The position numbers and the translations under genes were made by a program. Under the pieces are notes generated by a model that was not told the origin of the DNA, did not search any database, and was given only the letters and a program-made list of their open reading frames with translations. Below, piece after piece: positions 1 through 40,320 of a stretch of 40,320 nucleotides of DNA (positions within the stretch are counted from its first letter, which is position 1; each line of letters opens with the position of its first letter). Source of the stretch: a virus. Location: positions 1-40,320 of IMG/VR virus record IMGVR_UViG_3300037070_001537; one strand, 5' to 3'.

Positions 1-44
1 CGGCACGCTTCGAGGTGATTTTCGAGAAGTATGGAGCCGCTTGA
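1..44 (+). CDS. C-terminal fragment of a 31-aa small protein
   Basis: The window opens inside a short frame that ends with FEKYGAA and TGA at 42-44. The complete version is at 36244-36339 in the second cassette. The end of the frame overlaps the start of the next small ORF. Its function is unknown, and at this size even its being a gene is uncertain. Confidence 0.35.
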   Translation, partial: ARFEVIFEKYGAA

Positions 45-135
45 TTCTGCCAAGCATGCTCAATTTGTTCTTTGGGCGGTGTTCGTGCTCGTGGTCCTTG
101 TCGTGGTTCTTGCTCTCTTGATCATCCTCCGGTGA
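31..135 (+). CDS. Small single-TM protein, cassette copy 1
   Basis: A 34-aa frame starts at ATG 31 (MEPLDSAKHAQF...) and has one uninterrupted Leu/Val hydrophobic segment over about residues 13-33, ending in Arg. This is a typical single membrane span with a short acidic N-terminus. The second copy at 36326-36430 is almost identical at the nucleotide level, differing by one Ile/Leu change. No function is recognised. Its place just before the adhesin genes might suggest a holin-like or envelope-associated role, but nothing in the sequence proves that. Confidence 0.5.
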   Translation: MEPLDSAKHAQFVLWAVFVLVVLVVVLALLIILR

Positions 136-199
136 CGCAAGCCATTCAAACCATGCGCCACGCTCACACCAACAACTTCATAACGTACGGAGGCGCAAT

Positions 200-592
200 A
201 TGGCCGGCTCATTAACAAATTACGGTGAAGGAAAAGTACTAGGGCATCTGTTTGGCGGCACTACGTACGCGCCGGTTGCGACCTGGTATGTCGGCTTGTT
301 CAGTGTTGCGCCGACTGACAGCACAGCGGGAACGGAATTGACTGGCGGCGGCTATGCGCGCGGTGCCGTCACGAACAACACAACCAATTTTCCTGCTGCC
401 AATCCGACGGTGACTGGCGCAGACGTGACGCTCTTCACCTCGAGCGGATCACACACAGCGGTAGCAATGGGGCTCTTCGATGCTGTGACGGCGGGCAACC
501 TTGTGGCGTATTCAACGATTACCTCAACGCCAATCGTTGCGCTCGATGTGGTGCGCATAGTCGCGGGGCAGCTCTCAATCAGCCTGGATTAA
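200..592 (+). CDS. Phage tail fibre-like protein (Gp80-like), copy 1
   Basis: This 130-aa protein begins MAGSLTNYGEGKVLGHLFGG and contains the pattern YVGLFSVAPTDS...GGGYARGAVTNNTTNFPAA. That pattern is typical of a widespread family of small phage structural proteins annotated as tail fibre or Gp80-like, predicted to be beta-rich jelly-roll folds. A GGAGG-type ribosome site (cggaggcgc) precedes the ATG. The second copy (36498-36890) differs at only two residues despite many silent changes, so purifying selection is strong. It probably forms the virion-bound base of the receptor-binding complex. That role is inferred from family and position. Confidence 0.75.
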   Translation: MAGSLTNYGEGKVLGHLFGGTTYAPVATWYVGLFSVAPTDSTAGTELTGGGYARGAVTNNTTNFPAANPTVTGADVTLFTSSGSHTAVAMGLFDAVTAGNLVAYSTITSTPIVALDVVRIVAGQLSISLD

Positions 593-596
593 GTGA

Positions 597-932
597 GTGA
601 CACTTGGCGCATCAGCACTGGGGCAGGTTGCGCTTGGCGGCAGTGGCGTCGAAGCGGTAGTCAACTATGTCGATTGCGCAGCCTCAATCACGATCACCTC
701 AAGCATTGCCGCAAGCGTCATGGTTATTGGGCGAGTGGATGTATCCGCCCAGATTGTTATTGCGTCAAGCGTTCAAGCAGCACTAACGACCGTTCCACCA
801 GTGGCGGGCGAAGTGAATATCTCAGCATCAATCGCGATGGTTTCAGTACTCACAGCATCACTTATAGCGGCGGCAGGATTCCCGAATGCGGGAGTCTCAT
901 TCACGATGACCGATAAGGCAGGAGGCGCGTAA
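597..932 (+). CDS. Beta-repeat virion protein with LGAxALGQ N-terminus, copy 1
   Basis: This 111-aa protein starts at a GTG (597) four bases after the preceding stop. Its N-terminus MTLGASALGQVALGG matches the N-termini of the tailspikes at 2059 and 38359. Three internal units of about 20-28 residues follow the pattern V-x-x-S-A-x-I-x-I-x-S-S-V-x-A-x-L. The C-terminus (PNAGVSFTMTDKAGGA) resembles that of the small protein at 3722-3895. The stop overlaps the next start (TAATG). No named family is recognised. It is most likely a small structural or adaptor protein of the adhesin complex. Confidence 0.6.
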   Translation: MTLGASALGQVALGGSGVEAVVNYVDCAASITITSSIAASVMVIGRVDVSAQIVIASSVQAALTTVPPVAGEVNISASIAMVSVLTASLIAAAGFPNAGVSFTMTDKAGGA

Positions 933-2053
933 TGGCTCTCGATTTATTCAAGAATTTCGCAAAGGTTCAGGTTTCGACGGGCTACGATGCGTCGGCCACT
1001 TCCATTGCGCTGACTGCCGGTCACGGTACAAAGCTACCAGCGGCGCCATTCAATGCAACGTGGTGGAATGACACTGACTATCCCGACCCTAGCGATGATC
1101 CGAATGTTGAGATTGTGCGCGTGACTGCGATCGCTACCGATACGCTGACAGTGACACGCGGACAGGAAAGCATCACCGCAACAACGAAGAACACTGCGAG
1201 CAAAACCTATCGGATGATTGCGGGACTCACTGCGAAGTCACTGAACACTGACATCGCTTCCGCATTCGCTCAGGTAGGACATGGCAGGCTGACGCTTGCA
1301 ACAGGTGAGCCAGTCCTCGTTGCGGCGGATGTTGCGGGTGCAACTACGATCTACTTCACGCCATACAAAGGCAACATGATTAGTCTTTATGATGGCAGTT
1401 CGTGGGCTGCATATTCGTTCAATGAGTTGAGTCTCGCACTTGGTACGCTAACGACAAATACCAACTATGATGTGTTCATTTACAACAATGCGGGCACGCT
1501 CACGCTTGAACTTAGTGCCGCGTGGGTGTCGGGATCCACGCGCACCGATGCGATTACATTGCAAAATGGAATCTTTGTGAAATCAGGCGCGACCACGCGC
1601 CGTTATCTGGGTACGTTTCGCACAACCACCGCACTCACTACTGAAGATTCACAGACCAAGCGATTACTCTGGAACGTGGAAAACCAGATCGTCAGGAGAG
1701 CCTACAAGCAGGTATCGGGAAGTCATGTCTATACCGGTGGCTGGCGAATCTATAACGGTGATGCAACCGCCAAGATCGATGTGGTGGTTGGTGTGGTATC
1801 GGCGGGCAATATCGCATTTAGCGCGCAGTCACAGCCGACCACAGGGACGGCATATGTTGGCGTAGGCATAAACACGGTTGCCGGTCCAAGTGGTGACTTT
1901 GCTTTTGCTAATTCACAGGCCTCAACGATTGGCGGTCCGTTTGGCATGGGCTGGGCTCTCACTCTCGGATATTCAGAAATCAATTTAGTGCAGCAGGCAG
2001 GCGCTTCGACTACATTCGCTGGCGGTTCTTTGAGCGTCACGCTTCTAAATTAA
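932..2053 (+). CDS. Tail fibre protein, copy 1
   Basis: The protein is 373 aa. Residues 1-110 (MALDLFKNFAKVQVSTGYDA... DPNVEIVRVTA...TLTVTRGQE) match the conserved N-terminal region of a common phage tail fibre family and are well conserved in the 375-aa paralog at 37227-38354. A mid-protein segment, TRRYLGTFRTTT (around residues 225-236), is also shared. The remaining C-terminal part is largely unrelated between copies, the usual sign of an exchangeable receptor-binding tip on a conserved anchor. The first ~40 nt of the gene are almost identical between copies. Confidence 0.7.
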   Translation: MALDLFKNFAKVQVSTGYDASATSIALTAGHGTKLPAAPFNATWWNDTDYPDPSDDPNVEIVRVTAIATDTLTVTRGQESITATTKNTASKTYRMIAGLTAKSLNTDIASAFAQVGHGRLTLATGEPVLVAADVAGATTIYFTPYKGNMISLYDGSSWAAYSFNELSLALGTLTTNTNYDVFIYNNAGTLTLELSAAWVSGSTRTDAITLQNGIFVKSGATTRRYLGTFRTTTALTTEDSQTKRLLWNVENQIVRRAYKQVSGSHVYTGGWRIYNGDATAKIDVVVGVVSAGNIAFSAQSQPTTGTAYVGVGINTVAGPSGDFAFANSQASTIGGPFGMGWALTLGYSEINLVQQAGASTTFAGGSLSVTLLN

Positions 2054-2058
2054 ATAGA

Positions 2059-3720
2059 ATGATATTTGGAGCCGTAGCATTAGGGCAGACTACTATCGGT
2101 GGCGCATCCCATGCCGCTTCGATGGATTTTATCGAACTATCCGCAACTATAGCGGCTGCCGTTTCGATAGATGTCAGCCTGGCACTGGCGAATGCTCCGC
2201 TTGGAGTAAGCTACTATCCGCCAACGATTGACACAGCATCAAATCTGCTGATTGCCGCAAACAATAAACGCGCACTGACGTTGGTTGAACTTTCGGAATC
2301 GGGCCAGTCATTGACCGTGGATGATGCGTCAACGTGGCCAAATTCGGGTGCGCTTACGCTTGATTATGCGCTGGCTATCCTACGCACTCCGACTTCAAGC
2401 GAGGTTGTTTATTACACGAGCCGCACAGGAAATGTACTGACGATTGACAGTCGCGCACAGGGCGGAACAACGGCGAAGGTTTGGCAGGCAGGCTCGGCGG
2501 CTGAAATGCGCTATATTGCCGAGCACCACAACCTACACTCCGATTGCATTATTACACTGCAGTCTGAACTCAATAACCTGACAGCAACAGTCGATACGAA
2601 GGCGGGCAACGATGATCTTGCCGCGCTTGATGCATCGAAACTTGATATTGCGGGCGGCACAATGACCGGCGCGTTGACGCTTGCATCATCGCCTACCTTG
2701 GACCTTCACGCGGCAACCAAACGCTACGTGGATGAAGTTGGTATCACGGTCTGGAATGTAAAGAATTACGGTGTCGTGGGCGATGGCGTTACAGACGATA
2801 CTCCCGCAATCAACGCGCTGCATACGCTTGTATTCAATGCAGGTGGCGCGAAGATATTCTTTCCGCGCGGCAGGTACATCATTGGCGGTTCGCTACTTGA
2901 CCCTGAAGGTGCTAACGCTCAGATACCTATCCCGATAGTCAATCAATACGAGCCAACCAAATGTATTGAGTGGGTAGGAGAATTTGCGCCACCAGTGACC
3001 GTTACGCATCAAGGTACGTTTGACGGTGATAAATACTCCGTGATTAAAAGTACACTTGATGAAGCAAGCGGAACCGCTTCATTGCTTGGTGGCGTGCAGG
3101 GCGAGGGACTGGGGAGCACTAACGGACTGCTTTTCAACATCAGAGATATGGTCTTTGAGTTGCCAGCAAATCCTACGTTTACCTGTCTGGATTTTACAAA
3201 CCAGATGGGCAATCGCATTGAACGTGTATTGATTTATGCGGGAGTGATTGATGTTCCGACTGTTGTCGAGCCGACTCATTCAAATTCATACGGCGCAAAA
3301 TTATCACCGTGGAATCATTCATCGCGCATTGATCTGGATTTGATTGTCTTTGGTATGTTCACGGCGGTGAAGTCAGGTGAACTCGCATGGGGCAAGATGA
3401 TCGGCCAGTGCTGCAAAGTAGCACTTGAGATTCCTTTTGCCAACTTCGCAACCAAGTTTGAACTTGTCGGAGTTTACAACTGCGCTCACGGGGTCACATC
3501 TACGGGCGATGGTATATGCCGCGTACTTATTGATTTATTAAGCATCGAATCTTCGGCAGGCTTTTTTCAGCCGTGGCAGGATCTGGAATATGCAGTTCAC
3601 GATCCGTCAAACCTGCTGCATGGCAAGTACAACTGGGAAAGTGTAGAGGCTGGTGTCGGCATGGTTCACGCAATTCCGACCAATGGCGGGACGAATTTCA
3701 TCGGCACGGAACTCTGGTGA
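2059..3720 (+). CDS. Tailspike with pectate-lyase-like fold, copy 1
   Basis: The protein is 553 aa. Its N-terminus MIFGAVALGQTTIGG repeats the motif of the upstream small protein. Around residues 200-226 is a tail-fibre motif (GGTMTGALTL...LDLHAATKRYVDE). From about residue 232 the sequence YGVVGDGVTDDTPAINAL followed by FFPRGRYIIGG is the classic entry to a right-handed parallel beta-helix (pectate_lyase_3 / tailspike). It probably binds or cleaves a host surface glycan. Catalytic residues cannot be assigned from sequence alone. The paralog at 38359-40071 keeps the N-terminal part and diverges in the helix. Confidence 0.75.
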   Translation: MIFGAVALGQTTIGGASHAASMDFIELSATIAAAVSIDVSLALANAPLGVSYYPPTIDTASNLLIAANNKRALTLVELSESGQSLTVDDASTWPNSGALTLDYALAILRTPTSSEVVYYTSRTGNVLTIDSRAQGGTTAKVWQAGSAAEMRYIAEHHNLHSDCIITLQSELNNLTATVDTKAGNDDLAALDASKLDIAGGTMTGALTLASSPTLDLHAATKRYVDEVGITVWNVKNYGVVGDGVTDDTPAINALHTLVFNAGGAKIFFPRGRYIIGGSLLDPEGANAQIPIPIVNQYEPTKCIEWVGEFAPPVTVTHQGTFDGDKYSVIKSTLDEASGTASLLGGVQGEGLGSTNGLLFNIRDMVFELPANPTFTCLDFTNQMGNRIERVLIYAGVIDVPTVVEPTHSNSYGAKLSPWNHSSRIDLDLIVFGMFTAVKSGELAWGKMIGQCCKVALEIPFANFATKFELVGVYNCAHGVTSTGDGICRVLIDLLSIESSAGFFQPWQDLEYAVHDPSNLLHGKYNWESVEAGVGMVHAIPTNGGTNFIGTELW

Positions 3721-3721
3721 G

Positions 3722-3895
3722 ATGTTCAATGAGTTCGAGTTCAATGAAGGGTTATTCAACGATGCTGGCGGTGCTGGCGCATTCGTCCCGGGCATCGTGG
3801 ACACACCTGATCCCGGCGTCTCATTCACGATCAGCGACGAGCTCGGCGGATTTGAGGAAGCGATAAGCGATGAGTGCATGTGTATCAACGTATGA
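3722..3895 (+). CDS. Small cassette-end protein, copy 1
   Basis: A 57-aa frame starts at ATG 3722, two bases after the tailspike stop. It contains TPDPGVSFTISDELGG, which is nearly identical in its counterpart at 40077-40241 and similar to the C-terminus of the 111-aa protein at 597-932. Its 3' end overlaps the connector gene by 26 nt. The protein is acidic with no membrane segment. Function is unknown, but conservation in both copies argues that it is real and perhaps an assembly or docking peptide. Confidence 0.55.
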   Translation: MFNEFEFNEGLFNDAGGAGAFVPGIVDTPDPGVSFTISDELGGFEEAISDECMCINV

Positions 3896-4202
3896 CGTGG
3901 GCGATTTGGTAATTCTGAAGAATGGCACGTTCCTCAACGCAGAAGGCGTGGCCGTTGATCCGCCGGTAGTCAACGTCAAGGTGCAGGATCCCGCCGCGCT
4001 GGATGTGACTTACACGTACGGTGTCAATCCGAATGTCGAGAAGCTCGCAACGGGTGTGTACCGTTGCACGATTAAGCCGGTAATTGCCGGCATTTGGTTT
4101 TATCGGTGGGAAGCGGTTGATCCGTCGTCCTCGGTTGTGGTCGCGCTCGAAGGCGCGGAAGAGCACAAGTTTGCGGTACGCGCGAGTATGTTCGCGTATT
4201 AA
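3870..4202 (+). CDS. Head-tail connector-region Ig-like protein
   Basis: This 110-aa protein (MSACVSTYDVGDLVIL...VDPPVVNVKVQDP...GIWFYRWEAV) belongs to a common family of small beta-sandwich phage proteins found between capsid and tail genes. It lies just downstream of the cassette and starts the neck module. In the second cassette only the first nine codons survive before an endonuclease ORF (40252). It is probably a virion or neck component. The exact position in the connector is not known. Confidence 0.6.
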   Translation: MSACVSTYDVGDLVILKNGTFLNAEGVAVDPPVVNVKVQDPAALDVTYTYGVNPNVEKLATGVYRCTIKPVIAGIWFYRWEAVDPSSSVVVALEGAEEHKFAVRASMFAY

Positions 4203-4207
4203 TTCTT

Positions 4208-4597
4208 ATGTCTGCTTCGTGTGGCTCATTTCATAGCGTGCTTGGCGACTCGCTCTATCCCGCGATTCTCGAGCGCGAGCGCCGCGTGCTTTACGGCGAC
4301 TCTGCTACATGCACGCTTTATTCGCTTTCGCCTGGAGCGGGTGAGGAGGTGCTCATTACGCTTAGTTGCAATTGGAGCGCGAGGCGGATTCCGACTATCG
4401 ATAGCGGGGCGATTGAGCAATGGCGGCTCGAGATTGCAAGTGAGCTTGTTAACTGGGAAATGCTCGCGAATGTCTCGACGGTGCTGATTACGCCGGATAC
4501 CGGCGAGGTGCAACGCTACCGCGTAATGCAAACCGAGAATGCAATGAAGCCAGGCCACGTCTATCACCTGCGAATTGAGGCAATCGCGCAGATATGA
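4208..4597 (+). CDS. Putative head closure / neck protein
   Basis: A 129-aa protein lies between the Ig-like connector-region protein and the gp10-like neck protein, and its stop overlaps the next start (ATGA at 4594). The middle is beta-rich (LYSLSPGAGEEVLITLSCNW) and the end reads HVYHLRIEAIAQI. Position is the main argument for a head-closure (HK97 gp7 / SPP1 gp16-like) role, because no diagnostic motif is visible. Confidence 0.45.
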   Translation: MSASCGSFHSVLGDSLYPAILERERRVLYGDSATCTLYSLSPGAGEEVLITLSCNWSARRIPTIDSGAIEQWRLEIASELVNWEMLANVSTVLITPDTGEVQRYRVMQTENAMKPGHVYHLRIEAIAQI

Positions 4598-5076
4598 ATA
4601 TTCCAGGGTTTACGGATCTAGGCGGGAGGCGGTTCACGGATACCGCTTCGCTTGTAATTGTCGAGAGCATCGAAGTTGAAATCGGACCACTCGAAGAGAA
4701 GCAGCTCGAAGCGCTCGTACGCCATGTGATGCGCGATATTCAAGCGCAGATGATTCGATCGTTTCGCGATCCGAAATCCGGAAGGACGTACAGCTACAAG
4801 GGCCGGCCACGACAAGCGAGCGCGCCAGGGCAGCCGCCAGGCATACGTTCAGGGAGACTGCTTCAGGAGACTTTTCGAGGAACGAGCTTTCCATCGACTA
4901 CCGAAGCGGTGCTTACGATTGACACCGGCTATGAGACTTTCCTCGAGCTTGGCACGCGGCGCATGGCAGCGCGTCCTTACGTATTCCCTGCAATAACCGA
5001 AATTCTCGAACGGCTAAAGCAATCAGATGTGATCGAGAGTTTCGATAGGCTTTCGTCGACGGACATAGCCGCATGA
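4594..5076 (+). CDS. HK97 gp10-like neck protein
   Basis: This 160-aa protein shows the signature of the HK97-gp10-like family: a central SAPGQPPGIRSGRLLQ segment followed by FLELGTRRMAARPYVFPA near the C-terminus (about residues 128-145). In related phages this protein sits at the head-tail joining region. It overlaps both neighbours by four bases, so translation is probably coupled. Confidence 0.8.
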   Translation: MNIPGFTDLGGRRFTDTASLVIVESIEVEIGPLEEKQLEALVRHVMRDIQAQMIRSFRDPKSGRTYSYKGRPRQASAPGQPPGIRSGRLLQETFRGTSFPSTTEAVLTIDTGYETFLELGTRRMAARPYVFPAITEILERLKQSDVIESFDRLSSTDIAA

Positions 5077-5528
5077 CAAGCGATAAGGCAATACGCGAAG
5101 CGATAGCCGCGCAGATTCAAATTGCCGCGCCGCTTGCGATTGTCTGGAATCGGTGGGTGCTTGGTCACGATCCTGGCGATTGGCCGGCAGTGATGCGCTC
5201 ACCGAATGACGGAAACAAGGTGCATGGCTGGTGTCTGACGCGGCGGTTTGTTCCAGTAACGGGTGAGATGAGCGAGCACGTATCACTCAAGCCGAAGTAC
5301 TACATCAGCGCCGTGCATTACTACGCGATTGGGACGGATGCGGATAATTCCGAGGATTTGTTTCAGGCGGAAATTGACGCGGTAATTCAGCAGTTCGCAA
5401 AGCACGACACTAGCGCCGAGCTGATTGCGAATCACGAAGAGATGCAGATTGAACTTATAGGACTTCAGAATTCCGGCGCGGAGTATGTGCACTGGGCGCT
5501 CGCCGGCTTAACGCTCGAGATTTGCTAA
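5073..5528 (+). CDS. Putative tail terminator / completion protein
   Basis: This 151-aa protein sits directly between the gp10-like neck protein and the major tail protein, the conserved slot of the tail terminator (HK97 gp11/lambda gpU-like). It has an alpha/beta layout with a helical N-terminus (IREAIAAQIQIAAP) and alternating strands later. The function is inferred from gene order only. Confidence 0.5.
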   Translation: MTSDKAIREAIAAQIQIAAPLAIVWNRWVLGHDPGDWPAVMRSPNDGNKVHGWCLTRRFVPVTGEMSEHVSLKPKYYISAVHYYAIGTDADNSEDLFQAEIDAVIQQFAKHDTSAELIANHEEMQIELIGLQNSGAEYVHWALAGLTLEIC

Positions 5529-5539
5529 CGGAGGACAAC

Positions 5540-6607
5540 ATGGCATTTCGAACTCGAAATACTAAATTGTGGGCTTCGAAATTGCCCGAAGTCACGTATA
5601 ACGTAGGCTACTCAGCCGGCGCGGATTTCGAAGCGCTCGTATCGGCCAATCCGTTCTATCTGCTTCCGGTAATCGAAAAGACTTCCGATGCGGGGCAGAT
5701 CGGAACGGGAACGCACTTTGCCACGCATCTCTGCAATGATTACTGGGCGCAGCCAGGCGTAGATTATTCAACCCAAATTGCCTTGTTTACGGTCTATGCG
5801 CGCTTTTGGTTGCGTGCATTTGGCGGAACGGTAACGAGCGCGGCGAGCGGTACTGGCACAAAGCACGTCGCGCCGCTCCAGGCAGAGGACGACGGCTCGC
5901 AGCTCCCAGGCACGACAATCATCGTCGAGAACGGGCCGGAGAAGGTGCTCGAGACGGGAATGGTTCCAGCAACGGCAACGCTTTCAAAGACGAGGCGCGA
6001 CCGTCCTACGCTTTCGTTCTCATTCGTTGGTACGGGTAATCACGTCAATCAACATGCCGTGACGGGGTTGCCGGCGTATGCAAGCGATCAGTCCTGTCCG
6101 AAGAGCGGCATTACCGTTAAATACACCAATCCCGATTCGACGGTAATCGACCTCGGTGCGCAAGGCTGCGATTTTGTCGATCTGGCCGTTGCGCTCAATA
6201 ACAATCTGCTAATTGGTGATCGCTGCCCGAGTGATCCGGAATTGACTATGCCGACTACCGATGGTGGAACGGCGAACGTTGTTACGCGCGTCCTCAGACA
6301 AGAGCAGGGGCTCGACATTGGATTTACCTTCCTGCTCGACACAACCAATCCCGAATATACGCTTCACCTCACAAACGAGAATTGCACCAACCTGGTGATT
6401 GGCGTGCGTGGGCCGGTGATTGGTGCAGGGCCGGCAACCTACGAGCTCGGCGTTGAAATACCAAAGTTTAATTTTCGAACCGCCGCACCCACTGACAATG
6501 AAGGCAATGCGGCTTATGGCGTAGCCGTCGAGGTGCTCGTGCAAAGTGTGCCGGCGGACCTGCCGCGCGCTTATGTGATTAATGAAATAGCAAGTGATTT
6601 CAAATAG
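5540..6607 (+). CDS. Major tail (tube) protein
   Basis: The start at ATG 5540 is preceded by a strong GGAGG site, consistent with a highly expressed structural gene. The 355-aa product begins MAFRTRNTKLW and is rich in Thr, Gly and Asn with predicted beta structure. It lies between the terminator-like protein and the chaperone/tape-measure block, which is the conserved location of the tail tube subunit. The C-terminal ~100 residues could be an added surface domain, but no Ig motif is clear. Confidence 0.7.
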   Translation: MAFRTRNTKLWASKLPEVTYNVGYSAGADFEALVSANPFYLLPVIEKTSDAGQIGTGTHFATHLCNDYWAQPGVDYSTQIALFTVYARFWLRAFGGTVTSAASGTGTKHVAPLQAEDDGSQLPGTTIIVENGPEKVLETGMVPATATLSKTRRDRPTLSFSFVGTGNHVNQHAVTGLPAYASDQSCPKSGITVKYTNPDSTVIDLGAQGCDFVDLAVALNNNLLIGDRCPSDPELTMPTTDGGTANVVTRVLRQEQGLDIGFTFLLDTTNPEYTLHLTNENCTNLVIGVRGPVIGAGPATYELGVEIPKFNFRTAAPTDNEGNAAYGVAVEVLVQSVPADLPRAYVINEIASDFK

Positions 6608-6618
6608 GAGAAGTGAGT

Positions 6619-7353
6619 ATGTTCCCGCTTGATGAGAAATATATCGAGACGCCGCTCGAGGCTGGCGGTTATACCGTCTGGCATCGCCTGGAGCGACCAA
6701 ACAAAGCGCAGCAGATAGAGCGCGATACGCGGATTAAGAGCGAAGAGATTACACACGGCGAGCGTATCGAGACGATCTACGATGACGATCACGCCAATAT
6801 CCAAACGTGGAATGAGTGCGCAAAAGCAATCAAAGGTTACGACCTCGGGAACGGCGCAAGCGCGAGTGAGTGGATTGAGATTACGGAGGACATACGCGCG
6901 CTGATGCCTTCCGAACATAAGATGAAAGCAGCAGCGGCGCTTTTCTATGCTCGAGGCGTGATCGACAAGGCGAGTCAGAATGGCGGCGGGTTCCGGCTGC
7001 TCGGTGCAACTGAAATCAGCATTAAGCTTGAACTTGGCAATGAGGACGCACCGCAATATACGCACGTTCTGCGCCGGCCAAGCGAGAGCGAGTGGGGTTC
7101 CTATCATCGAAGCGCACTCAAGATTTACCAGGTCCGCGGCGCGAAGCTCCCGCGCTGGATTTCCAACCCTAATCTGACTGCTGCCATTACTCTTTATGAT
7201 GCGCTGCTCACTCGGCTCGAAGGCGTCACGCTTGGCGGCGTTGAATACGATTCCGATAAGCGCGATGAATTCCTTAAGGCCGTTGATCCATCCCACAAGC
7301 GCGCCGTAGTGCGTGCCTTTGCTGATTACTGGAGCGCTGACCTCGCAAACTGA
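6619..7353 (+). CDS. Tail assembly chaperone, upstream frame
   Basis: This 244-aa protein (MFPLDEKYIETPLEAGGYTVWHRLERP...) precedes the tape measure gene, the place of the lambda G / HK97 gp13 tail chaperone. ATG 6619 is chosen over GTG 6613 because AGGAG lies about eight bases upstream of the ATG but only two bases from the GTG. Its TGA (7351-7353) is immediately followed by a second coding frame in the -1 register with no obvious ATG. A chaperone role is inferred from this arrangement. Confidence 0.6.
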   Translation: MFPLDEKYIETPLEAGGYTVWHRLERPNKAQQIERDTRIKSEEITHGERIETIYDDDHANIQTWNECAKAIKGYDLGNGASASEWIEITEDIRALMPSEHKMKAAAALFYARGVIDKASQNGGGFRLLGATEISIKLELGNEDAPQYTHVLRRPSESEWGSYHRSALKIYQVRGAKLPRWISNPNLTAAITLYDALLTRLEGVTLGGVEYDSDKRDEFLKAVDPSHKRAVVRAFADYWSADLAN

Positions 7354-7649
7354 GAACCGCTCTCGTAGATGCATATGATCGGGTAAACGACGAGGGCGAA
7401 GATTACATTCCCGAAATCCCGATTGAGATTCGTCTCCTTATGCTTCGCGCAAATGATCTTCACGAGCTTGCACAATGCGGCGCAACCTATCCCTATCCAG
7501 GCGCGCTTGAGGTGGAGGAATGGGTGGCGCTTTCGGCTTATCAGGAAGCCAAGCGGCGCTTCGAAGAGCGCGAGCGGAAAGAGCAGGAAGAACAGCGCGA
7601 CATGCGAGAACGCGAGCAGCGGCTAAAGGGGCTTACAGGGCGTAACTAA
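7350..7649 (+). CDS. Tail assembly chaperone, second frame (-1 frameshift or CTG start)
   Basis: An open frame in the -1 register relative to the preceding gene runs from just after a stop at 7338-7340 to TAA at 7647-7649. The protein-like sequence (ALVDAYDRVNDEGEDYIPEI..., then a charged coiled coil of about 35 residues) is continuous upstream of the first ATG at 7440. Expression therefore needs either a -1 slip within 7341-7352 (CTCGCAAAC) or initiation at CTG 7350, which overlaps the upstream TGA. A shifted G-GT style chaperone fusion is the expected arrangement before a tape measure gene. Confidence 0.55.
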   Translation: MRTALVDAYDRVNDEGEDYIPEIPIEIRLLMLRANDLHELAQCGATYPYPGALEVEEWVALSAYQEAKRRFEERERKEQEEQRDMREREQRLKGLTGRN

Positions 7650-10234
7650 TGGCAATCGTAATCAAAGTTAAAGCCGACACGAAAGAGCTTGAGAGGGACA
7701 TAACGCAAGCCGCGAAGAAGGCACAGGACACGCTCGGCAGCGGGAAAGGTGCAGCGCAAAGTTTCAACGCGGAGATTGCAAAAACGCGCCAGCATATTGA
7801 CGAGCTTGGCAAGCGAAGCGCGGCAGTTGGCAACGACATGACGGGCCTCGCGAAGGGTGCGGGCCTTGCCGGTGTAGCAATTGCCGTAGTGGCTACCGCA
7901 GCAGCCGCCGCGACAAAAGGAATAATCGACATGGGCATCGAAGGCGGCAAGCTCGCCAACCAGATGCTCGAGACTTCGAAAAGAACCGGGCAGACCGTCG
8001 AGCAGGTGCAAAAGCTCGAGAGCGGCTTTTCGAACCTCACGCCACGCCTTAAGGAAGTTGGCGCATTGCTTGACTACGCTACAGTTAAGAAGGCTGCCGA
8101 AGGCGCTCAACAATTCGAAATACTGAATAAGCAGATCGATGCAATGAAGGTGAAGGTGGGCGCACAGCTTAGTGGCGCTTTCGTCACCGCTGGCAGGGAA
8201 ATGCAGAACTTTGCCGCGATTACCGAGGTGACGCTATTGCGCGCGGCGGGCTCGCTTAATGGGCTGATTATTGCGATCACTCCGGCAATGCGTGGGCTTT
8301 TGCAAATCCTGGCACTGGCAATCGAAGCGCAACGCCGGTTCGGGAGCGGGCAGATGTTCGGGTTTGGCGGTGGCGCTCCGGCTGCTGCCGGCGGCTCGAC
8401 AATCGCTGTCGGCCACACGGGGCCACGATTCGGGCTTGGTACCGAGACGCGCGATTTCTTTCGTAGTGGTGTATTGACGAAGCCGATTACGACGGCAGCG
8501 GGAGCTGGCGCGGGCAGAGCTGGCGGCGGCGGTGTAGACCTCGCACGCGAGGAAGAGCGCATAGCGGCAGAACGGCTGCGAGTTCAGGAAGAGATCAATC
8601 GCGTCAAGCGACACACGCTCGAAACCGAGCTCGAGATGCTCGACGCGATCGGGAAGGAATTACTGAACGCATCCCGTGAGCAGGCTGCCGCGCAAGCGCG
8701 GACCGCTGCATTGCAGGGTCGCGTCAGGGCAGGCGATCAAGGGCCGATTGCGACGATCACGGCCGAACAGGCGGGAATCAGCGGCAGGCTCGACACTACC
8801 CGCGCTGACATCATCGATGCGCAATCGCAGATATTTCGCGAGGTCGAAGAGCAGGCGCGCAGATTCAAAGAAGGAATTGTATTCACATTCGAGTCAGCTT
8901 TCAGGGAGGGATTCGAGCGCGGTCCAAAAGCATTCCTGCAAGCGACAGCGCAAGCTATTAAGAGCTTCTTCTCGCAGATTGCGGCGGAGTTATCGACGGG
9001 GATTATTGAATTAATCCTATTTGGTAGGGGTGGAATATCGGGGCGCGGTGTTAGTTCTGGCGGTGCGCTAGGCGGACTGGGAGCCGTTCTGGGCGGCTTT
9101 GGTGGCGGTGGGGGCGGCGGAGGATTGGGCGGCCTTCTCGGCGGCTTTGGCGGGCTTGGTGGCGGTACGTTTGGCGGGTCGATATTTGGCGGCGGAGCAG
9201 GCGGTGCTGGTATCGGCGTTGCGCCTTCGATCAGTGGCGGTGGATTTGGCGGGGCATTCGGCAGCGTCGCAAATGCCGCCGCGCAGAAGCTCGGCGTATT
9301 TGGCGCTGGGACCGCAGGCGCGGGGGGGCTCTTTGGCGGGCTTGGCGGAATTGCAGGTATTGCAGGGCCGGCGCTCTTGGGAGGGCTTCTTGGTAGCGGC
9401 TTAGGCGGCACGTCGACTGGCGGAAAGATTCTAGGCGGTATTGGCGGCGCAATCGGTGGAATAGGTGCGGCAGCGGGTATTGCTGTGGGCCTTGCCGGAG
9501 GCGGCATTCTCGCCGGCGCTCTTGCTGCTACCGGCTTTGGCTTGCTCGCACTTCCTTTCCTCGTTGGCGCAATCCTGCTTGGCAAAGCTAAACAGCGTCG
9601 CACTGACGAGTCAGCAGCCGATGCGATATGGGTAGCCGAGCGCGATCAGCTCCGGCAAATTATCCAGGCAGTGAACGCCGATAGAATGGATGGTGCTTCC
9701 GCACTTTCACAAGCGCAGGCGTTACGCGCGCAAACCGTCTCGCAGTTATCGCAAATTAAAACTAAATCGGTGCGCGAATCGAGGCTCCAGAATCAGCTTC
9801 GCGACCTCGATAACGGTGTAGTTGCGGAATTGCGGGCAGCAGTCGAGCGCCAGGCGCGGCGGCGAGGCGTCAGCGGCGGGCTGGTGCCGGAGTTCGCAGG
9901 CGGTGGATATGTACAGGGCGTTGATCGTGGCTACGATTCCGTGCTTGCACGAGTGCGGCCTGGCGAAGTCATTCTCAACAAACAGCAGCAGTCAATGGTG
10001 CAATCACGCGCTGGCTATCGAATCTTCGAAGATGTCGGGATTCAGCAATTCCAGGCAGGCGGGCGCGTCAGTCCGGCACCTCCTGCCGCAGAATCACTAC
10101 ATATCAGGATTGCATTCGAAGGTGACGCACAGGCAATCGTGGGCAATCTTATCGTTCGCGGCGTTGAAACGTCGAGCGGCCAGCGCGCAATTGTGAGCGT
10201 CATCAAGAATGGCAGGAAGAATGGTGATCTATGA
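7649..10234 (+). CDS. Tail tape measure protein
   Basis: The protein is 861 aa, with its ATG overlapping the preceding stop (TAATG). It has an N-terminal coiled-coil region (VKADTKELERDITQAAKKA), hydrophobic segments near residues 68-95, and a long Gly-rich hydrophobic stretch (about residues 467-640). The C-terminal domain contains GLVPEFAGGGYVQG and RVRPGEVILNKQQQSMV, typical of tape measure proteins. It sets tail length and forms the DNA channel during ejection. The length would predict a tail in the usual siphovirus range. The Gly-rich stretch produces a long Pro-rich shadow frame on the other strand, which is not a gene. Confidence 0.88.
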   Translation: MAIVIKVKADTKELERDITQAAKKAQDTLGSGKGAAQSFNAEIAKTRQHIDELGKRSAAVGNDMTGLAKGAGLAGVAIAVVATAAAAATKGIIDMGIEGGKLANQMLETSKRTGQTVEQVQKLESGFSNLTPRLKEVGALLDYATVKKAAEGAQQFEILNKQIDAMKVKVGAQLSGAFVTAGREMQNFAAITEVTLLRAAGSLNGLIIAITPAMRGLLQILALAIEAQRRFGSGQMFGFGGGAPAAAGGSTIAVGHTGPRFGLGTETRDFFRSGVLTKPITTAAGAGAGRAGGGGVDLAREEERIAAERLRVQEEINRVKRHTLETELEMLDAIGKELLNASREQAAAQARTAALQGRVRAGDQGPIATITAEQAGISGRLDTTRADIIDAQSQIFREVEEQARRFKEGIVFTFESAFREGFERGPKAFLQATAQAIKSFFSQIAAELSTGIIELILFGRGGISGRGVSSGGALGGLGAVLGGFGGGGGGGGLGGLLGGFGGLGGGTFGGSIFGGGAGGAGIGVAPSISGGGFGGAFGSVANAAAQKLGVFGAGTAGAGGLFGGLGGIAGIAGPALLGGLLGSGLGGTSTGGKILGGIGGAIGGIGAAAGIAVGLAGGGILAGALAATGFGLLALPFLVGAILLGKAKQRRTDESAADAIWVAERDQLRQIIQAVNADRMDGASALSQAQALRAQTVSQLSQIKTKSVRESRLQNQLRDLDNGVVAELRAAVERQARRRGVSGGLVPEFAGGGYVQGVDRGYDSVLARVRPGEVILNKQQQSMVQSRAGYRIFEDVGIQQFQAGGRVSPAPPAAESLHIRIAFEGDAQAIVGNLIVRGVETSSGQRAIVSVIKNGRKNGDL

Positions 10235-10947
10235 GGAACCTGCAACCCGCTGAAGTCGCAATCATCGAAGAAAAGTATCAAGAATCTTACTGGACGATTA
10301 CGGCGTGGTTTGGCACGGGCGAGGTCAGGTCGGTTGCAGGCACGCGATTGACAGTCAATGGGCATCTGTTTGATGGCGGACTGCTTGGCACTTCCGGTTT
10401 GAAGGCCTCGCTTGGGGGCTCAGTGGATCGCATTGATGTAACTGTTAACAATACCGATTGGCGATGGACGCGCCTTGCGCAGTCAATGACAACGATTCCC
10501 GTGCGTACCGAAGTCGGGCGCGTAATGAGACAAATACGCTCAACATCGTGGATTTACCTCCCGCTCTTATCAGGAATTGTTGTCTCGATTCTTTCGAATG
10601 AGACAAGCGCAACGGTGCAATGTATTTCGGATTTGTACGCGGCTCCGGCGGTTGGTGCGCTTCGTGCCGTTACTCGGCCTTGTGGGTTTAAATTCAAGGA
10701 TCCACGCACGTGCGGCTTTTCAGGCGCAACGCCTATAACGTGCAACAAGATATTCGAATCGCCTGATGGCTGCCTCGGTCGAAATAATCAGCATCGATAC
10801 GGTGGCTTCATTTATGACACTGGCAAGGACACGCTTTATTTGCCGCCGCCTGATCCGAACTCGAATCCCTATCCTGGCGGAGGTGGGATTGGCGGTGATG
10901 GCGAGCCTTATTACAAGTACGACAATCCGTACCAGCTTGGGTATTGA
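10231..10947 (+). CDS. Minor tail protein, lambda gpL-like
   Basis: This 238-aa protein overlaps the tape measure stop (ATGA). The C-terminal half has four regularly placed cysteines (RPCGFKF, RTCGFSG, ITCNK, DGCLG) followed by HRYGGF. That is the pattern of the gpL / DUF2163-type tail tip proteins, whose lambda member binds an iron-sulfur cluster. The last ~35 residues are a Gly/Pro/Tyr-rich tail not typical of the family. It probably connects the tape measure and tube to the tip. Confidence 0.65.
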   Translation: MRNLQPAEVAIIEEKYQESYWTITAWFGTGEVRSVAGTRLTVNGHLFDGGLLGTSGLKASLGGSVDRIDVTVNNTDWRWTRLAQSMTTIPVRTEVGRVMRQIRSTSWIYLPLLSGIVVSILSNETSATVQCISDLYAAPAVGALRAVTRPCGFKFKDPRTCGFSGATPITCNKIFESPDGCLGRNNQHRYGGFIYDTGKDTLYLPPPDPNSNPYPGGGGIGGDGEPYYKYDNPYQLGY

Positions 10948-12143
10948 TGGCAGTTGATGTTCTGACAGCAGGTGAAGGTGGATTGCTCTCAGTGGCATAC
11001 GGTGAGCACGTCGTGGCAGGGCACTTGATTCTCAATCGTACGCACGATCCGCGCGCGCTACTTGTGGCGCTTGGTGAGGGCGTATGGGATGCAGCGGTCA
11101 AGGTATGGTATCGCGGCGGGGAATTGACTGATACGGATTTCAATTTTCATCCAGGCACGCAAGCAACTTCCGTGTCGGACACAGTGCAGGGCGTTGATTC
11201 TTTCTTTCCGGGTGGGTTGACGTATTCAACAACGGCTTATGTGGCCGTTAGATTGCCATCCGAGGAAACTGACCCTGATCCCGCACAACTCATTGGGCGC
11301 TATCGCACGCGGCTTGTTGATGATTACGATATGAACGGCAACGCCGTTGGAACCGGCTATTCATCAAATCCCGCGCGCATCCTGATCGATATTCTCATTA
11401 AGGATGGCAAGATTGCGCCGGCGCGCATTGACTGGCCGAGTTGGTACAACTGGAAAGTCTATTGCGACACCGTAATTGAGTGGAATGACGGCAAGGCAGT
11501 GCGGCAGATTAAGCGCTTCGAATCACACGTAGCCTATACGGGACCATCCACCACGGTTGATGCGCTCAATATGTTTACTGACATGAGCGCTTCGTACTGG
11601 CAGGATGATGGCGCGTTGATTCATTTCTTTCCGGTTGAGTCGAGAACTCCCGTTACTACATTTTCAACGACTACGATCATTTCCGGTTCGTTTAATCATT
11701 ACCTCGTGGATTCGCGCCAGCAGGCAACGCGACTGGTTCTCAATTTTCGTGATCTGGATTCGGAATTCCTCGCACCGGCATCGTGGACGGCAAAGGACGA
11801 AGAGGGAATTGACCAGCGCGGCGTAATTGATGCGACGGGCAGCTTCTCTTTTGGGGCAATGCATTATAGCCAGGCGCAGCGGCTTGCAAAGTACTGGCTG
11901 CGCCGCGCTGGTGGATCAGCGGAGCGTATTGAGCTCGAAACTGATGGTTCAACGCTTGCAATCCTTCCAGGCGATTTAGTCACAGTCGATCATCCAGCAT
12001 TGCCGCAGGTAGTTGATTGTCACGTTATGGAAACTGAGGACTCGAGCGCGGGCGCAGACAATCGGCGCTTTGTGCTTTCACCGTGGAAGCCTATTTATTT
12101 CGACCAGGATCATGAGCCCATACCGGCCACGCTTGTAGTGTGA
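10947..12143 (+). CDS. Tail tip / hub protein
   Basis: This 398-aa protein overlaps the preceding stop (TGATG). It contains a region reminiscent of the phage tail-hub 'putative phage tail protein' domain (NPARILIDILIKDGKI...IDALNMF-type, WQDDGALIHFFP) and LAKYWLRRAGG...LPGDLVTVDHPAL near the C-terminus, as in central gpJ/hub proteins. Its location between the gpL-like protein and the giant Ig-repeat protein fits a baseplate hub. Confidence 0.6.
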   Translation: MAVDVLTAGEGGLLSVAYGEHVVAGHLILNRTHDPRALLVALGEGVWDAAVKVWYRGGELTDTDFNFHPGTQATSVSDTVQGVDSFFPGGLTYSTTAYVAVRLPSEETDPDPAQLIGRYRTRLVDDYDMNGNAVGTGYSSNPARILIDILIKDGKIAPARIDWPSWYNWKVYCDTVIEWNDGKAVRQIKRFESHVAYTGPSTTVDALNMFTDMSASYWQDDGALIHFFPVESRTPVTTFSTTTIISGSFNHYLVDSRQQATRLVLNFRDLDSEFLAPASWTAKDEEGIDQRGVIDATGSFSFGAMHYSQAQRLAKYWLRRAGGSAERIELETDGSTLAILPGDLVTVDHPALPQVVDCHVMETEDSSAGADNRRFVLSPWKPIYFDQDHEPIPATLVV

Positions 12144-12147
12144 ATTT

Positions 12148-15100
12148 ATGGCAGGTCACGTTACCTCAACGTCAAGTTCGCTCGTAGTTGGGCAAACCGT
12201 GCAGGCGCAAGTGTCGCTTGATCTTGCACCGCCAATACCACGCGATCAGGGCGCGCTTGACGAGATGACTGTCAGCGGGTCGCCGTACAACCCGAACACT
12301 CAGCAGTTTCTTCAAGTCAACGGATTAACGGCCACGGCTTCGATTGAACTCGCACAGCGCGGAACCAAAACAAGCGCTTTTTGGAATTTCATATATAACA
12401 TTCATCCTACGCAGCAGCTCTTTGATGCGAATAAAGGCTCGCGCTTTTTTATCCATGTCATTGATTATATTTCCAGCGGCTTTGACATGCGCGTTGCCGA
12501 GCTCGAGTGGGGTTGGGATCCGGCGACAAATCAGGGGCTCGTTGAAATATTCGATATTACCGGCAAAGTTGGTGAGTATCGACAAACTGGCTATCTTCCA
12601 TCTGGGAAGCAATTCCAGATTCAGCACTTTGGCGGTGCATTCTACATTGCTTATGACGGTTCATTCATCGCGTCAATACTCGAAGATTCAAGCTGGATCG
12701 GGCCGTATAAGCTTAAATACGGCTACTATAAGCTTGGCGGTCAGCCTCAGTCCGTTTCGTGGCCGGCAGGTCATCCGGCGCTTGGAGTTTATTCAAACTT
12801 CATTTTCAATGAAGCGCAGCTCGTAGGCGCCGGCCAGTGGCCACCGTTTGAGCCTACCTGGACCGCGATTGCGCTTAATTCTTCAGATATACAAATCGGC
12901 ACGACGGTATATAACCCAACGAGCATTGCTTATTCAGGTGATATTCCAACGGCAAACTTTACCGTGCCGGCGGTTGCCGGTATTGCAAAGTTTCGCATAC
13001 GCGCAAAATTCCATTTCCTGAACTCTTCAACGCTTGGCTGGCCTTACCTGGATATTCCGGTTGGCTCGGGAGGATCGACACCGCTTGCTGTGACGGGGCC
13101 AAATCCGGTGAGCCTCGAGCCAGGACAGACATACACCGTCACGGCGAACTACCCGACAAGCGAGCTCACTTTCGCGGCAGTTGGCGGTGGGTCGTTTGGT
13201 ACAGGTGCAACCGCGAACGTGTACACAGCACCCACGGATCACGGCACATCGGCAACCTATCACTTCAATGTTACGCGTGCGGCTGAGACTGTCTCAATTG
13301 GGGTTAATGTGCCGCTGCGTATGTCGCCGAATACCGTTTCGATGGTTGGCGGAACGACGCAGGTATTCACAACCAACGGCGATGTCACGAGCTGGACATC
13401 TACAGGCGGCTCGCTTACGGGCTCAACAGCGCGCTCACGCACCTACACCGCTCCGGCAAGTGTTGGTAGTTTCACGATTCAGGCAACGTCAACGACCAGT
13501 GGGGCGATAGCAGGTGCAACGGCAACTGTCACCTCATCCGGTACGACGCCAACGACGGGCCTGCGGCTTGATCCGGCTGCGGGCTATTCCGTCAGTTTGA
13601 ATGCCACGCCGGTGGTTCGCTTTATTGGCGATATTGATCCGGCGCGCTGGGCTACGGTTAATAATTTCGGAATTGATGGTGCTACCGGCAATCTCATCGT
13701 TCAATCAAATACGGCTTATAGCGAAGCCACGCTCGCGCAATGCATCGAAGCGGTTAATGGCGCTACTGATTCGGTTTTCGAATGGTCGATGAATTCGACT
13801 CAGCAGGCCTCGAGCGGCGATCTGCCGCAATATATCTGGGAACTGCAAGCCGGCACTGAACAGACGCGCGCCTTCAGGCTTGCGATTGCCTTCAACTATA
13901 AGGGCACAGGAGAACTTTGGGAGATTCGCACAACTCCCTCAGTGGGCACGGCAGGCGGTACAGCGAATCTTGATTTTACTCGCACTGACACAAGCGGCTG
14001 TCGCGTTGAGACTCATACTACGGCATCCGAAACGACGGTTACGGTTAAGTTCCGTGCATCATCGGCTGCCGCGTACGCAGTGCTCACGACCGCAACGTGG
14101 CTTCCATCAGAAGCCCCGCGCTTCCTGACTGCGAAATTCTCGCCGCAGGTATCTTCGCGTTCGTCGTTCTCAATCATTTTTGCCAAACCGACGATGGTGT
14201 CAGGTTTCGGGCGCTGGTATCAGCCAAGCTGGACGGCATCGCGCATTGATGCGGGCGGCAATGTGCTCGGAAGCTATCCAGTAACGCCAGGCGAAGAACT
14301 GGGCGTGACTTCCGGCAATCGCGCGCAAACTGCCGCAATCACCTGCAATGCCGTAGGTACTTGCCGCGTGCGTGCCACGTATCCATCAGGCGTATCAGCA
14401 CAGAATGATGTGCTGATTACGATCAGCTCAAGCGGTACGGCGCTCGCCGTTACAACGCCGGCAGCAGGCGTCATTACCAACCTTACGCCAGGGCAGCTAT
14501 TAACCGTTGAGGCGAACGACACTCCCACGGCACTCACTTATGCTTCCGCTGGAGGAACTTTTGGCGTCGTGGGCACTGCCAAGAACGTACTCACGGCGGG
14601 CGCGGTAGCGGGCCTGTTCACAATGACAGTTTCGCGAGGGAGTGAAGTCGAAACTCGTCAAGTGCGCGTATTGATGCAGGTCACGCCGGCGAGTTCTTCG
14701 CTGCCGTTTGGCGGGACCGTATTTCTCGACGTAAATACGACGCAATCGATTTCATTCTCCGCAACCGGTGGCACGATTCAGCTCGTGTCAGTGTCCGGTG
14801 GCAAAACTCGGCTGCTGTACACAGCGCCGAATGTTGCAGCCACTTATACCGTCAACGTTACGTCATCAATTAATAACGCTGCTGCAACGGTTATTGTAAT
14901 TGCATCGGGGACAACCCCGATTGCAATTGCAAATGCCGAACCGCTGGTGGTTGAGCCTGGCAGTTTTGTTGTCATCACGACGAACTACCCGCCGTCGGAA
15001 GTGACCTTTTCAGCAACTGGCGGGGCGTTCCGAACGGCACAACAGAAGCATTATTGGGATGCACCTGCGCAAGCTGGTCCGTATACACTGACCGTGACGC

Positions 15101-16989
15101 ATCCTACCGGCGGCACGGATACGATCGTTGCAACGGTTCCACTTCGCGTTACACCGAAAACGCCAGCAGCAGTTGGTTTCGGCGGACAAATCCAATTCGC
15201 TGCGAACTTCCCTACAATTACATGGGTCACGACTTCGGGGACGATCAGCGCCGGAGGATTATGGACGGCGGGAACGACGCCCGGAACGTTTGCCGTGCAG
15301 GCACAGGCAACTATTGCCGGTAGCCTCAAGATCGACAATGCAACCGTTACGATCTTCGGCGACACGCTTGCGTTGAATGTTCCGAATGCGGTCACGCTGG
15401 CTCCAGGGCAAACATTTACCATCACGTCGAATTATCCGACCTCGGAATTAACCTTTTCGGCAACGGGCGGAACCTTCGGCACTGGGCCGACGGCGAATGT
15501 ATACACAGCTCCAGCGAATGCCGGCGCTTATACGATTACCGTTGTTCGAGGCTCGCAATCCGCGAATATCGCCGTTACGGTTCCCGTAACAATTGCGCCC
15601 GCAACGCTCTCAATGGCGCAAAGTACGGTGCAGGTATTTACGGCAAATGCGGATGTGACGTTATGGTCCGGCACTGGAGGCGTGCTCTCAGCTTTCGCGC
15701 TACGAACCGTCACTTACACGTCAGGAACCACGGCGGGAATTTATCAAGTAACAGCGCAAACCGTACTTGGCAATGCAACCGCGACGATCACCAATACCGG
15801 TACCGCATCCGTTCCAATTACGATCGATGGTCCGAGTTCTATAACCATCGAACCGAATTCCACGATTACGGTCACAACGAATAAGCCGATAGGAACGTAT
15901 TCACTCACGGCCACGGGTGGGACGTTCGAGGGGAATGTCTATCACGCGCCGGTGCTTGCCGGTGAGTATGTAATCACGGCCACGGATACGAGCGGCTCGG
16001 GCGGCGGCAGTGACACGCTCAACGTAATTATTCCCGCGCGTATCTCACCGCAGAATCCCGTGGTCCTTCCAGGCGCACAGCAGCAATTTACAGTAAATGC
16101 TCCAAGCGAGGGTGTGTCGTGGTCAGGTACGGCAGGATTAATGACTACGGGCGGCCTTTGGACCGCACCGCCAAATCCGGGCACCTACACGATTATTGCC
16201 GCCTTTGCCGTTGGATCAGTCACGACGCAGGCAACGGTGCAGTCAATTGAGCTCGTAGTTTACGGGCCGGAGCACCTGACACTTGATAGCGGGCAATCCT
16301 ACACCGTGCTTTCGAACCTTCCAACGACTGCGCTTTCATATACCGCGCACGGCGGGAGCTTCAGCGGGAATGTTTACATGGCACCGGCGGAAGCCGGCGA
16401 GTATTGGTTTGAGGTTTCGTTTCAGGGTCAATCGAAGCGGATCGACGTTACGGTTCCGGTCAAGATTACGCCGGATGAAGTGAGGCTCGAGGCAGGTGAT
16501 TCTTTCCAGTTTACAATCAATGCGCCTTCCGCGGTCTGGTCAGTTACCGGCGGCGGCACAATTACGCAAACCGGATTCTATACGGCTCCGGCAGGCGGCG
16601 GGACGGTTGCGCATGTCACTGCGACGACGCCAAGCGGCAGTGATACCGCAACCGTTCTTTTCCTGGATGAATTCCCGTATCAGCCTAACTACACAGTTGA
16701 ATCTGAACTCAACCGCACGGTGATCGTGGTCGAGGCGGAGGATGGCACCAGGTTTGGCCGGTCGAAAGGTCCGGTGCGGCGCAGCTATTCGCTCAAGTTT
16801 CAGAACCGTGATAAGGGCGAAGTGCTCACCGCACAGGCATTCTGGGCGGCACGCTATCCGGAACGGCCTTTCCTTTGGAACGATATTAAGCTCGACATTT
16901 TCACGCCAGTGCTTTTCGATTCGGCCATCCGGACAGAAGTTAATGGTACCTGCCTTTTTGCTTATTCATTCCGGATCATCGAGGTGTAG
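12148..16989 (+). CDS. Giant Ig-repeat tail tip/fibre protein with C-terminal tail domain
   Basis: The protein is 1613 aa. Residues 1-310 form an N-terminal region without a recognised domain. Six repeat units of about 150 aa begin near residues 310, 763, 922, 1071, 1221 and 1368. Each has a half with the pattern PGQTxTVTxNYPTSELTFSATGG...NVYTAP and a half with V-x-ITP...Q-x-F-x-x-N...W. These resemble bacterial Ig-like (Big) domains. An unrelated, possibly lectin-like segment (about 470-760) interrupts the first two units. The last ~105 residues (VIVVEAEDG...KGPVRRSYSLKFQNRDKGE...FRIIEV) resemble a stand-alone minor tail protein domain. It is likely a surface-exposed adhesive tip protein and the last late gene. 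Confidence 0.75.
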   Translation: MAGHVTSTSSSLVVGQTVQAQVSLDLAPPIPRDQGALDEMTVSGSPYNPNTQQFLQVNGLTATASIELAQRGTKTSAFWNFIYNIHPTQQLFDANKGSRFFIHVIDYISSGFDMRVAELEWGWDPATNQGLVEIFDITGKVGEYRQTGYLPSGKQFQIQHFGGAFYIAYDGSFIASILEDSSWIGPYKLKYGYYKLGGQPQSVSWPAGHPALGVYSNFIFNEAQLVGAGQWPPFEPTWTAIALNSSDIQIGTTVYNPTSIAYSGDIPTANFTVPAVAGIAKFRIRAKFHFLNSSTLGWPYLDIPVGSGGSTPLAVTGPNPVSLEPGQTYTVTANYPTSELTFAAVGGGSFGTGATANVYTAPTDHGTSATYHFNVTRAAETVSIGVNVPLRMSPNTVSMVGGTTQVFTTNGDVTSWTSTGGSLTGSTARSRTYTAPASVGSFTIQATSTTSGAIAGATATVTSSGTTPTTGLRLDPAAGYSVSLNATPVVRFIGDIDPARWATVNNFGIDGATGNLIVQSNTAYSEATLAQCIEAVNGATDSVFEWSMNSTQQASSGDLPQYIWELQAGTEQTRAFRLAIAFNYKGTGELWEIRTTPSVGTAGGTANLDFTRTDTSGCRVETHTTASETTVTVKFRASSAAAYAVLTTATWLPSEAPRFLTAKFSPQVSSRSSFSIIFAKPTMVSGFGRWYQPSWTASRIDAGGNVLGSYPVTPGEELGVTSGNRAQTAAITCNAVGTCRVRATYPSGVSAQNDVLITISSSGTALAVTTPAAGVITNLTPGQLLTVEANDTPTALTYASAGGTFGVVGTAKNVLTAGAVAGLFTMTVSRGSEVETRQVRVLMQVTPASSSLPFGGTVFLDVNTTQSISFSATGGTIQLVSVSGGKTRLLYTAPNVAATYTVNVTSSINNAAATVIVIASGTTPIAIANAEPLVVEPGSFVVITTNYPPSEVTFSATGGAFRTAQQKHYWDAPAQAGPYTLTVTHPTGGTDTIVATVPLRVTPKTPAAVGFGGQIQFAANFPTITWVTTSGTISAGGLWTAGTTPGTFAVQAQATIAGSLKIDNATVTIFGDTLALNVPNAVTLAPGQTFTITSNYPTSELTFSATGGTFGTGPTANVYTAPANAGAYTITVVRGSQSANIAVTVPVTIAPATLSMAQSTVQVFTANADVTLWSGTGGVLSAFALRTVTYTSGTTAGIYQVTAQTVLGNATATITNTGTASVPITIDGPSSITIEPNSTITVTTNKPIGTYSLTATGGTFEGNVYHAPVLAGEYVITATDTSGSGGGSDTLNVIIPARISPQNPVVLPGAQQQFTVNAPSEGVSWSGTAGLMTTGGLWTAPPNPGTYTIIAAFAVGSVTTQATVQSIELVVYGPEHLTLDSGQSYTVLSNLPTTALSYTAHGGSFSGNVYMAPAEAGEYWFEVSFQGQSKRIDVTVPVKITPDEVRLEAGDSFQFTINAPSAVWSVTGGGTITQTGFYTAPAGGGTVAHVTATTPSGSDTATVLFLDEFPYQPNYTVESELNRTVIVVEAEDGTRFGRSKGPVRRSYSLKFQNRDKGEVLTAQAFWAARYPERPFLWNDIKLDIFTPVLFDSAIRTEVNGTCLFAYSFRIIEV

Positions 16990-17054
16990 AATCTCCCGCA
17001 ATAGTTCGCACTGAAATTCTCAGCCCACTAGATTGAAACAGGATGACTTTGAGG

Positions 17055-17090
17055 CACGCTTCCCGAACCGAGAACGGGGAGCGTGTTTTT
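17055..17090 (+). terminator. Rho-independent terminator of the late operon
   Basis: An 11-bp stem (CACGCTTCCCG at 17055-17065 with CGGGGAGCGTG at 17075-17085, one G-T pair) encloses a 9-nt loop and is followed by five T residues. It lies about 65 nt after the last tail gene and is a textbook intrinsic terminator for rightward transcription. Confidence 0.9.
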
Positions 17091-17280
17091 CTATGGCTTT
17101 CTCTTTGAAGCGGCCAAATCTTGTCGGGATCCCGTCAAGGCGTTTTTGCGTGATTGCTGTAAGAGCAGGCATTTGTGTGAGTTGTAGTGAGTACTTCAGG
17201 CTACCTCAGCTAGTATGGGTGCGTTTCTGAGAGAGGCGTTAAATGCCGTAAGTAGCGCGGCTTGTGGGCGTTGCAAGAGG

Positions 17281-17297
17281 AAGCTCGGCGCGAGCTT
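17281..17297. repeat. Inverted repeat in the putative attP region
   Basis: AAGCTCG (17281-17287) and CGAGCTT (17291-17297) form a perfect 7-bp inverted repeat around a 3-nt centre (GCG). No T-run follows on either strand, so it is not a terminator. Its size and position next to the integrase gene suit a tyrosine recombinase core site, but this is inference. Confidence 0.35.
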
Positions 17298-17359
17298 GGC
17301 GGGATTTTGCCGTGTTTTTCCATCTGTTTACATATTTTTCGTCGCGAAGTCGTCAGGAT

Positions 17360-18421
17360 TTATCGCTCGCGTTTCCGTTCCTGAAATGCTGTTACGTCGC
17401 CAATCCACCAGCTTTCGAGGATGCGCACGGCTTCGGTAAGTGCCGGAATGGATGCGTGAGTATACTTTGCAGTGATTCCGCCGAGCTTATGGCCGAGTAG
17501 CGCGGCGATGACTGAGTGTGACACTCCGGCTTCTGCCAGGTTCGAGGCGGCAGTGTGCCGAATGTCGTGAATTGTCCAACCGTCATATCCAACCAGAATC
17601 TTGTTTTCTTGCGCAGCCAGCCGCCACAGATGGCGCAATGCGGGATAGCTAGGCCACAAGTTCAACCTTCGCCTTAAAATCGCTTCTACGCCTTTAGTGA
17701 GCGGAATGGTGCGCTTTGAGTGCGTCTTCGAAGCGTGGATCGTAACCTGATTGCGCTCGAAATCTACCTGGCGTTTCTGGAGTGAGAGTATCTCGCCAAC
17801 ACGCGCGCCGGTGAGGATCAGCATTTCGAGCGAGTCGGCGGCGGCAAGACGGGGAGCTGGGTCCTGCCGGTATGGTTCGCGCAGGAACTTGATCACGTCG
17901 CGCAGCTCGCCGCGTGGCACAGTACGCTCACGCGATTCAACGATCAGACCGGCGAGACTGGGCGCACGATAGTCTTCGAGGTGGTTGAAGTAGAGTTTCG
18001 CGTTGTTGAGTGAACCGATAACGCCTGCCATCTTGAATTCGACGGTCGATGACTTGTGCCGCGCAATCAGCGTGTCACGGAATGCTTTGAGTCGTGCAAG
18101 CGATACCTGACGAACGGGCAGATCAGCACCTATGAGCAGAACGAATTCTTCGAAATATCCAACCAGGCGACGGCGATTCCGTGTCGATTGCGCAATCGGG
18201 CATTTCAGCCGCGCTTCGAGCAGGTCGGCCAGTGTCGTTTCGGGTTGTGGTGTCTCGATTCCGAGCCGGTCGTTTCGGTACTGGTTGCGAATCGCTCCAA
18301 TAGCGCATTCGGCTTCGATCTTCGTTGCGAAGCTGGCTTCACGGATGCGTGTACCGGCAATCGTCAGGTCAATCTGCCAAACGTGTCGCTTGAGACGCTT
18401 TGAGTAGACGCGGGAGATCAT
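17360..18421 (-). CDS. int: Tyrosine site-specific integrase
   Basis: This 353-aa protein has an N-terminal arm-binding-like domain (residues 1-60), a SAM-like core-binding domain (about 62-155) and a catalytic domain. The catalytic set is visible: R207 (LTGARVGEIL), K232 or K236 (SKTHSKRTIPL), H285 and R288 (IHDIRHTAA), H311 (LLGHKLG) and the nucleophile Y320 (ITAKYTHAS). It catalyses phage integration and excision at att sites. It is the last gene of a leftward operon that starts with the RHH-like regulator, and only two bases separate it from the small membrane gene upstream. Confidence 0.93.
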   Translation of the reverse strand: MISRVYSKRLKRHVWQIDLTIAGTRIREASFATKIEAECAIGAIRNQYRNDRLGIETPQPETTLADLLEARLKCPIAQSTRNRRRLVGYFEEFVLLIGADLPVRQVSLARLKAFRDTLIARHKSSTVEFKMAGVIGSLNNAKLYFNHLEDYRAPSLAGLIVESRERTVPRGELRDVIKFLREPYRQDPAPRLAAADSLEMLILTGARVGEILSLQKRQVDFERNQVTIHASKTHSKRTIPLTKGVEAILRRRLNLWPSYPALRHLWRLAAQENKILVGYDGWTIHDIRHTAASNLAEAGVSHSVIAALLGHKLGGITAKYTHASIPALTEAVRILESWWIGDVTAFQERKRER

Positions 18422-18423
18422 TT

Positions 18424-18618
18424 CTATTTAGCCGGCGAATAGGCAGCCCACGCCAAAAGCGAGCACCAGATCGCAATGATCGTAGAAACGATAATGTATC
18501 GCCGCGTTGAGTAGCGAGGCGTGTAGCTTTCCGCCAAAGGCTCTGGTGTCGGCTCCTCGATTGGTGGAGCGTAGTCCGATGCGATGACGAGCCGGAGGTG
18601 AGGTTTGTTTTGGGTCAT
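18424..18618 (-). CDS. Small single-TM protein of the lysogeny operon
   Basis: This 64-aa protein has a polar, Pro/Glu-rich N-terminal part (residues 1-40) and one C-terminal hydrophobic segment (YIIVSTIIAIWCSLLAWAA, about 41-59), so it is probably tail-anchored. It overlaps the upstream gene by four bases (ATGA) and precedes int by two bases. No family is recognised. Co-transcription with the integrase suggests expression in lysogens and a possible role in superinfection exclusion or lysogenic conversion, which is inference. Confidence 0.6.
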   Translation of the reverse strand: MTQNKPHLRLVIASDYAPPIEEPTPEPLAESYTPRYSTRRYIIVSTIIAIWCSLLAWAAYSPAK

Positions 18619-19064
18619 TGAATCTCGTAGTAGGTATAGGAAGCGTAGGGGCCAGTGCCATGAACTCCCACGCGTGTGATCTTCGCTGCCTTGAGTGTGT
18701 ATCGGTTCCTGGCTATCCAGGCAGACACTTCTTTACCGAAGTTTCCAATTTCGAACTCGTATTGCCCGAAGAAGGAATGGTATGCCCACAAGGTATATCC
18801 GCCTTTGGACTTCTTGATCTTTGTAGTGACGTAGTTGTAATAGTTGTGATTCACTTCATTGATCATGGCCAGGTAGTCCGCTTCAAGCTGAGAGTGATAA
18901 CCAACCGGATTCAGTGGTAGTACTGGTGGTGTCGGTGTCGGTTGCGCGAGGGGCGCGGGGCGTGCCGACAATGATGATTGTCTGGCAGTGTGTGATGCGA
19001 TAAATAGCGAAAAGAGTAATACACACCCAACCGTGATGGCCGCACCGATGAATAGTTTCTTCAT
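18615..19064 (-). CDS. Membrane-anchored exported protein of the lysogeny operon
   Basis: This 149-aa protein has an N-terminal membrane segment (KKLFIGAAITVGCVLLFSLF, residues 2-21), then a Pro-rich linker (APLAQPTPTPPVLPLNP) and an aromatic-rich globular domain (about 55-149, with HNYYNYVTTKIKKSKGGYTL and YASYTYYEIQ). This layout suggests an extracytoplasmic domain tethered to the inner membrane. No cleavage or lipobox motif is clear. No family is recognised. Placement between regulator and integrase makes it a candidate lysogenic conversion or exclusion factor. Confidence 0.6.
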   Translation of the reverse strand: MKKLFIGAAITVGCVLLFSLFIASHTARQSSLSARPAPLAQPTPTPPVLPLNPVGYHSQLEADYLAMINEVNHNYYNYVTTKIKKSKGGYTLWAYHSFFGQYEFEIGNFGKEVSAWIARNRYTLKAAKITRVGVHGTGPYASYTYYEIQ

Positions 19065-19073
19065 TCGTTCTGG

Positions 19074-19394
19074 TTATTTCCTTCTTCCGTTTGAATAGTC
19101 CGACTGCTGAGTGGAAGCTATGGCATTAAGCTTAAGCGTCTCCTTTGTGACGCCGATTATGTGATTGCGAAATTCTGGCCGCAGTTCTCGCCACAGCTCC
19201 AGCATTATTCGCGTCAGTTCATCCTTGTCATCTTCGAATCCCTGCATTCCTCGGATTACCAGTGCTTCGACCATGCTGCTTTTAGTTTTGTCATGGATCT
19301 GCGCCAGCGAGTAAACGTCAGCCTTGAGGCTTGGCAACACCTTACTTGCCAGGTCGACGCGCTTCGCTTCCAGCGGCTTTTTTCTACGACCCAT
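19074..19394 (-). CDS. RHH-like transcriptional regulator, leftward
   Basis: The protein is 106 aa starting MGRRKKPLEAKRVDLASKV. A strand followed by two helices (VDLASKVLPSLKADVYSLAQ, then SSMVEALVIRGM) fits a ribbon-helix-helix DNA-binding domain at about residues 12-48, with a C-terminal helical extension. ATG 19394 is chosen because a TATACT -10 element lies at 19403-19408. An upstream in-frame ATG at 19418 would precede that element. The divergent gene at 19486 also begins MGRRKK. Together the two look like the lysogeny control switch, in place of a CI/Cro pair. The RHH assignment rests on pattern only. Confidence 0.6.
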   Translation of the reverse strand: MGRRKKPLEAKRVDLASKVLPSLKADVYSLAQIHDKTKSSMVEALVIRGMQGFEDDKDELTRIMLELWRELRPEFRNHIIGVTKETLKLNAIASTQQSDYSNGRRK

Positions 19395-19402
19395 CCCATT
19401 TG

Positions 19403-19431
19403 AGTATACATATATCATAACGGTTCATAAT
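19403..19431 (-). promoter_or_regulatory. Leftward promoter of the lysogeny operon
   Basis: On the minus strand a TATACT -10 element (19408 to 19403) lies eight bases before the ATG at 19394. Transcription would therefore start at or next to the start codon, giving an apparently leaderless mRNA. The -35 element is weak (TTATGA at 19430-19425, 16-nt spacing). Two TCATAA copies on the plus strand (19415-19420 and 19425-19430) are exactly 10 bp apart, one helical turn, and are good candidates for RHH operator half-sites overlapping the promoter. Confidence 0.5.
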
Positions 19432-19448
19432 TTGGTGTGCCTTTATTA

Positions 19449-19477
19449 TTGACTTTTTTAAATAGGTGCGCATTAAT
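19449..19477 (+). promoter_or_regulatory. Rightward promoter of the second RHH-like gene
   Basis: TTGACT (19449-19454), a 17-nt spacer and ATTAAT (19472-19477) form a good sigma-70-type promoter. The -10 ends eight bases before the ATG at 19486, so the transcript would be leaderless or nearly so. No Shine-Dalgarno sequence is present between the -10 and the ATG, which supports this. Confidence 0.6.
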
Positions 19478-19485
19478 GCAGAGTT

Positions 19486-19680
19486 ATGGGCCGAAAGAAG
19501 AAATCCCCGGAAGATCGGCTTGTGGTGATCACCGGCAGAGTTCCACCTGCGGTTAAGGCCGCAATTCAGCAAATCAGCCTAAAAGAAGGCATTAAGGCCA
19601 CCAGACTCGTTCGGCGGCTCATCGACCTGGGGCTGCGAACAAACCGAATCATTCACGGCGCGGACGATCAGGCAGCTTGA
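19486..19680 (+). CDS. RHH-like transcriptional regulator, rightward
   Basis: This 64-aa protein starts MGRRKKSPEDRLVVITGRV. A beta strand (DRLVVITGRVP), helix (AAVKAAIQQISLKEG) and second helix (KATRLVRRLIDLGL) match the small ribbon-helix-helix fold (CopG/Arc type). It diverges from the 106-aa RHH-like gene across a ~90-nt control region and shares its MGRRKK basic start. It is followed by a separate promoter with GTATAC repeats, which may be its target. A repressor role is inferred. Confidence 0.65.
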   Translation: MGRKKKSPEDRLVVITGRVPPAVKAAIQQISLKEGIKATRLVRRLIDLGLRTNRIIHGADDQAA

Positions 19681-19690
19681 GAATCCAAAG

Positions 19691-19738
19691 AAAAGGTATA
19701 CTTTTATTCTTGACAAGTCAAAAGGTATACCGTAATCT
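19691..19738 (+). promoter_or_regulatory. Early promoter with repeated AAAAGGTATAC operators
   Basis: TTGACA (19710-19715), a 17-nt spacer and TAATCT (19733-19738) form a strong promoter for the rightward early operon. The 11-mer AAAAGGTATAC occurs upstream of the -35 (19691-19701) and inside the spacer (19720-19730), and the second copy completes the palindrome GGTATACC (19724-19731). GTATAC also appears at 19404-19409 in the divergent control region. A repressor bound inside the spacer would block RNA polymerase, so these are probable operators. Confidence 0.65.
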
Positions 19739-19787
19739 TGAATCATTGCAGGACACGATCCGGCAAAATCAGGCAATCGGAGGAGCA

Positions 19788-20102
19788 ATGATTCAGATGG
19801 CGACAACAAAGGCAATCCAAGAGCAGATCAACCTGCGTGACGATCCGTGGCAGCTAACCGGAGTAACGATGGACGAGGCCACGTCGCGCATTTCGCAGTA
19901 CAACCGGCTACTGGATTTTGTGGGTGCTGGTCAGGGGCGATGGGGCAGAGGATGGGAATCGAGCTTCAACGTGGAATCGAGCGAGTCGTGGGTGTTTCAG
20001 TGCCACGAGGAGAACGAAAGCAAGCAGTTTGACTGGGACACTCCGCACGAAGAAATTCTGGTTTGGATTGTGAAGCGATTCCACGAGGAGGTGCCCTACT
20101 AA
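19788..20102 (+). CDS. First early-operon protein, unknown
   Basis: The protein is 104 aa, with ATG 19788 chosen because of the GGAGGAGC site just before it and because the upstream in-frame start would lie before the early promoter. The protein is acidic, with W-rich segments (GRWGRGWESSF, SESWVFQCHEENE). No family is recognised. The stop overlaps the next ATG (TAATG). Confidence 0.6.
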   Translation: MIQMATTKAIQEQINLRDDPWQLTGVTMDEATSRISQYNRLLDFVGAGQGRWGRGWESSFNVESSESWVFQCHEENESKQFDWDTPHEEILVWIVKRFHEEVPY

Positions 20103-20329
20103 TGATGACCAAAACTGAGTGGAACACCTACTGGGCGGAAATCGAAGAGAAAGCCGAGCGCGACGATCCAGGCGGATTTAAGCAAAGGCGCGAGCAGCTT
20201 CACGAAGAGAGCCGCACGATTCACAAGACGATCATGCTTCATTTCGATGGCATTGATTCACTGACGAAGCGTCAGAACGAGATCGACGCCGAGATTGCGG
20301 CAATTGACAACGAGATGGAGGTGGCGTGA
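20102..20329 (+). CDS. Small coiled-coil early protein
   Basis: This 75-aa protein begins MMTKTEWNTYWAEIEEKAER at a TAATG overlap with an AGGAGG site upstream. It is highly charged and predicted helical, with a possible coiled coil through its second half (SLTKRQNEIDAEIAAIDNEM). Its function is unknown. Confidence 0.6.
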   Translation: MMTKTEWNTYWAEIEEKAERDDPGGFKQRREQLHEESRTIHKTIMLHFDGIDSLTKRQNEIDAEIAAIDNEMEVA

Positions 20330-20496
20330 TGGACGATCGGAAGGTTGAAGTGCGGGCCGAAATCAGGCGCGTGACTGAACTGATGCTCCACCACAGGCGC
20401 GAGGCGGCACGGCTCGCGCGCGAGCTGGAGAACCTGGAGAACGCTCTTGATGGCATTTACTTCCGTGAAGAGCAACGAGAGGCGGTGTCGCAATGA
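20329..20496 (+). CDS. Very small helical early protein
   Basis: This 55-aa frame starts at ATG 20329, overlapping the preceding TGA, and ends at TGA 20494-20496, overlapping the next ATG. It is Arg/Glu-rich and helical (HHRREAARLARELENLENAL). The stop/start overlaps on both sides support a real gene. Its function is unknown. Confidence 0.55.
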   Translation: MDDRKVEVRAEIRRVTELMLHHRREAARLARELENLENALDGIYFREEQREAVSQ

Positions 20497-20735
20497 TGAT
20501 GGAAGAACTCGAAGCCGACGAACGCGGGGACCGCTACCACGAATGGCTCGACGAGCAGCCAAAGTGCCGGACCTGCGGCACGCTCTGGCGCGAGGAAGGC
20601 AGCATCTACGACGAAGAGAACGACGAGTATTTCTGCGATCAGACCTGCGTAGACAAGCTCGAAGAGGCTCGCAGCGAGCGCGCAAGCGAAGCACGTTTCG
20701 AAAAGTATTGGGAAGGTCACGGCGGCGTGAGGTAA
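20493..20735 (+). CDS. Small zinc-binding early protein
   Basis: This 80-aa acidic protein has CRTCGTLW (C-x2-C, about residues 25-28) and FCDQTC (about 48-52), a plausible four-cysteine zinc site. A charged helix follows (LEEARSERASEARFEK). Its start overlaps the upstream stop. It may bind nucleic acid or protein through the zinc module, but its function is unknown. Confidence 0.6.
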   Translation: MMMEELEADERGDRYHEWLDEQPKCRTCGTLWREEGSIYDEENDEYFCDQTCVDKLEEARSERASEARFEKYWEGHGGVR

Positions 20736-20738
20736 ACG

Positions 20739-20951
20739 ATGATCGAGAAGCTTCTAACAATCGAGGAAGTGGCCGAAATCACTGGCATCGCAGTCAAGAC
20801 GATCTACACGCGCGGCAGTGGAACCAAAACCCTGCCGCGTATCAAGCTTGGCGGCGCTCTCAGGTTTCGCGAATCCGATGTGCGCGATTGGATCAACCGC
20901 CACGTCGAGCGGCCATACGACCCTCGGAAGGCGTTCAGAAGGACAGCATAA
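20739..20951 (+). CDS. Excisionase-like HTH DNA-binding protein
   Basis: This 70-aa protein has the HTH_17 / AlpA-excisionase pattern: LLTIEEVAEITGIAVKTIY (winged helix-turn-helix, residues 5-23), LPRIKLGGALRFRESDV and DWINRH. Such proteins act as excisionases or small transcription factors. With an integrase in the same genome, a recombination directionality role is reasonable, though a regulator of early genes is equally possible. Confidence 0.75.
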   Translation: MIEKLLTIEEVAEITGIAVKTIYTRGSGTKTLPRIKLGGALRFRESDVRDWINRHVERPYDPRKAFRRTA

Positions 20952-20980
20952 AACAAAACGCCCGCGCTGGAAACGCGGGC
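20952..20980 (-). terminator. Hairpin with minus-strand T-rich tail (also an mRNA hairpin on plus)
   Basis: GCCCGCG (20960-20966) and CGCGGGC (20974-20980) form a perfect 7-bp GC stem with a 7-nt loop. On the plus strand no T-run follows. Reading the minus strand, the stem is followed by GTTTTGTTTTA, so it would terminate leftward transcription. It might insulate the early operon from antisense transcription or act as an mRNA stability element after the HTH gene. Confidence 0.5.
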
Positions 20981-21014
20981 AGTCACAAACGAAATCAAGG
21001 TGAAAGATAAAACA

Positions 21015-21779
21015 ATGTCAACTGCAATAGCAACCCAGAATGAGCCGCATCAGGATTATGCCGCGATTGTCGAGCGCGTGCTTGCAACCGGCGACCTGGC
21101 GAAGCTCTCAAGCGCCGAGCGCATTAACTATTACAACGCGGTTTGTCGTTCGGTTGGGTGGAGTCCTTTAACCCAGCCGATGCAGTACATCACTCTGAAT
21201 GGCAAGCTCACGCTCTATGTCCGGCGCGATGGCACCGACCAGCTCAGAAAGATTCACAACGTCTCAATCCAGATCGTGAGCCGTGAGCATATCAACGATG
21301 TCTACATCGTCACGGCAAAGGCAACCACGAAGGACGGACGCACTGATGAGTCAATTGGCGCTGTATCAATCGGCAAGCTCGCCGGTGACGTGCTGTGCAA
21401 CGCCATCATGAAGGCGGAAACGAAAGCGAAGCGCAGAGTCACATTGAGCGTGTGCGGCCTCGGGTTCCTGGATGAAAGCGAAATCGAAACGATACCGGAC
21501 GTGGTGCTTCACGAACCGGCGCAGATTGAAGCGGTTGAGACTAAGCCCAACGGCAATGGGCGCGAGAAGCTCATTCAGATAGTCACCGATCTCGACAATC
21601 TGATTCGCGAGATCCGCGGCTTCGGCATATCCAACAGTGATATTCAGGCGCGAATGAAGGATCTCGTGGGCGTGGACAAGCGCGCTGATCTGAATGAAGG
21701 GCAAATGGTTGCCTGTATTGAAGAGTTCGAGGACTGGGCCGCCCGCCTTGAGCTCGACCGGAAGGAGCGTGCGCAATGA
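21015..21779 (+). CDS. Phage recombination-associated protein (RecT/Rad52-like candidate)
   Basis: This 254-aa protein has a conserved central region: NGKLTLYVRRDGTDQLRKIH and then AETKAKRRVTLSVCGLGFLDE (about residues 130-155). That signature occurs in many phage early regions next to Gp157 and recombination genes and suggests a single-strand annealing or recombination mediator role. ATG 21015 is preferred over GTG 21000 because of the AAGGTGA site upstream of it. The exact recombinase family cannot be fixed from sequence by eye. Confidence 0.55.
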   Translation: MSTAIATQNEPHQDYAAIVERVLATGDLAKLSSAERINYYNAVCRSVGWSPLTQPMQYITLNGKLTLYVRRDGTDQLRKIHNVSIQIVSREHINDVYIVTAKATTKDGRTDESIGAVSIGKLAGDVLCNAIMKAETKAKRRVTLSVCGLGFLDESEIETIPDVVLHEPAQIEAVETKPNGNGREKLIQIVTDLDNLIREIRGFGISNSDIQARMKDLVGVDKRADLNEGQMVACIEEFEDWAARLELDRKERAQ

Positions 21780-22297
21780 GTGCAAACACTCTCTATGAAA
21801 TCTCAGGCGACCTGGCTGCACTCGAAGAGCTTCTCACGGAAGTTGGCGGTGAGCTGCCGGATGAAGTGGCCGAAGCTGCAATCGATGCGTGGCTCGAGGA
21901 GACAGGGACCGCCACGCGCGAGAAGGTGGACAACTACTGCGGACTGATCCGCGAGCTCGAATCGAGAGCTGCCGCGCGAAAGGCCGAGGCGAAGCGACTT
22001 GCGGATCGTGCCAGCGTGGATTCGGGCGCAGTGGATCGTCTCAAAGCAAGGTTGCTCTGGTTCTTCGAAGCGCACCAACTGAAAACGCTCGAGACGGCTC
22101 GCTTTCGCGTGACCGCTGCACAGAATGGCGGACTGGCGCCGCTCATCATCAGTGTCCCATTCGAAGAGATACCTGATGAGTTCATTGAGATTGTGCGTAA
22201 GCCAATGAATCCGATGATTCGTGAGCTGCTCGAAGCGGGCGAAACATTGCCGTTTGCCTCGCTTGGCGAGCGCGGAAGGTCGATTCGCATCAAATGA
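21776..22297 (+). CDS. Siphovirus Gp157 family protein
   Basis: This 173-aa protein starts MSANTLYEISGDLAALEELL, continues with EKVDNYCGLIRELESRAAARKAEAKRL and a segment ending in RFRVT, matching the Gp157 family (N-terminal helical domain with coiled coil, then a small beta domain). Family members are found beside phage recombination genes and have been linked to phage resistance, but the molecular function is not established. It overlaps its upstream neighbour by four bases. Confidence 0.75.
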   Translation: MSANTLYEISGDLAALEELLTEVGGELPDEVAEAAIDAWLEETGTATREKVDNYCGLIRELESRAAARKAEAKRLADRASVDSGAVDRLKARLLWFFEAHQLKTLETARFRVTAAQNGGLAPLIISVPFEEIPDEFIEIVRKPMNPMIRELLEAGETLPFASLGERGRSIRIK

Positions 22298-22497
22298 CAA
22301 CCAACGGAACCAAATCAAGACGGTCGCAGAAGGATGTCGCAGTTGAACGGCTGATTGCCGAGATTCAACAGCAGATAGCGCGGCACAGGATCGCAATCGA
22401 GGAGCTTGAAGTATTGAGCGCAAGGATGCGCATCGATCAACAATTTGTGCTTTTGCCTTCAACCGAGGAGCAGGAGGCGGATGATCAGCAACTTTGA
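22294..22497 (+). CDS. Small helical early protein
   Basis: This 67-aa protein has a basic N-terminus (NGTKSRRSQKDVA) and a helical middle (ERLIAEIQQQIARHRIAIEELEVL) likely to form a coiled coil. It overlaps Gp157 by four bases and the next gene by 17 bases. Its function is unknown. Confidence 0.55.
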   Translation: MTTNGTKSRRSQKDVAVERLIAEIQQQIARHRIAIEELEVLSARMRIDQQFVLLPSTEEQEADDQQL

Positions 22498-22678
22498 TGA
22501 TCTAAACGAAGCCGAGCGGTGCATCAGTGTCGCACGCGAGGCGATTGAGAATGCTGATATAGCGATCAGGAGTGAGTTCTTCTCGGTGAAGGAGGCGCTT
22601 CTGAATCTGTCGAGTGCGTTGATGGCAATCCGGCGCAATGTCGAAGCCGACCGGAAGGAACGAGCCGATACCGCGTGA
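22481..22678 (+). CDS. Small helical early protein
   Basis: This 65-aa protein starts at ATG 22481, preceded by CAGGAGGCG. Its sequence (MISNFDDLNEAERCISVAREAIENAD...) is predicted all helical. The TGA overlaps the following GTG start. Its function is unknown. Confidence 0.6.
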   Translation: MISNFDDLNEAERCISVAREAIENADIAIRSEFFSVKEALLNLSSALMAIRRNVEADRKERADTA

Positions 22679-22878
22679 AGCTCGCACTGATCATTCTTGC
22701 GCTCGTTGCGGCCGCATTTACTGGCGGGTTCTTTGTGGCTGCGTGGGTACGTCAATCGACGATTGACGAGTTGCACCAGGACCTTGTGAGTTGCCGTGAA
22801 GGGCGTGCGCGGTTGCAGGAATTGATCGACGGATTAACGCAGGAGCTCGGTACGCTGCGGCGGTCGCTTGGTGGGTAA
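22675..22878 (+). CDS. TM plus coiled-coil protein (Rz-like topology)
   Basis: This 67-aa protein starts at GTG 22675 overlapping TGA. An N-terminal membrane segment (LALIILALVAAAFTGGFFVAAWV, residues 3-25) is followed by a coiled coil (IDELHQDLV...LQELIDGLTQELGTLRRSL). This is the topology of an inner-membrane spanin, but it is short, no outer-membrane lipoprotein partner is visible and it lies among early genes, so a spanin assignment is only a possibility. Confidence 0.55.
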   Translation: MKLALIILALVAAAFTGGFFVAAWVRQSTIDELHQDLVSCREGRARLQELIDGLTQELGTLRRSLGG

Positions 22879-23117
22879 TGGAACTACCTGAGAACTTTCG
22901 AGACTTGATTGACCAGCAGGAAGCGCTTGAGGCGAAGCGCACGAAGGTGCTCTTGCAGTTGCGATGTTCGAACGTCAGCAAAGAAACGCAGGATACGTGG
23001 ATGCTGTTGCTTCAGATGATTCTGGCTTCGCAGGTGACGATTGCGAAAGACCTGCTCGCAGAGTGTGCCAGTTTGACCTGCGAGAACGTTGAATGGCCGG
23101 TTGACATTCGCGCGTGA
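22878..23117 (+). CDS. Small early protein, unknown
   Basis: This 79-aa protein begins MELPENFRDLIDQQEALEAK directly after the preceding stop (TAATGG overlap). It is predicted helical with no membrane span. It overlaps a GTG-started frame at its 3' end. Its function is unknown. Confidence 0.55.
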   Translation: MELPENFRDLIDQQEALEAKRTKVLLQLRCSNVSKETQDTWMLLLQMILASQVTIAKDLLAECASLTCENVEWPVDIRA

Positions 23118-23257
23118 AGGAATCCGACCGGGTGGGTGCGTGGTGCGTACTGCCAATCGGGGTCTTACGTGCTCACGCACACTTCACGCGCGGCCCCGAT
23201 TCGTGCGCGGTGGGTGGCTTCACTCAAGCGAGCCCGTGGCAACGAGCAGCAAGGTGA
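23114..23257 (+). CDS. Possible 47-aa ORF, uncertain
   Basis: The frame starts at GTG 23114 overlapping the upstream TGA (GTGA, a junction type used at 22675) and ends at 23255-23257. A competing frame ends at 23292 (KKVKLTARECK), four bases from the next ATG. Only one is likely real, and the sequence does not clearly decide. No motif is seen in either. Confidence 0.25.
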   Translation: MKESDRVGAWCVLPIGVLRAHAHFTRGPDSCAVGGFTQASPWQRAAR

Positions 23258-23295
23258 AGAAGGTGAAGCTCACCGCGCGCGAATGTAAGTGAGCG

Positions 23296-23415
23296 ATGAA
23301 GTACGAACCGCTCGAAATTATCCTGATTGGCGTACTTGTGGCGCTGGGCATATTCGGCGCAATGGTGATCTTGGTGAAGCTGCTCGGAACGCACGACGAG
23401 CACAGGAAGCGGTGA
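23296..23415 (+). CDS. 39-aa single-TM protein
   Basis: ATG 23296 begins MKYEPLEIILIGVLVALGIF, a membrane segment over residues 6-27, with a basic C-terminus (HDEHRKR). It is one of three tiny membrane proteins in this stretch. Its function is unknown. Confidence 0.5.
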   Translation: MKYEPLEIILIGVLVALGIFGAMVILVKLLGTHDEHRKR

Positions 23416-23419
23416 CGCG

Positions 23420-23554
23420 ATGCGACGATATCCGCTCATCATTCTTGCGGTGGCGGTTCTGATGATCCTGCTGGGTCTCGTGAGTTATCAGATCAAGCGG
23501 CACGCGGTTGTCAGCAGGGAGACGGATGTTCGGTATGTTTATTTGTCGAAGTGA
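23420..23554 (+). CDS. 44-aa single-TM protein
   Basis: ATG 23420 begins MRRYPLIILAVAVLMILLGL, one membrane segment, followed by a basic segment (YQIKRHAVVSRETD). It lies four bases after the previous stop. Its function is unknown. Confidence 0.5.
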   Translation: MRRYPLIILAVAVLMILLGLVSYQIKRHAVVSRETDVRYVYLSK

Positions 23555-23572
23555 GTTTCGGGGTGAGTTGTG

Positions 23573-25618
23573 ATGGGGCGAGTGTTTAATCGAGCACAGC
23601 GAGTTGCTTTGCTATGTCTGGCTGGCGGGCGTTGCAGGGAATGCGGAAAAGAAATCGAAGATGAGTTTCACGCAGACCACGTGATTCCGTGGTCAAAAGA
23701 AGGCGCGACCGATGTGATGAACGGTCGCGCAGTCTGTCCAACATGTAATCTAAAGAAAGGTAGCAAAATAATGGTAGCAGAGGCATTTCAAAAGATCCAG
23801 GTCGAACTTCGAAACTGGCAAGAGCGAGGGAAGAGGAGCGTTCTTGAATTATTTTCCAGAGATAAATCCACGGCTCTCGTTGCCGCAACAATGGCAGCTG
23901 GCAAGACATCATTGGGAGTTGCGATAGCGGCAGAACTTCTACAGGGAAATGTTCGTCGAGTGATAGTCGTCACAACGAGCAGGAATCTTCAAAAATCGTG
24001 GATTGAATGGGCAGATAGATTTGGCATTGACCTACTGCGGACGTTCGATCCGAAGAAAGGCATTCCATCTGATTGTCACGGTGTGGTTATCACGTATGCG
24101 CGGCTTTGTACTTACTATCAAGAGCAGATGACATCTTTTTCTGAATACTTGAAAGGCTACGCAACAGAGGCGCAAACGCTCGTCATTTTAGATGAACCTC
24201 ACCACCTATCGAAGAGCGATGAAGCTGGCTGGGGAGATAACGCGAAAAGAGCTTTTGAGTTTGCTCGATATCGCCTTCTCTTGACGGGGACTCCCTGGCG
24301 ATCAGATCGCACAGCTATTCCATTTGTCACATACGAAGACGTGGCGGGTATTGGTGAGGTCGTACATGCTGATTTTAATTACTCGTATACTGACGGCCTC
24401 GTAGACAAGATAGTACGAAGAGTCAATTTCCCTCTAATTGACAGTGCGACAAGTTTCAGTCGCAACAAGCGCGTATACAGTTCCGAAATGCTCGAACAGG
24501 TGCCCAAGTATCTCGAATCTGATGCTGTCAGGACTGCGTTGGATCCCGAGGTTTCTGAATGGCTGCCTACAGCAATGCGAGAAGCGCACGACGAATTATT
24601 GGAGATGCGTAAAACAGACCCACGCGCAGCAGGGTTGCTTGTTGTTTCGGACACAAAAGACATGGACAACATAGTTGCGATGGTGCGTACACAAACAGGA
24701 TGCGAGCCAGTCGTAGTCCACTCCAATTTGGAGAGAGTTGATTTGGAGAGAGTTGATACTGACAAGTTGATAGATAAGTTTCGTCTTTCAGATGCGCCCT
24801 GGATTATCGCAGTACAAATGATCTCTGAAGGTGTCGATATCCCACGATTGAGGGTGGGTGTGTATGGGACAAATATACGTACACGGCTAGCTTTTCGGCA
24901 GTTTGTTGGAAGATTCCTGCGAGTGATTGGTGATCGCTACTACGACTACGCATCGGTCTATGTCTTGCGCACTGGTCATATGATTGAGTACGTCAAAGAG
25001 TTCGAGTCGGAAGTTTACGAAGCCTTAAGGAAAGAAGCTGATGAGTGTATTTGCGCGTGCGGTTGTTACAACGGGCCGAAGTGCCGATGTGGCTGTCAGA
25101 AAGAAGAGGCTATCGCAGGCTGTAATTGTGGGAAGGGGGAAGGAGGAGATGATTCGGTATTTTTTGCTCTTTCAGGTTCAGGAGATAGGCGCGAAACAGT
25201 TCAATCAGGATTGTTCTATCCAGAATACGAGATGGAAGAGGCAAAAGAACTCAAGAAGAATGTGCCGCGCTATGCAGACTGGTCCTTAACTGATATTGCT
25301 GAAGTAAGCCGTATTCATCGCGGGTTAACTAATAATCAAGCGACAACTACAACACAGCCCAGACCTGCTCAGCAAACACAGACAAAGGAACGTCGCAGAG
25401 AAATACAAATAAATCGACTGGCGTTGAAAGTCAGGCAAGCCGTATTAATCAAAGTAAAGGCAATTGAAAGGGAAGAACCCGCATCGGGGCGAGATTACAG
25501 CCGCATACACAAGAGAGTCAATAAGATGGTGGGCGCTGATTCAAGCCATTCAATGACTGAAGAGCAATTGAAGCAAGCAACAACACTTGTTGTCGAACAC
25601 TTCGAGGACTTGTGGTAA
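23573..25618 (+). CDS. HNH nuclease-SF2 helicase fusion with Cys-rich cluster
   Basis: The protein is 681 aa. Residues 21-63 form an HNH zinc module (CRECG, FHADHVIPWS, N50, CPTCNLKKG). The helicase follows: Walker A MAAGKTS (107-113), a DEPH box (207-210), motif III LTGTPWRSD (237-245), and SEGVDIP plus RQFVGRFLR (motifs V/VI, about 419-447). A cluster of C-x-C pairs (CICACGCY, CRCGCQ, GCNCGKG) lies near 490-520. The C-terminal ~150 residues are charged and unrecognised. Together the parts suggest a DNA- or RNA-translocating nuclease. Base composition is lower in G+C than in neighbouring genes (a 60-nt sample at 24001-24060 is 29/60 GC, versus 37/60 at 21841-21900). It may be acquired cargo or defence. 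Confidence 0.8.
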   Translation: MGRVFNRAQRVALLCLAGGRCRECGKEIEDEFHADHVIPWSKEGATDVMNGRAVCPTCNLKKGSKIMVAEAFQKIQVELRNWQERGKRSVLELFSRDKSTALVAATMAAGKTSLGVAIAAELLQGNVRRVIVVTTSRNLQKSWIEWADRFGIDLLRTFDPKKGIPSDCHGVVITYARLCTYYQEQMTSFSEYLKGYATEAQTLVILDEPHHLSKSDEAGWGDNAKRAFEFARYRLLLTGTPWRSDRTAIPFVTYEDVAGIGEVVHADFNYSYTDGLVDKIVRRVNFPLIDSATSFSRNKRVYSSEMLEQVPKYLESDAVRTALDPEVSEWLPTAMREAHDELLEMRKTDPRAAGLLVVSDTKDMDNIVAMVRTQTGCEPVVVHSNLERVDLERVDTDKLIDKFRLSDAPWIIAVQMISEGVDIPRLRVGVYGTNIRTRLAFRQFVGRFLRVIGDRYYDYASVYVLRTGHMIEYVKEFESEVYEALRKEADECICACGCYNGPKCRCGCQKEEAIAGCNCGKGEGGDDSVFFALSGSGDRRETVQSGLFYPEYEMEEAKELKKNVPRYADWSLTDIAEVSRIHRGLTNNQATTTTQPRPAQQTQTKERRREIQINRLALKVRQAVLIKVKAIEREEPASGRDYSRIHKRVNKMVGADSSHSMTEEQLKQATTLVVEHFEDLW

Positions 25619-26229
25619 TGAAAGCGGCACTTGAAGAAAATCGCGATGTGTTGAATGGGCAGCTCGTAAGAGATGTTCAGCAGACTTTACGAGATGCCAA
25701 CTGGAATCTCGGTGATCTTCCGAAGTTCCTGAAGAACATTATCGAACTCGGTGCCTGGAAGCATCGCGTACTTCCAAATCCGCTTCCAGGTGAAGGCTAC
25801 ATAGAGTTCGAATCATTCACTGAGTTTGTCACCGAGCCGCTACTCAGAGGACTCGGCACTACAGTTAAGCATCTGCAGAACATTTGCAGGGACGACAAAG
25901 AAGCGTTACTACTTATTGATCAGGCAATACGGAACCCAAATGGACGGCCGCCTAAGAAAGAAACCTTGCACAATGTACAAGGTTCTTTGGCTCCCACTGG
26001 AAATACCCATTCAGCTGCCCTTCGTCGTTTGCACAAATCCCGCCCTGATCTACTTTCGAAGGTTTTGAAGGGTGAGCTTAGTAGTAATTCTGCAATGATC
26101 GAAGCGGGATTCAGGCAAAAGAGTCTCAATGTGCCTCTCGATCCTGAGAAGGCAGCAGCAGCCATCAAGCGCCATTTCAACGAAGAACAAATTGCCAAAC
26201 TTATCGCTCTGCTCCTGGGAGCCAATTAA
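25612..26229 (+). CDS. Partner protein of the HNH-helicase, unknown family
   Basis: This 205-aa protein overlaps the helicase stop. ATG 25618, overlapping the TAA, is the likely true start (the 25612 GTG adds two residues). The C-terminal half carries GNTHSAALRRLHKSRPDLL...VLKGELSSNSAMIEAGFR, a repeat-like helical motif seen in phage and plasmid replication or partition-associated proteins and reminiscent of DNA-binding adaptors. The N-terminal half (TLRDANWNLGDLPKFLKNII) is unrecognised. Tight coupling suggests it works with the helicase. Confidence 0.6.
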   Translation: MVMKAALEENRDVLNGQLVRDVQQTLRDANWNLGDLPKFLKNIIELGAWKHRVLPNPLPGEGYIEFESFTEFVTEPLLRGLGTTVKHLQNICRDDKEALLLIDQAIRNPNGRPPKKETLHNVQGSLAPTGNTHSAALRRLHKSRPDLLSKVLKGELSSNSAMIEAGFRQKSLNVPLDPEKAAAAIKRHFNEEQIAKLIALLLGAN

Positions 26230-26258
26230 TCACCCCTCACGCACCTTAATGAGATTTT

Positions 26259-26972
26259 GTGCCAGGAAAACAGCCGGCATTTTTGTTTTTCACGGGCGAC
26301 TGGATGAAAGATCCCAACCTCTCTAAATGCTCTGCCGCAACACGCGGAATATGGATGGATCTTCTATGCGCCATGCACGAGAACGGACGCACCGGAATCA
26401 TCACCGGAACGATCAAGGAGCTCGCCCAAATGTGTCGATGTTCTGAGCAGGAGATGCGTTACACCATCGTTACATTGCAAAGTAACGAGGTCGCGGAAAT
26501 CCGAAAGCGTAACGCTCCGTCACATAAAGTTACGGTGGTAAATCGAAGGATGAATCGCGAGCATAAAGTGCGTGAAGCCACGAAGTTACGGGCACAGAAG
26601 CATCGCGCAAAATCGCACCGTAACGCAGGTGGTAACGCCGATGTAACATCTAGTTCTTCATGTTCAGAAGAACTAGTACTAGTAAGTAGAGAAATAAGTA
26701 GTAGTAGTAGTGTTAGTTCTTCACCCTCGACTGACAAACTTTTTTCAGAAGAATTCTTAAATCAAATCCAGGCCGATCCGGTGTCTGCGGGACTCGACGT
26801 CCGGCAGGTTCTCAAGAAGTTCAAGGGCTGGGTTTCCGAGCACGGCGGTGATGGCGATGAGCGACACTTCATTCGATGGCTCAAACGAGAAAGGCGAGAC
26901 AATGGCAGCGACGACAGGGGAAGCGCCGAGCAGATCGCGCGCGTTGCCCGAAATCTTAGCGGGAATAATTAG
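26259..26972 (+). CDS. Replication initiator / replisome organizer
   Basis: This 237-aa protein starts at GTG 26259. Residues 8-80 (FLFFTGDWMKDPNLSKCSAATRG..., IKELAQMCRCSEQEMRYTI) match the winged-helix N-terminal domain of phage replisome organizers. A basic linker and then a Ser-rich, low-complexity linker (about residues 130-155) follow, and a C-terminal helical region (VRQVLKKFKGWVSE...FIRWLKRER) that may recruit host helicase. The gene encloses the repeat cluster at 26458-26676, so, as with lambda O, the initiator probably binds an origin inside its own gene. Confidence 0.7.
   Translation: MPGKQPAFLFFTGDWMKDPNLSKCSAATRGIWMDLLCAMHENGRTGIITGTIKELAQMCRCSEQEMRYTIVTLQSNEVAEIRKRNAPSHKVTVVNRRMNREHKVREATKLRAQKHRAKSHRNAGGNADVTSSSSCSEELVLVSREISSSSSVSSSPSTDKLFSEEFLNQIQADPVSAGLDVRQVLKKFKGWVSEHGGDGDERHFIRWLKRERRDNGSDDRGSAEQIARVARNLSGNN
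26458..26676. repeat. Probable origin: nine GTTAC/GTAAC iterons plus hairpin
   Basis: Nine GTTAC or GTAAC pentamers start at 26458, 26469, 26482, 26509, 26529, 26585, 26620, 26632 and 26643. Six extend to CGTTAC in the same relative orientation. They fall in different codon phases, so they are not explained by repeated amino acids. They are followed by a perfect 10-bp inverted repeat (CTAGTTCTTC at 26650-26659, GAAGAACTAG at 26667-26676, loop of 7), an AGT-repeat tract and an AT-rich stretch to about 26770. This is the layout of an iteron origin embedded in an initiator gene. Confidence 0.65.
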
Positions 26973-27411
26973 CGCAGCCCGGCGCCGGGCTGGTGTCGCA
27001 GCTCTAAGCGACGCGGCACTCGCTGAAGAGATTCGCGACTGGCAGCGGATACTTGCACCGATACCAGCGGATCGCCTGGAAGAATGCGAGCTACGAGCGG
27101 TTCGAACTCGAAGCGTCAAGGCGCTTTTGCAGCCGCAGGAACTTCTCGCAGCGTGGGCAGAGATTCGTGAAGCAGATCGCGCGAAGCGGCCACCGAGCGT
27201 CGAAGCGCGATCAGAAGCGGATCAATGCGCTTTCTGTGGCGGGTTTGGCTGGCAGACATTCGCGTATCGTGGCGAAGCAGGGAACGAAAACACGGCGGCG
27301 CGTCCTTGCGCGTGCAAGGCTACGCCAATGGAGATTCGATCACTCGAGCCATTGCGCGAACCGGAGTGGCAAAGGCGCAAGCATTCGGCGATATGGGAGC
27401 GCGTGACGTGA
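26902..27411 (+). CDS. Zinc-ribbon protein downstream of the replication initiator
   Basis: This 169-aa protein has its start placed at ATG 26902 because AAGGCGAG precedes it (an upstream ATG at 26848 is also open). It overlaps the initiator by about 70 nt. After a helical region (IRDWQRILAPIPADRLEECEL) comes CAFCGGFGWQTF with a later CACK, a DnaJ-like four-cysteine zinc module. No P-loop is seen, so it is not a typical helicase loader. A replication accessory role is inferred from position. Confidence 0.55.
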   Translation: MAATTGEAPSRSRALPEILAGIISAARRRAGVAALSDAALAEEIRDWQRILAPIPADRLEECELRAVRTRSVKALLQPQELLAAWAEIREADRAKRPPSVEARSEADQCAFCGGFGWQTFAYRGEAGNENTAARPCACKATPMEIRSLEPLREPEWQRRKHSAIWERVT

Positions 27412-27587
27412 TGACACCTGAAGCGCAGTTCTACGAAGCGGCTGCGAAGATCGAAGCATACGAGACTGCGCTTCGCGAGATTGTGCGATTGCTCGATATG
27501 CGCAGATCTTCCGACGTGGAACGCGCAAGGGCTGTCGCAGAAAAAGCATTGCAAGGTACGCGTTATGATCGAAGCTCCGCAGTTTGA
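27411..27587 (+). CDS. Small helical protein
   Basis: This 58-aa frame starts at ATG 27411 overlapping the preceding TGA (TGATG). Its sequence (MTPEAQFYEAAAKIEAYETA...) is predicted helical. It overlaps the next gene by 23 nt. Its function is unknown. Confidence 0.5.
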   Translation: MTPEAQFYEAAAKIEAYETALREIVRLLDMRRSSDVERARAVAEKALQGTRYDRSSAV

Positions 27588-27786
27588 TCCAAAGACTCCG
27601 GTGTATGGAATCTTCGAATGCTGGAAATGTCACGCCACGCGACCGATACTTTCACCGCGCTACTTACGCAAGGGCGGCGATCGCGTTTACTATTGCCGCG
27701 TGTGTCGCGCACAGAGCAATGTGAGGTGGCTTGATGCACCGATTACGTTCAAAGCCTGGCTCAAGCAGGCAAAGGAGGCAAAATGA
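27565..27786 (+). CDS. Small zinc-ribbon protein
   Basis: This 73-aa protein starts at ATG 27565. It has ECWKCHATRP and YYCRVCRAQS, two C-x2-C knuckles forming a zinc ribbon. It resembles small nucleic-acid-binding phage proteins. The stop overlaps the next ATG. Its function is unknown. Confidence 0.55.
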   Translation: MIEAPQFDPKTPVYGIFECWKCHATRPILSPRYLRKGGDRVYYCRVCRAQSNVRWLDAPITFKAWLKQAKEAK

Positions 27787-27944
27787 TGGCAACTGCAATT
27801 ATCCCGTTCGTGTTTGCGATTGTCGGTGCGTTAGCTTACGCGCTTAGTGCTAATCCGAAGATTCAGGAATTGGGACGCTTGCTATTCGCGGCGGGTGTAT
27901 TCGCGCTCGCATTTGCGTTGAGTAATTACAAGTTTTCACTATGA
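27783..27944 (+). CDS. Two-TM small membrane protein, holin candidate
   Basis: This 53-aa frame (MMATAIIPFVFAIVGALAYA...) has two hydrophobic segments (about 5-20 and 32-48) separated by LSANPKIQELGR. That loop is conserved in many phage small membrane proteins. Both ends overlap neighbours by four bases. It lies two genes upstream of the endolysin, so it could be the holin, but location and topology are the only evidence. Confidence 0.55.
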   Translation: MMATAIIPFVFAIVGALAYALSANPKIQELGRLLFAAGVFALAFALSNYKFSL

Positions 27945-28243
27945 GCGAACCAACGATTGACGAAATGCTGGCCTACCTCAACAGGCATACAGGCGAGTAT
28001 GGGTGGGATCAAATCAGGGCCGCGATTATCGCCATTCTCGAACAGCACCGTGATCTTGAAGCTGCGGGATATGTATTTCACCCTGCGCCTATAGGCGTAA
28101 TCATTATCCCGAAAGAACCGACCGTTGGAATTATCCGCGCATTCGTGGAGCGGGTGGGGAAGCGGTGGGGCACAACGCAGTTAATGTATCAAAATGCCGT
28201 TAAGGAAGAACTCGCCGCGATGGAAGCTGAGGTAAAGGAATGA
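27941..28243 (+). CDS. Hypothetical protein with EPTIDEML motif
   Basis: This 100-aa protein begins MSEPTIDEMLAYLNRHTGEY. The segment EPTIDEML...AAIIAILEQHRDLE is paralogous to EPSIDDCL...IRHILEMHLEME in the protein at 28806. It is mostly helical. It overlaps both neighbours by four bases. No function is recognised. Confidence 0.55.
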   Translation: MSEPTIDEMLAYLNRHTGEYGWDQIRAAIIAILEQHRDLEAAGYVFHPAPIGVIIIPKEPTVGIIRAFVERVGKRWGTTQLMYQNAVKEELAAMEAEVKE

Positions 28244-28809
28244 GTGAATCAAAATGCAATCGCAACATCATCCGCCGATTGAGACGCATCGAAAAACTCC
28301 TTCGGCGAATCGACGACAAGACATCGAGCGCCATACCGCCTTCCGACGCGCCTGATTGCGTTGACGCTGCCGGTATTGCGTTCATTACCGAGTGCGAAGG
28401 GTGCGAACTCGATCCGTATTACGACAGCGCAGGATACTTGACCGTTGGTGTTGGTCATCTGCTCGATGGACCCGACGATCCGTACAATCGCACGATTACG
28501 CAGAATGAATCCGATATGCTGCTCGAAGGTGACTTGCTCGAGACGGAAGAGTGCATGGACGCTCACGTGAAAGTGCCGGTGAATCAGAATGAGTACAACG
28601 CAATGTGCTCGCTCGCGTTCAACATTGGCGTGTATGCATTCGCGGATTCAACGCTGTTGCGATTGCTGAACGAAGGCGAAGCGAGAACCGTTGTCGCCGA
28701 TCAGTTCCTTGTGTGGAATAAGATCACGGTGGATGGGGAGAAGGTCGTGAGCGAGGGATTAGCGAATCGTCGCGAGAAGGAACGCGCATTGTTTTTGGAG
28801 GAAGTATGA
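28240..28809 (+). CDS. Endolysin, GH24 T4-type lysozyme
   Basis: The 189-aa protein has the phage lysozyme catalytic set: E53 (TECEGCELDPYYD), D62 (YYDSAG) and T68 (YLTVGVGH), about residues 50-73. Conserved NQNEYNAMCSLAFNIG and a C-terminal GLANRREKERALFLEE follow. It hydrolyses peptidoglycan during lysis. The N-terminal ~35 residues are a basic helical extension (IIRRLRRIEKLLRRID) rather than a signal peptide, so release probably needs a holin. Confidence 0.9.
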   Translation: MSESKCNRNIIRRLRRIEKLLRRIDDKTSSAIPPSDAPDCVDAAGIAFITECEGCELDPYYDSAGYLTVGVGHLLDGPDDPYNRTITQNESDMLLEGDLLETEECMDAHVKVPVNQNEYNAMCSLAFNIGVYAFADSTLLRLLNEGEARTVVADQFLVWNKITVDGEKVVSEGLANRREKERALFLEEV

Positions 28810-29132
28810 GCCAGCCACTAACGGTCGATGAAATGCTGAACTCTATGCTTCTCGATATGTACGATTGCAGTGTGGCGAATGCTTCACTATCCGCGAGCGA
28901 TCAGCGATCACTTGCAGTCCACATCGCGAATCGAATTGGCCGGTTAAGAGCCACGATGACAGGCTTCGCAGAGCCGTCTATCGACGATTGTCTGAGGTGG
29001 CTTGCCGCAATGAAATCCGAGTGGATTGCACAAGCTGGCGTGCCATCACCGGAAGCTGACTTGATTCGGCACATTCTCGAAATGCATCTCGAAATGGAGA
29101 AGTATGAGTCTCCCGCGAAGCATACACACTGA
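28806..29132 (+). CDS. Hypothetical protein downstream of endolysin
   Basis: This 108-aa protein (MSQPLTVDEMLNSMLLDMYD...) is mostly helical. The C-terminal half repeats the EPSIDD...ILEMH motif of the 27941 gene, suggesting an old duplication around the endolysin. It overlaps the following nuclease gene by 29 nt. Confidence 0.5.
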   Translation: MSQPLTVDEMLNSMLLDMYDCSVANASLSASDQRSLAVHIANRIGRLRATMTGFAEPSIDDCLRWLAAMKSEWIAQAGVPSPEADLIRHILEMHLEMEKYESPAKHTH

Positions 29133-29580
29133 CACCCGCGTTGGTCACGTTATCCAGACGCGCTATGCGAACCGCTTCTTTCGTTCGCGTACTGAAGCGC
29201 GATGGGCGTGTTTCTTTCAGCATCTCGGCGTCACGTGGCACTATGAGCTCGAAGGCTACCGCTTGCGCAGCGGTCCGTACCTTCCTGACTTCTGGATTGA
29301 AGAATGGCGCGCGTGGTTTGAAGTGAAACCAGTAACCGAACGGCAGAATGCAAACTCACTCACCTGGCTGATGCAGGACTTGCGTCGTGCCACTGGAGCT
29401 CGTCAGGCGTATGTCTGTTTTGGTGCACCAGATCTCATCCGAGGATCAATGATCGTCAATGATTGCTGTATGTTTACGCACGTTGATGTGCTTGGACCAA
29501 CGCATCGCGCGCCGGAAGATGGCGTAGCTTACGAAGCGTATCGAAGGGCGATGGAAGAAAGATTCGAGCATCGCGTATGA
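29104..29580 (+). CDS. PD-(D/E)XK-type nuclease-like protein
   Basis: This 158-aa protein has RSRTEARWACFFQHLGV (with the conserved Glu at about residue 31), then YLPDFWI and WFEVKPV (D-x(n)-E-x-K, about residues 60-76). These are the elements of a PD-(D/E)XK nuclease fold and match a widespread phage family. It lies immediately upstream of the terminase and may act in packaging or recombination. It overlaps TerS by four bases. Confidence 0.65.
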   Translation: MSLPRSIHTDTRVGHVIQTRYANRFFRSRTEARWACFFQHLGVTWHYELEGYRLRSGPYLPDFWIEEWRAWFEVKPVTERQNANSLTWLMQDLRRATGARQAYVCFGAPDLIRGSMIVNDCCMFTHVDVLGPTHRAPEDGVAYEAYRRAMEERFEHRV

Positions 29581-30044
29581 GTCAAAGCGAAGGCAGAATC
29601 GGGGCGGGATTTGAATGGACTCCGAGTCGATCGGCGGCGGCAATTGAGATCGCGCAAGGCAAAACTAAAGCTGAAGTTGCGCTCTTGGTTGGTGTTAATG
29701 AGCGCACACTTTTCAAGTGGTTGGCGTGCCCGGAATTTAGCGCCGAAGTCGATCGGCTCTCGCTGATGATTGGGATCGCAAGCCGCGCGGAGCGATTGCG
29801 TTTGGTGAGTCGCGTGGTTCGCGAGAAGATTCGCGGCGAATCAGTCGAGACGGAGAGGGATATTCTCGACTGGCTCAAGTTTGCACAAAGTGAAACCGAT
29901 GGCATTAAACTCAATCTCGTTGCCGCCGTCGCTAAGGCGGCCGGAGCTATGGCCGGAACTGGACCAGATGGAATGGATCGAGACGCTGCGGCCGCAGACG
30001 GGCTGCTCGACGATCTCGCTTCTTCCGCACCAGGTACCACCTGA
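29577..30044 (+). CDS. Terminase small subunit (putative)
   Basis: This 155-aa protein has an N-terminal helix-turn-helix (AAIEIAQGKTKAEVALLVGVNERTLFKWL, about residues 21-50), as in TerS proteins that recognise cos or pac. The rest is helical with an Ala-rich end. It overlaps the terminase large subunit by about 146 nt, which is unusually long. Position immediately before TerL supports the call. Confidence 0.65.
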   Translation: MSQSEGRIGAGFEWTPSRSAAAIEIAQGKTKAEVALLVGVNERTLFKWLACPEFSAEVDRLSLMIGIASRAERLRLVSRVVREKIRGESVETERDILDWLKFAQSETDGIKLNLVAAVAKAAGAMAGTGPDGMDRDAAAADGLLDDLASSAPGTT

Positions 30045-31176
30045 AGGCGACTGGCTCTACTGGCTTCTGCTATCCGGTCGAGGCGGCGGTAAGACATTCG
30101 CGTCGGCGAAGTACTTCGACGATTACGCGCGTGAGCATCCAGGTATGCGCGGAGCCATCATCGCGCCAACGCTTGGCGACGCGCGCAAGATATGCGTCGA
30201 AGGTGAAACGGGATTGCTCAGATTCAATCACGCGATAAAGTTTAATCGTTCGTGGGGCGAGCTCGAGTGGCCGAATGAATCGAAGGCGGTGCTCTTCGGC
30301 GCGCATACTCCGGATGACGTTCAGCGATTACGCGGGCCGCAACATGAGCTCGTGTGGTTCGAAGAATTAGCGGCAGCGCGAGCTCTCGATGAATGCTGGC
30401 AGAACATGCGCCTCGGCTTGCGATTGGGTAAGCGACCACATGCCATCGTCTCGACGACGCCGCAGCCGCGAAAAGTACTGAAGGCATTGCTCGCAGATTC
30501 CAATACCGTCGTCACGCGCGCATCGACTGCCGACAATCCGCACTTGCACGAATCTGTTCGAAGTGAACTCTACAAGCTATACGGCGGTACGCGCATCGGG
30601 CGACAGGAGTTGAGCGGCGAGCTTCTCGAAGATGTCGAAGGCGCGTTGTGGAAGCGTGAACTGATCGAAGATTCGCGCGCTGTGAGCGTTCCGGAATTGA
30701 CGCGCGTGGTGGTGTCGGTAGATCCTTCCGCTACCGCCGGCGGTGATGCGTGTGGGATCGTGGTTGCAGGTAGAGCTGGTGATCATGCTTACGTGCTTGA
30801 AGATTTGACACTTCAGGCATCGCCGAATGAATGGGCAAAGCAGGCGATTGCGGCTTATCACAAGTACCACGCGGATCGGCTCGTGGCTGAAACTAACCAG
30901 GGCGGCGAAATGGTGAGGCAAACGATTCACTCGATTGATCCGACGATTGCGTATCGTGGAGTTCATGCGAAGCGTGGGAAGGTGCTGAGGGCGGAACCGA
31001 TTGTTGCGTTGTACGAGCAGGCGCGCGTGCATCACGTTGGGAGCTTCGCTGCGCTCGAGGATGAAATGTGCTCGTGGATACCGGGTGAGGATTCACCGAA
31101 CCGGATTGACGCGCTGGTTCATGGATTCACGGATTTGATGATCACGAAAAAGGTGATTGAAATTACGTTGGTGTGA
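29899..31176 (+). CDS. terL: Terminase large subunit
   Basis: The 425-aa protein has the ATPase motifs SGRGGGKT (Walker A, 59-66) and LVWFEE (Walker B, 151-156), a coupling motif near STTPQP (185-190), and a nuclease domain with D275 (VSVDPSAT), E331 (AETNQG) and D404 (PNRIDALVHG). The true start is uncertain: ATG 29899 or TTG 29881 both lie inside TerS. It pumps DNA into the prohead and cuts the concatemer. Confidence 0.88.
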   Translation: MALNSISLPPSLRRPELWPELDQMEWIETLRPQTGCSTISLLPHQVPPEGDWLYWLLLSGRGGGKTFASAKYFDDYAREHPGMRGAIIAPTLGDARKICVEGETGLLRFNHAIKFNRSWGELEWPNESKAVLFGAHTPDDVQRLRGPQHELVWFEELAAARALDECWQNMRLGLRLGKRPHAIVSTTPQPRKVLKALLADSNTVVTRASTADNPHLHESVRSELYKLYGGTRIGRQELSGELLEDVEGALWKRELIEDSRAVSVPELTRVVVSVDPSATAGGDACGIVVAGRAGDHAYVLEDLTLQASPNEWAKQAIAAYHKYHADRLVAETNQGGEMVRQTIHSIDPTIAYRGVHAKRGKVLRAEPIVALYEQARVHHVGSFAALEDEMCSWIPGEDSPNRIDALVHGFTDLMITKKVIEITLV

Positions 31177-31178
31177 CT

Positions 31179-32543
31179 ATGGCAAACTTAATCGAACGTG
31201 CTCGCGCTGCATTGAAGGCGTTTCGCTTTCCAGTCTATCCAACGAGCGTAAGCTCATCATTCGGCGCGCAAGTGTTCTGGCCTGACTGGCCGTCGCAGAT
31301 TCCTTGCGTGGGCCTCAGTGATGCTGACCTCACTGAAAGCTCGCTGATTATGGCGGCTGTCAACTGGGCAGGAACTCAGTTTGCCGAGCCGCCGCCGCGT
31401 GTGATTGAGAAGCGCGGTGATGAGTGGGTGCCGATTGATCATCCGTTGCCACGCCTGGTTGAGCGGCCAAACAGGTATTACTCCGGCGCAACGATGTTCA
31501 AGGGCTTTGCTTACTACTGGCTCGTGAATGGCAACGTCTACTGGTTTAAGGTGCGCGATAAGGCTGATCGCGTTACGGCGCTTTGGCTGCTCGATTCAGA
31601 GCAGTGCGAGCCTGCCTGGCCGGATGATGGCAGTGAGTTCATCTCACACTATGAGATTCGAGTTGATGGCAAGCTCTCACGGCTCGAGGTGCGTGATGTA
31701 ATTCACTTCCGATACGGGATTGATCCACGCAATCACAGGAAGGGGCTTGCGCCATTGCGTGCGCTTGTCGAAGAAGTAATCGCGGATGAATCTGCAATCA
31801 GCTATTCGAAAGCGGCAATGGGCTCGCTTGGTGTGCCGCCGTTCATTGTCTCACCGAAACCAAATGCGGATAGCGTCTACACGATCGACGCGGAGAAGGT
31901 GAAAGAAATGCTGATGTCGCGCACTATTGGCAGTGAGCGTGGCAAACCGATCGTGTTCTCGGCTCCGATGGATGTGGCGCAGCTTGGATTCAATCCAGGG
32001 CAGATGTCACTGAAAGAGATTCATTCACTGCCTGAAGAGCGCGTTGCGGCTGTGCTTGGCATACCGGCGATTGTGCTTGGCTACGGTGCCGGCCTCGAGC
32101 ATTCAACGTATGCCAATTATGAAAGCGCGCTGAAGGCTGCGTGGAACGGCTTTGTGATTCCAACGATGAAGGTGATCGCAAGTGAACTCGGGCATCAGTT
32201 ACTGCCTGATTATTACAATCCAGCAGAGAAGGAACGTTGGGTTGAGTTCGACACGTCGGAGGTGTGGGCGCTTCAGGAGGATGCGAAGGCGATTGCTGAA
32301 AGTGAGGTGCTCAAGTGGAATGCGGGATTGACAACGAGGAATGAAGCGAGAAGCGCGCTTGGGCTCGAGCCGTTGGAGGATGGTGACAAGGTGAACGAGC
32401 TGCCAGTGCAGGCAGCGCCAATCGAGCAAAAGCAATTGAACTTAAGCGAGCCGGCACAGTACGAAGAGCTGCGCGACTGGTGGGAGAAGTTCGGACCGCG
32501 CGAAGCGAGAGAAATTCTCGACGCAACGGAACTTGAGAAATGA
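31179..32543 (+). CDS. Portal protein, HK97 family
   Basis: This 454-aa protein starts at ATG 31179 just after TerL (GTG 31173 is an alternative). The sequence has the typical HK97-portal order: SSLIMAAVNWAGTQFAEPPPRV, AYYWLVNGNVYWFKVRD, VIHFRYGIDPRNHRKGLAPL, and LPEERVAAVLGIPAIVLGYG in the crown/clip region. It forms the dodecameric portal through which DNA enters and leaves the head. Confidence 0.88.
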   Translation: MANLIERARAALKAFRFPVYPTSVSSSFGAQVFWPDWPSQIPCVGLSDADLTESSLIMAAVNWAGTQFAEPPPRVIEKRGDEWVPIDHPLPRLVERPNRYYSGATMFKGFAYYWLVNGNVYWFKVRDKADRVTALWLLDSEQCEPAWPDDGSEFISHYEIRVDGKLSRLEVRDVIHFRYGIDPRNHRKGLAPLRALVEEVIADESAISYSKAAMGSLGVPPFIVSPKPNADSVYTIDAEKVKEMLMSRTIGSERGKPIVFSAPMDVAQLGFNPGQMSLKEIHSLPEERVAAVLGIPAIVLGYGAGLEHSTYANYESALKAAWNGFVIPTMKVIASELGHQLLPDYYNPAEKERWVEFDTSEVWALQEDAKAIAESEVLKWNAGLTTRNEARSALGLEPLEDGDKVNELPVQAAPIEQKQLNLSEPAQYEELRDWWEKFGPREAREILDATELEK

Positions 32544-32767
32544 TTGATGAGCTCGAAGAACGCGAGATGGTGCTCTCGCGTTGTCCTTGCGGGCGGAAGC
32601 CAAAGCTCTACCTGTACGGCGCTGGAATCTACAAGTTCGGTTGTGAGAATAGCGAATGCACGAGCTCTTGCACGATCACCTGCACAACGCTTGCCGGCGC
32701 TATCGGGAAATGGAATCGAAGCGTGCCGCTATTCCGCGAAGTAATCGAAGCGAAGGAGACGCCATGA
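32540..32767 (+). CDS. Lar-like zinc-ribbon protein (restriction alleviation candidate)
   Basis: This 75-aa protein has RCPCGRKPKLYLYG, then FGCENSECTSS, and ends with a AIGKWNR motif. The order of CPC-G, C-x4-C and an [A]I-x-x-WN motif matches the Lar family of small phage restriction-alleviation proteins. Family match is moderate, since Lar proteins usually have two C-x2-C knuckles. It lies inside the head operon, overlapping both neighbours, an unusual place for an early anti-restriction gene. Confidence 0.45.
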   Translation: MIDELEEREMVLSRCPCGRKPKLYLYGAGIYKFGCENSECTSSCTITCTTLAGAIGKWNRSVPLFREVIEAKETP

Positions 32768-33561
32768 AATTCTTTTGGGATGCCGAGCGCGGCGTGTACG
32801 TCGATGAGCGCGGGCGAACGGTCACGCCGGCAATGCTTCGAAAGATTCAGGCGGAATCCGAAAAGAATCACATCGTTGAGCTCGTCGCGTTGGCGGTGGC
32901 GTTTGCAATTTGGCGGCAGATGAGCACGCCGCTCGGTGGGGTCGAGGCAATGACGCCGGAGGAAATCTTCGCACTTGTCGATCCGGCGATCGCCGATAAA
33001 GTGCGTGCGCGCGTGCGCACTCTCGGACCCGTCACCTCGAGGGAATTCCAGGTGCGGATGGCGGAGCAGATTCGACTTTCGCACAACGTCAACGCGGTAC
33101 TTGCGGCCGGCGGATTCGCGGCGATGACCTTCGCACTTTGGAATTACGCGGCCGAGCGAGCGCGAAACGAGCAGGCATTTGCGGTGCGCCTTGCCGCGGA
33201 AATAGAACTCGGCCTCGTCTCGCCAGCTCAAGCAATAAATCGCACTTCGATGTATGCCGAAGCTACTTACACCAGCTTTTCCGGCGCAATACAGCGCCGT
33301 GAGCGTGTCGCAGGAACGATCGAGGCCAGAAGGATACTCGACCCGAAGGCGGAGCACTGTGAGCGCGACGAGACGCGAGGCACGCCAGGATGCCCCGAAC
33401 TCGCAAGCGAAGATTACGAGCCAATCGAGGAAGTCGTTCCGATTGGCGAGACTACTTGCCGGAGCCGTTGCCGATGCTGGATTGAATATCGGCGCGAAGC
33501 AGCGCAAGCCGCCGAGGGTGCGGTTCAACTTCCCGAAGAGCAAACTGAGCAAGCCGCGTAA
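32764..33561 (+). CDS. Minor head protein (phage Mu gpF / SPP1 gp7-like)
   Basis: This 265-aa protein lies between portal and protease, the minor head protein position. The C-terminal domain carries ARRILDPKAEHCERDETRG and CRSRCRCWIEYRRE, the Cys-containing pattern of the Mu F-like family. The N-terminal part is helical with a hydrophobic segment (LVALAVAFAIW). It likely enters the head with the portal and may be ejected with DNA. ATG 32764 overlaps the previous stop. Confidence 0.65.
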   Translation: MKFFWDAERGVYVDERGRTVTPAMLRKIQAESEKNHIVELVALAVAFAIWRQMSTPLGGVEAMTPEEIFALVDPAIADKVRARVRTLGPVTSREFQVRMAEQIRLSHNVNAVLAAGGFAAMTFALWNYAAERARNEQAFAVRLAAEIELGLVSPAQAINRTSMYAEATYTSFSGAIQRRERVAGTIEARRILDPKAEHCERDETRGTPGCPELASEDYEPIEEVVPIGETTCRSRCRCWIEYRREAAQAAEGAVQLPEEQTEQAA

Positions 33562-33752
33562 TGAGCAATGAAGCCGTCGAGATCACGATTAATTGCGATA
33601 AATGCCGGAAGCCGATAGTCGCGAATAAAGGGCAATTTCTTCGTCCAGTAATTGTGCTTTGCGGTGATTGTCGGCAGCACAACAAGTGGTATCCGGCAGC
33701 GTCAGCCACACAAGCACTTGACAAATCCAGAAAAAAGGCAGAAAACTCTTAG
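33561..33752 (+). CDS. Small zinc-ribbon protein in head operon
   Basis: This 63-aa protein has NCDKCRKPIVANKGQF and LCGDCRQHN, two C-x2-C pairs forming a zinc ribbon. It resembles the small zinc protein Com of phage Mu in layout, but no specific function can be assigned. It overlaps the minor head gene by one base. Confidence 0.55.
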   Translation: MSNEAVEITINCDKCRKPIVANKGQFLRPVIVLCGDCRQHNKWYPAASATQALDKSRKKAENS

Positions 33753-33854
33753 CCAATTGACGCACCTGTGAATACGGGAAAATAAACAGATGAGCGCGTT
33801 TACCTCCTTCGCCGAGGATTCAGGCGGAAATGGTAGCCGCGCTTTTCACTGTTT

Positions 33855-34412
33855 ATGGACCGAAGAGAATTTCAAGCACAATTCAAAATCCTCGAAGAGA
33901 GCGATTCCGTAGGTTCGTTCGAAGGTATTGCCGCCGTCTTTTCGAACGTTGATCGCCAGAATGAAATCATTCAGCCTGGAGCGTTTCAGAAAACGCTTTC
34001 CGACTTCAGTGCGCGCGGATTCCTGGCGAATGCTCACGATTGGACTGAACCAATTGGTACGATCGATGAAGCGCGCGAGACGGATCACGGGCTTTACGTC
34101 ACTGGCACGTTTCACTCAACACCGCACGCTCAGGCCGCGCGCAAGGTTGCGCAAGAACGCCTCGCGCGTGGCAAGCAGGTCGCTATGTCGATTGGCTACA
34201 AAGTGACGAATGATGAGGTGAAGGACGGCTCGAGGCATCTGCACGAGCTCGAGCTTTACGAGGTGTCGCTTGTGACTGTGCCAGCGAATCCCCTCGCCGC
34301 ACTTGCAAGCGTCAAGGCTGCTGAACCGGCAGAAGATACAACCGCAATCGAAGCGCGTCGCACTGAGCTGCGTCGCATTCAACTTACCCGCCTCGCAGCA
34401 ACGCGAGTTTAA
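33855..34412 (+). CDS. Prohead protease, HK97 U35 family
   Basis: The 185-aa protein has FEGIAAVFSNVDRQNEIIQPGAF, the His motif ANAHDWTEPIG (H61) and the Ser motif VAMSIGY (S112), the expected catalytic pair of the herpesvirus-like prohead protease. It processes the scaffold/capsid N-terminus during head maturation. It precedes the capsid gene by 13 bases. Confidence 0.9.
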   Translation: MDRREFQAQFKILEESDSVGSFEGIAAVFSNVDRQNEIIQPGAFQKTLSDFSARGFLANAHDWTEPIGTIDEARETDHGLYVTGTFHSTPHAQAARKVAQERLARGKQVAMSIGYKVTNDEVKDGSRHLHELELYEVSLVTVPANPLAALASVKAAEPAEDTTAIEARRTELRRIQLTRLAATRV

Positions 34413-34425
34413 ACCGGAGGACAAA

Positions 34426-35667
34426 ATGGGCCTATCCACCGAACTTGCCGAAAGGCTGAACACGCTGCGCGAGGAGTTCGTTAAGGCAGCCGCAGTCGAG
34501 AAGCCAAGCGGCGAAGATGTCGAGAAGGCGCAGAAGATGCACGTCGATCTAAGCGCAATGGAAAATGAATACAAGAATCTTCGCGCACTCGATGACGCGG
34601 CAGCGGCAACTCAAACTGCAATCGAAGTCGATGCGAAGGCGTCGAACATGATCCCCTTTTCGAATGGCAGTGGGCGCACGAATGGGCACTCCGTTGCCGT
34701 TCAGTCGCGACCGCCAAGCGAAGCGCTTTCCGTATTCGATCAGTTCATCGAGTCGGATGCTTACAAAAGCATTCGCAAGCAAGGGCACTTCCAGGGCGTG
34801 ACGTATTCGGTTGAAGTACCTGGCACGATCAAGGCTGCTGGCGATCCGATAATGTCATCGCAGTTTGGGCCGCGCACAACTGATCCGACTGTGCCAGCGC
34901 ATTACAGCGCGATGCCGAATGTTTACGATCTTTGCAGGATTGTGCCAGTGAGCGCTACGAGCTCGGTGCGGTATTACCAGGCGACGATGCCGCTTTCGAA
35001 TAATGCCGCATTCGTCGCTGAGGGCGCGAGCAAGCCTGAAGTACAGCCGCGCTGGGCACCCGTCGATGCGCCGATTGAGACTGTCGCCGAGTGGACAGCG
35101 GTCACGTTGCAGGCACTTGATGATGTGCCGCAACTGCGTTCAGTGCTGTATGACGATCTGCGCAGATTGTTGCTCTTGAAGATCGACGAGAAGATTCTTG
35201 CGGGTTCGGGCACGCCGCCTGAAATTCGCGGCATTCTCTCAACGAGTGGCATTCAAACGCAGGCATTCACGACTGACGCGCTTACCACGCTTGCTAATGC
35301 AGTTGGCAAGGTCATCAACACAGGCGCGGGTTATCCAACTGGCATCGTAATGAATCCTGCGGATTGGCAGACCGTTCGCACGACGACCGTCGCGGGGATC
35401 TGGCCGTTTGGCTCGCCCGCCGATGCGGGTGTGATGCGCATCTGGGGCATTCCGGTTGTGCCATCAGTCAACCAAGCAGCCGGCTTTGCCATCGTTGCTG
35501 ATTGGAATTACGCGACGATTTTCGAACGCTGGGGCGTGACGTTCATCGTCGGCTTGAAGAACGATGATCTGATCAAGAATCTGCAAACGATCGTCTGTGA
35601 GGCTCGGCTCGCGCTTGCGATTCGCCGGCCAAGCGCATTTGTGAATGCGGACATCGTGACGCCTTAA
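34426..35667 (+). CDS. Major capsid protein, HK97 fold
   Basis: The 413-aa protein starts at ATG 34426, preceded by CCGGAGG. The N-terminal ~75 residues form a helical, charged delta-like domain (ELAERLNTLREEFVKAAAVE...). The mature part has SNNAAFVAEGASKPE (around residue 188), TAVTLQALDDV, LAGSGTPPEIRGI and VMNPADWQTVR, all hallmarks of HK97-type capsids. Co-occurrence with the U35 protease implies N-terminal processing. It forms the icosahedral shell. Confidence 0.92.
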   Translation: MGLSTELAERLNTLREEFVKAAAVEKPSGEDVEKAQKMHVDLSAMENEYKNLRALDDAAAATQTAIEVDAKASNMIPFSNGSGRTNGHSVAVQSRPPSEALSVFDQFIESDAYKSIRKQGHFQGVTYSVEVPGTIKAAGDPIMSSQFGPRTTDPTVPAHYSAMPNVYDLCRIVPVSATSSVRYYQATMPLSNNAAFVAEGASKPEVQPRWAPVDAPIETVAEWTAVTLQALDDVPQLRSVLYDDLRRLLLLKIDEKILAGSGTPPEIRGILSTSGIQTQAFTTDALTTLANAVGKVINTGAGYPTGIVMNPADWQTVRTTTVAGIWPFGSPADAGVMRIWGIPVVPSVNQAAGFAIVADWNYATIFERWGVTFIVGLKNDDLIKNLQTIVCEARLALAIRRPSAFVNADIVTP

Positions 35668-35671
35668 GTGA

Positions 35672-35932
35672 ATGCGAATCGTCTCAGAGGAAGCGTGGTG
35701 TTTAACCGAGGACGGCAAGCGGGTACCAATGCGGCATCCGCTTGCTCGAGTTCTTCTCGTTGGCAAGGGATCGGAGATCGAAGAATCAGAGCTTGAGCGT
35801 TATCCGATTCTAGAGGACCTGGACGTAAAGGCGATTGATCGACCGCCGGAGAATAAAGCAATCGAGGAGCCGGCCAAGCGCAAGCGAGGCAGACCGCCAA
35901 AACAGAAGCCGCTGATAGATGAAGAAGAATGA
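35672..35932 (+). CDS. Small post-capsid protein with AT-hook-like tail
   Basis: This 86-aa protein begins MRIVSEEAWCLTEDGKRVPM and ends with a basic segment KRKRGRPPKQKP, like an AT-hook. It is acidic otherwise. Similar small genes follow the capsid gene in other HK97-like phages with unassigned roles. The stop overlaps the next ATG. Confidence 0.55.
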   Translation: MRIVSEEAWCLTEDGKRVPMRHPLARVLLVGKGSEIEESELERYPILEDLDVKAIDRPPENKAIEEPAKRKRGRPPKQKPLIDEEE

Positions 35933-36228
35933 GCGAAGCCGAAGCAATGGAACTTGTGAAACTTCACGCCGAACCGGATCGCGATCCGAAGCTTTCCGAG
36001 TATGAGCTTCAACGGCTGCTGCTTTGCTACGTCGATGAGTTGGGCGATTACAGCGATGAAGCGATTAAGCGCGCTATTTGCGATGCGTGGGATTTAAAGA
36101 CGAACAAGGCAGGCGATTATTTCGACCTCTCGGTTAATGGGCGAAATATGAATACAAACCAGGTCAAGAAGAATTGCGAAGAGCGCGCTCGATATTACCG
36201 GCGGCGGCTGCCGATTCACGTTGCCTAG
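35929..36228 (+). CDS. Putative head-tail adaptor protein
   Basis: This 99-aa protein is mostly helical: LSEYELQRLLLCYVDELGDYSDEAIKRAICDAWDLK, then FDLSVNGRNMNTNQVKKNCEERARYYRRR. The layout and position after the capsid fit the first head-tail connector of HK97-like phages, though sequence support is moderate. Confidence 0.5.
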   Translation: MSEAEAMELVKLHAEPDRDPKLSEYELQRLLLCYVDELGDYSDEAIKRAICDAWDLKTNKAGDYFDLSVNGRNMNTNQVKKNCEERARYYRRRLPIHVA

Positions 36229-36243
36229 ATGCAGTGAGTGATT

Positions 36244-36339
36244 ATGAGTTTCCACACTCCTTCTCCTGGTAAACCTCGAAGCGGGCGGTTTGCCCCAGCA
36301 CGCTTCGAGGTGATTTTCGAGAAGTATGGAGCCGCTTGA
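36244..36339 (+). CDS. 31-aa basic small protein
   Basis: This frame encodes MSFHTPSPGKPRSGRFAPA followed by RFEVIFEKYGAA. It overlaps the next small ORF and is repeated at the window start (copy 1 fragment). It is probably real because it is conserved in both copies, but its size leaves doubt. Confidence 0.4.
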   Translation: MSFHTPSPGKPRSGRFAPARFEVIFEKYGAA

Positions 36340-36430
36340 TTCTGCCAAGCATGCTCAATTTGTTCTTTGGGCGGTGTTCGTGCTCGTGGTCCTTGTCGTG
36401 GTTCTTGCTCTCTTGATCCTCCTCCGGTGA
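36326..36430 (+). CDS. Small single-TM protein, cassette copy 2
   Basis: This 34-aa frame has one Leu/Val-rich membrane segment and is almost identical to the copy at 31-135. The near-identity at nucleotide level contrasts with the heavily silent-substituted 130-aa gene that follows. Function is unknown. Confidence 0.5.
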   Translation: MEPLDSAKHAQFVLWAVFVLVVLVVVLALLILLR

Positions 36431-36497
36431 CGCAAGTCATTCAAACCATGCGCCACACTCACAACACCAAAAACTTCATAACGTACGGAGGCGCAAT

Positions 36498-36890
36498 ATG
36501 GCGGGGTCGTTAACAAATTATGGTGAAGGCAAAGTGCTCGGTCACTTGTTTGGCGGCACGACGTATGCGCCGGTTGCAACCTGGTACGTTGGTCTATTCA
36601 GCGTTGCGCCAACGGATTCAACTGCTGGAACTGAGTTGACAGGCGGTGGGTATGCTCGAGGTGCAGTCACTAACAACACAACCAACTTTCCTGCTGCCAA
36701 TCCGACGGTGACTGGCGCAGATGTGACGCTCTTTACCTCGAGCGGGTCGCACACGGCAGTAGCAATGGGGCTCTTCGATGCAGTGACGGGCGGGAATCTG
36801 GTTGCGTATTCGACGATGACCTCAACGCCAATCGTCGCGCTCGATGTGGTGCGCATTGTCGCGGGTCAGCTCAGCATCAGTTTGGATTAA
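36498..36890 (+). CDS. Phage tail fibre-like protein (Gp80-like), copy 2
   Basis: This 130-aa protein differs from copy 1 by two residues (A to G in VTGGNLVAY, I to M in STMTSTP). It is preceded by CGGAGGCGC. It probably forms the conserved base of the adhesin complex. Confidence 0.75.
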   Translation: MAGSLTNYGEGKVLGHLFGGTTYAPVATWYVGLFSVAPTDSTAGTELTGGGYARGAVTNNTTNFPAANPTVTGADVTLFTSSGSHTAVAMGLFDAVTGGNLVAYSTMTSTPIVALDVVRIVAGQLSISLD

Positions 36891-36894
36891 GTGA

Positions 36895-37227
36895 GTGATA
36901 CTTGGCGCATCAGCACTGGGGCAGTTGGCGCTCGGCGGCGCATCGGCGGCAGTTACGACTTACGTCGATGTGTCTGCATCGATAGCGATCACTTCAAGCG
37001 TGAACGCTGCGCTTATGATTGCGGGGCAGATTCACGTTGCCGCCGATATTGTCATTACGTCGAGCGTACAAGCATCCCTCACGATCAATGAGCCAGTCTA
37101 CGGTCACGTTCAGATTTCAGCATCAATCGCTATGGTATCAGCACTCACAGCATCGCTTATAGCGGCGGCGGGATTCCCGAATGCGGGAGTCTCATTCACG
37201 ATGACAGATAAAGCAGGAGGCGCGTAA
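36895..37227 (+). CDS. Beta-repeat virion protein with LGAxALGQ N-terminus, copy 2
   Basis: This 110-aa protein starts at GTG 36895 with MILGASALGQLALGGAS. It has the same three V-x-x-SA-x-I-x-I-x-SSV repeats, with conserved ISASIAMVSALTASL near the end and PNAGVSFTMTDKAGGA at the C-terminus. The middle differs from copy 1. The stop overlaps the fibre start (TAATG). Confidence 0.6.
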   Translation: MILGASALGQLALGGASAAVTTYVDVSASIAITSSVNAALMIAGQIHVAADIVITSSVQASLTINEPVYGHVQISASIAMVSALTASLIAAAGFPNAGVSFTMTDKAGGA

Positions 37228-38354
37228 TGGCTCTCGATCTATTCAAGAATTTCGCAAAGGTTCAAGTATCGACTGGCTATGACGCCTCGGCCACGTCCGT
37301 CGTGCTTGCGGGCGGTCACGGCGCAAAGCTGCCGACGGCTCCGTTCAACGCAACATGGTGGGATTCGTCCATCGCTGATCCTACCGACGATCCTAACGTC
37401 GAGATAGTGCGCGTCACTGCGGTTGCAGCGGATACGCTCACTGTGACTCGTGGTCAGGAAGGGACGTCAGCAACTCCGAAGAACACCGCCGGCCAAACCT
37501 ACAAGATGATTGCGGGGCTGACTGCCAAGACTTTCAATACTGATTTGTCGATGGTACCGCAGGTTTTAAACGGCAGACTGACGCTTGAATCAGGCGTGCC
37601 GGGTTCAATCACTGACCAGACTGCTAAAACCACAATTTACTACACTCCGTTTCAGGGTAATTGCATCAGTGTTTACGCCGGTTCGATGTGGGTGTGTCGT
37701 CAGTTTGCAGAGATTGCGCTACCGCTTGGGACGCTTGTCGCTGGCAAGAATTACGACGTGTTTGCGTATGATAGCGCGGGTGCAATTGCGCTTGAACTCG
37801 GCGCAGCGTGGACAAGTGATACGGTGCGAGCCGAGGCGCTCGTGTTGCAGGATGGCGTTCATGTGAAGTCGGGAGCATTAACGCGCCGCTATCTCGGAAC
37901 CTTTCGCACAACAACGACCACAACTACGGAGGATTCGCTACTCCGGCGCTTCGTATGGAGCAGGGCAACGACGCTGGGCCGTGATCTGTTTTTCTCCGAC
38001 ACAACACCGCATACCTATGATGGCCTAGTGCGAATGTGGGCAGCGAACGCCGAGGCTCGCGTGCAATTTGTTAGTGGGCTGGCTGAGGAACTGGTAACAA
38101 TCAATGTGTCTGCTGAATTGATTTCTGGTGCCGGCATTTTTGTTATCGGGGCCGTTGGCCTTGATTCGCTGTCAGCTTATCGAACGCTTGAAGCCTACGC
38201 GCAGCAAAGCGGCGGCTCGCTGACTACAAAAATCTCCGCAACTGAAGCTATGAGTCCGCAGATTGGGTATCACGCGCTGAATCTGACGCAACGAACGTTT
38301 AGCGGTTCGGGTAATTTTAACGCAGGTGGGATCAGCGCGGTTTTCCGGTGCTAA
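37227..38354 (+). CDS. Tail fibre protein, copy 2
   Basis: This 375-aa protein has its N-terminal 110 residues (VQVSTGYDASATS..., DPNVEIVRVTA...DTLTVTRGQEG) conserved with copy 1. The C-terminal half is diverged, apart from ALTRRYLGTFRTTT. It is a likely receptor-binding fibre. Confidence 0.7.
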   Translation: MALDLFKNFAKVQVSTGYDASATSVVLAGGHGAKLPTAPFNATWWDSSIADPTDDPNVEIVRVTAVAADTLTVTRGQEGTSATPKNTAGQTYKMIAGLTAKTFNTDLSMVPQVLNGRLTLESGVPGSITDQTAKTTIYYTPFQGNCISVYAGSMWVCRQFAEIALPLGTLVAGKNYDVFAYDSAGAIALELGAAWTSDTVRAEALVLQDGVHVKSGALTRRYLGTFRTTTTTTTEDSLLRRFVWSRATTLGRDLFFSDTTPHTYDGLVRMWAANAEARVQFVSGLAEELVTINVSAELISGAGIFVIGAVGLDSLSAYRTLEAYAQQSGGSLTTKISATEAMSPQIGYHALNLTQRTFSGSGNFNAGGISAVFRC

Positions 38355-38358
38355 CAGA

Positions 38359-40071
38359 ATGACCCTGGGCGCAACAGCATTGGCTCAAATTGCACTCGGC
38401 GGACTTGCCGGTGCAAGCATGGCGCATGCTGAAATCAGCGCGAGCATTCAGATTCAATCGCAGGTCAGCGCGAACATATCCATCAGCGACTTTGCGCATC
38501 CGATTGGTGTGTCACTCTTTGCTTCGCACGGCATGGCGGATGCGCCGCGAAGTTTTATCTTTGCATCGAACAATAAAGGCACCACGCTTGGCGTGGCGGT
38601 TGATACTGACGATCTGTCGATTACGGTTACGGGGAATATTTCAAGCTGGCCAACGTCAGGTGCGATCACGTTGGATGTTGCTGCAGGCGTCACTGACACG
38701 TCAAACGAGATTGTCTACTACGATGGCAGGGCCGGTCAGGTGATCACGCTTGTCGGGCGCGGCAAGGATGGGACTACATCCAAATCGTTCATGGTCGGCT
38801 CGCAGGTTCGCATCAATCCGATTGCAGAAACGCACAACCTGCTTGCACGCACGCTGGTTGATGTAGAGGAGACGGTACTCGCGCATGACACGGAACTGGA
38901 CGCGGTAGCGGCGGCGGTGGCCGTTCTTGATGTGGAGGTTGACTCGAAGCTGCCACTTGCAGGCGGCACGATGACGGGTGCGATTACGCTTGCGGCTGCA
39001 CCTACGCTTGATCTGCACGCTGCAACGAAACGATACGTCGATGAAGTGTCGCCGGGATCGTACAACGTGAAATCGTATGGCCTCGCCGGTGATGGTACGA
39101 CCGATGACACCGCGGCGCTTCAGGCGCTCATAGATCTCGTTTCAGCTACAGGCGGTGCGCGCATTTACTTCCCGCCCGGTACATACCTCATCGGCGGTGC
39201 GTTTCAGGACACGTCAGGCAGGAATGCGCAGATATTGCTGCCGATTGTGGCAACGTCAACACCTCCCGTGACTATCGAACTATTGGGCGCGCTCGCACCG
39301 CCGCGGCAGTACTTTCACGACACCGAGCTTCCTTCACCCACCGCATTCTCGATTATCAAATCCACGATCACAGGCGGAAGCGGTACGGCGTGCTTCATCG
39401 GCGGGATCGAAGCGGAGGGCAGTCACTGGAACAACGTGCAGCTCATTGTGCGTGATTTGATCTTCGAAGCGCCGCCGAACCCTTCATTCACCGCATTCAA
39501 TTGCTTCGATCTTATGGGGCCGCAATTCTCGAATGTGCTAATTCATACCGGATCACTGCGAGGGCTTGAGGTGACTGAGCCGACAAACACCAACGCAATT
39601 AGCATCAGGCTTGCTCCATCGCTCCACTCAGCAGGGCAGAAACTGAATGTAGTCGATGTGTGGGGCTTCTATGCGGGAATGCTCGATGGCGAGCTCGCGG
39701 AATCTGACATCAACATCTGGAATTCGAAGATCGGCGTGCTTGTTCCGTTTACTTTTCACTTGAGTACGTTCCGATATTTGGGGCTGCTTGGCTGTCAGCG
39801 CGGCATCGTTGCGGCAGGTGTCGGCTATACGGGAATGGGCGGTGATGACGGGACGCATTATATGCGCGTCATTGCGTGCGCTGTTGAGCGCGGGAGTGTT
39901 GCAACGGGATCGGCGCTCGCATGGCAGGAGCGGATCTGGGATGTGGACGATCAGGCGAACCTGCTCAAAGGCGATCTCAAGTGGCTGACCATAATGGCAA
40001 CGAGCGGAAACGATCATAGCTTTACGAAGAATGGCGGAACAGGGCTGCTTACAAGTGAGATTGGGACTTAA
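38359..40071 (+). CDS. Tailspike with pectate-lyase-like fold, copy 2
   Basis: The protein is 570 aa from ATG 38359, four bases after the preceding stop. It begins MTLGATALAQIALGGLAG, then HAEISASIQIQSQV (the shared beta-repeat). The tail-fibre motif GGTMTGAITL...LDLHAATKRYVDE is near residues 202-229. From about residue 235, NVKSYGLAGDGTTDDTAAL and IYFPPGTYLIGG mark a parallel beta-helix tailspike. The rest differs strongly from copy 1, suggesting different glycan specificity. Confidence 0.78.
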   Translation: MTLGATALAQIALGGLAGASMAHAEISASIQIQSQVSANISISDFAHPIGVSLFASHGMADAPRSFIFASNNKGTTLGVAVDTDDLSITVTGNISSWPTSGAITLDVAAGVTDTSNEIVYYDGRAGQVITLVGRGKDGTTSKSFMVGSQVRINPIAETHNLLARTLVDVEETVLAHDTELDAVAAAVAVLDVEVDSKLPLAGGTMTGAITLAAAPTLDLHAATKRYVDEVSPGSYNVKSYGLAGDGTTDDTAALQALIDLVSATGGARIYFPPGTYLIGGAFQDTSGRNAQILLPIVATSTPPVTIELLGALAPPRQYFHDTELPSPTAFSIIKSTITGGSGTACFIGGIEAEGSHWNNVQLIVRDLIFEAPPNPSFTAFNCFDLMGPQFSNVLIHTGSLRGLEVTEPTNTNAISIRLAPSLHSAGQKLNVVDVWGFYAGMLDGELAESDINIWNSKIGVLVPFTFHLSTFRYLGLLGCQRGIVAAGVGYTGMGGDDGTHYMRVIACAVERGSVATGSALAWQERIWDVDDQANLLKGDLKWLTIMATSGNDHSFTKNGGTGLLTSEIGT

Positions 40072-40076
40072 AGGCC

Positions 40077-40241
40077 GTGTGGAATTCGAGCGTTTGGAAT
40101 GATGAATTGTGGAATGACGCAGGTGGTGTGCCATTCATTCCCGGTGAGATCGTGGCAACACCTGATCCCGGCGTCTCATTCACCATCAGTGATGAACTTG
40201 GCGGATTTGAGGAAGCGATAAGCGATGAGTGCATGTGTTAA
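40077..40241 (+). CDS. Small cassette-end protein, copy 2
   Basis: This 54-aa frame starts at GTG 40077, six bases after the tailspike stop. It has an N-terminal WNSSVWNDELWNDAGG segment and TPDPGVSFTISDELGG near the C-terminal side, matching the 57-aa protein at 3722-3895 in the latter part only. Function is unknown. Confidence 0.55.
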   Translation: MWNSSVWNDELWNDAGGVPFIPGEIVATPDPGVSFTISDELGGFEEAISDECMC

Positions 40242-40251
40242 CACGTATGAT

Positions 40252-40320
40252 ATGACTAAAACCTGCACCTTGTGTGGTGAGTCGAAGCCGCTTGAGGCGT
40301 TCTATCGGAATTGTCGTGGT
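40252..40320 (+). CDS. HNH/endonuclease VII-like ORF, N-terminal part
   Basis: From ATG 40252 the visible 23 residues read MTKTCTLCGESKPLEAFYRN followed by CRG to the window end. The CTLCGESKPLEAFY opening is typical of phage HNH / endonuclease VII-type homing endonucleases. It lies in frame with the start of the connector gene copy (ATG 40225, MSACVNTYD), so insertion occurred at codon 10. The rest of the gene is outside the window. Confidence 0.6.
   Translation, partial: MTKTCTLCGESKPLEAFYRNCRG

What the first reader, a model, noticed from the sequence alone, without database searches (positions are those of the whole stretch)
26458..26676. Embedded replication origin: nine GTTAC repeats plus 10-bp hairpin in the initiator gene
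Nine copies of a 5-bp motif (or its complement) in 190 bp would be expected about 0.4 times at random, and they lie in different reading phases. A perfect 10-bp inverted repeat and an AT/AGT-rich stretch follow. The arrangement mirrors lambda ori inside O, but with different iterons.
Basis: partly seen in the sequence, partly recalled or inferred. Interest (0 to 1): 0.8.

Follow-up and report, generated by a model that had tools for sequence, protein, structure and literature searches.

The report
Phage replication origin inside initiator gene
An uncultured phage most likely carries its DNA replication start site inside the gene for the protein that recognises it, an arrangement known from phage lambda and some plasmids; in related phages the recognition domain and its landing sites have been swapped together.

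Summary
Nine GTTAC/GTAAC copies lie at 26458-26647 in all three reading phases. None of 2000 synonymous-codon shuffles reaches nine, and this gene is the strongest outlier of 30 tested. A perfect 10-bp inverted repeat follows (26650-26659/26667-26676), and 26668-26767 is the least stable 100 bp of the 40,320-bp virus record.

The gene (26259-26972) encodes a predicted winged helix, a disordered linker and a helical C-terminal domain. Its best solved-structure matches are plasmid Rep initiator domains. Relatives sit beside helicase or helicase-loader genes.

Kin phages carry other repeats at the same place (GTTAC, GTCAC, TCCGC, ACGGTGC, ATCTA). Where the DNA-binding domain is unrelated, domain, repeats and tract differ as one block between conserved flanks. 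A distant family has AGCAAA repeats every 11/12 bp, out of codon phase.

The embedded-origin reading is well supported by comparison; binding and replication are untested. The kind is known (lambda O, SPP1 gene 38, pSK41 rep). The hairpin is not generally conserved, and GC skew gives no signal. Verdict: new member of a known kind, moderate interest.

The parts
26230..26258 (+). Leader just upstream of the initiator gene, conserved between kin with either type of DNA-binding domain
   Evidence: 75-88% DNA identity up to about position -60 between type-A and type-B kin
26259..26972 (+). Initiator gene (237 aa, GTG start): winged helix, linker, helical C-terminal domain
   Evidence: PHROG 186 DnaD-like helicase loader E 4.9e-6; AlphaFold2 model; plasmid Rep N-terminal domains as top PDB matches
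26458..26486 (.). Iterons 1-3: GTTAC at 26458(+), 26469(+), GTAAC at 26482(-); steps 11 and 13 bp
26509..26589 (.). Iterons 4-6: 26509(-), 26529(+), 26585(+)
26620..26647 (.). Iterons 7-9: 26620(-), 26632(-), 26643(-); steps 12 and 11 bp
26650..26676 (.). 10-bp perfect inverted repeat CTAGTTCTTC / GAAGAACTAG with 7-nt loop; 9 bp of it kept in kin L029, absent as such in L074, L079, L083
26668..26767 (.). Putative DNA unwinding element: least stable 100 bp of the record, purine-rich on the + strand; encodes most of the disordered linker
   Evidence: same place least stable in all five type-A kin; linker disorder
26902..27411 (+). Overlapping downstream gene of unknown function, conserved next to the initiator in kin; used to find them

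Best explanation
It is a phage replication origin (probably theta-type) embedded in its own initiator gene. The N-terminal winged helix of the protein binds the CGTTAC iterons that lie in its coding sequence (codons 67-130). Several bound copies strain the adjacent low-stability tract (26668-26767), which melts. The C-terminal helical domain then recruits the host replicative helicase or primase, since no DnaB- or DnaC-like gene was identified in this record. Shown by computation: the repeats, their excess over codon constraint, the low-stability tract, the domain architecture, and replacement of the repeats together with the DNA-binding domain in kin. Inferred: binding, melting, recruitment, and origin function itself.
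For: Nine iterons beyond codon constraint; least stable DNA of the record directly beside them, at the same place in all five type-A kin; initiator-type profile matches and winged-helix model resembling plasmid Rep domains; other repeats at the same place in kin, with domain, repeats and tract exchanged as a block between conserved flanks; AGCAAA repeats at 11/12-bp spacing in a distant family, which no codon constraint explains; homologues beside DnaB-type helicase, DnaC-like or lambda-P-like genes.
Against: No binding or replication data. Repeat excess is weak in kin L074 and L079 when the protein is held fixed (156/1000 and, for GTYAC, 62/1000). GC skew shows no turning point. The hairpin is not conserved. 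Pam1 and Versailles homologues have no significant repeats. Structure matches have modest E-values and MarR regulators score nearly as well.
Confidence: 0.88

Rival explanations
1. The repeats are operator sites by which the initiator (or the upstream gene product, 25612-26229) regulates transcription of the operon, and replication starts elsewhere.
For: Repeats on both strands and in a DNA-binding protein's own gene would suit autoregulation; initiators often autoregulate (general knowledge).
Against: The repeats lie 200-390 bp inside the gene, no sigma-70-like promoter was found in 25600-27100 (weak evidence because promoter type is unknown), and the least stable DNA of the record adjoins them. 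The upstream gene is replaced by others in several kin.
Confidence: 0.06
2. The repeats belong to packaging or partition (pac/cos-like or parS-like), not to replication initiation.
For: Clustered short repeats are also used by terminases and ParB proteins (general knowledge); terminase genes lie 3 kb downstream.
Against: Repeats change along with the initiator's DNA-binding domain while the large terminase stays 84% identical in L028 and L029. No ParA/ParB family was hit among the genes scanned.
Confidence: 0.02
3. Chance or protein-coding constraint: the cluster reflects Val-Thr, Arg-Asn and similar dipeptides and carries no function.
For: Some sites fall at the same encoded residues in kin (TKLR, GNADV in L083), and in L074 the count is near what its protein allows.
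Against: In the window no synonymous shuffle reaches the count (0 of 2000) and the sites lie in three reading phases. Independent repeats recur in kin and, out of codon phase, in a distant family.
Confidence: 0.04

Closest known systems
Phage lambda O gene and ori-lambda (Stx phages with six iterons)
   Same: Iterons and an AT-rich tract in the middle of the initiator gene, in that order (PMC7466680)
   Different: The window protein matches DnaD-like, not O-like, profiles; nine short 5-6-bp sites on both strands instead of four longer iterons; no P-like loader gene identified here
RepA_N plasmid initiators (pSK41 rep; chimera pPR9)
   Same: Winged-helix N-terminal domain binding Rep boxes located centrally in the rep gene; linker encoded by the origin; pPR9 exchanged N-terminal domain plus origin as a block while keeping the C-terminal domain (PMC5703833); top fold matches are Rep/initiator N-terminal domains
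   Different: No RepA_N Pfam match; a phage; repeat sequence unrelated
SPP1 gene 38 / oriL
   Same: Direct repeats bound by gp38 lie within gene 38, with an AT-rich unwinding element (PMC6316719)
   Different: SPP1 has its own helicase loader and helicase and a second origin (oriR); none was found here
RepA-like initiators of extrachromosomal mycobacterial prophages
   Same: repA segments replicate autonomously and the origin is inferred to lie in or beside repA (PMC7157519); phage records annotated with RepA-like initiators match the type-B domain of kin
   Different: The window's own type-A domain is another sequence family; those authors recognised no repeats

Membership tests
Origin embedded in the initiator gene (lambda / SPP1 / pSK41 kind) | Repeated sites clustered inside the initiator coding sequence beyond codon constraint | tested here: met
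Origin embedded in the initiator gene (lambda / SPP1 / pSK41 kind) | Easily melted tract adjoining the repeats | tested here: met
   Rank 1 of the record for 100-bp windows; same place in type-A kin
Origin embedded in the initiator gene (lambda / SPP1 / pSK41 kind) | Host gene encodes a sequence-specific DNA-binding initiator | tested here: inconclusive
   Predicted winged helix and initiator-type profiles; binding not shown
Origin embedded in the initiator gene (lambda / SPP1 / pSK41 kind) | Sites bound by the encoded protein and required for replication | not testable with these tools
   Needs EMSA, footprinting and replication assays
Lambda O protein family | Sequence match to O-like initiator profiles | tested here: not met
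   No O-like profile for the window protein up to E 1
RepA_N plasmid initiators | RepA_N domain (PF06970) | tested here: not met
   No match up to E 1; only fold-level resemblance of the N-terminal domain
DnaD-like helicase loaders of phages (PHROG 186) | Profile match | tested here: met
   E 4.9e-6, residues 17-171; L029, L074 and L083 also match
DnaD-like helicase loaders of phages (PHROG 186) | Helicase-loading activity of the C-terminal domain | not testable with these tools
   Inference only; no Pfam match for this part

The most novel reading that the evidence does not exclude
In a broad, little-recognised class of phage initiators (DUF1376-, DnaD- and RepA-like), the low-complexity linker (poly-Ser, SVSVSDS, GREGKG, PDSLIPDSL) is largely the translation of the origin's repeats and melting tract, selected as DNA. 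DNA-binding domain, iterons and tract travel as one exchangeable cassette between a conserved leader and a conserved C-terminal domain.
Probability: 0.4. Interest if true: 0.6.

Novelty: new member of a known kind. Interest (0 to 1): 0.42.

Why it matters
It gives a precise, testable origin for an uncultured phage lineage. The kin set shows natural exchanges of DNA-binding domain together with iterons, which could be used to learn how initiator specificity is encoded. It also suggests a simple rule for finding origins in uncultured phages: look in the disordered linker of the initiator gene for repeats that break codon phase beside the least stable DNA.

Tried and rejected
GC skew as origin locator: no inflection. 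Hairpin as a terminator: no T-run, and the scan does not report it. Hairpin as conserved core: shared only with L029. Sequence search of solved structures: nothing relevant. Bacterial genomes: two remote relatives only, so the host is unknown. The upstream gene 25612-26229 found no relatives by its own search, although L079 has a partly similar gene there (by eye). Phage isolates: only Pseudanabaena phage Pam1 matched the window protein, at 28% identity; its repeats are few and not significant, but the least stable DNA lies at the same place. Pfam gave no clear domain for the C-terminal part.

Full report
Observation. The window is a whole IMG/VR virus record of 40,320 bp. It encodes an integrase, a Gp157-type protein, terminase and virion genes, so it is a temperate-type tailed phage or a large part of one. 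GTTAC or its complement occurs nine times at 26458-26647, on both strands and in all three reading phases. Against synonymous-codon shuffles of the gene the expectation is 2.7 and the maximum 7 in 2000 trials; no 5-mer of any kind reaches nine. Of 30 genes tested the same way this gene is the strongest outlier, z 6.9 against 3.3 for the next. The perfect 10-bp inverted repeat is at 26650-26659/26667-26676. The 100 bp at 26668-26767 are the least stable of the record by nearest-neighbour energy.

The protein. Gene 26259-26972 matches PHROG 186, DnaD-like helicase loader (E 4.9e-6), and weakly DUF1376. An AlphaFold2 model from 13 sequences shows a winged helix (helix 26-41, strand 47-51, helices 52-58 and 63-75, strands 80-83 and 90-94), a long helix 96-122, a low-confidence linker 130-157 and a C-terminal helical domain. 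The best PDB matches are 4pql, 4pt7 and 5kbj, described as the N-terminal domain of a DNA-binding protein, an initiator and a Rep-DNA complex. E-values of 4e-3 to 1.5e-2 make this suggestive only, and MarR regulators follow closely. The iterons begin at codon 67, inside the predicted recognition helix (63-75), and the low-stability tract encodes most of the linker.

Close kin. A terminase search and a search with the overlapping downstream gene gave phages with the same neighbourhood. Five initiators have the window's DNA-binding domain (type A: window, L029, L074, L079, L083; the four kin are 43-54% identical to the window). Four have an unrelated N-terminal domain (type B: L028, L076, L077, L078); the two scanned match replication-initiation PHROGs with E down to 2e-45. 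The repeats differ: GTTAC in the window, L083 and L074; GTCAC-like in L079; TCCGC in L029; ACGGTGC in L028, L077 and L078; ATCTA in L076. With the protein held fixed, the excess is strong for the window (0/1000), L083 (2/1000), L029 (5/1000) and L076 (0/1000), and weak for L074 and L079. The motifs for kin were chosen after inspecting their sequences, so those figures overstate significance somewhat; the tests over any k-mer are the stricter ones. By that test L029 is not exceptional for 5-mers and its best 7-mer belongs to the GAAGAAC tract, and L079 is not exceptional at all. In every type-A member the least stable 100 bp of its locus or record lies in the same part of the gene.

Exchange of a cassette. 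L078 (B) and L079 (A) are 86% identical in the leader just before the start codon and 84% identical from gene position about 614 onward, with no detected similarity in between; other A/B pairs behave alike. DNA-binding domain, repeats and purine tract thus differ together. Among type-A pairs the DNA similarity (about 68-83% identity) stops at gene position about 156-209, which is where the repeats begin. This fits iterons that change with their reader.

Distant family. Twenty-five IMG/VR loci with a related N-terminus (for example 52% identity over residues 4-49) carry AGCAAA: three or four inverted copies at gene positions 65, 76, 87 and 99 (one more at 104 in some), and about five to ten direct copies between 313 and 428, at steps of 11 or 12 bp, hence helically phased and out of codon phase. 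A sub-family has drifted GAACAAA-like repeats (by eye). The loci are related to one another, so they are not independent observations.

Neighbourhood of homologues. In L054 the next gene is a DnaB helicase (E 1.5e-51). In Pseudanabaena phage Pam1 the homologue follows the replicative helicase gene. In isolates with type-B-like initiators the gene precedes a DnaB helicase (JBD44; Bordetella IFTN4 a little further on) or a lambda-P-like gene (Vibrio 66E30.1); in Bacteroides phage Versailles a replisome organizer precedes a DnaC-like loader. Several of the isolates have CTGATTC repeats encoding PDSLIPDSL in the linker, well above synonymous shuffles in Aurca01 and 66E30.1, borderline in JBD44 and F10, and no repeats in Versailles.

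Mechanism. The best-supported reading is an embedded origin: the winged helix binds the iterons, the neighbouring tract melts, and the C-terminal domain recruits host helicase or primase. The anatomy and the comparative pattern are shown; binding, melting, recruitment and origin activity are inferred. GC skew neither helps nor hurts.

Known kind. Lambda has its iterons and AT-rich tract in the middle of O (PMC7466680). SPP1 oriL lies in gene 38 (PMC6316719). In pSK41 the Rep boxes lie centrally in rep and the linker is encoded by the origin; in pPR9 N-terminal domain plus origin were exchanged as a block (PMC5703833). The window is a new member of this kind but not of the lambda O or RepA_N sequence families, whose profiles it does not match. 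The less familiar part is the suggested generality of origin-derived linkers, which was sampled here and not tested systematically.

Noticed in passing
window 3-1237 and 36298-37529; 3770-3895 and 40122-40250: Two diverged copies (83-86% DNA identity where alignable) of a tail-gene module stand near the two ends of the record; kin L029 seems to have one copy. It could be a real duplication or two variants joined in assembly.
   Followed up: partly
L004-L023, L035-L040; gene positions 65-104 and 313-428: A distant initiator family carries two AGCAAA arrays of opposite orientation with 11/12-bp spacing, the first within codons 22-35, regardless of codon phase.
   Followed up: partly
L076:4719-4760 and the matching parts of L028, L077, L078: In type-B kin the repeats adjoin a G-rich purine tract (GGGAAGGGAAGGGATAGGG...), a possible G-quadruplex-forming sequence in place of an AT-rich tract.
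   Followed up: no
L091:2501-3304, L093:2501-3370: CTGATTC repeats encoding PDSLIPDSL in the linker of initiator-like proteins of cultured Pseudomonas and Vibrio phages exceed synonymous shuffles.
   Followed up: partly
window 23570-25618: An HNH nuclease domain fused to a ResIII-type helicase; kin have other helicase genes there, L079 a ResIII type without the HNH match.
   Followed up: no
window 25612-26229: Gene of unknown function directly upstream of the initiator; L079 has a partly similar one (shared HFNEEQI motif), other kin have unrelated genes.
   Followed up: no
window 9059-9250: Dense CCGCC cluster in the tape-measure gene, explained mostly by glycine-rich coding.
   Followed up: yes
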